Shown here in pieces: positions 1 to 64,000 of a stretch of DNA of 64,000 nt. Location of the stretch: NCBI GenBank assembly GCA_932294295.1, contig OW028579.1:34173250-34237249 (forward strand). Direction: 5' to 3'. Position numbers and translations under genes: made by a program. Below the pieces are notes generated by a model, which did no database searches, was not told the origin of the DNA, and saw nothing but the letters and a program-made list of their open reading frames with translations. This stretch comes from Alitta virens (Eukaryota > Annelida > Polychaeta > Phyllodocida > Nereididae). Every line of letters begins with the position of its first letter. The stretch's first letter is position 1.

Positions 1-90
1 GTAGTTTTCCATGTCTGCATAGAAAATATAACATTAGTTTTCCAGCTTTTGTCTGATTCCAGAGTGCAAGTCTCTATCTCAACACAGCAC

Positions 91-210
91 AGAGAAAGCT
101 GCTTCAGAGGACGTCATGTGAATGCAGGACTCCCATTGGTTAAAGCATGCAGACCTTCAGCCAATGAGAGTCCTGCATTCACATGACGTCCTCTAGAGCA
201 GCTTTCTCTC
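91..210. repeat. Imperfect ~54-bp inverted repeat (foldback/MITE-like)
   Basis: The left arm begins AGAGAAAGCTGCTTCAGAGG and continues through GACGTCATGTGAATGCAGGA. The right arm, ending at 210, is its reverse complement with a few mismatches. About 10 bases separate the arms. No coding sequence is seen in 1-2250 apart from this; the rest of that stretch is AT-rich unique DNA with a tRNA A-box-like fragment near 935-950 (TAGCTCAGTGATAGCAC) that has no B box. Confidence 0.75.
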
Positions 211-2254
211 AGTCTTTGCTCGACCTTTAGTTTCCAAGTCTATGAAATTGACTGTTAATCATGTCAAACCCTTTGCTGAACTATAGAGTCTCTAACATTA
301 GTTCATCCAAGGTGACTGGTCAAACAGCATGCAGCTATATTAAGTGAAATTGTATAATTTGCACCTAGAGTGGTCTCAATACCATGGTTCAATTGTACAT
401 TTTCTTATTGACATAGCAACTGCTATATTGTCTCTTAATTCAACCCAGGACCCTTGGAAAGGTTTCAAATCAATATACATATCTTGTCAGACCACTGAAC
501 ACCACACTTTAAAATTCATGGCATGGACGCCCACTTGATGGAAGCATTGAATCATTAAGGCATTTATACATTATTTAGTTGTGATGACAGGAACACAGAC
601 AAAAGATTTAAAGATTATAAAAAAAAAGACTACTAAATATTTAATGTTATGATTAATAGGCTGACAATGTTTACAATGAAACACAACATGTGCGCATCCT
701 TTCACATCATAGTATCTGACATGTAAATGAATCTTTTCTGTCTCCTCTAAATAAAGTCAATAATGTTATTCTACTTAACTGTAATCGACACAATACAAGG
801 ACTCTTAAGTGCATGCAATGCTCACATTAACATGGGAAATTTTTATCTATGTTTCTCAATGCACTTTTTGTCCAATATGCTATCATTTTTATGACTTTAC
901 TCTACATGTACTGATGATATATTAACTGAGGGTGGGGGCCTAGCTCAGTGATAGCACCACCACCATGATATATTAACAATTCATGCATGGCTTGCAACAA
1001 CATAACTATCCGTGGCTTTAGTTTTATTAGATCTACATGCATAATTGGAGTTGTTCTATTAACAATGAAAGATATACCTTATAAAGTATATAATGCATAA
1101 TTCATTAATGCTCATAAAGGCATAACCATCATAAATAATTATGATCACCCTAAATAGTATTATTATGATTATATATATCTATATTATATTATAGTTTGTA
1201 CCACTCACCAGTGAAATTTAGCTAGCATTATGTACGCCATTGTACAAATCCTCATATACAACAGTTGGCCAGCCACACCACACTGCGATTGGTAGGCAGC
1301 CAGAAAGTGGGAGTGGCCTGACGCAGCGTCCTCAGCGCCTTGCTGGAAATTGTGAATTCTGCTAGTGTAGGCATATTTAGAGATCTGACTTACCAGTACG
1401 TTGTATTTAATAACTTCGTCATTTCCTACTTGATTTTCATTAATTTATTAGACAAATTGTGGATGCCACATTTTGAGTGATTCGTAATCAATGAAAAATG
1501 GAAAAGAACTAATTGATAAAAATATTGGGGTTCAGTGATACAAAACAATTACACAATGGTTACATTGTGAGACATGAGATATGTGCACCCTGAAATTTTA
1601 TGTACGACTCGGCCATTCGACCTCGTTGTACATTGATATTAGGTGTACATATATTCATGTCTTACATGTAACCATTGTATAATTGTATGGTAGATGTGTA
1701 TTTATTAGTATATTTGAATTTATTGTACTGGGGTAAATGAGATTGGCTATATGGTGTTGATCACAACCAGGTTGCACAATGATTCTGTTTGGGGGCAGCA
1801 AAGGCTGGTAGAGGATTGATCCAGGTATGATTCCAGTAGGTGGCTTGATAGGAAGTAGTTCTCTGAAGCCTCTGGTGGCAAATTTGGGGCCAGAGCACTG
1901 CTGTCAGGAGAGCTGAATGGTGATGGTGTGGTTCTGTATAAGAAAATCTTCAATCATCTAGTTTATTTATGAGCATAACAGTATAATACAGTGTACTCTT
2001 AGCACTACTCAGGATGATAATGGGAGAAGTTCACTGTAGCTGCAGTATTTGGTGCGACCTGTGCATTTGGTTGTGATGGTTGGGTTGGAAAAAGTTTGGT
2101 TGCAAGAATTGGTTTGGCTGTATGATGGAAGATTGATACGATTGTCAGTACCACTGCCTTTTTGTCCTTTGTTTCGCTTGTCACACTGATGGTATAAATA
2201 GACTTATGTTGCAAACTATAACTGAGTAGCAGTTTCTCCGGTTACATAAACATA

Positions 2255-2480
2255 AGCATTGGTCTGTTAGTACAGTGGTCATGCAGCTCCTCTGAAGGTC
2301 CTGGGTTTAATCCCTAGCCCTGTGCACTCTTAATGAGCTGCATACATCTCCAATGATCTCAGCACTGGATGTCGTGCATGCATGAGATGTCAAAAGAGTG
2401 CCTTAAACTAGGTATGTTGAGGCAAGTAACTTTGGTCACCCCTTTAGGTCATGTTGAATACATCTCATATTTGATTGGGA
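2255..2480 (+). mobile_element. tRNA-derived SINE copy (SINE-1 family)
   Basis: A tRNA-like head has an A-box-like segment (TTAGTACAGTGGTCATGCAG) and a B-box-like GGGTTTAATCCC about 35 bases downstream. The body carries TTGAGGCAAGTAA, a degraded form of the motif seen in the copies at 13.4, 41.0 and 41.4 kb. The copy is diverged. Confidence 0.6.
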
Positions 2481-2963
2481 GTAGGCCAATGTGTACATGC
2501 ATAAAATAAAAGTCATTATGATGAAATAAATAGGCTCATGTTTAAAAAAAAAAATCAATAAAAAATCTATATAATTTCATTAAAATAAGGACAGAAACGC
2601 AATGCATGATTACGAGGATTTTTTTTCTTCTTCAATATTTTATCCAAGCCAGGAGTACTAAAGGCACCTGCCACCAGGATCACCCATACCAGAAATAGTC
2701 TAAACAGTGTACCATGGCAAGAAAAGTAGAGCCGTCCAGTTATAGAGAAAACAGTGTGACCCTTTGCTAGAGAAAATTAACTCATGAAAAGCCCTTTTAA
2801 GCCAAGCATATGCGTGCACACTTTAGTTACATGCAAATTTTCAATTTTTTATATTTACACTCACAGCAATACAAATTATTACATTTACTTAAAAAAAAAA
2901 ACATTAACAAAAGTACATGTTAATAAAAAATTACAATAAGATCAATTACTTGGAGTGATAATA

Positions 2964-3700
2964 CTAATCGGTTGTTCTAACCAATTTGTTATGGATTTGT
3001 GACAAACGAGACATTGCCAATGCTGGGCCACATTTCATGAGTCTGCAATGCATACACTGTATAGTTGGGCACATCATGATATAATAACTTATTTTTAATT
3101 TTATTTTAAAATGAAGATATACTATTGTATCTGAACAAAACATCACGAACCTTATATGAATTCCAAATTTTAGGTCCAATAAGATACATGTACTTCTTCG
3201 TGATTTTGACAATCTCATTAATGGTAATTGATAAAGTCTACTGGACCGAGTATGATAATTGTGCACTTCTGTATTTAAAATATACATATCATCAAAGCTT
3301 ACTGGTAGCAGTTTATACTTTATGCATAATAATAAAAAACATGATCGATAAGCACTTTAAATTTAAATTTGGAGCTGTGTGAGCTCTAAAATTCTACATA
3401 CTTATTGTATGAATTATGCGTTTCTTAAACTTTGAAAGTGAATCTACAACATGTATGAATATAATAAAATTAGTTTTGTCTATATTTAGGGAAAGCTTAC
3501 TGGCCTTAAGCCATTCATGCACTTTATTTAATTCTTGATTTACAGTATCAATCATTTCATTATTTTTTTTCTCTCTAAAAACAAGTTTGAATCATCAGCA
3601 AATAAAATCGCAAGAATTTTGGGTGAAATATTACACACGTCATTTAATAGGAGTGGACAAAGGATGGATCCCTTGGGTAATCCAAGTAATTGAGTTAAAG
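2964..3700 (-). pseudogene. Degenerate non-LTR retrotransposon (reverse transcriptase) fragment
   Basis: Reading the minus strand from about 3700, a broken frame gives GLPKGSILCPLL and then ILFADDSNLFLE, which match the RT template-grip (PQGSxLGPLLF) and catalytic (FADDT) motifs. After stops and frameshifts, VHNYHTRSSRLYQLPL follows near 3265, matching the conserved tail (HxYxTR) of CR1/L2/Crack-like LINEs. The order and orientation fit one decayed element. It is dead and 5' truncated. The family assignment is by motif only. Confidence 0.7.
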
Positions 3701-3814
3701 TCATTAAGAAACAAATTGCTGTTATTTAAGTTTTTATCCAATTATGAGCTTTTCAATATAATGAGAGTCCCCCCTACCTCCTAGGGTTCAGGGCACCACA
3801 AAACTAAAATGGCC

Positions 3815-3841
3815 AATAGATAGATAGATAGATAGATAGAT

Positions 3842-3881
<40 letters not shown>

Positions 3882-3898
3882 GGATAGATAGATGGACA
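3815..3898. repeat. (GATA)n microsatellite
   Basis: About twenty GATA units with rare interruptions (GAAA, GATG). It lies in the intergenic DNA before RIOK3. Confidence 0.95.
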
Positions 3899-4423
3899 GG
3901 GCCTCTGGATCTTCAAAAAATTGCATTTAGAATTACAAAGTAAATCTATGCGAAAGATATGAATTGAAATTTCCATATTGATTGATTTTTATGGACACCG
4001 CTATTATTCACTAGGGGGCCCGGCCCAACAGTGCGAAGCGCCATCTGTCGATTTTTCATTGAAAGCTGCAGATTGCACCACAAACAGAAAGACAGCAGGC
4101 AAGTTTACTCTTGTGAAATCGCCATTGTGTGATATTTAAGCTCTAAACGTGTCTGACTGTCTACATAAACAAACTTTACAGCTGCCAGTAGGGCAGACAC
4201 TGCTTTAGAAGGTCTCAGAGATTTTGTAGATTGGTGGTAAGTTAGGATATTATATGTTTTACCAACTTCACAGCTGGATGATAACAATGTGGTAGATCTA
4301 GTACAATGTATACTTTGATATCAAGTGTACAAATGTTCAAAAATATGTTAAAATTGTTCACAAATATATGTGTCATTTTTGTTGGTATAGTCTATGGGGT
4401 GACATTACATGTATTTGCAGACA

Positions 4424-4516
4424 AGCCAAGTCTCACTCATTCAGAGTGAGACTCACTCATTTGGTTGCTGTCTAGCTCACTTCTCTAGACTCGAGTATTT
4501 TCTTCATAATTTAATT
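4424..4516 (-). repeat. Dispersed repeat copy, paired with 30540-30650
   Basis: The minus strand reads TTATGAAGAAAATACT, then ACAGCAACCAAATGAGTGAG, then GAGTGAGACTTGGC. The same ordered blocks lie on the plus strand at 30540-30650. There are no coding features. The rest of 3900-4805 is non-coding, with a possible 5'UTR donor (GGTG|GTAAGT) at 4237 and an acceptor ending at 4780 just before the RIOK3 start. Confidence 0.65.
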
Positions 4517-4805
4517 TGTCTCACTCTAAAAGAACCAGAACAAATCTTTAACATTTTAATGTAAACTGGTTGGAAAGGGCCAAATGTCATTCATTCACCA
4601 CTCCAGAGCTTGGCATCTCTGTATTTGGTATTTGTTTTATGACATAAGCTCAATTAATTGTTGTTGTACATGACTGACATTGCATTTTGTCAGTTATATA
4701 TTTTGGAATGATGTGACTTTTTAATATTTTTCATACTTTGTTACTGTGATGATTCTCAAATAAAATACTTCATATTTTAGGAGAAAAAAAAGAGCGATTG
4801 CAAAA

Positions 4806-7800
4806 ATGGCCAGTGATAATAGTCCCGCTCCTGTCATTCCGCAATCCAAGCCTGCAGCTTCACCTTGGAGTAAGGTCACATCTCCAGCACCATGCTCATT
4901 ACAAGATGTAATGGGAGAAGAATTAAGTGAAGAACTTGCAAAGAAATTACAAGTTGAAGAGGAAAATAAATTTGTTCAGTCAGCTGGAGCTACGTAAGTT
5001 AATTTGGTCTCATCTACTGGATCTGGTTCATTGTAAAAAATGGCATTTTGTTTGATTAAGGCTTGGCATTTGTTAATTCAGAGGAGCTCTCTCATCATCA
5101 TTTTCTTCGCTGATACAGGCTTAAAATAATGGATCTGCCATATAAATAGTTCCTTTTAATATTTAAAATCATGCTTTATTATTGATTTGTTTACAATTTG
5201 ATTGCATGCATGTATACAGTATTTTTCTAGCAGAGGGGGGCGGGGGGGGGGGGGATGTAACCCCTTGGAGCCTTCAAATAATAACACATTATAAAACATT
5301 AAAATATGAAGAAAATATACATTTAGGGTAATTTTCATTTCCAGAGCTGAAGAGGACCTCACATCATTGATGCTGACTGATACCAAAGGTGACATTGCTG
5401 ATGATTATGTAATTGCTCAGATGCTTCAGAATCAGTTCAATCAAGAATTTGATGACCAGCTTCGGCGGGAAGAGAATAAAATCAATGGCACAAGCAAAGG
5501 TATATTTTAGAATTTTACTGTAGCAAAACTGTGAGACTTTGAATTGTTTGACAGGGAATTTTAACCAATTAAACAACTTCCTGATAGATTGTAGACGACA
5601 TGATACGCTTTTAAAGAAATTTCCTGAGTCAGGGTATTTTTATGAATCAACCATATTTTAGGCTGTTTTCTTTATTTTAATTTCAAAAATACATAAAATT
5701 CATGCTTAAACTTGTGTATACTCAAATTGCTGTCTTTTCTTCAGCTAATGCATTCTGTACTTAAACAATACACTGCCTTTAGTTATAAACACTGATAAAG
5801 ATATTGGAAATTTAATGAATTACATATTGTAACTGCAAATTGCAAAGTAAAACTACTTAAATTGTTTTGAAAAGAAAACAATTGATATGTTTGCATTTGA
5901 GAAAAATTCCCATACTCAATGCCTTTCTTGTAACTTAAATAGGTTGGTGATGTCAAAGTTTTATTTTCTTACAGTGAGGTTGAGCTTTGATAATTATCGG
6001 CAAAGTCACGAGAACGATGAGAAAAGAGAAAGCGCAGAGGAAGAAGAGGAGGAAGAAGGTATGTAAAAAGATTTTGTTAAAAAAATTTTTTTTATAGTCT
6101 CACCCCTTTTTACGTACAAAATTCAAAAATGCCACCGTGAATATCAGTTAAGAATTATGAGAGACTTCTGTTGTTACCAGGAAGTTCTGCGCTGTTGCAA
6201 AAGCCAAACTCAAACATGAAATGGTCCAAATGAATGTGCTGTCAGTTGGGGCTGTTCCATTTAAATCTGTTGTGGTGGAGTGGACCTGAAGATTTTCAGA
6301 CACCCCCGATTTTTGTTTTTTGAACACCCCCTCCACTCTTTTTTTCTAAATTAAGCTATTAAGAAAAAAACTGGTCAACTACTCCCCGCCTCCTCATCCC
6401 CACTTTCTCTCTATTTGAGAACCCCCTCTCCCCTCCCCCGCTTTTTCAAAAACCTTCCTGTCCGCTCCCACCCCACACTTTTATATGGAACAGCCCTTAT
6501 TCGGTTGTTCACTTTAATGCCCAGAAAAATGAAAATATTGCCAAATATCATGAAAATTTTCATTCACTGATCCATTCAAATTCGAGGAAGCCTGATTGAC
6601 TTGATTGTTTTGCATGTTTAGCATTAAAAAAAATCATGTTTCATAAAGAATTATATCATAATAGTGTTATATTATTTCAGATTCAATTCCAAAGTTCAAG
6701 AAAGGTTATATTGGAAAGGGAAAAAACATAGTCACAAAGCATGATGAGAAATTTACTTATCAGAAGAATTCCAATAAAGTTATGGACGTAAGGATTGTTA
6801 CATCTTCTGAAAATTGGTTGAATTCTAATGAATTTATCTAAAAAGAAGCATAATCACAGGAATAGTATTTAGATTTTTTATTATTTATCATTTCTTCAGT
6901 TCCCACCAGAATTCGACACTGGAGATGTTCGAGGCAAAGAATATCGTCTTCCTAATAAAGTCTACAACCAATTAAAGAGTCATTCAAATATAGACAACAA
7001 ACGCAAATACAGGCTTCATGAGAAAAAGGAACATTCAACTGCAGTAAGTAGATCTTCGTCTCAAGTTTAATCAACAGCAGACTGATGATATCAAAATGAC
7101 ATGGATGCTGATGACACACAATGCCACATATATATAATTGGTTTTCAAATCATGGAGTTAATTCATATCAGGGATGAGTTGTGTGAAGACTTTAGTCTGA
7201 GTAAAAAAGATATCTGTGATATAATAGAACATTTAGCCACAAATTGATTATCTGGGGTTTTTGCTACCCTCTTTTTTTTGGTGCGAATCATTGTTTTTAA
7301 ATTTTTTGTTTTTGTTATTAATCTTGAATTTATACTGTACATTTTATACAAATAAAGCTTATAATAATATCTAGATTTAATGCAGAGGTTCTAAGATCTA
7401 AGGGCTGTTCTATTGAAAAAAGGGGGGGGGGGTGTCAGAAAAATTTCAGTATACCCCCCCCCCCCCCCCCACCCCTGATATGTTTGTTTTGACAGACCCC
7501 CCACCCCTGCTTTTTCCTACATTAAGATATTAAGAAAATACTGGACAACCACTCTTTTCCTCCCCCGGCCTGCTTTCTCAGAAAAATTCAGTTTTTTTTT
7601 TTACAAGGAACAGCCTTTATGATGCAACTGTATTTTTATGATTTGCATTGAATAAATGAAACTTGGGAGATTTCTTTTTTCTTCATCAGAGTATTTAGAT
7701 TAAAAATTCTAATTTCAGGAAATGGCTGTGGATGAACGCACTCGACTTATTTTGTACAAGTTGATGAATAATCAGATTTTGGAACGGATTAATGGGGTGA

Positions 7801-8846
7801 TCAGCACAGGGAAGGAGTCTGTCATTATGCATGCAGATGGAGGAGTGTAAATGTCATTTGAATAAAATAAAGCTATGGTGTAATTTGTTTAATCTTTAGG
7901 CAATTGTTTTCCAAAAAAATTGACAAAAAACAATATTGTGAATCAACAGAATAAGCAAAATGAAACTGCTTTTGCATTCAATATCACATGAATATTTACA
8001 GGGTGTTGTTACATGGCATCTTAGCAACTAGATAAAGTATTACATTAAACACCAATATACAATATGATTGCATAATGCGTATGTATGACAACAGTATAAA
8101 GTGTGCCAATGGCTCTTGCTCAGGTAGTACATGTGATTTTGATGACTGCTGAAATATATTCTTTTGTGTGATTGCAGTATGGACACAGGGTTTATTCCAA
8201 AAGAATGTGCCATCAAAGTATTCAAGACTACACTCACTGACTTCAAAAATAGAACTATGTACATTCATGGAGATGTACGTTTGCACAAAGATGAATACAA
8301 AAAGAAAAATCCACGAAAAATTATTAAAATCTGGGCTGAGAAGGAGGAGTTTAACCTGAAAAGGTAGAATAATTAATTTTAATAACTACTATTAAAAGTA
8401 TTGACTAAAAATTATAGGAGGTGTATTAAATATAGCATTTTGTGAATATATTTAAAATGATGCTGGAAAAACTTCCTTAAAGTTAAGATATGAAAAGATG
8501 ATTAGGTGATATTTACCTAAAACATGTTAAAGCCATTCCGATATCATGAAAGTATCCTATCTGCAGGCCAAAATGGTTATTGATTACCATTTCATTTAGT
8601 GAACCTCCACTGCACTGTTAACTAGTGCTCCTCAAAAGCAACAATATTTTTGTTAAATTTGGTCCCATCTCCATGCAATTTCTCCCCATTTTTCTTCCAT
8701 ATTGATGATGATGATGATATGATGATGATGAATAAAAGTTCTGAAGTTCTTATTGATTACCACTTTTCCTGCTCACAATAATTTTGTTCTTTTGATGCCA
8801 TGACATATATGTCTTTTCTGAAATCTTCCGTCAATAAAAATTATAA

Positions 8847-8917
<71 letters not shown>

Positions 8918-11172
8918 ATAAATTGTTATCATCGTGTTGAAATAAAAAAAAATTAATTTGCTTTTTTTCAGACTTAAAAAATGTGGAATTCCCTGTCCAA
9001 CGATGGTTATCCTGAAGAAGCATTGTCTCGTTATGTCTTTTATTGGCAGCGATCGAAAAGCTGCTCCTAAGTTAAAAGATGCACACCTTGGTCCTGCCGA
9101 TATAATGGACGCTTATGAACAGTGTCTTGAGGTGAATTTCACTGTATCATACTTTGTATTGCCTCAATGGAGTTCACAACATGTTACACTTCGTACCATG
9201 GGTGGGGTCTTTCACATGCCCCAGCATATGCTATCTTTATTTGTATTATATATTTTTATTTTTTTGCAAAAGCTTAAATTTTGAAAAATCTTTTATCTCA
9301 TAATATATCAAAGGTATAGAAAATTTAGTTTAAAAATAGTTTCTTGAAATTTGTTCAAGGCTAGTGTGGAGAAGTCATTTTATTTTGTCTTATTTTTCCT
9401 GGAACTAACGGTAAGATAGCCCATCATCTGGTTTGTCAGAGATGCATGCAATTGTCAGAGATGCATGCAATTTGCCAAACTACAAACTAGTGCAAAACTA
9501 TTTCCACCTCCCCCTAACCCAACATATACAGGTTATTTGTAAATTTACATACGTATCAGAAGATGTTAATTAAATTGAAAATATCTTCATAGACCCGCAT
9601 ATTCATAATTCAGCCATCCTATATTGCTCATCATCATATATCATCATAAAATTTGTTCTCTCTTCTTCTCTATCTCTTATTTTGTAAGCCTTGAGAATTA
9701 GTTTATTATTATTATGGTTTTTACTATGTACTGAATAAATTATAAATCCATAGCAATATAACTGATACACAGAACCACAAGGGGGCGTGATGATAGCTTT
9801 GTTACCACAACTTAGTCACTGCCTCCTTGGCCATATAGTATATAATACTTTATATATAGTTGTACCAGACAGATTTATTTATGTAAATGTATGGTCAAAA
9901 TAAAATATTCTTGAGTCTTTGACATATTATATAACAAATATCAATCTTTTTGCAGAATATGATGAAGATGTACAACTCTGCTGGGCTCGTCCATGGTGAT
10001 CTGAGTGAATACAATCTGCTATGGCATAACGGGACATTATACTTCATTGACGTCAGTCAGAGTGTTGACCGATTCCATCCACATGCTATGCATTTCTTGT
10101 TGAGAGACTGCAGAAATGTTTGTGAGGTGAGATACTTGTATTTTCATACTTGCAGTAGGACAAGTTAAACAAACTATTTGGTGTAACAAGAAATGTTCAG
10201 AATATATTTTTTTATGATCTGTAAATGCATTCAAAACAAACTACAACTGTATTAGCAATGTCACTCATCACAAATTTACCACAGTTACACGTTTTAAGAA
10301 TGCTGTGCTTGGGATATAACTTTGTCTGGCATCTATTTAAGTATTAAGGGCTGTGCCATTTTAAAAAAAGGGAGGAGAGGGGTGGACAGGAAGGTTTTTT
10401 GGAAGAAAGGTTTTTGTCTGTCAAAAAACAAACAGCGGGTGAGGAGGGGGTGTGAAATACTTACTGTCCACCCCCCCCCCCCCCCTCTTCTTATTTAAAT
10501 GGAAGGAACAGCCTTAAGGTTATATGAAATATATCTAGCACACTTAATATAGAAGAGTCCATGTTTGTCTTTTTTAATTGCAGTTTTTCTCCAAAGCCGG
10601 AGTTCCTGAGGTGCCTTCACATTTCGAACTCTTCAACAAAATTACAGGTCGCAATTTTGAAGGAACTGGAAAGGAGTTTTTGTCTCAGGTATGTCAAAAA
10701 TATATAGTTTGACCAGTATTTTCTATATCTTAATGTTCAGGTTTAACCCCCTCCCCCCTGTTTTTCAAATGGAACAGCCCTGCTTATTTGCGGAAATTTT
10801 GACCATTTTAAACAATGTTAAAAGCAGTTACAACTTTTCAATCAGAGTGACTATATTACTGAAGTGGGTGCAAATATTTTCCTAGTTTGTGTAAATTGAA
10901 ATATCTATTCAAAGTGACCATGTAAGTTTACGATTAAATCCTCTCTTTGCTTTAAATTTCAGATTGACGATTATGAGAAGAACGAGGAACGATTGCGGCT
11001 TGATAAAGGAAAAGATTACAACTTCGACTTTTTCTTTGAACAAGCTCAGAAGGAACATAAAAGTCAACAAGAAAATTCAGCAGCAAATGATGAAGAATCA
11101 GAGTCTGAGGAAAGTGATGATGATGATGACGATGATGAGGAAGATGTTGATCAATTAATTGATAAAATTTGA
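4806..11172 (+). CDS. RIOK3: RIO kinase 3 (atypical serine/threonine kinase), 11 coding exons
   Basis: Exons: 4806-4993, 5345-5499, 5975-6058, 6681-6787, 6900-7043, 7719-7846, 8178-8363, 8972-9131, 9956-10126, 10584-10688, 10963-11172. All introns are GT-AG, phases agree, and the total is 545 aa (human RIOK3 is about 519). The N-terminal region has the RIOK3-specific [20 protein letters not shown] and [16 protein letters not shown] blocks, followed by an acidic stretch (about 130-143) and [13 protein letters not shown]. The RIO domain starts near residue 227: ATP loop ISTGKESV (254-261), ATP lysine K282 in [25 protein letters not shown], catalytic D399 in VHGDLSEYN, metal-binding D416 in FIDVSQSVD. 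The C-terminus is very acidic ([14 protein letters not shown]). RIOK3 is a cytosolic kinase linked to pre-40S maturation and innate signalling in vertebrates; the role here is by homology. The ATG at 4806 precedes the conserved N-terminus; a 5'UTR intron is likely (acceptor at 4779-4780). Confidence 0.96.
6247..6499. mobile_element. G-rich MITE, copy in RIOK3 intron 3
   Basis: Bounded by GGGGCTGTTCCATTTAAA on the left and TATATGGAACAGCCC on the right, an inverted terminal repeat. The interior is purine- or pyrimidine-rich with C runs. Similar bounded elements occur at 7400, 10345 and 11227, with an end fragment at 10746. Confidence 0.75.
7400..7618. mobile_element. G-rich MITE, copy in RIOK3 intron 5
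   Basis: The left end is AAGGGCTGTTCTATT and the right end is CAAGGAACAGCCTTT. The interior has a run of about 10 G and a run of about 17 C, so the two arms can pair. Confidence 0.75.
8698..8731. repeat. (GAT)n short tandem repeat
   Basis: ATTGATGATGATGATGATAT and ATGATGATGATG, in RIOK3 intron 7. Confidence 0.85.
8852..8914. repeat. (TA)n microsatellite
   Basis: About 30 perfect TA units in RIOK3 intron 7, about 60 bases before the exon 8 acceptor. It is likely to be polymorphic. Confidence 0.97.
10345..10517. mobile_element. G-rich MITE, copy in RIOK3 intron 9
   Basis: The left end is TTAAGGGCTGTGCCATTT and the right end is AAGGAACAGCCTTAA. The interior has GGGAGGAGAGGGG and a long C run. 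A fragment with only the right end (CAAATGGAACAGCCC) lies at 10746-10780 in the next intron. Confidence 0.75.
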
Positions 11173-11226
11173 GAATGTGTCTATTTTTTAAAATCTACTC
11201 TTGATTTGGATACATCATGTATTACA

Positions 11227-11515
11227 CGTTCTATTTAAAAAAGGAGGAGGTGGGGGGTGAACAGAAAGCTAGGTTTTTGAAAAAGGGGGTGCTCTTAAAA
11301 GAGGGGGGGGGGCAGGTGCTCCTAAAAGAGAGTGAGGGGGGGTGGTTGACCAGTATTTTCTTAAAATCTTATTTTAAAATGTAGGAATTAATTCAAAAAA
11401 TAGGGGGTGAAGGGTCTGTAAAAAAACAAAAGGCAAGGAGGGGGGGGGGGGGGTGTCTGAAAATATTGCTGTCCACCCCCCCCCCCTTCTTTTTTTTCAT
11501 ATGGAACAGCCTTAA
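11227..11515. mobile_element. G-rich MITE inside the RIOK3 3'UTR
   Basis: It begins CGTTCTATTTAAAAAAGG and ends CATATGGAACAGCCTTAA. Several G8-G13 and C12 runs lie between. It sits between the RIOK3 stop codon (11172) and the AATAAA at 11610, so it is transcribed as part of the mRNA if that site is used. Confidence 0.75.
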
Positions 11516-11609
11516 AATGTATTTTTATTATCTCTGGAAGAAAGGAATGGAATGGAACTGCATGATTGTTAGACTGATTTGTTTGTATCATAACTGTGAG
11601 ATATGTGTA

Positions 11610-11615
11610 AATAAA
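11610..11615 (+). promoter_or_regulatory. Polyadenylation signal AATAAA for RIOK3
   Basis: The first canonical AATAAA after the stop codon, 438 bases downstream, followed by a T-rich stretch (TTGATATTTATTATTAG). The assignment is by position only. Confidence 0.6.
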
Positions 11616-12059
11616 TGTTGATATTTATTATTAGCAAATTGTTAATTTCTTCTTCTTTTTACTATAATTAAAAAAAAATGGTCACTTTGGTTTATGGTAG
11701 GCCGACCACTGGCGTCTGGTGCACAGTTACTTTTTTTATCTGTCAATGCCAAGACAAAAACCCAGTCCTGTGATACTCTTAACTCGAACTCGTATTATGG
11801 AGTTTGCCTCCTCTGATTTCCGATTTTCAGCCTCTGGCTACCCTGAGGCCAACTTTAAAATAAGTCCTAGAAAATGCATTTCAAGGGCATGCATGCTGTG
11901 CCAATTCTGGAAATACACTGAAAAAGTTTTGAATTAACGTGACGGAAGTTATAATGATTTATGTTTTCCACATCGAGCTATTTTCTTTCAAATTATTTTA
12001 ATTTGGTTCAATATCGAGTCAAAACTAATTAGAGGAAAATGTGTAGTTATAATAAATCG

Positions 12060-12203
12060 TTCATGATAAGTTTTCAGAATGTGAGGTCGCCCGATGAGTG
12101 GCGCCGCAGTGTTGTAGCCCTCTACTGGCTACAAATTGCACTACATTTTGTAAATACGACCACGCCTTTGAAATCTCAACTAATTTGATCTTTCTCCACT
12201 CAA
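12060..12203 (+). other. Candidate 5'UTR exon/promoter area of the peptidyl-tRNA hydrolase gene
   Basis: A locally GC-richer stretch (GTGGCGCCGCAGTG, CCACGCC) ends at a good donor, CTCAA|GTAAGT at 12204. The coding exon at 14775 is preceded by an acceptor (TTTTTACAG, ending 14766), so at least one upstream non-coding exon is required. This is the best candidate, but without transcripts it is inference. The rest of 11616-14766 is repeats and unique non-coding DNA. Confidence 0.35.
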
Positions 12204-12924
12204 GTAAGTATTTGTTCACTTGTAGTTTGCATGTGTCCGGTAAATGATATAATTTAGCCAGAACTTAGTGATGTACAGGGTCATTTAGGTGCATGTCCTC
12301 TTGGTAATTTGGACGAAAGTGAAAAAGTTCCCGAATCATCGAATATCGCTCGCTGACGATTCAGGTAATTGAAGATTTTGGCACATGACACTTGACAGTT
12401 CAGCGGGACTATGACATTCTCCATGTGTTGCCTTATGTGTCATGATTAGAATGCACAGCCAATGAATCATACATATATGTGCAACTCAGGAGTTTGAGGC
12501 CAGATTCTTTTTACAAAAAAATAAATATTCAATTCAGTTCAAGTTTATTTCAGACAAACATACGTTACATTTTCATGCATACATGTACAGTCCATATATA
12601 TATAATATATATATACTATTAAACTACTTGAAGTACATATAATAACTTGTGCTGTTATTTACTCTAGTTAATATGATATGACACATTTTGATTTAGTCCA
12701 CAGACTAGATGAGATTGGACGGTATACACAGTATAGATACAAGGAAAACATAAGTACTTATCATATACCAAAAGGAGAAATATAACATAAACTAAGAGGA
12801 CAAATATAACAGAGTTCGCCAATGTGAGGCGAGCGAGCACTGCTTTAGCTCAGCAGAATGACAATTATTGGTCCAATGGATCATCAGTTGATGCACTAAG
12901 AAAACTTTACTAAAATCGCATTCG

Positions 12925-12990
12925 TGCCTTGACCAATTATATATTTTTGTATAATGACTTTTACTAAACTATCAAAGTGGTCAAGGCACG
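12925..12990. repeat. 13-bp perfect inverted repeat
   Basis: CGTGCCTTGACCA and, 40 bases later, TGGTCAAGGCACG. GTTCGCCA occurs near 12815 and again near 13200, so this may be the centre of a larger decayed element. Confidence 0.55.
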
Positions 12991-13442
12991 GAATAAAAAA
13001 AAAAACAATGAATTTAACGGCTGTTGAGCCAATCAGACATGGCGATACATCAAAAGAAGTGCCTGCTGAACAGCGCGAAGGCTTTACAGCAACCTTTTTT
13101 AGACCCGCAACTTTTCTCAGTGTGATACATCTGTCTCTGCTCGGGACCCTCACAACGCACACTCAACGTGATTGCTGACCGAACAAATGAGTTCAATGTT
13201 CGCCACTCTGGATTGCTTTTGCAAAGAGCATATGATATCCTAGTTCTGGCGGTTTTGTATCCTTTGTATGATAATGATTTGTATTGAGGACCATAGTATG
13301 GTGGCCGAACAGGTCATCTCGTGGTTTTGTGGAGAGACAGTAACTTTCGTACCATGACAGTCCCAATTTCATACCATGAAAGTTTCCCATTTTCGCCCCA
13401 GAAAAGTACCAACTTTCGCCCGACAAAACTACCAACTTTTGC

Positions 13443-13738
13443 CCTATGGTAGCAGCTGAGTGGTCTAGTGGTAAGACGTTTGCCTGCTCCTCTGAAGGAC
13501 CCGGGTTTAATGCCCCTTCATGTGCAACATCTCAGCTGGATGTTGTTCAGATGAGAAGTTAAATTGGCGGTTCCTTGTACTCAGTGTCTATGCTGAGGCA
13601 AATAAAAGACCCCACCCATGAGCATGATGAGGTAAATGTGTAACATGGGTGGACTCCTCTCCCTCACCTCATCAATTAACCCTCAATAGCAGCAAGAACT
13701 TGCCTTAGATAGCTGCACTTTCCATATCTATCTACCTA
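13443..13738 (+). mobile_element. tRNA-derived SINE (SINE-1), near full length
   Basis: The A box lies in GAGTGGTCTAGTGGTAAGAC and the B box in CCGGGTTTAATGCC. The body has CTGAGGCAAATAAAAGACCC, GGTAAATGTGTAACATG and CTCATCAATTAACCCT, ending in a (CTAT)n-type tail. It is flanked on both sides by sequence with CCAACTTTCG-type motifs, suggesting insertion into another repeat. Confidence 0.85.
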
Positions 13739-14774
13739 CTAAAGTTCCGACCTTTCGATCAACGAAAGAACCAACTTTTGTTTGCTAAATCTAGAGTCAT
13801 AAGAACTACGCTATAGCAAAAAATTTGAGGTTATAGTCTAAGAGTGCGGAAAACAATCACAGGTGAATACCATGTGATACTGTAGTACCATATTATACTG
13901 CAAAGGTCACAGACCACAAGCACTTGAATTTATATTACATATAGTACAAGCTCACCATATATATATATATATACAATATATTATATAAGGAGAGACCCTG
14001 GCTTTGGCACAAAAATTAATTACAGTGCTCGTGTCACAGACAAATATTCATCATTAAACACAGAAATCGAGATTATCATTTGAAAAATCAATATATACAC
14101 ATTTCCAAATATACACAACTATATGCAGTTTAGAAATTGTAGGTAGGGTAAGCTAGCCGGCAATCTTGTGCCATCCCCTTCTCATTGAACGACTTCTGTC
14201 AGTGTTAGGCACAATATGGGTGGAAAAAGCCAGGCAAAATTATGCTGACCCTGGCATTTCCGAAGGAGTCTATTTTCACAGCACAAGATGGGGGTGAAGA
14301 AGTACCAGGCAACATTGCGCTGACCCTGGCATTCTTAGTTTGTTTCTTCTTTCCTTCTTGTATCGCTGTCAAGCACAATTCGGGAACAAAAATATGATGC
14401 AACATTGTGCCGACCCTGGCTTTTTCTTACAGGCAAGTAGTACTATGAGGAATGGTTGGTATGATGCCGGAGAGACCAGGTTATTCATAGGACTTAATTT
14501 AGGAAATTGCCTAGTGCATGTATCAATTTAGGTTCTTTGCATGATAATAGTACTTTAAATTTCTCTGTACTGTCTAGGTTGTGAAATGAGGTATTACATC
14601 ACTTGCTGTTGTTATTAGCTGTGATCATACTTGAGCGACAGGTTAGGATATTTCATCTATCTTTTTTGTGAGAGTGGATTCTAGACACACTAAGTTTGTT
14701 TCATTCTTTAAATAAACACAACCTCATCACCCGTTTTCCAAATTAACACTTAGTTTTTTTTTACAGGCAGAAAA

Positions 14775-17700
14775 ATGAGTTTCGTTCCCAATCCTGAGTT
14801 ATTGAGTCTTTTAACGTCTATGGGCTATTCAGCAGAGTTGGCCTCGAGGGTATGTATAAGTTACTAAAACATGATTGTCATTATGATCATTTATGAATGA
14901 TGATGAATGATGATGAACTATGTACGGCTTCATGAACTTTATCGCTCAAGGTACAGATTCTGATCGAGTGTTTGTGTCAGAAGTGTTATTATACCAAACA
15001 GTGAAACTACATAATATTTCATGACAATTTATGAATCACTATTGAAGACAGTTTATGGGCTATTATTTACCAACAGAGGGGGCTATCAGTAACTGCGCTC
15101 AAACAATTGTTGATGAGGTAATCATAAAATGAGGTCATTGAGTGAGTGCAGTTGATGACATCACATTGAGATTACGTCATTAAACAATAATTACCGATAG
15201 CTCCCTCTATTGTTAATTACTAGCCCATTTATTGTGTTACCTTTTCATAATGAATTACATGTATATGGGCTGTTTAATTTGATTAGTACATGTACACCAT
15301 TACTTAATTTCTTTATTGTTTTCTAGGCTCTACAAATGACCGGTAACAACAATGCCGAACTAGCAGCTGGCTGGATATGTGATCATCAGGTGAGGCAGAT
15401 TACATTGATTTGAAACAGATGTTAGATCGCACTTGTTGTTATGAAAATTTTGTCGTATTATGGATATTACTCACTCAAATTTAACTTTGAAATGCTTTCG
15501 ATAGCATGACAAAGTTTCAGAACATATTTTGGATTCTGCTTGTGTTAGCAAAGGTAAACATGGACATGTCGGTGAAGTGCGCATTATAACCAAGAAAATT
15601 ATCAATGTCAGCTTTTGTCTAGTGCTATAGATTGTAAATATTGGTTTAATTTATCCAGGACTCGGATGCAAGCGATGAAGACCCCACAGCAGAAGGATTT
15701 TTGGATCACAGTGACTTCTACAAAATGGTGCTCGTTGTCAACACATCACTCGGAATGGGAGTAGGAAAGGTCCACTGATGTTTAATAAATTATAATTCAG
15801 GAGCGGATCCAAGAAAATTTTCTGACGAATTAAAATGTATTGCAAGGACCCTTAAAATTTTAAATTAAAATCTACTAGGTCAAGAGGGTGGGATTTAATT
15901 AAACCCCCTGTTACTGAATTATTATCCACCATTTAAATTGCTGAATATGAATTTCTTTGATGCATTCAAATTTTATGAGGGTTGATTATGAACATTTTAT
16001 TAAGATGTTTTTTGGATCTGTAGTTTTAACTTATATACAACAAAAATTTCAGAGAAATACCTTTGAAGCTATTTTCCTTTATCTTCAAATTTCTTATATT
16101 TGAATACTTTAAATTAGGTTGTATCCTCTTGGACATGGACGATTTATCAGGAAATCCAATATAAACCTTTGACACGTCATATGATTGAATGCAACGGATG
16201 ACGTCGCAAACAAATTGCTACTTTTGCCCCCTCCCCTCTAAACTACACAAATGTTACAATAATTGTGCCAGAAGTAAAAAAATATGGTCAAAATCACAAT
16301 ATATTTTATAATAATGAACCAAATCACTACAATGTTACTACACCATTGGCACTATTTAAGTTAATATTATCCAATTCTTAATGCAGAATAATGCAGATTT
16401 AAATGCCAATTTATTTTTGTAATTACTCTTGATTTGGTTTGTAGGTTGGTGCCCAAACAGCGCATGCTGCTGTTGGCCTCTACAAGCAACTTTTCGATGA
16501 TCAGCACAAGTTTGGAGAAATGCTGTTAAGTTGGGAACAATTTGGGTAGGTGTGAAAGAAATGATAGTCATTATAAATTTAAGGAATCATGAATTAAATA
16601 TGATCTTTAGTAGTGTATGAGTTCTTTGGTAGTTCGTAAAATTATTGTCAAAAGTAAACATATTTTGTGCAATAGACCAAGTAGATTTTTTTTTGTGGAA
16701 GAAGTACGCTTCATATTGCAATGTGAATATCATTCAACATTGTGCTAATAACAATTGCATTTTCAACCTTTTACGGTGATCTGTCTGACTATTAAATGCA
16801 TGCCTGTCAATGATTGCTGGGTTGCAGTTACTGTCATAAGCAATTAAATGTCAATATTTCAAGCAAAAGTTTTTCTAATAGAAAAGTAATCAATCCTACG
16901 TTATGACTAAATTATTGATTTTCTTGGTTATGGTTACGGTGAACTAAAATGGGTTTCAGAATGGCCTATTCTTGTGATTTACAGTACATGTACTGATGAC
17001 AAAGTGTTGATCAACATACAATGTATATAGTAGATCAGAAATTTCCTCGGTTAAAAGCTACTGTAGCTTATGTTCTTTGTTTTATTGTCACCACCGACTG
17101 TAAATAAAGTTTTATCTTATCTTATCTTAGATATCCACTGATAATATGCTTCTTGTCCACAGGGAAACAAAAATTGTTTTGAAAGGAGAAAATGAGGATG
17201 CCTTGGCCGCCATGGCTGCAAGTGCCTGCTCACTTGATCTTCCTAATTATTTGGTGCAAGATGCTGGCCGAACCCAGGTAAGATGGTCGTTTTCAGGATT
17301 TCATTTGTACTTTAATTTGTGAAACATACTAGAAACATGCTTTTCTCAAAGTATGATATGGCCTTTTCTTTTTTTTCTTTTTCTTTTTTTAAACCAAAAA
17401 CAATGATAGAAGCCAACATAGTATATTAATGAATAGACACTGATTTATCATGAAGACAGCATAAACCACAAAGGAATAAATAAATTAAAACATAGCAATG
17501 AGGCCCTGCCCTCAAAAATTCTTTATTGTGTGACCAAGGTAATACCGCTGGTGCTGGAGTACATCAAACGGGGCGGGAGTTCTTATTAGATAGGCTTTTT
17601 GTTGTGGATCAATACTGCTAATTAGGCATAAAACTAGGTTACAGACACCCCACACACAGGCCTTATGCACTGTATCATAATTGACTAAATTAATTTTCTA

Positions 17701-18255
17701 ACAGGTGCCAACAATATATTATTATAATATTTGATAAACCACAAACAATGATGGTAGCAAGGATACAACAGAAAAACTGTGTAAAGCACTGCCAATTCCG
17801 CAAATGTGAAGACAAAATTTATCAAGCTGCACAGTATTGAAGAGGGAGGCATCATCAACCAAAACATAGAATACTGTTTAATGCATGAAAATGTGGAGTC
17901 TTTTGACGTGGACTTCGAGCTCAGAGCATTCCTCATTAGAGAACTGACTCTGTGTAAAGAGAACTTTATGACTCTGTCTGGTTTTACCATAAAAGACAGT
18001 CATAATATGGTTTCAAATATTTCAAATTACTGGCACTGTAATTCAAATACATTTATTAATCTGTAATAATCTACTTATTTGACTCTGTGTAACTATTACA
18101 CAAAATAAATACTACATATATTGGGTTCTACTTTTCTTGATGTAATTTTTGTACTGTTGTATTGACAGGTTGCGGAGGGATCGACTACTGTCTTGGCAAT
18201 CATCGGCAAGAATGATATGATAGACCAGGTAACTGGAACCCTCAGCTTGCTCTAG
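14775..18255 (+). CDS. Peptidyl-tRNA hydrolase, PTH2 family, with N-terminal UBA domain
   Basis: Exons: 14775-14849, 15327-15389, 15659-15769, 16445-16545, 17163-17277, 18169-18255; 183 aa. Residues 5-46 form a UBA-like domain (LLSLLTSMGYSAELA, then NNAELAAGWICDH). A short acidic linker follows, then the PTH2 fold from about 67: KMVLVVNTSLGMGVGKVGAQ, TAHAA (H90), LLSWEQFG, KIVLKGENEDAL, VQDAGRTQVAEGS (D150), VLAIIGKNDMIDQVTGTLSL. These match the conserved PTH2 (PTRH2/Bit1-like) motifs; the enzyme frees tRNA from peptidyl-tRNA that has dropped off the ribosome. Human PTRH2 has a membrane anchor instead of a UBA domain; UBA-PTH2 fusions are known in other eukaryotes. The donor of exon 3 (AAG|GTCCAC) is weak, but every alternative breaks the conserved GKVGAQ. 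No mitochondrial signal is seen, so it is probably cytosolic. Confidence 0.93.
15055..15228. mobile_element. Short MITE in PTH2 intron 1
   Basis: Terminal inverted repeats TGGGCTATTATTTACCAACA / TGTTAATTACTAGCCCA run about 35 bp into CTATCAGTAACTGCG. It is flanked by TTTA on both sides, a possible 4-bp (or TA/TTA) target duplication. A related partial copy lies at 39080-39150. Confidence 0.75.
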
Positions 18256-21200
18256 CTAATTGTAGTTAATTGTAACAAAGCTTGTCGAATCTTGTTCAGA
18301 TATTTCAGCAGAAGTGCTTTAAACCTAAATACTCAAGAGTTATCCATGAATTATGTGATGTTTGATGTTGAATTGTAAGGATCCACGTAATCTATGTTAC
18401 TGAATTCCTTGTGAGTTGGTTGTACTGGTACATATATATATGGCATTACAACAATTATTGGATGACTTTGTTGTAACAGTACAGGGTTTGTTTTGTCATT
18501 TCTTATGGAGAAGTGTTTCTTTCTCCAATGTAAGTTATGTCGAATGAAGTCCATGATATGCCATTTAGATGTGCTATATATGAGCACACGCTTATTGATC
18601 TTAAAGGCTTATGTATTATGTTATTTGAGCTCAATTATAGTATTTATTCATTATATAATAATGGGGCTTTGCTAGTCATTTTTCTGCTATTATACATAAT
18701 TTATTATGTAGCCATTTAATGTAGGCCTATAAAACTTTTCTATAAAGTAGCCAGCAATCCATTGGCTGTAAACATGTCGACAAATTTCGGCAATCCATGA
18801 GAAATCCCATTTATCAACTAATGTTTAATGTCAGTACTTGCCCAATTTATGTCTTTAATGTGACGTAAATTTAAACTCCATTCAATTACCAAGTGATTGT
18901 TTCAGTAGGTACTCGCTTTATCTGTATTTCTGTATTTTTGATGGTGAATCTATGGTATACTATACTAAGTCTGGTACTTGCATTGAGATATTGTTTATCA
19001 GTTTCTATGGATGTTCAAGAGGTCAGTATGGCATTTAACTAAAATTGTGGGTGTAATTTTCATGTGAATTCTGTCATTCCGAAGCACCTATTTTATATTT
19101 TATGATTTTAGAACATCAATTACGAAAATCACATTCCAAGGGGTTTTTGTGTATTTTAGTCATAATTCAAAGGAGATATCCACCTTTTGTGTTGTCTTTT
19201 CCCGCTATAAATGATGATACATTTATTATTCTAACTTATTTATATTATCAAAATAATTTTTTTCTATGGTGTTTCAAGTTTATAATGTGGAATTGTATGC
19301 ATTATATCTACTGATATTACTTTAAGCCAAAATGGGGAGAGGTAGTGCTAATGTAATCAGACACTGCCTGACCACAACCCCCATGGAGTTATATATGTGT
19401 GTAAGGTTACGTATGATGTTATACCATATTTGAATGTGCCACATATATGTCGGATGTTAATTATTGCCCATTGGGTAGTACAGCAAATTGTCGTAGACAT
19501 GTGCCTTGATATTATATTTGTTCTGCATGTAAGACCAAGGTGAAAAGCGAAGTATTTGTTAAATGTGATCTTTTGATTTCTTTTGCTTGCATTATCTCAT
19601 GATTTCCAGGCCATGCTGATATTATTTGGAGAAATGGGGATCTAGAAATCTCCTAGGGGGCTCTATTGTCTGAGAGCTTAGCCACAGAGTAGTACTAATC
19701 AGAGAAGTCACTGGCGAATGCAGGATGCACTACTGATTCTGGGAGGAAAGGTCACATTTAGCTAATTGTTAACAAAGTTTATGACGTCAAGAAACGAAAA
19801 TCACCAATAAATGGCAAAAATTGCTAAAATGATAGCTTTATTTATGATGGTAGAACAATCACTAAAGTTATTTTATACATAAAAGGAGTGAACAGAGAAC
19901 AATTACTAATAATTATATAACATCGTAGTTGGCTATTATGACATCATCATTAAATGCTGTTGTTGGCGATCTTGCTTGTGCCTTATTTCCCATGATTCGC
20001 TAAAGATTATAATGGAAAGTATTTGAGTGACTTCTCTAATTAGCTGCTCTGATTTTAGCTTACTTGACAGAGACATCTGGAAAAATACCAAATTCATGGT
20101 AATCTGTCATCAAAACTGTTCGTCAATGTTCTGTATGAAACGACGATAAAAGACGTTAAAAAATAAAAAATTTTGTTGAATTATATTTGGAAAAGAACAC
20201 GCGGTGAAAATTTTGACAACGTATATGATGCACGATTTCGAGTAAAAGGCAGCTTTACATGTTGCATCAGACCTTCATGATATCCAAATTTATTTTACAA
20301 GTTTGAAGTTCTCGCACAATTAAATTAACATTTGGTGTAGAGTGGTGGGGGTTTGGGGAAAGAAAAAGAAAAATTAAACTGCTCTTACCGTGAACAAGAA
20401 AACCGCTGTCATTATAGTTTGTGAAGTCATGCATTGCATTCAAGCATTTGATGTCATATGCTTGGAAACGAGGCTTGCTAAATATGGTCATAAATCTAGG
20501 TCCACCATACTGCACTTTTTCCATTTGTTGAATATGCAACTATTTTGGCATCGTACTAATGCCACAAACATGATGAAACTGCCACTTACATGGCATGTGA
20601 TTTTCATCCTAAACTGAATTCTATCTCACTTCCTGTAGTCCAGGGAGTTCCCACGAGATGACGCTAGTGTCGAGTCAATTGTACGCTCCCCTAGGATGGC
20701 ACTAAGCTGTGCTAGCCGAGGGGCTAAAAGTGTTGTTTTCTTCTTACCGTTGGTGTTTTTTCGCCACGGTTTCCCTTCCACATTGTTTATAAGTCCCTGT
20801 AAGCTGGGCATACACATCCAGAGAAAATGTAAGCTTTTTCTCTGGGACAGAATCCGTCGTTTTCTCGACGATTCTTTACCATTGCAAGCATGGCGGCGTC
20901 TCGCCCAATCGGGTTAATTTTCTGTTGATATACATTTTTTTATTGGACTTCGAAACTGCAATTTTAATTATCTGATTTTCATTTAATACTGCCACAAGCA
21001 TGATGAAATTACTAGATATATGGCATGTGATTTTCATTCTAAAAGTCAACTTGCGGTTGATATACATTTTTTTACTGGACCACAATTTGAATTGTATGTG
21101 ATTAAATGAATTAAAGTTTTTAATGAAAATCACAGTGATTTTCATTAAAAAAAACTTTTGGCATGGTACTACAGCCACAGACAAAATGATGCATACATTT

Positions 21201-21436
21201 TTTCCCAGGACCTTGAGGCTGCAACTTGAATTGCTTGTGATTTTCATTTTAAATATGCCACGTTTTTGGCATGTGAATTTTTTTTTGAACACTGAACTTT
21301 CAATTAAAAATAATCAAAATATTTTGGCATGGTACTGCAACCACAAACATGATGAATATGAGACTGCTACTTACATGGCATGTGACTTTCATTCCATATG
21401 ATTCTGCTTTAGAAAATGAGGGGTTTACATGGATTC
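18256..21436. other. Intergenic stretch with a four-copy dispersed repeat; no gene recognised
   Basis: At about 20535-20620, 20985-21040, 21160-21250 and 21320-21395 a unit recurs containing GGCATGGTACT, CCACAAACATGATGAA and ACATGGCATGTGATTTTCAT. Between copies, 20640-20930 is GC-richer and includes a 10-bp hairpin, CCAGAGAAAA/TTTTCTCTGG (20818-20845), and an ATGGCGGCG with no supporting donor. No exon with conserved protein similarity was recognised. A 3' end for the PTH2 transcript was not located. Confidence 0.5.
21113..21158. repeat. Near-perfect palindrome with 1-base loop
   Basis: The left arm AAAGTTTTTAATGAAAATC and its complement GATTTTCATTAAAA(AAA)ACTTT are centred on base 21134. 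The right arm has three extra A. It lies within the dispersed repeat of this region. Confidence 0.85.
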
Positions 21437-23149
21437 AAAATGTTTATTCTACTTTTATTTGTCACAAGAAAAAAAGGGTTCGCTAAGCCATCAAATTTTT
21501 ATTCCCCTTTTATTTGTCACAAGAGACAAGGGGTTCACTAAGCCATCCAATTTTTATTCCACTTTTATTTGTCACAAGAGACAAGTGGTTCACTAAGCCA
21601 TCAAATTTTTATTCCACTTTTATTTGTCACAAGAGACAAGGGGTTCGCTAAGCCATCACATTTTTATTCCCCTTTTATTTGTCACAAGAGACAAGTGGTT
21701 CACTAAGCCATCAAATTTTTATTCCACTTTTATTTGTCACAAGAGACAAGGGGTTCGCTAAGCCATCCAATTTTTATTCCACTTTTATTTGTCACAAGAG
21801 ACAAGTGGTTTACTAAGCCATCCAATTTTTATTCCCCTTTTATTTGTCACAAAAGACAAGGGGTTCGCTAAGTCATCAAATTTTTATTCCACTTTTATTT
21901 GTCACAAGAGACGAGGGGTTCGCTAAGCCATCCAGTTTTTATTCCACTTTTATTTGTCACAAGAAATAAGGGGTTCGCTAAGCCATCACATTTTTATTCC
22001 CCTTTTATTTGTCACAAGAGACAAGTAGTTCACTAAGCCATCAAATTTTTATTCCACTTTTATTTGTCACAAGAGACAAGGGGTTCGCTAAGCCATCCAA
22101 TTTTTATTCCACTTTTATTTGTCACAAGAGACAAGTGGTTTACTAAGCCATCCAATTTTTATTCCACTTTTATTTGTCACAAAAGACAAGGGGTTCGCTA
22201 AGTCATCAAATTTTTATTCCACTTTTATTTGTCACAAGAGACGAGGGGTTCGCTAAGCCATCCAGTTTTTATTCCACTTTTATTTGTCACAAGAAATAAG
22301 GGGTTCGCTAAGCCATCACATTTTTATTCCCCTTTTATTTGTCACAAGAGACAAGTGGTTCACTAAGCCATCCAATTTTTATTCCACTTTTATTTGTCAC
22401 AAGAGATGAGGGGTTCACTAAGCCATCAAATTTTTATTCCACTTTTATTTGTCACAAGAGAAATTTTTATTTCACTTTTATTTGTCACAAGAGACAAGGG
22501 GTTCGCTAAGCCTTTAAATTTTTATTCCACTTTTATTTGTCATAAGAGACAAGGGGTTCGCTAAGCCATCAAATTTTTATTCAACTTTTATTTGTCACAA
22601 GAGACAAGGGGTTTGCTAAGCCTTCAAATTTTTATTCCACTTTTATTTGTCACAAGAGACAATGGGTTCGATAATTCATCAAATTTGTATTCCACTTTTA
22701 TTTGTCACAATAGACAAGGGGTTCACTAAGCCATCCAATTTTTATTCCACTTTTATTTGTCACAAGAGAAATTTTTATTCCACTTTTATTTGTCACAAAA
22801 GACAAGGGGTTCGCTAAGTCATCAAATTTTTATTCCACTTTTATTTGTCACAAGAGACGAGGGGTTCGCTAAGCCATCCAGTTTTTATTCCACTTTTATT
22901 TGTCACAAGAAATAAGGGGTTCACTAAGCCATCAAATTTTTATTCCACTTTTATTTGTCACAAGAGACAAGGGGTTCGCTAAGCCATCAAATTTTTATTC
23001 CACTTTTATTTGTCACAAGAGACGAGGGGTTCGCTAAGCCATCAAATTTTTATTCCACTTTTATTTGTCACAAGAGACGGATTCGCTAAGCCATCAAATT
23101 TTTATTCCATTTTTATTTGTCACAAGATACGAGGGGTTCGCTAAGCCAT

Positions 23150-23330
23150 CGCTTATCTTGAGTCACCTCCTAATCAGCTAATGGTTCCCAAAAATAGGGA
23201 AAATGTCCCATGTCGACATTTAAGAAAAAATCTAATGTTACTTTTAAGGAGATAGAGTATTATTTAAGAGCTTCAGTGTCACTTCGTCATTGGTTAAGAG
23301 GAGCAATGTTGCACTGTCGATTTTTGTCAC
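23150..23330 (+). repeat. Spacer segment of the minisatellite, copy A
   Basis: About 175 bp unlike the monomer, from GCTTATCTTGAGTCACCTCC to GAGCAATGTTGCACTGTCG. Two further copies lie at 25315-25495 and 26355-26515. They punctuate the array, so each array block plus spacer is a super-repeat. Copies A and B are nearly identical; C has a deletion after CATGTGGACATCTAA. Confidence 0.95.
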
Positions 23331-25314
23331 AAGAGATAAGGGGTTCACTAAGCCATCAAATTTTTATTCCACTTTTATTTGTCACAAGAGACAAGGGGTT
23401 CGCTAAGCCATCAAATTTTTATTCCACTTTTATTTGTCACAAGAGACGGGTTCGCTAAGCCATCAAATTTTTATTCCCCTTTTATTTGTCACAAGAGACA
23501 AGGGGTTCACTAAGCCATCCAATTTTTATTCCACTTTTATTTGTCACAAGAGACAAGTGGTTCACTAAGCCATCAAATTTTTATTCCACTTTTATTTGTC
23601 ACAAGAGACAAGGGGTTCGCTAAGCCATCACATTTTTATTCCCCTTTTATTTGTCACAAGAGACAAGTGGTTCACTAAGCCATCAAATTTTTATTCCACT
23701 TTTATTTGTCACAAGAGACAAGGGGTTCGCTAAGCCATCCAATTTTTATTCCACTTTTATTTGTCACAAGAGACAAGTGGTTTACTAAGCCATCCAATTT
23801 TCATTCCACTTTTATTTGTCACAAAAGACAAGGGGTTCGCTAAGTCATCAAATTTTTATTCCACTTTTATTTGTCACAAGAGACGAGGGGTTCGCTAAGC
23901 CATCCAGTTTTTATTCCACTTTTATTTGTCACAAGAAATAAGGGGTTCGCTAAGCCATCACATTTTTATTCCCCTTTTATTTGTCACAAGAGACAAGTGG
24001 TTTACTAAGCCATCCAATTTTTATTCCACTTTTATTTGTCACAAGAGATGAGGGGTTCACTAAGCCATCAAATTTTTATTCCACTTTTATTTGTCACAAG
24101 AGAAATTTTTATTCCACTTTTATTTGTCACAAGAGACAAGGGGTTCGCTAAGCCATCAAATTTTTATTCAACTTTTATTTGTCACAAGAGACAAGGGGTT
24201 CGCTTAGCCTTCAAATTTTTATTCCACTTTTATTTGTCACAAGAGACAAGGGGTTCGCTAAGTCATCAAATTTGTATTCCACTTTTATTTGTCACAATAG
24301 ACAAGGGGTTCACTAAGCCATCCAATTTTTATTCCACTTTTATTTGTCACAAGAGAAATTTTTATTCCACTTTTTTTTGTCACAAAAGACAAGGGGTTCA
24401 CTAAGTCATCAAATTTTTATTCCACTTTTATTTGTCACAAGAGACGAGGGGTTCGCTAAGCCATCCAGTTTTTATTCCACTTTTATTTGTCACAAGAAAT
24501 AAGGGGTTCACTAAGCCATCAAATTTTTATTACACTTTTATTTGTCACAAGAGACAAGGGGTTCGCTAAGCCATCAAATTTTTATTCCACTTTTATTTGT
24601 CACAAGAGACGAGGGGTTCGCTAAGCCATCAAATTTTTATTCCACTTTTATTTGTCACAAGAGACGGATTCGCTAAGCCATCAAATTTTTATTCCATTTT
24701 TATTTGTCACAAGAGACAAGGGGTTCGCTAAGCCATCAAATTTTTATTCAACTTTTATTTGTCACAAGAGACAAGGGGTTCGCTTAGCCTTCAAATTTTT
24801 ATTCCACTTTTATTTGTCACAAGAGACAAGGGGTTCGCTAAGTCATCAAATTTGTATTCCACTTTTATTTGTCACAATAGACAAGGGGTTCACTAAGCCA
24901 TCCAATTTTTATTCCACTTTTATTTGTCACAAGAGAAATTTTTATTCCACTTTTTTTTGTCACAAAAGACAAGGGGTTCACTAAGTCATCAAATTTTTAT
25001 TCCACTTTTATTTGTCACAAGAGACGAGGGGTTCGCTAAGCCATCCAGTTTTTATTCCACTTTTATTTGTCACAAGAAATAAGGGGTTCACTAAGCCATC
25101 AAATTTTTATTACACTTTTATTTGTCACAAGAGACAAGGGGTTCGCTAAGCCATCAAATTTTTATTCCACTTTTATTTGTCACAAGAGACGAGGGGTTCG
25201 CTAAGCCATCAAATTTTTATTCCACTTTTATTTGTCACAAGAGACGGATTCGCTAAGCCATCAAATTTTTATTCCATTTTTATTTGTCACAAGATACGAG
25301 GGGTTCGCTAAGCC

Positions 25315-25495
25315 ATCGCTTATCTTGAGTCACCTCCTAATCAGCTAATGGTTCCCAAAAATAGGGAAAATGTCCCATGTCGACATTTAAGAAAAAATCT
25401 AATGTTACTTTTAAGGAGATAGAGTATTATTTAAGAGCTTCAGTGTCACTTCGTCATTGGTTAAGAGGAGCAATGTTGCACTGTCGATTTTTGTC
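25315..25495 (+). repeat. Spacer segment of the minisatellite, copy B
   Basis: Nearly identical to copy A (23150-23330) over its whole length, 2165 bp downstream of it. Confidence 0.95.
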
Positions 25496-26354
25496 ACAAG
25501 AGATAAGGGGTTCACTAAGCCATCAAATTTTTATTCCACTTTTATTTGTCATAAGAGACAAGGGGTTCGCTAAGCCATCAAATTTTTATTCCACTTTTAT
25601 TTGTCACAAGAGACAAGGGGTTCGCAAAGCCGTCAAATATTTATTCCACTTTTATTTGTCACAAGAGACAAGGGGTTCGCTAAGCCATCAAATTTGTATT
25701 CCACTTTTATTTGTCACAATAGACAAGGGGTTCGCTAAGCTATCAAATTTTTATCCCCTTTTTATTTGTCACAAGAGAAATTTTTATTCCACTTTTATTT
25801 GTCACAAGAGACAAGGGGTTTGCTAAGCCATCAAACTTTTATTCCACTTTTATTTGTCACAAGAGACGAGGGGTTCGCTAAGCCATCAAATGTTTATTCC
25901 ACTTTTATTTGTCACAAGAGACGATGGGTTCGCTAAGCCATCAAATTTTTATTCCACTTTTATTTGTCACAAGAGACGAGGGGTTCGCTAAGCCATCAAA
26001 TTTTTATTCCACTTTTATTTGTCACAAGAGAAATTTTATTCCACTTTTATTTGTCACAAGAGACAAGGGGTTCGCTAAGCCATCAAATTTTTATTCCACT
26101 TTTATTTGTCACAAGAGACAAGGGGTTCTCTAAGCCATCAAATGTTTTTTCCACTTTTAATTGTCACAAGAGACGAGGGGTTCGCTAAGCCATCAAATTT
26201 TTATTCCACTTTTATTTGTCACAAGAGACGAGGGGTTCGCTAAGCCATCAAATTTTTTTTCCACTTTTATTTGTCACAAGAGACGGATTCGCTAAGCCAT
26301 CAAATTTTTATTCCATTTTTTTTTGTCACAAGATACGAGGGGTTCGCTAAGCCA

Positions 26355-26515
26355 TCGCTTATCTTGAGTCACCTCCTAATCAGCTGATGGTTCCCAAAAA
26401 TAGGAAACAATGTCCCATGTGGACATCTAACTTTTAAGGATATAGAGTATTATTTAAGAGCTTCAGTGTCACTTTGTCATTGGTTAAGAGGAGCAATGTT
26501 GCACTGTCGATTTTT
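26355..26515 (+). repeat. Spacer segment of the minisatellite, copy C (shortened)
   Basis: Same order of blocks as A and B with a small internal deletion and substitutions (CAGCTGATGG for CAGCTAATGG). It marks the right end of the array. 26516-26920 is unique, moderately GC-rich DNA with no recognised gene. Confidence 0.9.
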
Positions 26516-26924
26516 TACCCATGTAGTCTGATGCAGACCCATAAAATGGACCTACTAATGGCATGGCCAGTTCTATATTTGTACACCAGTAAGTGCATAG
26601 AGCCTTGTCAAGCCTGGAGACTGTACTCAGGTGATCGTGAGGCCCTTGAAGGTCGTGAGAATCCATGTCCAAGGGGACACCTAAGGTGAATGAGCATATT
26701 TCTGAGCCACGTGAACCCTCCTGCCAAGGCCAGCCTCAAGTCTAGGACCTAGGCCTAAACGTACTGATGAAGGGGTCAACCATCCATACCAGGGACTGAA
26801 CTTCCAGTGAAGGTTCTTTTCCAGATTATCTTTCTAGGAGCCAGAAACCTGGTTGGGGCTAACCACCCTGGAAATAGCCCTGAAGATCGACTCCTGGGTG
26901 TCAGCACATGGGTCCCCAGGTAAA

Positions 26925-26990
26925 AAGAGTGAGAATCGAATTTGGGTTACCTACAGAAGGAGCAGTTCTATTTATAGTTTCTGTTATTAG
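26925..26990 (-). mobile_element. tRNA-like SINE head fragment
   Basis: The minus strand reads GTAACCCAAATTCGATTCTC, with a B-box-like ATTCGATTC, closely resembling the better-preserved head at 48670-48745. The A box is degraded. Confidence 0.45.
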
Positions 26991-27050
26991 CTGGCCTGTA
27001 ATCAATGATGGAGACGGATAATCTTCTATTTATAGTATTTATAAGAGTAT

Positions 27051-27575
27051 ACCACACCACCTAGCATGAGATCATGAGGTGAGTTTAAGGTGAGCTAACT
27101 ATGATATCATCTTGTGATCTCATCCTGTGAGCTCTGAGTGAGGTCACTGTGAGCGTAGTGTTAGCTCACGTCTTCACTGGGACCACACCACCTAGCATGA
27201 GATCATGAGGTGAGTTTAAGGTGAGCTAACTATGATATCATCTTGTGATCTCATCCTGTGAGCTCTGAGTGAGGTCACTGTGAGCGTAGTGTTAGCTCAC
27301 GTCTTCACTGGGACCACACCACCTAGCATGAGATCATGAGGTGAGTTTAAGGTGAGCTAACTATGATATCATCTTGTGATCTCATCCTGTGAGCTCTGAG
27401 TGAGGTCACTGTGAGCGTAGTGTTAGCTCACGTCTTCACTGGGACCACGCCACCTAGCGTAAGATCATGAGGTGAGTTGATGGTGAGCTAACTGTGATAT
27501 CATCTTGTGATCTCATCATGTGAACTTTGAGTGAGGTCACTGTGAGTGTAATGTAAGCTCACGTCTTCACTGGGT
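27051..27575 (+). repeat. 131-bp tandem repeat, four copies
   Basis: Units start at 27051, 27182, 27313 and 27444 (ACCACACCACCTAGCATGAG) and end TTAGCTCACGTCTTCACTGG. The first three are almost identical and the fourth is diverged. The unit is rich in GTGAGCT and GAGGTCACTGTGAG, as is the block at 49380-49895. Confidence 0.97.
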
Positions 27576-27749
27576 TATTAATGAATATGTCCCTTGCTGC
27601 ATTCCAGTTTTTGAACTCACAATACCAGTCTCTCTGTAAGACATGTTTCCTGTTATGGTACTTATTTGAACAACAATAAATTGCCAGTCTTCAGTTGAAT
27701 TCAAAAGATTAAGATTACATGTCAAATGGTTTGATACTTCGCAAAGGCC

Positions 27750-27755
27750 TTTATT
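27750..27755 (-). promoter_or_regulatory. Candidate polyadenylation signal for the serine protease
   Basis: AATAAA on the minus strand about 105 bases after the stop codon (27859). Assigned by position. Confidence 0.5.
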
Positions 27756-27858
27756 TGTTATACAATGCACATCTTAAAAAAGGCATAAAATGTGTTATTT
27801 ATAGTATACATTTTAGCTAAACTGTTAAATTGAATGTATGCATCAGACAGATGGTTGG

Positions 27859-30800
27859 TCAATTCAAAACTTTCAGCAATTGCTTTAAGACGCCATAAAA
27901 GGTGTTAGTGTAGCTGCCTGCTTTATAACCAAAGTCATTGTCTTCTCCATTGTCATTATCATCTCCCCCATAACCTCCAGTACCTCCTCCATAACCTCCA
28001 GTACCTCCCCCATAACCTCCAGTACCTCCCCCGTAACCTCCAGTACCTCCCCTATAACCATTATTATCTCTTCCATTATCTCCACCACCAGAAGCAGATT
28101 TACCCCAAGAGTTTTGAGCAATATTATCTTCTATCCACTGCTTGAAGTAAAATATATCAGTATAAACGCCAGGGACACTGAGGCCCATTGTGCAATCTAC
28201 TCCGTAAGAAGTGGCACCTGCCAGGTAGAATATTCCATCGATGAGGCATGAAAGGGGCCCACCAGAATCGCCCTGGAATAAACAACAGATTGCACTTCAG
28301 CGTATTGTATTTTGATCAGATTCAGTTAAATAACTTACTCCAGGGGCATTCCATATTATTAGCAAAGCATAACAAGAACACGCACTCTCAATGTGAAGTA
28401 TAGCGAGTGGTGCTTCTTGATACATATTCTTTGTTATTTATTTATTAGTAAGGTTTATATAACAGCTACATTCAATTAGGCCCAAAAGCCAATCTTGTTG
28501 ACTACTGATTTTAGCATTTTCTGAATGTTTTAATGGACGTGTTAGCTTGGTCTTAGTCCAAAATTTTACTTCTTATATTAAAGGGTCTCCTGCCCAGCAT
28601 CTCACCGAACAAGCATCTGCGAAATCAACTCCGGGAAGTTTAGCAGCACACAGCGTTCCAGGATAAAGTATATCTCCATCGCGTTGTGTTTCACAATCTT
28701 CTTTGCCAAGTATTTGCAGTTCCACTGTACGAAGGATCTCTGAGGTCTCTGCTCACGAATTGATTGTACAAAGGACATAATTAATAAAAATAAGTTTGAT
28801 TCCTGCAGTGGAAACTCCGTAGAAAGATAATTAGTATCTTCTCTAACAGCTGCTCATGCAAGGAGCCATCTCTGTGCAAATGGGAAGGTAGTTCATCGCC
28901 GCTGGGATTTTAAAAAGGATGCTTCGTGTTTGACACCTAATCACCAGCACTACTGTCACACAACTCGATCATTGAGCAGTTGGAGAATAGAAAATATAAA
29001 ACCTTATTTCTGCTGAGGTGGTTACACAAGTTTCTGACTGCCTGTTGCAACTGTGCATAATATTTGTTTGTTTGAGGTGATATTTTTAAACGTTGAAGGT
29101 CAATAAAGGTGCCCTTCCTAAATAATTTTACATTCAATTGGATGAAGTCCCATGGATGAAGTGATTAAAATAGGAAGATCATCTCAACCTTGTTTTGGGT
29201 CAAAAGTAAATTATCTTTCATGTAAAGTGAATGCAGGCCTTGGTGGATATGGCTTGACTGAGCTATATTATATATGCTGAGACGTAAGACATTTTTGGCA
29301 TTACTCAAAATGTCAAAATGAAATACCAATGTTAAACTTGATACTTACGGTCATTTTTGTTAATTCCCCATCCACTCGCATAGCACTTTGTTCCTATCGG
29401 AATGGCTGACATTGGGATGCAGATTGGGGCTACATCCATGTTGAATGTTACTGGTTTTTGCAACTTGATCAGGGCGATGTCATTCTGGATGTTAGGGTCT
29501 GAAATTGTGTAAGGATGGTTAATTTATTAATTTTTTTTTTGTGCCTTGAGGCTTGATATACCAGTTGACAATTTATATGCCACTTGGTTACTCATTAATT
29601 ATGCGAAACCAGAAAGCATGTATGACAACCAGTCATTAAATTTGAATTGAAATGGAGTGAGCTGAACTGAATTTAAATAATTGAATTGCATATTCATTAT
29701 TTAATGTTCGTTCATTCATTTCTAACACAATGGCGTATTAAGTTATTTTGGTGATCTGTTTGGTTATATTTCCTCATATGTCTTTAATTCTCGTTGCAAG
29801 TCTATAATGATGTTGTACTTACCACGAACGTCGTATGAGGCATGGACAATGACTTTCTCAACTAAAACCCGAGTCTCATATGGTTCAATAGTATTTTCAT
29901 TAATGTTATGCTCCCCCAGGAAAAGCCCAATCTCTTGGTATCTTTCACCAATAAATTCCAAACCGTCTCTACAATGAGCAACATTATAATAATACAGCGA
30001 TTTGGACATTAAAATATTAACGGGAAAAAACAAAACATTTCAAAATTTTGTAAAACATAACCGATATATGTCAATGTGACTGTCAAAAGGCACTACTAGG
30101 CCATATAGAGTAGGGCCTATTAAGCTCCGTTCACACTGTCATGAGTAAGAGAGACGAGTGACCACAGATGTCCAAGATGGACCAATTGTGAGGCTGTTAA
30201 TCACATATAAATTCTTTTGACGAGCGTTCGTGGGACGTCTGTCAACCGCTCGGCAGACGTCTGTTGGCCGCTCGGTGGAAGAGCGACGGGCAGGTCCCAG
30301 AAAAGCCAGTGTGACGGTCGATGGTTCACGAGTGTTCCCCTGGCAGCCGCGGAGTGTTCAATGCCAAATTTTTAAACATGCTTAAAAGTGTTTGCCCTCT
30401 CCATGGATATTCACGAGTTTTCTGGAGGGACTAGGAGCATTCTACGGATTACCACGAGTATCCAGAGATGCCAAGTTCTTAAGTGGTAAATGCGTGAGTT
30501 TGGCGCTTTTCAAACAGTTTAAATTAAAATGTTAAAGATTTTTTTCTGGTCCTCATTGCGTGAGTTACATTAAAATATGAAGAAAATACTGAAGTCCACA
30601 GGTGTGAGACAGCAACCAAATGTGTGAGACTCACGCCGAATGCGTGAGACTTGGCATGTCTGCGAGTATCCGTAAATTGCTAGGCGAGTAAAACGTATGG
30701 ACAAGGATAAGCAGGAGTAAACATTTTCGTCATCCGTGCTCACTCGCCATTCCCACTCGTGACAGTGTGAATGCCCCTTTAGAGGCCTGCTCCAAACATG

Positions 30801-33800
30801 AAATTGTTTGGTGAGGATTCAAAATGTCATGGGGTGGTCACTCATTCTAGAGTCAAAAGTTTTAAGATAGTTGTCAATTGCTTGTGCTTTCTCATTGCTT
30901 TCATGCTGCAATGGAAGAGAATAGGACTGTTACTGGATTGTATTATATTGTATTAATTGCCGGTCATTGACCAGGTGTCAGAGGCAGAGTTTTGAGATAA
31001 GTCCACACCATGTTACCCAATTACCCAATAGGTGGGTTGTTTGCTGCTGATCGATCGACACTGAGTAAAAGGCATCACCAATTGAACTTCTCATGCAACT
31101 GACATGTACAGTAATAAGCATCACCAAAGTGATGTCTTGTGCAACTGAAATTCGGTTAAGATGTAACTCGTGAAGAGTGCTCAGGCCAACAGTCAAACCT
31201 GGGACATTCAGCGGAGCTGGTCAGTGGGTTAACCATAGTACTTGGTAAGATCTAGTTATATACTTTACAAAGGTTGATTTATGTATACAATTCAATAAAG
31301 TAGTAGGTATTGTTTATCTTTGCGTATAGCTCAACCTAATAAGGAAATGTACTTACGCTTCAGTACTGTACATGCAATGAGCGGCTGTTACAATCCATTC
31401 AGCGGTTATTAATGATGCTCCACACTGAGAAGAATTAAACATTCAATTAGTTTCATAAAATACGGTCGACTCTAGTCAGCTATAGCAACTTATTCCTGGC
31501 TGTAACTGTAACTGGCTAAAGCCAGCTGCTTCTGTCTACTTCTACCTTATGGTTTATGTTTCCACGTCTGATGTTTGTATTGTTGTAATGTAAAACCACA
31601 TGTCAATAAAGATAAATAAATAAATAATAAAATATAGTCAGCTTAAACTACCACCACTGAAAAAATATAAACCTTGGTATTGGAATTGATCTAATATATC
31701 ATATCCATGTTTGTGCAATTGCCATGCATCTTTTAACTTATGCAGCAAATGGTGCTGCTTGTACTTTTAGATCTGGCTTTGTGTAGCCAGCTATAGCCAG
31801 ATATAGCCAGACAGTCCCGTCTTTTTGGCAGGTAGCATCGTATAGCAGAAGTTGTCTAGCTTTGTCTGGGTTTAATTTGACAGGCCGTTTTTAATAAAAC
31901 TACATGTATGTCACCTCAGATCAATGTACATGATATCTATTGGGGCAGACGACTAACTTTTAATATATTGAAAAATAAAGCTAACATGATAGTAAATTTT
32001 AAACGACATGGGCGTCAGTCATTTTGAACACTCGTCAAAAGTTGTGCGTGTATTTTACATTAAAGGTCAATCAATGACAAGGGGAATTTGAATGGCACAA
32101 ATAATGCTCTAACCAATGTCAGAAGAAGACAGAACTAGTTCGACCGAAGAGTACACACAAAATCGCATTTTACAATGAGTGATTTGTGGAAGAGTGAAGA
32201 TTTATATTTGTAAGGTTGCTCCAAAAAAAAGAACTCAAGGTAAAAAAAACCCTTGCTCCCCAGAGTTTTTTCCATTCCCCTTGTCATTTTATGAAATTTG
32301 TGAAAAAATTAGGTCAATATCTCCATTCTAAGCCATGCCACCAGGCTGTACCATTGAATTTGTATGGGCTCGAACACCATCATACCGTGGTTTTTGTTTC
32401 AGTTAAGTTAAAAGTATATTTTCACTTTATTGCACACTAGTGCAGAGCTCTAACTAGACATCATGTAAAACAATATTGATCATAATTAGCAGAGAGTTTA
32501 GTCTCAACACACATTTGACTTATTAATTCTTACTAAGAAGTATGCATTTGCAAAATTCTGGAATATGTGACAATGCACTGAAATTAACTTGTGACATATT
32601 GCTCTTAAATGCATAATATCCTTATTGTATATATGTCATATAGTCTGAGCTCGGTGACCATTATATTTTAGAATATATTAATTATATAAATTAGTACATT
32701 AAATTAACATACCCTAAATAAACAAAATGGTTTCTTGACCTTAGAAATTTATCTTGAATAAGTTGTGGTCCTATAGGCATAATATTCTCATTGCATACAT
32801 TTCAAATAGTCTGAGCTGAGCTTGGGTTTTCATATAATTATATACTTTTATTTGTAATTTGATGTTAAGTGTAATATAATATGTAATAATACTATTCAGC
32901 AAATTTGAATTAGTATGAACATTATATTTGATTCAGTTTTTATTGTATATATGCAATTAGTTGTGATTTCATATTACATGAGAAATTGTTAAATTTTGTT
33001 TCACCTTTCCTACATAAGTTTGTGTGAACCTAGATTTACTCTGTTTTATAATAGCCAAATTTAAAGTTTTATTGCATTACTTTTTTTCCAGTGATAAAAA
33101 AAATGTATCCTACTATTACAAAAAGACTAAAATAGCATTCTGGCTGAGTATGGAATTTGGCAAGGAAAGCTAATGGACGTTCTCACAGTCCGTTACTGTT
33201 TCCTTAGATTTGATGAGCAATACAGTGCACAAGGGTTTGCTGCATAGGCAGTGCTATGTTTCATAAATAGAAGAAATGTTTGAGAACATCTTCCTTGGTG
33301 AGGATTCTGTGTTGAACACGTTCAGGAATTGATTTTCCAAGGAGCAATGTGTTGTTATCCTTTTTAAGACCAGGTCCCTCAAGGCTTAAACTCACAATTT
33401 GGAGGTAAAATTTTGCATGGTAGTTGATCTGTATCATAGGAATGGGAAAAGCTCCAGGGAGCAATCTTTTGAAAACATTTTAAAGAAACTACCAATTTTA
33501 GAACACCCTGATTTTTATAGTACTCCAGAAAAAATGTAAAAACTGTGCCAGCATGGCGAGTGGTGCCTTATAGTGATCTTCTGATGGCATTTCTGTGAGA
33601 CTGTTACTTTTACCTTTCTCAACTGGTATGGCCACTACTGATATGGCCCAGTGAATCTCTGACACTCTATATAGTATAAGATAATCCCCAGATAACATGC
33701 CAGATCCAGTTGATATCGTTCCAATGATGGCCTTTTTCGACAGATATCGTGCAGAGGTTTAGCTTGTTATCTAGGTTCTTAGCAATTAAGCTATATTCAC

Positions 33801-36800
33801 TAAAGTTCTTAACATGGGACTGGAGTATGAATCTTTAAATTTGAACTAAAAAGCGCATGCTTGTTTGGAAAGTGTTGATGCCCATGAAGGCTATCCACGC
33901 AATCATTAGAAATATGAACTCCATAAACTCGCATTTATTTGGAGTAAACTCCATAAACTCACATTTGTTTGGAAAGTGTTGGTGCTAAGTTAAGGCTATC
34001 CAAGGAAATCATTAGAAATATGAACTCCATAAACTCACATTTATTTGGAGTAAACTCCATAAACTCACATTTGTTTGGAAAGTGTTGGTGCTAAGTTAAG
34101 GCTATCCAAGGAAATCATTAGAAATATGAACTCCATAACCTCACATTTATTTGGAGTAAACTCCATAAACTCACATTTGTTTGGAAAGTGTTGGTGCTAT
34201 GTTAAGGCTATCCAAGGAAATCATTAGAAATATGAACTCCATAAACTCGCATTTATTTGGAATGAACTCCATAAACTCACATTTGTTTGGAATGTGTTGG
34301 TGCTAAGTTAAGGCTATCCAAGGAAATCATTAGAAATATGAACTCCATAAACTCGCATTTATTTGGAATGAACTCCATAAACTCACATTTGTTTGGAAAG
34401 TGTTGGTGCTAAGTGATATGTTTGTAATATTTTTTGTAATATTTTTAACACATTCTTCAGGGAAATAGGATCAGAAATTGGAGGTATAGAGGATAACACT
34501 AGAAACACTGAACAAATAATCACTGACTATGCTAATCATTCCAGTGTAAACACAATTCTGGAAAATATAAATCAAAATAGACGAAAGTTTGACTTCTGAC
34601 ACGTGAGGGAACATGAAGTCCGAAAAGCTATAAAATCCTTATGTGCAAACAAAGCAGGAGGTTGCGATGAAATCCCAATAAAATTCATTAAACAGACTAG
34701 TGAGAATCTTATCAAACCAGTAACTTTAATAGCTAACAAATGTATTGAATAACAAAAGTTTCCGGATAACATGAAAAAGGCTAACATAGCACCCCCATAC
34801 AAAAAGAAGGACAAACTAAATAAAGATAACTATAGATCAGTAAATTTGCTCATAGCTCTATCAAAGGTAATAGAAAAAATTATGTATAACCAGATATATG
34901 AATACGTACAACCATCACTACACAAATACTTATCTGGATTTAGAAAGGGTTATGGTTGTCAAGACATATTAGTAAGAATGACAGAGGACTGGAGAAACGC
35001 ATTAGATAATGACCAAAAAATAGGGATAGTCGCAATTGATCTATCAAAAGCATTTGACTGTATGTCTCATGGCCTATTAATTACCAAACTTCATGCATAT
35101 GGCTTTAGCATGAATGCATGTGAAATGATCAAATCTTACCTAATAGAAAGATTGCAACGCGTCAAAATAGGTGATACTTTCTCAGAATGGGTAACAAACA
35201 TTAAGGGCATCCCACAAGGGTCTATACTCGGCCCCTTGTTATTCAACATCTTTATAAATGATTTCCTGTACTTGAATATAGGATCAAAGACCTATAACTA
35301 TGCCGACGACACTACACTTTCTTATATTAGCTCTAATTTAAGTGAAGTCACGAAAACCCTGGAAGATGATTGTGTAATTGCCATGGAATGGTTCCAAGCA
35401 AACTACATGAAAGCTAATGCAGAGAAATTTCAACTAATGTTTCTAAGCAAACAGGACACAACTAACAACCAAACCATAAGAATAAATGATAAATTTATTA
35501 AGTCATCCTCATCCATAAATGTGTTAGGCATAGAGATCGATAGCAAACTAAACTTCAAGATTCACATAGATGATATCTGTAATCAGACAAGTAAGCAAAT
35601 CAACACTATATATATATAGATTTTATTGACATGTAAAATATCATAAATGATACATATGTCATTCAGTTAAAAGATAACATGAAAGAGACATTAATGTAAG
35701 TACAGAAAGCAATAAAATTTCAATAATCAAGGTTCCAGCCACCAAGTTAACTTATAATACGTGTTTAAAATCCACATACACAATAGAAAAAAATACAAGC
35801 CGCTAATAAAAACATTTCACTCTCAAAGTCCAAAACATGACAAGCACATCATAACTAATAAACTAATAAACTAAATTAATAACTGTGTGGATACAGGAGA
35901 TGGTTTTCTCTACACATCAGCTTGAAGGAGAAACTTTCCTAAACTAATTAATAACTCAGGTTCCTTGTTTGTCATTATTGCTGTAAACTTAGTTATATCA
36001 TCTAGAGACAAGAAGTTGTTAATAAATTTAGTTGCATTCAAAAAAAGGTTAACACGGTGTTGCTCATTACCAGGACAGACAATCAAACAGTGAATTTCGT
36101 CTTCTACAAAGTTTAACGTACACTTTTCACATATTCTATTTGGAGCAGGAATTATTGGTTTATGGTGTCGACCTGTTTCAATCTTCAGGCTATGTGAACT
36201 TGTCCTAAATCTAGCTATTTTAGTTAACACTTTGCGAATTTGTTGCAATTCAAGATAAGGTTCTATTCTACAATCAGTTTTAAATAGTTTATATGTCCTA
36301 AGTTTTGGTTGTTGTGAACTGTCATTTATTGCATTTATAAGTCGCTCATGTTCGGCTTCATAGAGTCTTAGTTTCACTGTGTTAGAGATATTATCAATGT
36401 CAAAGTTTCTGAGGTTACTAATATCATATTCAATGTTGCAGTTATTTAATACATGACACACTTTACTGAACCAGTTATTTCCATTTACTGCATTCACATA
36501 AATTTCCTTCTGAAAATTTAAACATTTCTTAAGTAAACTGTCATCAGGTGCTCTTTCCAATCTTATCCAGTAATTCACCAATTCACACTATTTGGATAAA
36601 CAATGTAAAAACACTTTATATAATAGTTATATAGGTAGCAACTTTAACTATTGTCCTCTAGTCTGGATGTTCACTGGCAAATTAAACATGGATAAACTCG
36701 AGAAGATGAACAAAAGAGCACTAAGATTCGTTGAAAATCAAAATATAATGCCGTACGAAGAACTATGTCGAGAAGCTAATAAATTAACAATCACCCAAAG

Positions 36801-39517
36801 ATGCATAAAATCAGTGGCTATACAAATGTACAAAATAAAGAGTAAAACGGCCCCCACATACTTACAGGAACTTTTTTCTGATAGGGAAGATCTCTACAAT
36901 CTGAGGACAAATGACACTTTTCATATTCCCCATTTCCAAACAATGACATATGGCAAAAAAAGTTTTCGGTATTATGGAAGTCAATTGTGGATGCATATAC
37001 CAAGTAACATCAGAAGCAAAGTATCACTCAGTAGCTTCAAATCCGCTGTGACTAGCTGGCTGTATTCTCAAAATAATACAAATATATATTTTTTATAAAT
37101 GTAGATGTGACAGACTAATCTTGTCAAAATTTCTGCATTGAAATATTTAAGAATCATTTGTGCAATCTTTATTTCCTCTAAGGTGCTGAATTGTACGATG
37201 GAGTGCTTTATATGTGTGCTATTATTATTATTATATATATACTATATTGTAGAATAGACTTGTTCTATAGATTAATTCTATACTTATACTTTCCGTGATT
37301 TAAAACGACTTTAAATAAAATTTTACTACTACTACTACTAAGTTAAGGCTATCCAAGGAAATCATTAGAAATATGAACTCCATAAACTCGCATTTATTTG
37401 GAATAAACTCCATAAACTCGCATTTGTTTGGAAAGTGTTGGTGCTAAGTTAAGGCTATCCAAGGAAATCATTAGAAATATGAACTCCATAAACTCGCATT
37501 TATTTGAAATAAACACCATAAACTCACATTTGTTTGGAAAGGGTTCATGCCAATTAAGGCCATCCAAGGAAATTCTCCTGGCCTGGCTGGGATTCCATTG
37601 AGAATTCTGGCATCCAAGTCTTCTGCTTTTGCATAGACTTTCAATATCTTTGCCAGTAGTGTTTCTAGATTTGTTGACTTCTTTGATTTTTGGTTCATGT
37701 ACTTGTTTATTCCACAGCTTGCTTCATTGATATCTTGCAAAAAATAAATTAATGATAATTTGTCATATATTACTTGCAATGAAAATCTTATTATGATGGA
37801 TTTTTTAAAATGTTTAGCTTGCAACTAAAAAATAGGCAATAGATTTTAATTCATAGCTTGCAACAAACAAAAATACGGTAGTATTTTTCATTGACAGATT
37901 GTAATAAGCATATATACACATTTTCATTGATAGGTTGCAACAAACCAAAAATAAATTTTTACTTATATTAGCAACAAACAGACAGATAATTGATTTGTAG
38001 TTTGCAACAAACAGACAAAATATTATTATTTATAACTTGTCGGAACAAATAGACAATCGATTTTCATTGATAGATTACAAACAAACGTGATAATGGTAGA
38101 GATTTAAAAATACTTTTGGCACACTCCCAATATTGAATTTATTAATATATGACAATTGGTCTCATTTAATAGACATGCAGAATATTTTCTATGCCACTGT
38201 AGATAAGTCCCTTTATGTTCTACCAAAATAACTATAGATATAGTGGAAAGAAAATAACTTATAAGGGTAATGCAGGGATACCTTACTTTCATGGGTATTA
38301 TCGTCTGTCTCATGGAAGACTGATCTTATTCAAATTAGACCAGTTTTGAATTCATATCTCATTCTGACTATTTATTCCTCATGTTCAATTCTGAACTGTC
38401 AAATTCCTGGTAGAAATAGGCCTATGTTAAAGTTGTGAAAATTGCTGTAAATAACTTATTGTCTGAGTTATTTATGTTAAGTTGTCAAAGCATTGTGGAA
38501 ACAAGCAATTGAGTGTAAATGCTAAGATAAATTAGTTTGAATTGGCTTAGTGCTGCGCGGATATTTTCACTATTGGTAGTACCAAACCATTAAAGGAAGA
38601 CTGTACTAAATTGATTTTGGACAGATAACTCTGTCTGAAGTACACTTTTCTATTAGAAAACCTGAAAACAGACCATACCCTAGCTGTTTAGGCACAGTCT
38701 TCCATAAATATAATACATGGAAATCACGAAAGAGTTGTTTGTGCTGTACTGATAGTATCCATGGTGAGACCGTATTACACAGAAAAATACTTTAACATCA
38801 GAGTATCAAAATAAAGAGGAAGGCTATATTGAAAAATATAGCTTATTTCTCTCTGATACACTACAAAATTTATATCACTATACTCTGCTTGAAGTGATTT
38901 GATGGATTCCAAAAATGCTTTGATTTTTCTGTGAAATATCGAGGATTTGGTGTTTGAGAGAAGTGAAAACAAAATAAGCTCTCCTGAAAATTGCAAATTT
39001 CACTTCGGCACAGTCTTCCATGAGATAGACGTTATGTACACTCCAATGACGTAATCAAACAATGATGTCATATTAAGATGACGTCATTAAACAATGATTT
39101 GGGCGCAGTTACTGATAGCTCCCTCTATTGGTAAATATAGTAGCCCATTAGCCCCATGGGACTGGCTTGCAAGGCAGTCTGTTTGGGCTAGCTCCAATAC
39201 ATACCTCTTACGTTGTTGTGAAGACTTTCAGTTTTCTTATTCCTTGTTGCAAGAGCCTGAAGGAGTCTTTCAATGGTATCTGATTAATTGTTGACAAAAA
39301 ATTCTTTGGTCAAAAGTAACAAAATTTCAAGCGTAGATCTAACCTTTTTACTGTACTACCTTGCATACATAGTGAAATCTGACAAAAAAAAGAACCATCA
39401 TTTGATTTATATACACGTAGCTAGGAATCCTATTCGAATGAAAAATTCTTTACCTGGTTTTGCTAAGGCCGTGCTGGTGATTATGGCCATGTACAGCAGT
39501 AGACCGATTGGACGCAT
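27859..39517 (-). CDS. Secreted trypsin-like serine protease (S1) with glycine-rich tail, 7 coding exons
   Basis: Exons, 5' to 3' on the minus strand: 39517-39454, 37733-37528, 31424-31357, 29968-29823, 29498-29349, 28748-28606, 28272-27859. All are GT-AG with matching phases; 396 aa. Residues 1-19 are a signal peptide (MRPIGLLLYMAIITSTALA). A propeptide with C28 precedes the activation site R64|ILNG. The catalytic triad is complete: H106 (VTAAHC), D168 (NDIALI), S262 (GDSGGP). D256, six residues before the serine, corresponds to trypsin D189 and predicts cleavage after Lys/Arg; SYG and PGVYT follow the usual order. After QWIEDNI (about 310) comes a tail not typical of the family: SGGG, five-fold (G)GYGGGT repeats, an acidic Asp/Asn/Glu stretch, and a hydrophobic amphipathic-looking end (TNTFYGVLKQLLKVLN). 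The 21-bp DNA repeat behind GGYGGGT is nearly exact, so repeat number may vary. Intron 2 (6.1 kb) contains the 106-bp array and nested LINEs. The substrate is unknown. Confidence 0.95.
27965..28055 (-). repeat. 21-bp coding minisatellite in the protease tail
   Basis: The minus-strand unit GGAGGTTATGG[A/G]GGAGGTACT encodes GGYGGGT and occurs about five times in tandem with third-base differences. Confidence 0.9.
30123..30778. mobile_element. ~650-bp TIR element, copy 1 (PIF/Harbinger-like MITE)
   Basis: The left end is AGCTCCGTTCACACTGTCAT and the right end, inverted, is AGGGGCATTCACACTGTCAC. It is flanked by TTA on both sides. The interior shares CGAGTGACCACAGATGTCC and CGCTCGGCAGACG with copies at 59521 and 63144. 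A different repeat (related to 4424-4516) is embedded at about 30470-30660. No transposase frame is seen. Confidence 0.8.
30960..31210 (-). mobile_element. SINE-1 copy, minus strand, diverged
   Basis: Shows the complement of CTCAGTGTCGATCGA, ACCCAATTACCCAATAGGTG and TGCCTCTGACACCTGGTCA, as in the clearer minus copy at 40985-41195. It has internal duplication around GCATCACCAA. Confidence 0.55.
31426..33860. other. Protease intron 2, distal part; no gene recognised
   Basis: AT-rich unique DNA. A 13-bp inverted repeat, ATGACAAGGGGAA (32074-32086) / TTCCCCTTGTCAT (32275-32287), may mark a decayed element. TAGCCAG/CTGGCTA motifs recur at 31490-31530 and 31790-31815. No conserved coding exon was found on either strand. 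Confidence 0.5.
33870..34414 (-). repeat. 106-bp tandem array derived from the protease exon 2/intron 2 junction (left block)
   Basis: TAAGGCTATCCAAGG recurs at 33991, 34097, 34203 and 34309, exactly 106 bp apart, with a diverged unit from 33886. On the minus strand each unit reads ATTTCCTTGGATAGCCTTAA ... CTTTCCAAACAAAT|GTGAGT, matching the last ~45 bases of exon 2 (ATTTCCTTGGATGGCCTTAA ... CCTTTCCAAACAAAT) plus its splice donor and the first ~55 intron bases. Each unit also has an internal ~30-bp half duplication. The copies carry stops in the exon frame, so they are not functional exons. Confidence 0.9.
34415..37343 (+). mobile_element. Non-LTR retrotransposon, 5' truncated and inactive, inserted in the 106-bp array
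   Basis: The plus strand encodes an RT: a broken start (in-frame stops near 34597 and 34750), then an open stretch 34771-35619 with NYRSVNLL, AIDLSKAFDCMSHGLL, GIPQGSILGPLLFNIFINDF and YNYADDTTLSY, and after an inner insertion the C-terminal part 36592-37098 (NSYIGSNFNYCPLVWMF, ALRFVEN, FRYYGSQLWMHIPSNIR). This order is typical of CR1/Jockey-superfamily LINEs; the endonuclease part is missing. The 3' end is AAATAAAATTTTACTACT..., an (ACT)n tail. CTAAGT flanks both sides (34409-34414 and 37338-37343), a short target-site duplication. It is dead because of stops, truncation and the inner insertion. Confidence 0.9.
35610..36582 (-). mobile_element. Second LINE fragment nested inside the first, opposite strand
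   Basis: The minus strand is open from 36581 to 35910. Residues include NYWIRLERAPDD, NWFSKVCHVLNN, LRTYKLFKTDCRIEPYLEL, IARFRTSSHSLKIETGRHH and a CCHC-type motif C-x2-C-x9-H-x4-C (ICEKC ... IHCLIVC). This is the C-terminal region found after the RT domain in many invertebrate LINE-like ORF2 proteins; the RT itself is absent, so the copy is 5' truncated. Its 3' end carries AATAAA and a (TA)n tail at 35610-35618. ACACTAT is found at both junctions (35603-35609; 36585-36591). The frame of the host RT does not rejoin across it, so the host had, or gained, a small indel. Confidence 0.85.
37338..37527 (-). repeat. 106-bp exon-derived tandem array (right block, next to the true exon)
   Basis: TAAGGCTATCC starts at 37344 and 37450; the next in register, at 37555, is the real exon 2 copy. 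The spacing stays 105-106 bp across the LINE insertion once its 2929 bp are removed, which ties the two blocks into one array anchored on the functional exon. Confidence 0.9.
37740..38100. repeat. Degenerate tandem repeat around TTGCAACAAACAGACA
   Basis: Five to six units of roughly 35-70 bp containing (A)GCTTGCAACAAACA and TTTTCATTGATAG, in protease intron 1. Period and identity are irregular. Confidence 0.6.
38305..39025. repeat. Inverted repeat pair TCTCATGGAAGACTG, ~700 bp apart
   Basis: CTGTCTCATGGAAGACTGAT near 38308 and its complement CACAGTCTTCCATGAGATAG near 39008. A nested pair GGAAGACTGT (about 38594) / ACAGTCTTCC (about 38692) shares the core. Possibly a decayed TIR element; no coding content. 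Confidence 0.5.
39080..39150. mobile_element. Partial copy of the 15055-15228 MITE
   Basis: GACGTCATTAAACAATGATT, then GCGCAGTTACTGATAGCTCC, then CTATTGGTAAATATAGTAGC, ending CCCATTA. This matches the right arm of the 15-kb element. Confidence 0.7.
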
Positions 39518-39850
39518 GGTGCTGTATGAATATATATCATTTTATATTACCATGGATGGAAATTAATTAGATTGCTTTCTCAGTTAACTTCTTAAAGTTT
39601 CACCATTGTTGTCCCGAGTTTATTTTCGTGAAATTTTGTATTAATATGTAATGGTGTGTGTAGATTCTAATCTAATATTTTTAAAAAGTTAAATAAAAAG
39701 TTACTTTGCAAATATGTATGCATTGCACAACTTGTTCTTTTGTTCTCTTAGATACATACTTTTTCATAAATTTGACAAATGTAGAGCTTTTGGCTTTTGT
39801 ACTAGATAAAAGTGCACATTATTTATTTCTCACAATGTTTTCTTCAATAT

Positions 39851-40071
39851 AGCATTCCAAATTGGGCCAGCGTCGTTTCTATATCAGCCACCCTTGGTAC
39901 AACATCGTTTCAACATCACCGACATCGCACCGACGTAGATAAACATTTTCTTCCCAGATAGCATTCCAAATCGGGCCAGTGTTGTTTCTATATCGGCCAC
40001 CGTTGGTACAACATCGTTTCAACATCACTGACATCGCGCCAACGTAGATACAATTTGGAATGCTATCTGGG
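39851..40071. mobile_element. Short MITE with CCCAGATAGCATTCCAAAT ends, tandem partial + full copy
   Basis: The full copy 39953-40071 has perfect 19-bp ends CCCAGATAGCATTCCAAAT / ATTTGGAATGCTATCTGGG. Immediately left, 39851-39945 repeats its interior (TCGTTTCTATATCAGCCACC, GGTACAACATCGTTTCAACA). A third copy lies at 47332-47440. Confidence 0.85.
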
Positions 40072-40984
40072 TTACAAGCCCATATATCCCCTCAAGGCTT
40101 TCATTTATATTTAGAGGTAAAAGAGAATTACTCACCCTAATGCAAAGTTATGAAGTGCTTCTCATAAGCTGCTTCTTGTTGAAGTACTACGTAGGCTATT
40201 TTGTGCTTAACTTATAACACTGTTTTGCTTCAGTGCATTGGAGCATAAGCACACTGACATTTCGTGGAATTCGGATAAAATTCTTCTTCATGCTTTATGA
40301 TTATACACTTCAATTCCATTCAATTAAAAAATTTTTATTAACGTGACTTGCATATCATAAAAGATATTTTTTGTTTTGTTAAAGAAAACAGTAATCATTA
40401 TGCCTGGCCTATCAGGCCTATAAGTCACTATACATGTATTAATAAAAAAAATATCATCTCTCTAGTACACCTGTATAGTTATGGAACAAGTGTCATCCAA
40501 AATGGTTACACTGACAAGTTACAACATTGCTGAAAAGATGGCTGATGATTGATCTGGGATAAAACTATATTTGTTATGGATTAAATGATTGAAATTTGTT
40601 ACACTGAGTATCTAGATATAAAAAGATTCTTACAAGTTACAGTAATTTGAATTTACTTTTTAATAAAAATAAGACCGTAATGCACACCCTTAGAATATTC
40701 AGGTCAAACATTTGCAACATAAATTATCATACCACAACAACTATGAAAAATGTTTCTTTTCACCCCGTTTCTTGGAACTGGATAAAATTGTTTTGCATTA
40801 TGATGGTTGACTGAGTCCAAGACCTGGTGGTGGGCAGAATAGGGCTTTATGTCCTATATTTCTGGTCTGTTGAACTTAAAAATCTCATTCATTTGGTTTA
40901 AGCATATTTCATTCATTCATTTGTATTTTTTTAACCAAGGTGATAGATATAATGTAAAATGTTGAATATCTCAATGCCGCTAAT

Positions 40985-41195
40985 TTGAACATATGCCAGC
41001 TTATAGGCCTATGACCAGCTGCCAGAGGCAGAAATAATGAGTTAATAAGACTGGAGTCAGGTTACACATTTACCCAATGGGTGAGGTCTTTTACTTGCTT
41101 CAGCATAAACACTGAGTATAATGAACATCCCAGCTGAAATGTAGATCAGGGAGAGTGCTTGGGCTTGCGATTGTACCCAGGACCTTCAGCAAGTG
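40985..41195 (-). mobile_element. SINE-1 copy, minus strand
   Basis: The minus strand shows GAAGGTCCTGGGTACAATCG, then CAGCTGGGATGTTCATTATA, then CTGAAGCAAGTAAAAGACCT, CACCCATTGGGTAAATGTGT and a TCTGCCTCTGGCAGCTGGTC end. The A box is missing or degraded. Confidence 0.75.
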
Positions 41196-41207
41196 TAGAT
41201 ACAGGAA

Positions 41208-41320
41208 GTCTGTAATTTGTAGATACACGTAGTCTGTAATTTGTAGATACACGTAGTCTGTAATTTGTGGATACACGTAGTCTGTAATTTGTGGATACAC
41301 GTAGTCTGTAATTTGTATGT
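41208..41320. repeat. 24-bp tandem repeat, ~4.5 copies
   Basis: The unit is AGTCTGTAATTTGT[A/G]GATAC plus ACGT, nearly perfect. Being a multiple of 3 it is open in several frames, which gives an artefactual repeat peptide. Confidence 0.95.
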
Positions 41321-41424
41321 CCCTGCAAGCATGTTTGTGTGGAAAGTATGACCAAGAAAGCATTGACTTTATTCAGATAACTACATAGATCTTTGATAGA
41401 GCACTGTTATCAAAATAATACTTA

Positions 41425-41690
41425 AGCTGGGTGGGCCATTGGGTGACCAGCTTCTCGGATGGTCGTGGGTTCGAAACCCAGTCTGGGTACAATTCATGAG
41501 ACTTTCAATTTATGGTGCCTTGTATGAAGTGGCTGTGCTGTGAAAACAGAAAGATCCCACAGACGGGTAAATGTGTGAGATTACATCCCCTCTCATCTCA
41601 TTAATTAACCCTGATGAGTGGGCAGTACTACCCTTATTGGGCTGCACCACAAGTTTAATTGTTCATCAGGTTTAAATTGCAGATATGGCT
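41425..41690 (+). mobile_element. tRNA-derived SINE (SINE-1)
   Basis: The head is GGGCCATTGGGTGACCAGC with a perfect B box GGTTCGAAACC. The body shares AGATCCCACAGACGGGTAAA, CTCATCTCATTAATTAACCC and the GGGCTGCAC end with the 13.4-kb copy. It lies a few hundred bases from the opposite-strand copy. Confidence 0.85.
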
Positions 41691-43032
41691 GAGTGACCTT
41701 GGAAGATCAATGAAATCTGCTAGTATAGGTCTTCTTTCTAAAGCCTTGGTATTTGCTTTGATAATAATTTTCATTGATATGCATCACAATTACTGAAATA
41801 AATGTCTGATATTGAAAGGTCCCATGCAAGTTGTAAGTGTAAAAATAAATTAGTCATCCAAATTGACCTTACACATTTTTGTTAAATATTTATTAATTAT
41901 TTTTAATGTTTTGTTTGTTTTTGTAAAAAAATTTAAAATTTGTGTATAACAGTTATTGCATAGGCATTTGCATGTGTTGAGATATACACTATTAAAAAGT
42001 TTATTTTGTTTTAATAATTGCTTTTCCCTGGGTGGACAATTACTTGGTCCTTAAGATAGTTGTCCTTGGCTCATCAGTTTGAGAGGGCGATCTTCAAATG
42101 ATGATTTTAGATTCCACGCTCAAATATCCAAAGATGCAAAAGATAACACATGGAACAGACACACTTGCAATTGCTGCTATCTATTGACTGAAACTTTATG
42201 TAAATAAATTATACAAAAACAAACATGGTGGCTCTCTTCACAGCATTTTTACCAGAAACATCAAACGACCTATAAGCATAAAGCGAGTACAGTATTAATC
42301 GCTACTGAAAACAGTTATTTAATTTAAAGGACAGCTTTCAAATACATACAGGTAACAAAATCTATAAAAGTAAATTGAATGATTATAAGCATTACAATAA
42401 ATGAATAAAATGGTATTTAGAAACAGCTTGTAAAGTAAGCACAGGTTATTGATTTAAGAAACATGATTGAAAAGAAATGCATATAAATTGGATTATAAGC
42501 CTTGGGCAAAGTCAAAATGCTTGTAAAAGTAATACAGAAATGAAACATGATAAATTGATACACACTCGGGCTATATTTACTGATATATAAACAGTATACA
42601 TTAAATTCTCTGTAAATATATAAATGCAAATAAATATGGTTTTACCCTTTTCACAATGAGCGTGGTTCGTTAAGTCCATGCAGTATTTATAGCATGTCCT
42701 GTGATAGACATCATTGATTCAGTGACAAAGGTAACTTTGTTACACATCATTTGGATGAACTCGTAAATAAGCAGAACAAGCACAGTATTTACTATTTTTA
42801 TTTTGTAGGTAAGATATTTTAAATTTAATATATCGCTAAATATGTTCAATACCTACACTGATGGGAGAAATTTTACACTTTCCTATCTTATATAACGCAA
42901 TAGAATCTCTCTCGGTGGCCCCATGTTAGCGAAAACTCAAGTTTTCTTAGTGGGGTCTCCCACCATAATGTAAAATTGTTGTTATTATAATGCTCATTTT
43001 CATGTAAAAATTGCAAATAAATGTATCTGAAT
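41691..43032. other. Intergenic stretch; no gene recognised
   Basis: AT-rich DNA between the protease 5' end and the FN2 gene 3' end. A minus-strand AATAAA near 42796 could serve the FN2 gene. No repeat family or exon was recognised. Confidence 0.5.
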
Positions 43033-46000
43033 CTAAATATAGGAAAAACACAATGTCATCCAAAAATGTATGCCTAATATTATCAAGGTCAACCTGCTGC
43101 TAGGAAATAATGCATTTGTTTTGGAAAAACCCTCCGAAGATTTCTGAGGTTCCGCTTCAATATAACCTGCAAAATAAAACCTATTTTAGGATGCTCTAGA
43201 TATAATACAAATGTTGCTCTTAATTGTGAGGTAGTATTAATTTATGTTAAAATCAAAATAGCAAAAGTGTATCCAAGATACTTCTTGTATCTTAAGCCGG
43301 CAAAACACTATGTGATTTTGTTGGCCAATTCCGTGTCGGGCGACGAAATCACACTAGTGTGCATAGACCCGCCGACGCAATTTGCTAGAAAAATCGGCGT
43401 CGCAAGGAGTCTGGCATGTCAAAGAAAATCGGCCAACCAACACCATCCAGGCCCCCCTCCATTCCTCCCCTCCTAGCCTGACAGCAGAGCCTTTATAATG
43501 AAGATTTTAATTTAAAATGTCAATTATTGATTGATTTTGTAACATTTTGTGTAATAGTCTACAATGCAACCAAAAAGTAGCAACAATATGCAATGTAAAA
43601 GAAATAGTGGCCCAGACATAAACGATGTCTGAAAACTTTTGCAGGAACTGCACTTGACTTGACCTTTTACAATGTTTCACCTGCATTTCTTATATTTATT
43701 AATAAGCAGTTTTCCACTAACCCTTTGAAATGATGTTTCCTGCATAACTATTCTTATCTTTTCACTGAAGCCGGAAGTTTACTCGGCCTATATGATGAAA
43801 TGTTTGTGTCTGACACTGTCTGACTATTGAGGCCATGCAGCAGTCTTTATATTTTTTCGTGGGATTATTTGTGCACACGGTTTTACAGCCTTCCTTCCTA
43901 CCGAAATATATTTTTGACAGACAAATAATGTGTGTGCACACTATTACTAACCTTGACATGCTGCTATTCTTTCAAAATCATCATTTCTAAAAAGTTTTAT
44001 GTTATTACTAAATGACTTGTTCATCGCCATTAAAAACCTGATTACTCATTTTCAATGATGTGAAATGGTGAACCTGGCTGGTAGCCAAGCCCCTACCTGG
44101 TAATCAGATTTCATTATGACAAGGGCACAGGTCAAATGCCCCCCTCTCCAAAAAAAACCCAAAAAAACAAGGATTACTGTCACAATGTAGACAATAAATA
44201 CACAACATGGTAGTGCATGCCAAATGTAGGTTACATACATCATGTCATTCATTAGTTAGTGTTATTGTTTAACGCCTCATCAGCACCTGAGTGGGCTATG
44301 TAGAGGCTCTCTAGGGTAAGATTGATTATCTATAGTTGGTAGTAGAAACCAGAAGCATGTAAAAAATCAATGATTGTCTGCGTTGGATAGCTGGAGCAGC
44401 TTGTGCAATGCGCACTGTCCTGTTTTAGCCACTGGGGATAGACGACTTCACCCCAAGTGTTTCCACCCTCGCCGCGTGGAGGCCCAGGACCTTCGAGGGC
44501 CTCATGTCATTCATAAGCATGAAAATATTTTGATATTAATTATAATCAGGAGTCTATGTAAACTATATGAAAACAGTGAAAATTAAGCATTAACTTCCAA
44601 ACACTCTTAACATAAGTGTATAGTACTTAGCTGAAAGACACATTGCTGCCCCCCCCCCCCTCCCCTGTAGTTATTGTTTAGGTATATTGCACTGCACATA
44701 CTATAAAGGTCACTCCCTTCTTTTTTTCTGATCATAGGCCTAATATATTATAATATCAAAACATGTCTATTTTGTAGGTAATTATCGTCCATGCTGTTTT
44801 GGTATAATGTTTTTTGTGGTTGTGTAACTAGCAAAAAACTGCATCTTTCTATCATTTCTAAATGAAGTTCTGCTAGATATTTTCCACTATATGACTGAAC
44901 TGATATCCTTCTGTAAATGTGTAATTATTATTAGTAAATATGAGAATGGCATGTGACCTTGAAAGTCAAATGCAAACGCTTGCAAAAATTTCCAGACATT
45001 GTTACTCGGTAGATTCAGTAAAATAAAATGTTACAAAACCTGTCAATCACGGACATAATATGCCTATTAACCAATCAAATTAAAAGAGAAAATTGGTAAT
45101 GCCCCGCCCACTCAACACATTAGCCAATGAAGTGTATAATCCACTCAACAATTTTTTTTTACCGGTAAAACCAAGTGTTAGATGTAGTGTGGTCTATAAG
45201 CTAGAGATCCAACTGTATAATGCTGGCACAATGCCAAAAAACTCAGCCAGAGTGAAGGCATATTGCATATGCAGCAAACATTTTGTGCAATATATGGTAA
45301 TATACCCACGATATTATGTAATAATACTTTAAATGTTTATAATGGTATGGAATGAAAACCAGCGACATCTATCTAGCTATCTAGCTAGCTATCTATCTAT
45401 CTATCTAAATATATCTATCTCTATCTACCTTTCTACCTATCTATCTGTCTATGCCCACAGTAATGTCTTTTGTTTATGTAATGTACTAACTGTATTGAAC
45501 TACTACATACTGTGTACAAGTAAAAACTCTTCATCTATCTATCGGGTAATTGTGGTGTTGAATGGTTGCATGGCAGTCAAACTAGTTAAGAGCTAGCCCC
45601 CTGCCTGTCAATCACTTTGCAGTGCGAAATATAACCATATAACAGCTAAAATATGTTGTGAGCTGAGTATCGCGCATCATTTTAAGTGAAACAACCACCT
45701 CACTACTAAAACTGCCTCACTATTAAGACCACATCTCTGTTAAGACCCCTTCGTTAACAAAACCACCTGACTAGTACAACCGGATTGAAGTCCAAACAAA
45801 ATACGTCATAGATCTATCTGATTTTTCTTTCAGCAGAAATTAAAACTGCATCTTCCAGCAGAAATTTAAAAACTGCATATTTGTATCATTTCAAGAAGTC
45901 GATTTTTGCTATTTCTCACTTTTTGACTGAACTGATATCTTCCAGGTTTACATATCACTGATAATATAGGCCCATGAGAAAGGCAAGTTATAGGTCTCGA

Positions 46001-47845
46001 ATACCAGTGCACACAACGTCTGGGTCATAATTTTTATGTTATGTTTTTTCAATAGTCAGACAAAGCGTCAGTATAACAAGAAAGTGTCCTTTCTATGCTG
46101 AGGCAGGTAAAAGACCCCACCCATGACATGAATGTGTAAAATCTTGCAGGCTCCCACGCCTTATTATCTCGTCATTACATCTGCCTCGGACCACTGGTCA
46201 TATAAGCCAGGTAAGCTTCAGGTTCAGTAGCATTGGGACATTGAAAGATTAGCAATAGTTATACACAAAACATTAATGGGGAGAAAAAGTAACAAGAGCC
46301 TACAGAGTCCGCTTATCTTATGTCTAATATTATCTGGATATTGTATGTTAAAATAAACTGTTTCGAAACTGTGACCCTCAGGTAAGTGCTGTGCAACACT
46401 AGTTTAGGGCAGGCCCCATGACACGGATAACAAAGTTGTGGCCAAGAGTGTTGCAGTGCTCTCTCACACTAGCACTACCAGCTATACTACTACTGCACAA
46501 CAAAGCACTTGCATGAAATATAATTGTTGTTAATTATCCTCATGCCATATCATATATAGATAGATAGATAGATATAGATAGATAGATAGCTGGATAGAGT
46601 GTGCAAGAGAGAGATAGCTAGATAGACAGATAGATAGAAAGATTTTACTTAGTTCTGTCATTGCCTATAAAGTACTTTAAACCTTAAACCTGTTATCAGT
46701 ATTTCATAGAACTTTATGGATCTAACTGTCTCAAATAAAAATCATGTAATTTTGGAAATTGACAGTCTCCAATTTATTAAAAATGGGCACAAGTAGCAGG
46801 TGGTCCAAAGAATGGGTTTTGTACAATTTAAACCTAGGACTGTTTGCCAGTGTAACCACTCTTCTGCTAGACACTGAACACACACAAAATCGGCTGGAAA
46901 AATTGTGTAATGTGAGAGGTCATGTGACTGCAACAGATCGTTGCAAAAAATCGGCAGCCCCTGATCGGCCAACAAAATCGCATAGTGTGAGCCCGGCTTT
47001 ACGAAAATCCCAATGGGAAGAAAAAGTACCACTAGATGCCACTAACACTGTAGCAGATAAGTATTGGTTGATGACGCCATCTATTCTGTGACGTCATCCA
47101 TGTAACAATGTGTAGTTATGTCATCTTATAATTATTGTCTTTTCATGAACTAAGGTCGTAGGGCCCCTTGTAGGCTCTGTTACTTTTTCTCCCCAATACA
47201 GACTAATAATGTTCAGTTATGGAAACTTCTTTGAACATGTTCACACCTGATAAATTTATATATCATGATCAATGACCAATAACAGGTGATATGAAATTAC
47301 TACTAGTTTTAGTCACAGTAATTAGGCGTGTCCCAGATAGCATTCCAAATCGGATCAGCGTCGTTTCTATATCAGCCGTCGTTGGTACAACATCGCCGAT
47401 ATCTTGCCAATGTTTATATGATTTGGAAGGCTATCAGGGGTTGGCCTAAGCTTTGTACATGGTTCTAAGTATAATATTTGTAAATACAACCAACCTGCAA
47501 CATTTCTCTTTTCTCGGGGACTTCGAGTTGGGACGGTTGTGCATGGAGTGTCTACAAAAAAAGGATATAGCTACATTTCAAGATAAAAGTTACAAATCTA
47601 TATAAAAATGCATAAAGGATTTTAATAACAGAGCTTTATATGACATGGTGACTGATTATCACACCAATGCTTTTCGTATTTTTGTAAACAACTGCACAAT
47701 TTGTAGAGGAAACATTTTGTTCAATTGTTATCAAAACTGCCTAGAAAACTTTCATGTAATGCCACTTTAGCAAAAAAAATACTTCATTAATTGATGATCT
47801 TATAAAACATTTTGACTACTGTATTTACCATTGGTTGTCAGACAT

Positions 47846-47887
<42 letters not shown>

Positions 47888-50800
47888 GGTACACTTAGGT
47901 TGCAAGGTATATTTGGAAAATTAAATCATTTAAATGTAAATAAAAGGTTATGAATTCATTTCTTTCATGATTATCAAAAGAATAAATTTGATAATTCTAA
48001 AGTTCATGAAGAGAAAGTAAAATACACTGGTCATCCAGTGACAGTCTGTAGACTTTACCATCACTATACTCACCCGGACACTCGGCCCAATTCGAATTGT
48101 CAATAAAGCACCAGTACGTTCGGTGAGCCACTGTCGTGCATTCGAAATATGGAATATTTTCCCAGTAAAATATAGGAAGACAAGGTCCTCCCACTGTCCC
48201 TGCAATACCATTCACATTCACCGTGTAATCTGAAAAGCAAGACAGATTTCTTATAGACAGATAGATAGATAGATAGATTATAGATAGATAGATGGATAGA
48301 CGGATAAATAGATTTATGGATGTAGATTGATGGATAGATACAAAAATGTAGATGGATAGATGGATAGATAGATAGATAGAGACAAATTGGTTACAGAATA
48401 GAAATTGGAATTATTAATGTTACATTGTAAAAAAAATGTTTAAAATATATTGTGGTGGGCCAAATTGTCCATTATAAATCATTGTTGGTTTTCACAGACA
48501 CTCAGCACATCATGTATATACATATTTGCATGCAACACGATACATGTGTTGATATTTAAGTTTGAGATAACAAGTGAAGTGTTAATATTTATAATATATT
48601 ATTTATATTATTATGATATTTTAACATTGGGTCTATTTCCTGGTGCGTAACATAGGCTCATCTTCAGCCTACAAAAAAAGAGCAGGAGTGTGAATCGAAC
48701 TCGGGTCACCCACACAGAAAGCAGGAATGCTAAGCATTACACCACATATACCACAACTGCAGGTGGTGATTCAAGGATCACAATAAAGCAGCAGTTCTAT
48801 TTAAAGTTTGAGTGATACATACAAATATTATATAAGAGGTATTTCAAAAACTTCAAGGTCACTTAACAAACTATGGTGCAGGGTTCTTCCAAAACACCCT
48901 AGTAGTATACCATTTACGCCCCTCGAAGGTCCTGGGCCTCCACGCGGCGAGGGTGGAAACACTTGGGGTGAAGTCCTCTATCCCCAGTGGCTAAAACAGG
49001 ACAGTGCCCATTGCACAAGCTGCTCCAGCTATCCAACGTAGACACTTATTGATTTTTTGCATGCTTCTGGTTTCTACTACCAACTATGGATGATCAATCT
49101 TACCCTAGAGAGCCTCTACATAGCCCACTCAGGTGCTGATGAGGCGTTAAACATTAACACTACCTACCTACCAGTATACCATTTACACAAGTAACTGTCA
49201 TCACATAATAATTTTTAGAGGGTTCCACTGCACCAATCCACAAATATATATGAATTACATTGTAATACTCTCCCAGCTTATTCGTTTTGTTTAATTATCA
49301 AGAAGAGCCTACCTATTTTCTATGTGACTGGCTGGTGTAGTGGTTAAGGTGTAGAACTGTTAGGCATGGGTAACCCAGTCAAGAAGTTAGCTCATGTCAT
49401 GGTCACTGTGACCTCACCAGACACTCATCGTGTGATGTCAAACATGACAAGATCACAGTGAAATCATGATGAGGTCATGCGGTGATCATCATTAGATGTA
49501 ACAAAGCTACACAGCTTAATTGCTCCAGGCTACTATGGGATGGGATTGTTGCAGAATGATAGGAGCATGCATGATCAGCTGGCAGTTAGCTCACAGAGAG
49601 GTCATACTGTGACCTCCCAGTGTGAGTTCAGGTGAGCTCCGTGAGGGTTCTGTGACCTTACAGTGAGCTCACAGGCTACCATGGGATGGGAATGTTGCAG
49701 AAACATAGAATCACACATGATAAGCTAAGTTAGCACAGAGAAGACTCACATTGTGACCCCACTCTGTGAGTTCACTGTGAGACCACTTTATGGTTACAAG
49801 TTAGCTCAGTGACCTCACAGTGTGATGTCTCCAGGAGTTTCTGTGAGCTAAATGTGAGCTCACTGTGAGTTCAAATTCTTCACTGGGGTTGGGATGAACA
49901 CATAACTTACCAAGACATGGTGGTTGTGCAGAGGTACTTAAACATGGTGCAGCTGAAACATAAAATGATACAGGAGAAATCATTTTATGAAAAATCTGAC
50001 ATAGAATTTAAAATGTTTAGTTTGAATTGAATCCTGCTATAACAGCTACATATATGGTCAATGCGCTGACAGTTAATTGTTGAATTGACGTAGAAAGTTC
50101 CACGCCATTCAGTGATCCTTATTGTATCACATTTAACCCTGCCAGTGCTTCCTGGGGGCTTGGAGTCCTAGCTTGTGTTTTGTATCGATGTAACTGGGCT
50201 TCTGTTACTATCAGTATCCCTTGGTTTTATGTATTCCTTGAGAAAGATACAAATAAACCATGGTAGAATTGATACGTTATGTATTCTTATCTTCTGCTAA
50301 AAAAACTGCATTGATGAGTCACACTCCTATATAATTCAGGAGTAATAAATTCAACCTGGAACAAATAGGTAACAAGCTGAAAACTTCAGGAAATGTTTAA
50401 GTCCCAAAAAATCCCCCTTGTGGCAAAGCAGGAATTCAAGATGGCGTCCAAACTGGCTGTCATTTTCATTTATATGTCTAAATATGAAGCTTGAGAGTTT
50501 AGATGTATGATTGTTCTTTTTTCGGTCTTTGGGAATATGTGGCAGTTTGCAACGCGTACACATCTCAAAACTGACATAAAATTGCAGCATCCTATTTTCA
50601 GGGCTTTGTTTCATGTCTTTGTATATTTTGAAACATTTTAGAAAACAAAATGAAGGTAAATATGAATTTTCCGAAAGTTTATGAATTTTTTTGACCAAGA
50701 AACACTAAATTCTATCACTTGTAAACTTCTGTATTGGTGAGAGTCAGTGGGTGGTGTCCCAGCCACAGATTCAATGCAGTAAAGCCTTTGGCTGATATTC

Positions 50801-53800
50801 TACCATTCCTGCATGAGTGCATCTTCCTTCAGCATGGCCTCCATCTCCGCGTGGCTCCACTGTGCAGCCTTGCTCTATATCGTGCCAATGCCATGGATTT
50901 TTTACTGTAACCCTAAGGCGGCGAAGGCAAGAGTCAAGCAATAATAAACATCAGACAATGCACAGGGTGTCAAAATATTTTTACAGGTGATTTTTTGCAC
51001 TTAAAATAACTTTCAGTTCTACCAGCGTGGAAGGTAAGGGGTCCCTTTTTCCAACTCCATGGCTCAGTTAGTCTGAACAGTGGTCAATCAGTTGCCATCA
51101 GGGGAATAGGGTGATATGGCGTAGTGTGGCATAGCATGGCATAGTGTGTCCTGGCAGACCATCGTCTCCAGAAGTTGGATAGTTGTTTCCATCCTTCATC
51201 TCATTGCTATGGTCCCTGCCTGTCCTAATTAGCCCAACAGGTTCAGAAATACAGGACGTTAAAGCCCTAATCCACCCACCCAGTAGTTGCCTGTTACTCT
51301 CACCACTGCTTGTTTATCTCCACCTATCCTGGTGGTGTTTCATTCATCTCATTGCCATGGTCCCTGCCTGTCCTAATTAGCCCAACAGGTCCAGAAATAC
51401 AGAACATAAAGCCCTAATCCACCCACCCAGTAGTTGCCTGTTACTCTCACCACTGCTTGTTTGTCTCCACCTATCCTGATGGTGTTTCATCCTTCATCTC
51501 ATTGCCATGGTCCCTGCCTGTCCTAATTAGCCCAACAGGTCCAGAAATACAGGACGTTAAAGCCCTAATCCACCCACCCAGTAGTTACCCGTAACTCTCA
51601 CCACTGCTTGTTTGTCTCCACCTATCCTGGTGGTGTTTCATCCTTCATCTCATTGCCATGGTCCCTGCCTGTCCTAATTAGCCCATCAGGTCCAGAAATA
51701 CAGGACATTAAAGCCCTAATCCACCCACCCAGTAGTTGCCTGTTACTCTCACCACTGCTTGTTTGTCTCCACCTATCCTGGTGGTCTTGGTGCAGTCCTC
51801 AGATAATCGCTCACCTGGAGTCCTGCATATAGACTCGTCTGACACCAACATGCTTCCAGTGCCTCAGCCTGCACTGCTTGCATATTTCAGTATTCAAATG
51901 AGGTTTGTAGGCTAGGCAGGAAGGACAACAATCCTCGTGTAACCAATTACAGTTCATAGTCTGTCTGGAGAGATGAAACCTTGTCCTGTTTGGAATGCAT
52001 CCTAGTTATTATCAATTGTTGTTTTATCTGATTCTGCCTAAGCTGAACAGGACTCCTTTACCCTGCTGTTTTTTTTTAACATAAAGATCTTTTGCATGTC
52101 TACAAAATCCATTCATTCTGTTATCTTCCAGAATAACCTGGCTTTAATAGATCTTTTCATCTGCATATTGCTTTACAAGCTTGGTCACTGCTTTGTGAAA
52201 CACTTGTCAGTTTACCACCATCAAACTCTGACATATCAAACAACAATACATTTAATCAAATATTGCATTTACAATGAACTTTCACACTCCTAAACTCTCA
52301 AGCATATATTCTGATAAGTAAATGTTCATATACTGATGAAAAACATTGTACTGACTGGAGACAACTCCTTTGCATGTAAAATGCCATTTTATCTAAAATA
52401 AAAATTATATCATTTGTATCTTCCTACATTCCAGAGCATCATGCATGGATATGTTAAATTAAATTCTGATATAATTGATCATGTTTTTTTCACTTATTGT
52501 TTTACTTCCAGATGTGTAAAACAGAGATTCCAGTAACCTATACCAGAAACTACATGAAACAACAAAAATTGCCGCTATGGTACTAATATTATGTTACTTA
52601 TTCATCTAATCTTAAGAAAAATGATTTTATAGAATTCCTTATGTTTGAAAACCTATATTTGGACTCTTTGTTCGAATTAATATCATGTCTCAAGCCTGAG
52701 ATATGATGAAATTGACAATGGCAGCCGTTTTGGATGCCATCTTGAATTCCCGCTTTGCCATAAGGGGGATTTTTGGGGACTTTCAATATGTTATTCCTGA
52801 TCTTTTCTGAACATTTCCTGAAATTTTTAGCTGGTTACTAATTTCTTCCAGGTTTGACCCCATTCTGTGCTACTGCTCCTGAACTATAGCTGTTCTATCC
52901 CATAATGACTCATGAGGTAGTTGGGTTATTATCTGGAAAATGGCATATTTGGCCTTCAAAACATAGAAAATAAATGTTCCTTGTAAAGCAACTGTATGCA
53001 TGTGATCAGATGGAGAAAACTCCCAGGAATAAACACGTTTTCTGTTACAGCAAAAAATCACAGCTGAATTTATCATCCTGTAATAAAATGGAAGCGTTAC
53101 AGATGGATTACCTTGACTTACTTTGAAGTTCACAGGGGTAAAATTCTACATAAACCTTGTACCTTCAACAGATGACATGACAGATTCAGGTATATTCTTG
53201 CTAGGATAGTGCAACTTGCACAGATTATCATTTCAGATAATTTCAAATATGTGTGACCATGACCTGTATCTGAGGTGGGTGGCGGACGAAACGGCTACTC
53301 ACGAAAACGGCTACAGCCAAAACGTCTACAACCATAAAGCCAACAGCGAAAACGGCTACATGACGATAACCAAAACATCTACACCAATTTCCGGGACATA
53401 ACCAAAACGTCCATACGGTTTATAAAGCCTTAGCCAAAACGTCCACATGCTTTTTCGCTACTTAACCATAATGTCTACAGTGCCTTTTCCCGCTGACCAA
53501 AACGGCTACACTTACAGACCAAAACGTCCACAGACCAGCACAGCTTTAATTAGACAGGACCAATGCAATGGAATAATTGGAGGGGGAGAAAATCAGGTCA
53601 ATTGTCAAGGTGAACTACTCTTGGGTAAGTTGTGATGTGTCAAGTTTTACTCAGGTGTCAGAATAAATTGCAATTGCAGGTCCTTTAATTGCCGCCGGTC
53701 GTACCATCAATAACATGCAATCGTGGCTTCTCCTTGTGATCGTAGCTACACTTCGTTTTATGAAAGTGTAGCCGTTTTGGGGTATGAAAGTGTAGCCGTT

Positions 53801-56800
53801 TTGGCATTTATGGCTGTAGCCGTTTTGGACATTGCTTGTAGCCATTTTGGACATCGCTTGTAGCCGTTTGGACATCGCCTGTAGCCGTTTTGGTCATCTG
53901 TTCATTTGGGATTTTTGGGTGTAGCCGTTTTGGGGATGCCATTAAATTTTGTAGCCGTTTTGGGCTGTAGCCGTTTTCGCGGGTTGCAGTTTTGACTGGC
54001 ATTCATCTGAGGCCACAGGGATCAAATTCTGCCCTAAACTTTAAGAAACAATACCTTCAGGTATATTGTTGCTAGGATCATGCAACTTGCAGAAATTATC
54101 CATTAACGACATTTGGTGACTTCCAGGCAAGGGTAACCTTAATTGATTGACCTTTTTTTTTTAGGTCACAGGGGTAAAATTCATCCCCAACCTTTAGAGA
54201 CACGACTTCCGATTTATTGTAATGCTGATCCATTTCATAAGATGTGCTATGTGGTCCCATGTTTTAAGCAGTTCGGAGGGCCCGGACCTGTCCGGCCCAA
54301 GACGCACTTGTAGTGTATGTAAAATAAGGAAGCACTGGGAGGGATAATTATTAAATATGTACAAATATACCAGAATCAACACTTACGAGGACATATAGCC
54401 CAAATCTTGTGACCGTCAATGAAACACCAATATGACTTGTAGTCCGCATTAGTGCATGAGTGGTAAAGGACTCCTTTCCAAACAAATGGGAAAACACAAG
54501 GTCCACCATTACCCCCTTTGCCCATCACACTGACAGTGTACTCTGGAAAAAAAATAAGTTGCTTGCACAAAAGTAATTGAAATGTGAGCTACACATTCAG
54601 AGAAGCCACAGTCTACAATCACTGGGGAACCTTCACTGAGTGCAATATCCAGAAAATCTGGTACTGTAGATTCTAGATTGACTTATCTACCATACAGTTG
54701 ACAAGACTTTGCCTTTCTATTTTTTTTTCCACGGTCAGAATGGGAAAATATATCTTCTTTGAAAGTATCTTAACTGGTAGCAGTCTAGTATTGATCATGC
54801 TGATACAAACGACCTCTCTGGCATAATTATTATGAAGCTTATTAGTTACATTGTTCATTCAACAAGATGTGAAGTTCAACAACACTGGTGATGATCATCT
54901 GAATTTTACCTGTGCAGAACTCTGTAGGGTTGGGGTTTTCACAGGGACCCACTGCAAAATGGAAAGTTCTTTAAGTGCACTGTCACAACTTTAAGTAAGA
55001 AGAAAACATCACTGAAATTGTTCCAGTGGATTTATCTTGTTTAACCTAGACAAGTTTGATGATTTATTGCTGGATTTTTAAATTGTCCATTTATTTAATA
55101 GGGAGCCTAAATTACTAACTTAAAGCTTTGCAATATGACCAAAATACTTTGAATCCAGGTTGTCAAAATCGAAGCTTTACCATGTTTCTCTAAAGGAACA
55201 AATGATTATTACGGTAATACATACAAGGGCAGTTAGCCCAGTCGCGATTGTTGATGTAGCACCAGTAGGTTTTGTGGTCGACATCAGTACAGGACGAGTA
55301 CATAATACCCTTCCAGAAAAAGTAATCGAGGCATCTACCACCCTTGGTTCCTTGTTGACCATTGATATTATATGTGTGCTCTGAAAACAGATAAAAAGTA
55401 GTTTTGTAGTGTATTTGCCTCAATTTCTCTATGTGGAGTTGAGCAGCTCACATGTATAAGACCAGCGGCAGAGGGTGGAGCAATGGAGATGTATTATTGC
55501 AGTGTGGAACATCTAAGCGTGCATGGACATATCTAGCACACATTGACTTGCATATAAGCGTGGACATGACTTGCTGACCACATCCACATCCACGTGCGTG
55601 GTTATGCAATATAGCACACAACCACGCACACACACTTGTTTGTCACATACGCGAATGCACTATTTTACACATATGAAACTCGCCCTCGAAGGTCCTGGGC
55701 CTCCACGCGGCGAGGGTGGAAACACTTGGGGTGAAGTCCTCTATCCCCAGTGGCTAAAACAGGACAGTGCGCATTGCACAGGCTGCTCCAGCTATCCAAC
55801 GCAGACAATTATTGATTTTTTACATGCTTCTGGTTTCTACTACCAAATATGGATATTCAATCTTACCCTAGAGAGCCTCTACATAGCCCACTCAGGTGCT
55901 GATGAGGCGTTAAACAATAACACTACCTACCTACCTTCACTTATGAAACTCCTTTTGTTTAGAGTAATAGTCTGTCTACAATACAAATCTTTGTCATTGA
56001 TTCTTATTTTTACTCTACCTACTGGTCATCTTCTTTTTTTCTTTCTTTTTATAGTTGACAAGAAACCTTCACCTTGAGCGACCGCATGAGGGTAATTCGG
56101 ATTACCCTCGATCTTTTGGCGTCCATTTTAACAGTCGATTCACAATTATTCAAGCTTATAGCACTGTCAATAATGACAAAACTACCCTGTTCAAAGTTGC
56201 TTAGTTCACATCTGGGACGCTTCTGGTGGTTTTAAGGTACTGTGGTCACCAGTATTAATAAATTTCGGCAATGTGGATTTGAGGGTAATCCATATTTCAA
56301 TATGCAGGGATAGTGGATTTTCACGGAAGGTTCCCTATATTGCCACCAGGTGGCTATGACAGAATACTGCAATTCTATTGGCTGAAAAAGTTCCCGCCCT
56401 TGGCTGAAGCAAAGTGCATCCAAGCAGTAATATTTTTGGTGCATTTTAATGTATATTTGACACCTTATCATTCAGTTGATTTTTGTTATTTCTCTGAGAA
56501 AGTTATATTTATTGAATAAGTCAGTGATTATCTTCTATGTCTGAAAAGCAAAATTAGTAATAAGAGGAGAGGAAGGACTTATGTCTTGCTGCTCAGTGAA
56601 GAGACTCTATTCGAGGGTAATCTTGCCAGCTACTTACTGTCTGATGGTCAAGAGTCACTCTGAATCAAAGACTCCATGTCTACAGTGCTATTCCTACCAT
56701 TTAATTAAGCCGGTTTCATTGGTTTGATATGAATAGTAAAGGGACAACTAGGCAATATATATACAATTTCGATTCAGTATTTAATGCACAAATATTGGAA

Positions 56801-59800
56801 ATAAATCTAGGTTTGAAAAAAATATCATTGAAGTAAATGTTTGGAAAAATGTACCCAATACTGTAACTCTACACATATTTATAAAATATGATTTCATGTA
56901 ATAAATCAATTTGTCTGAGCCCCTTGCAAATTGTTGCTAAAAATACCTCACATATTCACGTGACCCTAGCAACCTCATTTTGATTCGACAACAAGAAAGA
57001 TCTACAAAAAACTAATAACGAGGTGCGTCTTAAAACTAATTTTTCAAAGACTTATAAATTCCCACCTCCAACCCCATCTACCACCAATTACTATAAACCT
57101 TGCTAGGGTCACGTGAGGACGTAAGGCCATTTTATCATGCTGCCAAAATGTATAACTCCAAATATGAACAAAAAATCAATATGGAGATTTATTATGAGGG
57201 CCTTTAATGCTGATTGCCATGTATGTTTATTGTTTTAACCATCATTATCAAAAAATTGACATCAATGTCAAAAGTCTCTATTTGTTCAATAAACATACTA
57301 CCTGGGAGTTAGACCAACACAAATTTTTGTTATTGCTTGGGGGCTCGAGACAAATGTCTTTGTGAATTGAATTGATAATTTTGTGGAGTAACTTGTTCGG
57401 TGAACAAGTGCACTCAATTTTTTTTCCAGACACTGGAAAATTTGTATTTTGAAAAGTAGCATGTTGATACACATTTATGCTGTGAATTTTATAAATGTTG
57501 GTACATATAAATGCAGCACTGTACATACACAACCCAGCAGCTTGCTGTGACCAAAAAAGACAACAATAAATATTTAACGGAAAGACACTTGAAACCATTT
57601 TAGCAACTCGACTGACTGACTGACTGATTCAGATAGATGGATAGATAGATATTTTTAACTTCTTTTGCCAAGATCACGATCATATGTGAATGCTTTTTTT
57701 AAATTTTGTATGAAATGAAATGGTATTAGCACGTACTTAAATATAGGCTAACACTTCAAAACTTTGACACTTCTTGGCACAAGAAGTTTTTAACGATATT
57801 AGGCCTTAATATCAAATATATTTTAAATATATTATGTGTCAAATTTGGCAGGTTTCTAAGTACAATATATACATCACAGATGTAAAAAAAACTAATGAAT
57901 TTAAAATAGGTGGGTGCTTAAGTAAAGACAGTGCTTTGATTCAAATTGCATACATATCTGAATTCAGCTTCTATACTTCCTTGCAGGCTGCACTATTTCT
58001 GCATGGAGATGCAGTCAGTATAATGTAACTTAATGAATCAATTGATCATCATTTAATAAAACTTTCTAAGAACAATAAGGTACTCCCATTATTTTATTTT
58101 TTATTTATTTTTTGGCATTGGATTTAAATGGCCATGGAGGGACAGCAATTGTTGTCAAATTTCTGGCAAATCAGACCATTCTATGTGACAATTACACTTG
58201 TAATATGTGCTTTACTGTTTGATCACTTTTTTCGTCATTTGCCATGCATTAGTTCCCCTTAGAAATGGGTACAAATGATGAAAAACCTGTGAATCAACAG
58301 ATAAAATGGATGCCACAGGACCGAGGATTCATGCGGTCGCCCCCAGTGACCTTCCTTGAGTACATTATGTGCTTTAGATGGTTTTGTGGATTTGAACAGA
58401 AATTTAGAACTAGTTACTAGCTTAATAAGTCTCATACAAAAGTAAAAGGCAACGTCAATTTTACATCTCAGACATACTGGATAAGTACTGGTTGTATAGG
58501 TCAACAATAAAATCATTAATAAGGTAGCAGATCTAGAGTATCTGGTGCCATGTAGGACGTAAGTAGTCAGTTGTGTGCTTTAAAATGCATATATCATAGA
58601 TAAATTTACCTGTACAGAATGGTTCTTGGGGTGCTACATTTGTTGTCGGAGGTTTGTCAACGCTAATCACCGAAGAATTCTGCGGCTGCGCAGTGGAACT
58701 TTCTTGAGTTACCGGTACAATTTGTTGCGAATTTGTGGATATTTCAGTTGTAGATGTAGTATTCATTGATGGGGTTGCAGTCGGAGTAGCAGTTGTGGTG
58801 GTCCGAGTCGTGCTTGACTTTGTTGCTGGGCCAGTCACCCGGGTGACTCTAGTTGGGATCGTCGAACGTGTGGTGCTTGAGCGTGTAGTGCTAGAACGTA
58901 TAGTGGTAGACTGTGTAGTAGTAGATCTTGTAGTAGTAGATGTTGTAGAAGTAGATGTTGTAGTAGTAGATTTGGTGGTGGTAGATTTTGTAGTGCTTGG
59001 TGGCAAAGTGACCACTGTGGTGGTAGATTTTGTAGTGCTTGGTGGCAAAGTGACCGCTGTGTTCTTTGTGGATGGTGTGCTTGTTGGTGGCACTGTGGGT
59101 GGGCTCTGTCCTTTGGCTGAACCTGGTTGGTATTTGCAATCGAATTTTCAGTTTATAAACCACAAATAAATGAATGTTCTAAAAACTTAGAAATCTATAC
59201 CAGACACCTGCTGGCTTATGAGGTCAACTAGCCAATATTAAATTCTATTTGTGGATGAGAAATATTTAAAGAATACAGACGTTACGTTCCTAATGTCAGT
59301 ATGCATGTATTACTAAAAAAAACAAAAAACAGATACAGCTTTAATATTGTTTGGATCAAGGTGCAATGCAAGAGTACAAAGTTTGATTAAGTCTAGATAT
59401 TTTTATGGAACAAATACATATATCCAAGGCTTCTTAGGGCCCAGTCTAAAACCAACCTTCTATACTTAAACAACCACCCCAATTCACAAAATATTTATTT
59501 TATACAATTAATTCCTCTAAAGAGGGGTTCACACTGTCACGAGTGGGGATGGTGAGTGAGCGCAGATGACGAAAATGTTTTATTACTGCTTATCCTTGTC
59601 CATACGTCATTCACTCGCCGAGCGATTTACGAATACTCGTAATCTATAGAACGCTCGTAGTTCCTCCAGATCACGGTTGAATATCCATGTGGAGGGCAAA
59701 AATTTTTGTACATGTTAAAAAATTTGGCGGACATTTGACGGGTAAATTGTTTACGATTTAATGGGAATCACTCGGCGAGCGGTTGGCGAGCAGTTGATGA

Positions 59801-62056
59801 GTGATCTACGGACATCCGTGGCCATTTGCAGCCACTCAGGGCTACTGGTGCTTACTCGCGGATACACAGGGGCAGCTGTCCATTCGTGTATACTCACCAT
59901 CCACTCATGTTCACTTTTGTACAGCTCGTGGAACGCTTCGGTAACGCTCGGCAGACCTCCCTGGCCCGCCCGTTGTTCTTCCGTCAACCATCCGCGCTGG
60001 CACCGTGCCCATCCATGTCCCTCTCCTCCTTCACTCATAGACCACTCGCCGAGCAATCTAGAATGCCTCTCGGATGCTCGTCGAAATAATTTATATATGA
60101 TCAACAGCGGCACGAGCGAAGAGCACGAGTGAGCACGAATAGTACATCTTGGACATCCGTGGTCACTCATCTCTCATACCCGTGATAGTGTGACCTGGGC
60201 TTAGGAAATTTAGTCATGTTTTGATGTCTTTGGCTCTTTGCTTGTATCAATTACTGTGTTTAATAGATCTCAAGTTGGTTAATGCTGTTTGGAGGCCCCA
60301 GGAAACCCATGGGAGGTTGTCATAATTGACCTCCTGAAAACATTAAATATGTGTCTTATATATTATAATGCTTGGTTTATCTTTTAGCACAGTCACTGAA
60401 GAATAAAAAAAAATTTTAAAAAGAGGATTTTTTAAAGAAGGCATTAAGCCATTTGGGGTAAAATTAGATATTTTCACTTAAAAAAAAAAAACCCTAGACC
60501 TATAGATCTATGCTAGTGGATATGTTTTGGTAGCAAAATGTGTGAAATGAAGTGTTTTATTGGGTTCACTAGATATCACCGGTGTTCCTGAATCAGTACA
60601 AAATAGGCCTACATCAAGTATATGATAGAGTTGTATGATGATCTGTGAAAGATTACAAATTCTTACCCAATGAGCAGACCATGGGAATGAGTTCATCAAT
60701 AGTTTGTTCAAGGTAAGTGAAGTTCCTTGCTTGAAGGAAGCAATCTGGTGAGGCCAGTTCCTTTAAAATTGGTAACTCCATTTCATTGACCCCAATGCTG
60801 ATGACTGTTGAAACGTTTTTCAGTTTTTCGGCTTGAGGCAAAGTTTCATGGACACGTATCGATGGCGCTCCATCAGTTAACAACAGAACAACATTTGGCA
60901 CATCAGGTCTGTCCCCTCCGAATGAACTAAAGACCTACAAAATACAGGAAATATAATTTGCATATAATACAAAAGTCAGCCAGAAACTTACAAGTGGAGA
61001 TTGTAGAGCTTTTGTCAGTAACTATATTTGATCACGACAGGTGACTAACCTTGAGCACCATCCACTAGTATCATACATAATAACTTGGAAACTGATATGT
61101 TCATGAAACCATATCATGTTAATAATCATCTAATGTTTTAAATCCATTGCTTTTTGCTTTACTGTAACTGTATGTTCTAGAAATCAATCAATCAGTCAAT
61201 CAATCAATCAATCTTCAATCAAACATCATAAACATTAAGGATTGATGGACTAGATAAATAGTGATCTACTATAATAGGCAATGTCAAAGTCTCCATCTAC
61301 AATTGTTGCTGCATAAATCTATTCATATCCAAGATGAATCTAACATGAGAAAACTACTTTTGGCAGTGCATAAGGTGTTGGACTGATATGTTTAATGTTA
61401 TGGGTCCATTCCAAACCAAGGTATGGAGGAACTGAGCAGATCCTCCTGAAAGCACTACTCCACTGTGTAAATGGGTTGGTTGGCTGCAGGTCGGTGTGGC
61501 ACTGGATTATTCGGTGAGGCACAGTGTGATAGCAAGACTGACCAATACACGTCATCTTTTGTTTCACATACCCAAGAGGTTGGAATATGTTCACTTGTAT
61601 TTTTTAGCCTCATTTCCATTGGCTAGGATATATATACAAATACATTGTATATTAAAAATTGAACCATCTCATGTGAAATGATGATTAGTCTGATTAGAAT
61701 TAAACTTTTGTCATCAGTGGTTCACATTGAAACTGAATGACAACTGGAAACATAGATTTTTTTTTTCTCCACCATTTTGCATGGCGCTGCAAAAAACTGG
61801 CAAAAGCGTTCAACATGAAAAGTGTTGTCGCTACTAAAACACATTAAAAAAGCAAACTCACAAATACTCTGGTGACATCTAAGGCTGTTGCAATATCTGT
61901 TTGTCCAGCAAAGTATGTTATTCCATTCTTGATGGCATCCTGTACATCTTCTGGTGTGAAGTATCTGTTCAGATAAAAAACTATGGAGGAATCTTCCCTG
62001 AACAGTACCATTGAAACGTGGGTGGAGTCTTGTCCAATCTTAAACTGGTCCGCAGC
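43033..62056 (-). CDS. VWA - mucin-like - fibronectin-II (x3) extracellular protein with C-terminal anchor signal (5' part missing)
   Basis: Exons, 5' to 3' on the minus strand: 62056-61862, 60934-60667, 59122-58610, 55380-55225, 54951-54910, 54542-54387, 49952-49911, 48229-48074, 47551-47495, 43166-43033. All are GT-AG and phases agree throughout, giving 572 codons before the stop. The first two exons are a VWA domain (FKIGQDSTHVSMVLF, GQTDIATAL with the MIDAS Thr, NVVLLLTDGAPS). Next is a 171-codon Thr/Ser/Pro exon, then three FN2 modules, each followed by a short Cys-containing linker. The last linker ends SPREKRNVAG, with a furin-type R-E-K-R. The final exon encodes a hydrophilic stretch, SSR, and a hydrophobic end (LTLIILGIHFWMTLCFSYI) that resembles a GPI-attachment signal. 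The signal peptide and the DxSxS exon were not found up to 64000. Likely a secreted or surface adhesion/matrix protein; no specific orthologue is recognised. Confidence 0.88.
44253..44501 (-). mobile_element. SINE-2 copy, minus strand, with 13-bp target duplication
   Basis: The minus strand begins GCCCTCGAAGGTCCTGGGCC and ends GAGGCGTTAAACAATAACAC + TAACTAA. TCATGTCATTCAT is found at both flanks (44240-44252 and 44502-44514). Copies at 48918 and 55682 start at the same base. Confidence 0.92.
45364..45455. repeat. (CTAT)n microsatellite, interrupted
   Basis: CTATCTAGCTATCTAGCTAG then CTATCTATCTATCTAAAT and further units. Confidence 0.92.
46085..46215 (+). mobile_element. SINE-1 copy, 5' truncated
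   Basis: TCTATGCTGAGGCAGGTAAA, AGACCCCACCCATGACATGA, ATGTGTAAAATCTTGCAGGC, then CTGCCTCGGACCACTGGTCA. It lacks the tRNA-like head. Confidence 0.75.
46553..46642. repeat. (GATA)n microsatellite, interrupted
   Basis: Several blocks of GATA with GAGAGAGATAGCTAG interruptions. Confidence 0.92.
47332..47440. mobile_element. CCCAGATAGCATTCC MITE, third copy
   Basis: The left end CCCAGATAGCATTCCAAATC is intact; the right end ATTTGGAAGGCTATCAGGG is mutated. The interior GTCGTTTCTATATCAGCC matches the 40-kb copies. Confidence 0.8.
47848..47884. repeat. (TA)n microsatellite
   Basis: About 18 TA units in the FN2 gene intron. Confidence 0.93.
48074..48229 (-). other. FN2 module exon C
   Basis: 156 bases, phase 1-1: DYTVNVNGIAGTVGGPC, LPIFYWENIPYFEC, TYWCFIDNSNWAECP. 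The preceding 42-base linker (49952-49911) encodes PAPCLSTSAQPPCLG; the following 57-base linker (47551-47495) encodes DTPCTTVPTRSPREKRNVAG. The donor of that last linker (GTTGGT) is weak. Confidence 0.88.
48250..48385. repeat. (GATA/GATG)n microsatellite, interrupted
   Basis: GATAGATAGATAGATAGATT, then GATGGATAGACGGATAAATA and further units, starting about 20 bases upstream of FN2 exon C (minus strand). Confidence 0.9.
48668..48748 (-). mobile_element. tRNA-like SINE head, minus strand
   Basis: The minus strand reads TGTGGTGTAATGCTTAGCAT (A box), then GACCCGAGTTCGATTCACAC (B box GAGTTCGATTC), then a T run. It fits a tRNA-derived head rather than an intact tRNA gene: no matching acceptor stem was seen. 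Confidence 0.65.
48918..49172 (+). mobile_element. SINE-2 copy with 14-bp target duplication
   Basis: It begins GCCCCTCGAAGGTCCTGGGC and ends AACACTACCTACCTACC. AGTATACCATTTAC occurs at both flanks (48904-48917; 49173-49186). Confidence 0.93.
49325..49895 (+). repeat. tRNA-like head followed by a GTGAGCTCAC/AGGTCA-rich repeat
   Basis: The head is GGCTGGTGTAGTGGTTAAGG (A-box-like). The following ~500 bp alternate TGACCTCA, GTGAGCTCACTGTGAG and TACCATGGGATGGGA (twice: about 49532 and 49679, an internal ~150-bp duplication), ending TTCTTCACTGGGG. The ending and motifs match the 131-bp repeat at 27051-27575. It includes GGTCACTGTGACC at 49401-49413. Confidence 0.75.
50290..52920. repeat. Large inverted repeat (~150-bp arms) around a 150-bp tandem array
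   Basis: The left arm, about 50310-50470, reads ATTCAGGAGTAATA, GGTAACAAGCTGAAAACTTC, AGGAAATG, AAAAAATCCCCCTTGTGGCA, AAGCAGGAATTCAAGATGGC. The right arm, 52690-52885, is its reverse complement with mismatches. It may be a TIR transposon or an inverted duplication. No transposase is seen inside. It lies in the 4.4-kb intron between linker and FN2 exons. Confidence 0.7.
51185..51795 (+). repeat. ~150-bp tandem repeat, about four copies
   Basis: TCATTGCCATGGTCCCTGCC recurs at 51201, 51349, 51499 and 51650. Units are highly similar and contain AGCCCAACAGGTCCAGAAAT and CCACCCACCCAGTAGTTGCC. Confidence 0.95.
53276..54004. mobile_element. 729-bp foldback element with ~20 CCAAAACGGCTACA motifs and 8-bp target duplication (hAT-like)
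   Basis: ATCTGAGG flanks both ends (53268-53275; 54005-54012). About ten degenerate copies of [C/G]AAAACG[G/T]C[T/C]AC lie on the plus strand from 53285 to 53535, and about ten on the minus strand (GTAGCCGTTTTGG) from 53765 to 53985, so the halves are inverted with respect to each other. The outer ends share CACGAAAACGGCTACAGCC / CGCGAAAACGGCTACAGCC. The middle has no open frame for a transposase. An 8-bp duplication with subterminal motif arrays is typical of hAT-type elements; the assignment is inference. Confidence 0.8.
54387..54542 (-). other. FN2 module exon B
   Basis: 156 bases, phase 1-1: EYTVSVMGKGGNGGPC, VFPFVWKGVLYHSC, SYWCFIDGHKIWAICP. This is the most canonical FN2 (CVFPF). The preceding 42-base linker exon (54951-54910) encodes LGPCENPNPTEFCTG. 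Confidence 0.9.
55225..55380 (-). other. FN2 module exon A
   Basis: A 156-base phase 1-1 exon: EHTYNINGQQG, GGRCLDYFFWKGIMYSSC, TYWCYINNRDWANCP. Four cysteines with the FN2 spacing. It lacks the usual PF after the first Cys. Confidence 0.88.
55682..55941 (+). mobile_element. SINE-2 copy with 10-bp target duplication
   Basis: It begins GCCCTCGAAGGTCCTGGGCC and ends AACACTACCTACCTACC. TATGAAACTC at 55672-55681 and 55942-55951. Confidence 0.92.
56083..56108. repeat. Small hairpin GAGGGTAAT/ATTACCCTC
   Basis: A 9-bp perfect stem with a 4-base loop. GAGGGTAATC recurs at 56280 and 56613, so this may be the end motif of a decayed element. No gene in 55952-58609 (intron of the FN2 gene). Confidence 0.6.
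56957..57115. repeat. Inverted repeat CACGTGACCCTAGCAA, 159-bp span
   Basis: CACGTGACCCTAGCAA (56957-56972) and its exact complement TTGCTAGGGTCACGTG (57100-57115). MITE-like size. Confidence 0.75.
58610..59122 (-). other. Mucin-like Ser/Thr/Pro exon of the VWA-FN2 gene
   Basis: A 513-base phase 1-1 exon. It starts GSAKGQSPPTVPPTSTPST and has a 17-residue tandem pair containing VTLPPSTTKSTTT, then runs of STTTxS, TRSS and TTRTTTTATPTATPS, ending NVAPQEPFCTG. Dense Thr/Ser with Pro predicts heavy O-glycosylation and an extended stalk. The DNA repeats (GTAGTAGAT units on the plus strand) could vary in number. Confidence 0.88.
59521..60201. mobile_element. ~680-bp TIR element, copy 2
   Basis: The left end is AGAGGGGTTCACACTGTCAC and the right end, inverted, AGCCCAGGTCACACTATCAC. 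Flanks are TAA and TAG. The interior has many CTCGGCGAGCG and CACTCG motifs. Open frames inside are by-products of the GC-rich interior. Confidence 0.8.
61183..61220. repeat. (AATC)n short tandem repeat
   Basis: ATCAATCAATCAGTCAATCA and ATCAATCAATCTTCAATC, in the intron between the two VWA exons. Confidence 0.85.
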
Positions 62057-63143
62057 CTTAAAGGGAACAAGAAAAGCTGTCTTTAAAAAAGAGACCTGTT
62101 TCAGAATTGGTTGAAGTAGTCTAGACATGGAAAAAAAAATAATGATGTATTTTGTATAACTAAAGGGTATTAGTGGCAGGTAAAAGATATTGAGAAAACT
62201 ATCATGTCAAAATATTACAATGAATCAGTATAGTTCCTATAAATTTATGTCTTTGTGTTGCCGAAATTGCTAAAAACTTTACTTTCTAAAGTTATATATG
62301 TCCATTTTCATTTCAGTGTTGAAAGATCTTCGCAACTGTTGCCTAGCTACCCACAACTGTCTGCACATCGACCAGTTGCACCATCTATAGTATTAGTAAT
62401 TATAAAAAGAGACCTTCGCTTGTTAGTATTACAAAGAAAAAAAAACTAAATATATTTCATAATTTCCTGGTATTAAGTTGTATAGAATGTTGTCTAGTTT
62501 CTTTTAATATATATTATATAAGTACCTAAATATTTTTAGTATTCTGAAACTTGCAGCCTAAAAAACAGTGTCTATTCAGAAAAACGTGACATGTTTTGCA
62601 AATCTATTGGTATAATTCAGATCCACATTTTGAAAAATATAATCATAGATAATTGACAGATTCAGTGAGTGTAGTATTTTAAACTACATATCTGCTGTTT
62701 AAAAAATAATTTCATTTCAATATTGGCCTGTTTGTAATTAATTACAGTGTATGGCTTTAAATGCAATCCACTATCAAAAACATAAAGATCAATTCACAGA
62801 TCCAATTTGTGAAATTACGCTGGGGAAAGAGTGAGAGCAGTGAGTGTGTGTGGCCAGTTCACATTTCCCAGAACTTTGAGTGTGGATCAGGGTCAGAGGC
62901 CTGCAATGGAGTGACCACTGCTATGCTCACTGGTTAAACAGCAGCATCACACGCACAAATTCATGATGTATTTTTGTTAACAGCCAAAACACCATAGTTA
63001 CCATTCAAATTACATTAGTTTTCATAGTAATGAAATAATTTAGGTAGATATTAAGCGTTGTGTGTGTTGAGTTGCCAGGCATTGTTACATGATGATGCTC
63101 CAACAAATATTTGTGGAAAACCTCCATAAGCTTTCATCCCTAA
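62057..63143. other. Upstream intron of the VWA gene; no exon recognised
   Basis: The VWA domain begins mid-fold at 62056, so an upstream exon with the DxSxS motif and a signal peptide must exist. None was recognised here on the minus strand; it is probably beyond the window. Confidence 0.5.
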
Positions 63144-63756
63144 AAGGGCGTTCACACTATCACGTATCAGACCTGCGTATGACCACAGACATGTAAAATG
63201 GAGTATACTTGCTCACTCATGGCTTTGTTAATCACGTATAAATTCTTTCAATGAGCATATGTGAGGCAGTCGTCAAACGCTCGCCAGTGGTTCACGAGTG
63301 AATGAGAAGAGGGCCACGGATGAGAAACGATGAGAAAGGATGGTCATGGATGGTCAAGGATGGTCACGGACGTACGTAGAAGGTACATAGAACATACGTA
63401 GAACGTTCGTAGAACGCTCGCCGACTAACCCCCCCCCCCCCCCCCCAGCAATTTATGGAACTAATATAAGCAATTCACTCGTAGAACATCTGCCAAAGTT
63501 TTAAACATGTTTAAATATTTTTGACCTCTCTACGTATGGTCAGGGATGATTTTGTGCTACCAGAAGGGTTCTACGGATTAGCAAAGCAAGAGTATCAATG
63601 AAACGCTCGGCGAGTGAATCATGTATGGACAAGCTTGGAAGAAACATACATGTATGTTTGTATGTTTCTTCCAAGGGACACGTATGACCAAGAGTAAAAC
63701 ATTTGTTTCATCTGTGGTCATATGTAGGTCTTATACGTGATAGTGTGAACGCCCCT
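63144..63756. mobile_element. ~613-bp TIR element, copy 3 (best-preserved ends)
   Basis: The left end is AAGGGCGTTCACACTATCAC and the right end, inverted, AGGGGCGTTCACACTATCAC, with TAA on both flanks. The interior has repeated GGTCACGGA/GGTCAAGGA and ACGTAGAA units and a C19 run. The match extends past the TIR into CGTATGACCACAGA. 63757-64000 holds nothing recognisable. Confidence 0.85.
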
Positions 63757-64000
63757 TAAGACCAAAATGAACCATGCCAATTTCCAGGAAATCAGACTAA
63801 CCTAGGGTGAGTCCATTGATGTTGAAGGGGGCTGTTAAGATTTAATAAATACCTTAGAACAAGAAAACCAGTCACTTTTGACCTATGGTCATCCATTCGA
63901 AGTTTCACAATATTATTCAATCAAACATGCCTTATTTAGGCCATTTTGCTAAGCCATCAAGGATGTGAAGCAAAAGGTCTGAGTGATCAGGCCACAGCTA

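Follow-up and report, generated by a model that had tools for sequence, protein, structure and literature searches.

How an intron comes to hold serial copies of its own 5′ splice site, and what becomes of splicing among them, is the question raised by a protease gene of the annelid Alitta virens, located on the minus strand of the 64,000-nucleotide stretch of DNA analysed here (the window). The gene codes for a VWA/FN2-like/trypsin protease, the trypsin part of which is formed by six exons with GT-AG introns in one reading frame, with the triad His/Asp/Ser present and a PF00089 match of the joined trypsin exons at E 4.5e-51 (Pfam). The exon that was copied, hereafter the source exon, ends with its true donor in AAACAAAT/GTGAGT, the splice site lying at 37528/37527. 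The relevant parts of the gene are as follows.

37733-37528, minus strand: source exon, the first trypsin exon, with GT-AG borders, in frame with the five downstream exons and ending in FPWMALIGMNPFQTN
31425..37527, minus strand: array-bearing intron between the source exon and the exon 31424-31357, which also contains a LINE
31424-31357, minus strand: next exon, reading CGASLITAEWIVTAAHC behind the acceptor CTTCTCAG
29968-29823, 29498-29349, 28748-28606 and 28272-27859, minus strand: remaining trypsin exons, GT-AG and in frame

A first-pass annotation based on the letters alone had labelled the source exon 'exon 2'. As seven exons or exon candidates are recognised 5′ of it in the window, namely two VWA exons (Pfam E 1.6e-19), a stretch rich in Ser/Thr, one small exon and three exons resembling FN2, it is at least the eighth recognised exon and the label has to be dropped. 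The FN2-like exons were assigned by visual inspection and by their resemblance to one another, with no Pfam FN2 match for the one submitted. The protease gene spans 27859-62056 on the minus strand, including the three FN2-like exons and the Ser/Thr-rich linker; its trypsin domain contains DACSGDSGGP and is followed by a glycine-rich tail of 21-bp repeats, and the best protein matches among those listed are only ~30-40% identical.

The array is built from a unit of 106 bp, which combines the last 46-47 bases of the exon, the donor and ~59 intronic bases, a composition that agrees with the initial reading of exon end, donor and intron. With the LINE set aside, CCAAACAA recurs at 0, 106, 212, 318, 424, 530, 636 and 740 bases from the exon copy, whereby the spacing is exactly 106 across the units 0-636 and offset 740 belongs to a decayed unit; the proposed register with the exon is thus exact. 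The exon copy itself is offset 0, so that the true boundary is the first member of the array. The units are distributed over two blocks.

37338..37527, minus strand: exon-proximal block, made up of the intronic portion of the exon unit, of U1 and of the beginning of U2, with three GC decoys
33861..34414, minus strand: distal block, made up of what remains of U2, followed by U3-U6 and by the decayed U7; TRF period 106, 5.2 copies, 96% matches
33839..33902, minus strand: decayed terminal unit U7, matching the exon region at 73% across 70 bp, donor lost

Similarity between exon and array extends over 107 bp at 89-92% in five units and, in the unit that the LINE interrupts, over 86 bp at 92%. The local alignment score of exon against unit is 79.5, and the highest value among 500 shuffles is 18. 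Two observations had been named beforehand as speaking against an array derived from the exon, a similarity limited to a few bases and the presence of the same array at unrelated loci; the first is not seen, the homology spanning 107 bp. The interior units are mutually 94-99% identical, while the exon unit amounts to 89-92% and the terminal unit to 79-85%, in a table in which U2 is taken without one base at the computed join across the insertion. U7 reads WIAFMGINTFQTS in the frame of the exon. Within each full unit, two donor motifs are separated by 30 bp.

The interval 33870-37733 had been described as one array. The units are indeed found at the positions given, but the interval is not continuous, as 34415-37337 is a LINE of 2.9 kb that splits the array and carries in turn a second element.

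34415..37337, plus strand: LINE-type retrotransposon fragment, RVT_1 E 6e-30, in antisense orientation relative to the gene, with (TAC)n at its end
35610..36584, minus strand: second element nested in the LINE in opposite orientation, with a 7-bp duplication ACACTAT at 35603-35609 and 36585-36591

The LINE is bordered by the target-site duplication CTAAGT (34409-34414/37338-37343), and U1 and U2, which flank it on either side, are 98% identical. Since the LINE splits the array, the array is the older of the two. At least 38 other genomic places match the 5′ piece of the LINE at 94-100% (40 of 67 candidates scored), and of six fetched copies the two nearest share 97.8% identity with it across about 1.17 kb. 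The fragment is young; the nested element has an open frame of 225 aa, which gives no Pfam match. Tandem repeats are prone to mis-assembly, and an artefact in which the repeat has been collapsed or falsely expanded has to be considered, but is very improbable: the units differ from each other, the LINE sits in the array with a clean target-site duplication and the genome note gives 49-fold HiFi reads and a QV of 62.6.

With respect to the origin of the array, a search with the array alone returned two candidates in the 671,116,069-base assembly (23 contigs), both at this locus, and a query of the array with part of the LINE, for which 40 of 67 candidates were scored, found two array places, again both here, besides 38 LINE pieces. 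The second observation named beforehand, the same array at unrelated loci, is therefore not made in the assembly. The protein sequence of the exon gave four matches among 15 candidates. One is the exon's own locus, the others are three paralogs with identities of 58, 52 and 45%, and the boundary repeat is absent from all three paralogous exons. In the window, blastn with 11 exons plus 60-bp flanks recovered junction copies for the source exon only; the other matches were discarded as microsatellite, Ser/Thr-rich coding sequence or weak similarity of AT-rich DNA, or belonged to two additional FN2-like exons. Scans of the window for Rfam families and tRNA genes gave no hit. One paralogous exon, L012, is followed by an array of its own, a 114-bp unit in 5.4 copies with 99% matches (L012:1973-2593), which does not reproduce the boundary of the exon it follows.

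Exact register, homology across the boundary, a single locus and three array-free paralogs strongly support that the array arose from the exon/intron junction of the gene in which it lies, as had been proposed. That, conversely, a dispersed satellite was exonised to give the exon could be argued from the similarity alone, but there is no other genomic copy and the conserved trypsin start for which the exon codes is found in three paralogs without the repeat, which leaves this reading with hardly any probability. As the paralogs show, exon and intron position are old, and the gene model requires no new intron at the duplicated boundary.

Very probably, then, the array is a donor-side 'mirage' minisatellite, shaped jointly by duplication, homogenisation and LINE insertion. 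The last ~46 bases of the exon, the 5′ splice site and the adjoining intron would have been duplicated in tandem, presumably by slippage or unequal exchange, and the array would have grown to seven extra units, been homogenised in its middle and decayed at the end remote from the exon. The two donor motifs per unit would go back to a 30-bp duplication that spans the donor within the unit. The antisense insertion of the LINE would finally have displaced those GT decoys that survive to a distance of 3.1 kb or more from the true donor, the three motifs that stayed nearby being GC.

Traces of this history may be preserved in the codons of the copies. The codon after TGG is ATA in all tabulated units (U2 left out) and in two of the three paralogs, ATC in the third paralog and ATG in the exon; two codons on, TTC is found in U7 and two of the three paralogs as compared to TTA in the exon, U1 and U3-U6. 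Based on these two codons and on paralogs that are 45-58% identical, the copies seem to keep older codon states of the exon, with U7 the oldest, a pattern that conversion could mimic. The 30-bp duplication may have preceded or followed the 106-bp amplification, and U7 does not discriminate between the two orders.

The term mirage stems from amphioxus, where such arrays have been described in Adh3, the globins BflGb6 and BflGb9, troponin C and PGBD5, with regular splicing reportedly undisturbed (PMC3087553, PMC3902484). Common to the amphioxus cases, as far as these sources describe them, is a tandem duplication across an exon-intron boundary on the donor or acceptor side, with units of 10-160 bp, an array homogenised inside and diverged at the edge and, in several cases, splice signals that are kept, as is likewise observed here. 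The Alitta array shares the boundary-spanning unit, the true boundary at the array end, the homogenised interior with a diverged edge and the restriction to one gene. It differs in residing in an annelid trypsin gene, in being split by a LINE and in being known from the DNA of one assembly.

Whether the copied donors participate in splicing depends first on their quality; all donor and acceptor scores given here rest on splice-site weight matrices of our own. The intron holds 521 GT/GC sites including the true donor, and seven others reach the score of the true donor, of which six are array copies of the identical 9-mer and the seventh is located within the LINE. Altogether 13 decoy motifs are present, seven GT (six with the identical 9-mer, one GTGAGG) and six GC, the positions of those discussed being as follows.

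37497, 37421 and 37391, minus strand: GC decoys nearest to the true donor, exon-proximal block
34386, 34280, 34174, 34144, 34068, 34038 and 33962, minus strand: GT decoys, distal block

The first-pass annotation had counted five units with the donor kept, and CCAAACAAATGTGAGTTTATGG is found exactly at the true donor and in five units and nowhere else on either strand of the window; GCGAGT in the unit nearest to the exon is likewise located where it had been placed. With six identical 9-mers, decoys equal to the true donor in sequence do exist. The closest GT copy is 34386, 3.1 kb from the true donor. GC is found in all three motifs nearest to the donor versus three of ten beyond the LINE (Fisher p 0.07, the motifs not being independent).

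As the three nearest motifs are GC and the nearest GT lies 3.1 kb off, the decoys are probably little used. The true donor would still win over them, since no other strong GT donor lies close to the exon and longer exons would carry an in-frame stop; read-through past the true donor hits a stop before U1. Recursive splicing, suggested earlier, needs AG/GT sites and finds no support: the single AGGT of the array scores low both ways, as a donor 2.86 versus 8.01 for the true donor and as an acceptor -3.26, and this candidate was rejected for want of adequate sites. In four units, an acceptor-like AG scoring 3.52, a value above those of five of the gene model's 11 acceptors, is followed by a donor 33 nt on, and the resulting 33-nt pseudo-exon (such as 34313-34281) contains an in-frame stop. 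Acceptor-like sites are no denser in the array than in the background (four in 565 bp versus 573 on the 64-kb strand), and pseudo-exon cassettes were rejected as a special feature of the array for that lack of enrichment.

These same elements could nevertheless be put to use, array donors or stop-bearing 33-nt pseudo-exons tuning protease output by unproductive splicing. A precedent is the minisatellite of human IFI6 (6-16), in which repeat units with splice donors likewise lie beside an exon and are reported to be used as donors by the transcripts (Turri et al. 1995, as described in citing text). Together with six decoys that equal the true donor, a seventh that nearly does and the four units that pair acceptor-like AG and donor, this lends regulated decoy use some plausibility, but the unenriched acceptor-like sites, the 3.1 kb to the closest GT decoy and the amphioxus mirages reported without effect on splicing make it rather unlikely. 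The IFI6 units are, moreover, reportedly much shorter than 106 bp.

The array might also act without being spliced. U1 snRNP telescripting is established biology, and the GT decoys could serve as U1 snRNP sites that shield the long intron from premature polyadenylation. Strong donors are dense, with six in 565 bp of array as compared to 55 on the 64-kb minus strand, but this density is a by-product of copying, and we regard a role in telescripting as highly unlikely. On the sequence evidence, a mirage array that is most likely without function at present, and which we infer to be near-neutral, is the preferred reading.

Other known systems touch upon single aspects of the locus. Internal tandem repeats of human segmental duplications provide cases in which minisatellite expansion across exon-intron boundaries alters gene structure (PMC2812944); as described there, those repeats are mostly coding, with new introns and transcript support, whereas the Alitta copies stay intronic. 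In a known case of intron gain, as far as it is described, a tandem duplication crosses an intron-exon boundary as here, but gave rise to a new intron. Among the papers listed on splice-junction minisatellites or mirages, none concerns an annelid; the earthworm metallothionein gene has intronic minisatellites, in connection with which the portion of the source available does not mention splice junctions.

The donor-side array gains interest because an acceptor-side one is present in the same genome. PF00089 has 158 matches in the genome, of which 86 distinct ones were covered by a set of 30 loci and a set of 64 matches (8 overlapping). The 30 loci were checked with a 120-bp margin, whereby 3 of 30 were flagged and a 40-bp margin missed the array described below; the 64 matches were checked with margins of 70 and 90 bp, at which more distant arrays would be missed. 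Among these 86 of 158 matches one further mirage event was found, shared by three recent trypsin paralogs on contig C11 (L041, L042 and L044). The 43-bp units with TTTTCCAG/CATGTGGT end in the acceptor of the exon encoding CGQRAKHLNIPNTLIVGG, which is present in 26 (L044), 12 and 16 copies if one G/T variant is allowed and in 26, 11 and 16 exact copies, the copy number thus differing between the paralogs.

L044:3071-4378, corresponding to C11:26097570-26098877: acceptor array in L044 with 26 exact acceptor copies

In L044, 25 acceptors score 9.28-10.5, and the last one, presumed to be the true acceptor by the reading frame, scores 6.09. Extension of the exon to the three nearest upstream acceptors meets an in-frame stop. 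A query of array plus exon start found all seven matches at the three C11 places (three candidates). The two mirages have unrelated sequences, are located on opposite sides of the exon, donor and acceptor, and are independent. Five other flagged loci are not mirages: in L054 a piece of intronic repeat ends before the acceptor, in L046 and L059 one stretch contains paralogous exons, L056 is a coding tail rich in glycine, and the repeat of L057 is short and lies within the same open frame. One event in 86 matches is no evidence that mirages are frequent.

In the literature found, the name mirage is limited to amphioxus, from which such arrays are known, and the presence of a donor-side and an acceptor-side case, independent of each other, in trypsin-family genes of a single annelid suggests a wider process. 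It is conceivable, if still doubtful, that mirages reflect a mutational process which recurs at exon boundaries both in amphioxus and in this annelid, and by which junctions are amplified into decoy arrays that the spliceosome tolerates. If so, these loci would be natural experiments on the choice among identical copies, with up to 26 acceptors per array, of which 25 outscore the one presumed to be true, and on how intron gain begins, for which splice-junction arrays have been proposed as raw material. Arrays of sites equal or superior to the real one test what besides site sequence decides splicing, and their copies may preserve earlier codon states of the parent exon.

Further tandem repeats are found in and around the protease gene. 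An array of 4.9 kb with 55-bp units (21438-26356) is located downstream of it, four units of 131 bp (27051-27574) lie just 3′ of it and four units of ~151 bp (51184-51785) are located in one of its introns. The 131-bp units show a weak resemblance of about 59-68% to 49374-49873 and, in part, resemble the reverse complement of their own sequence.
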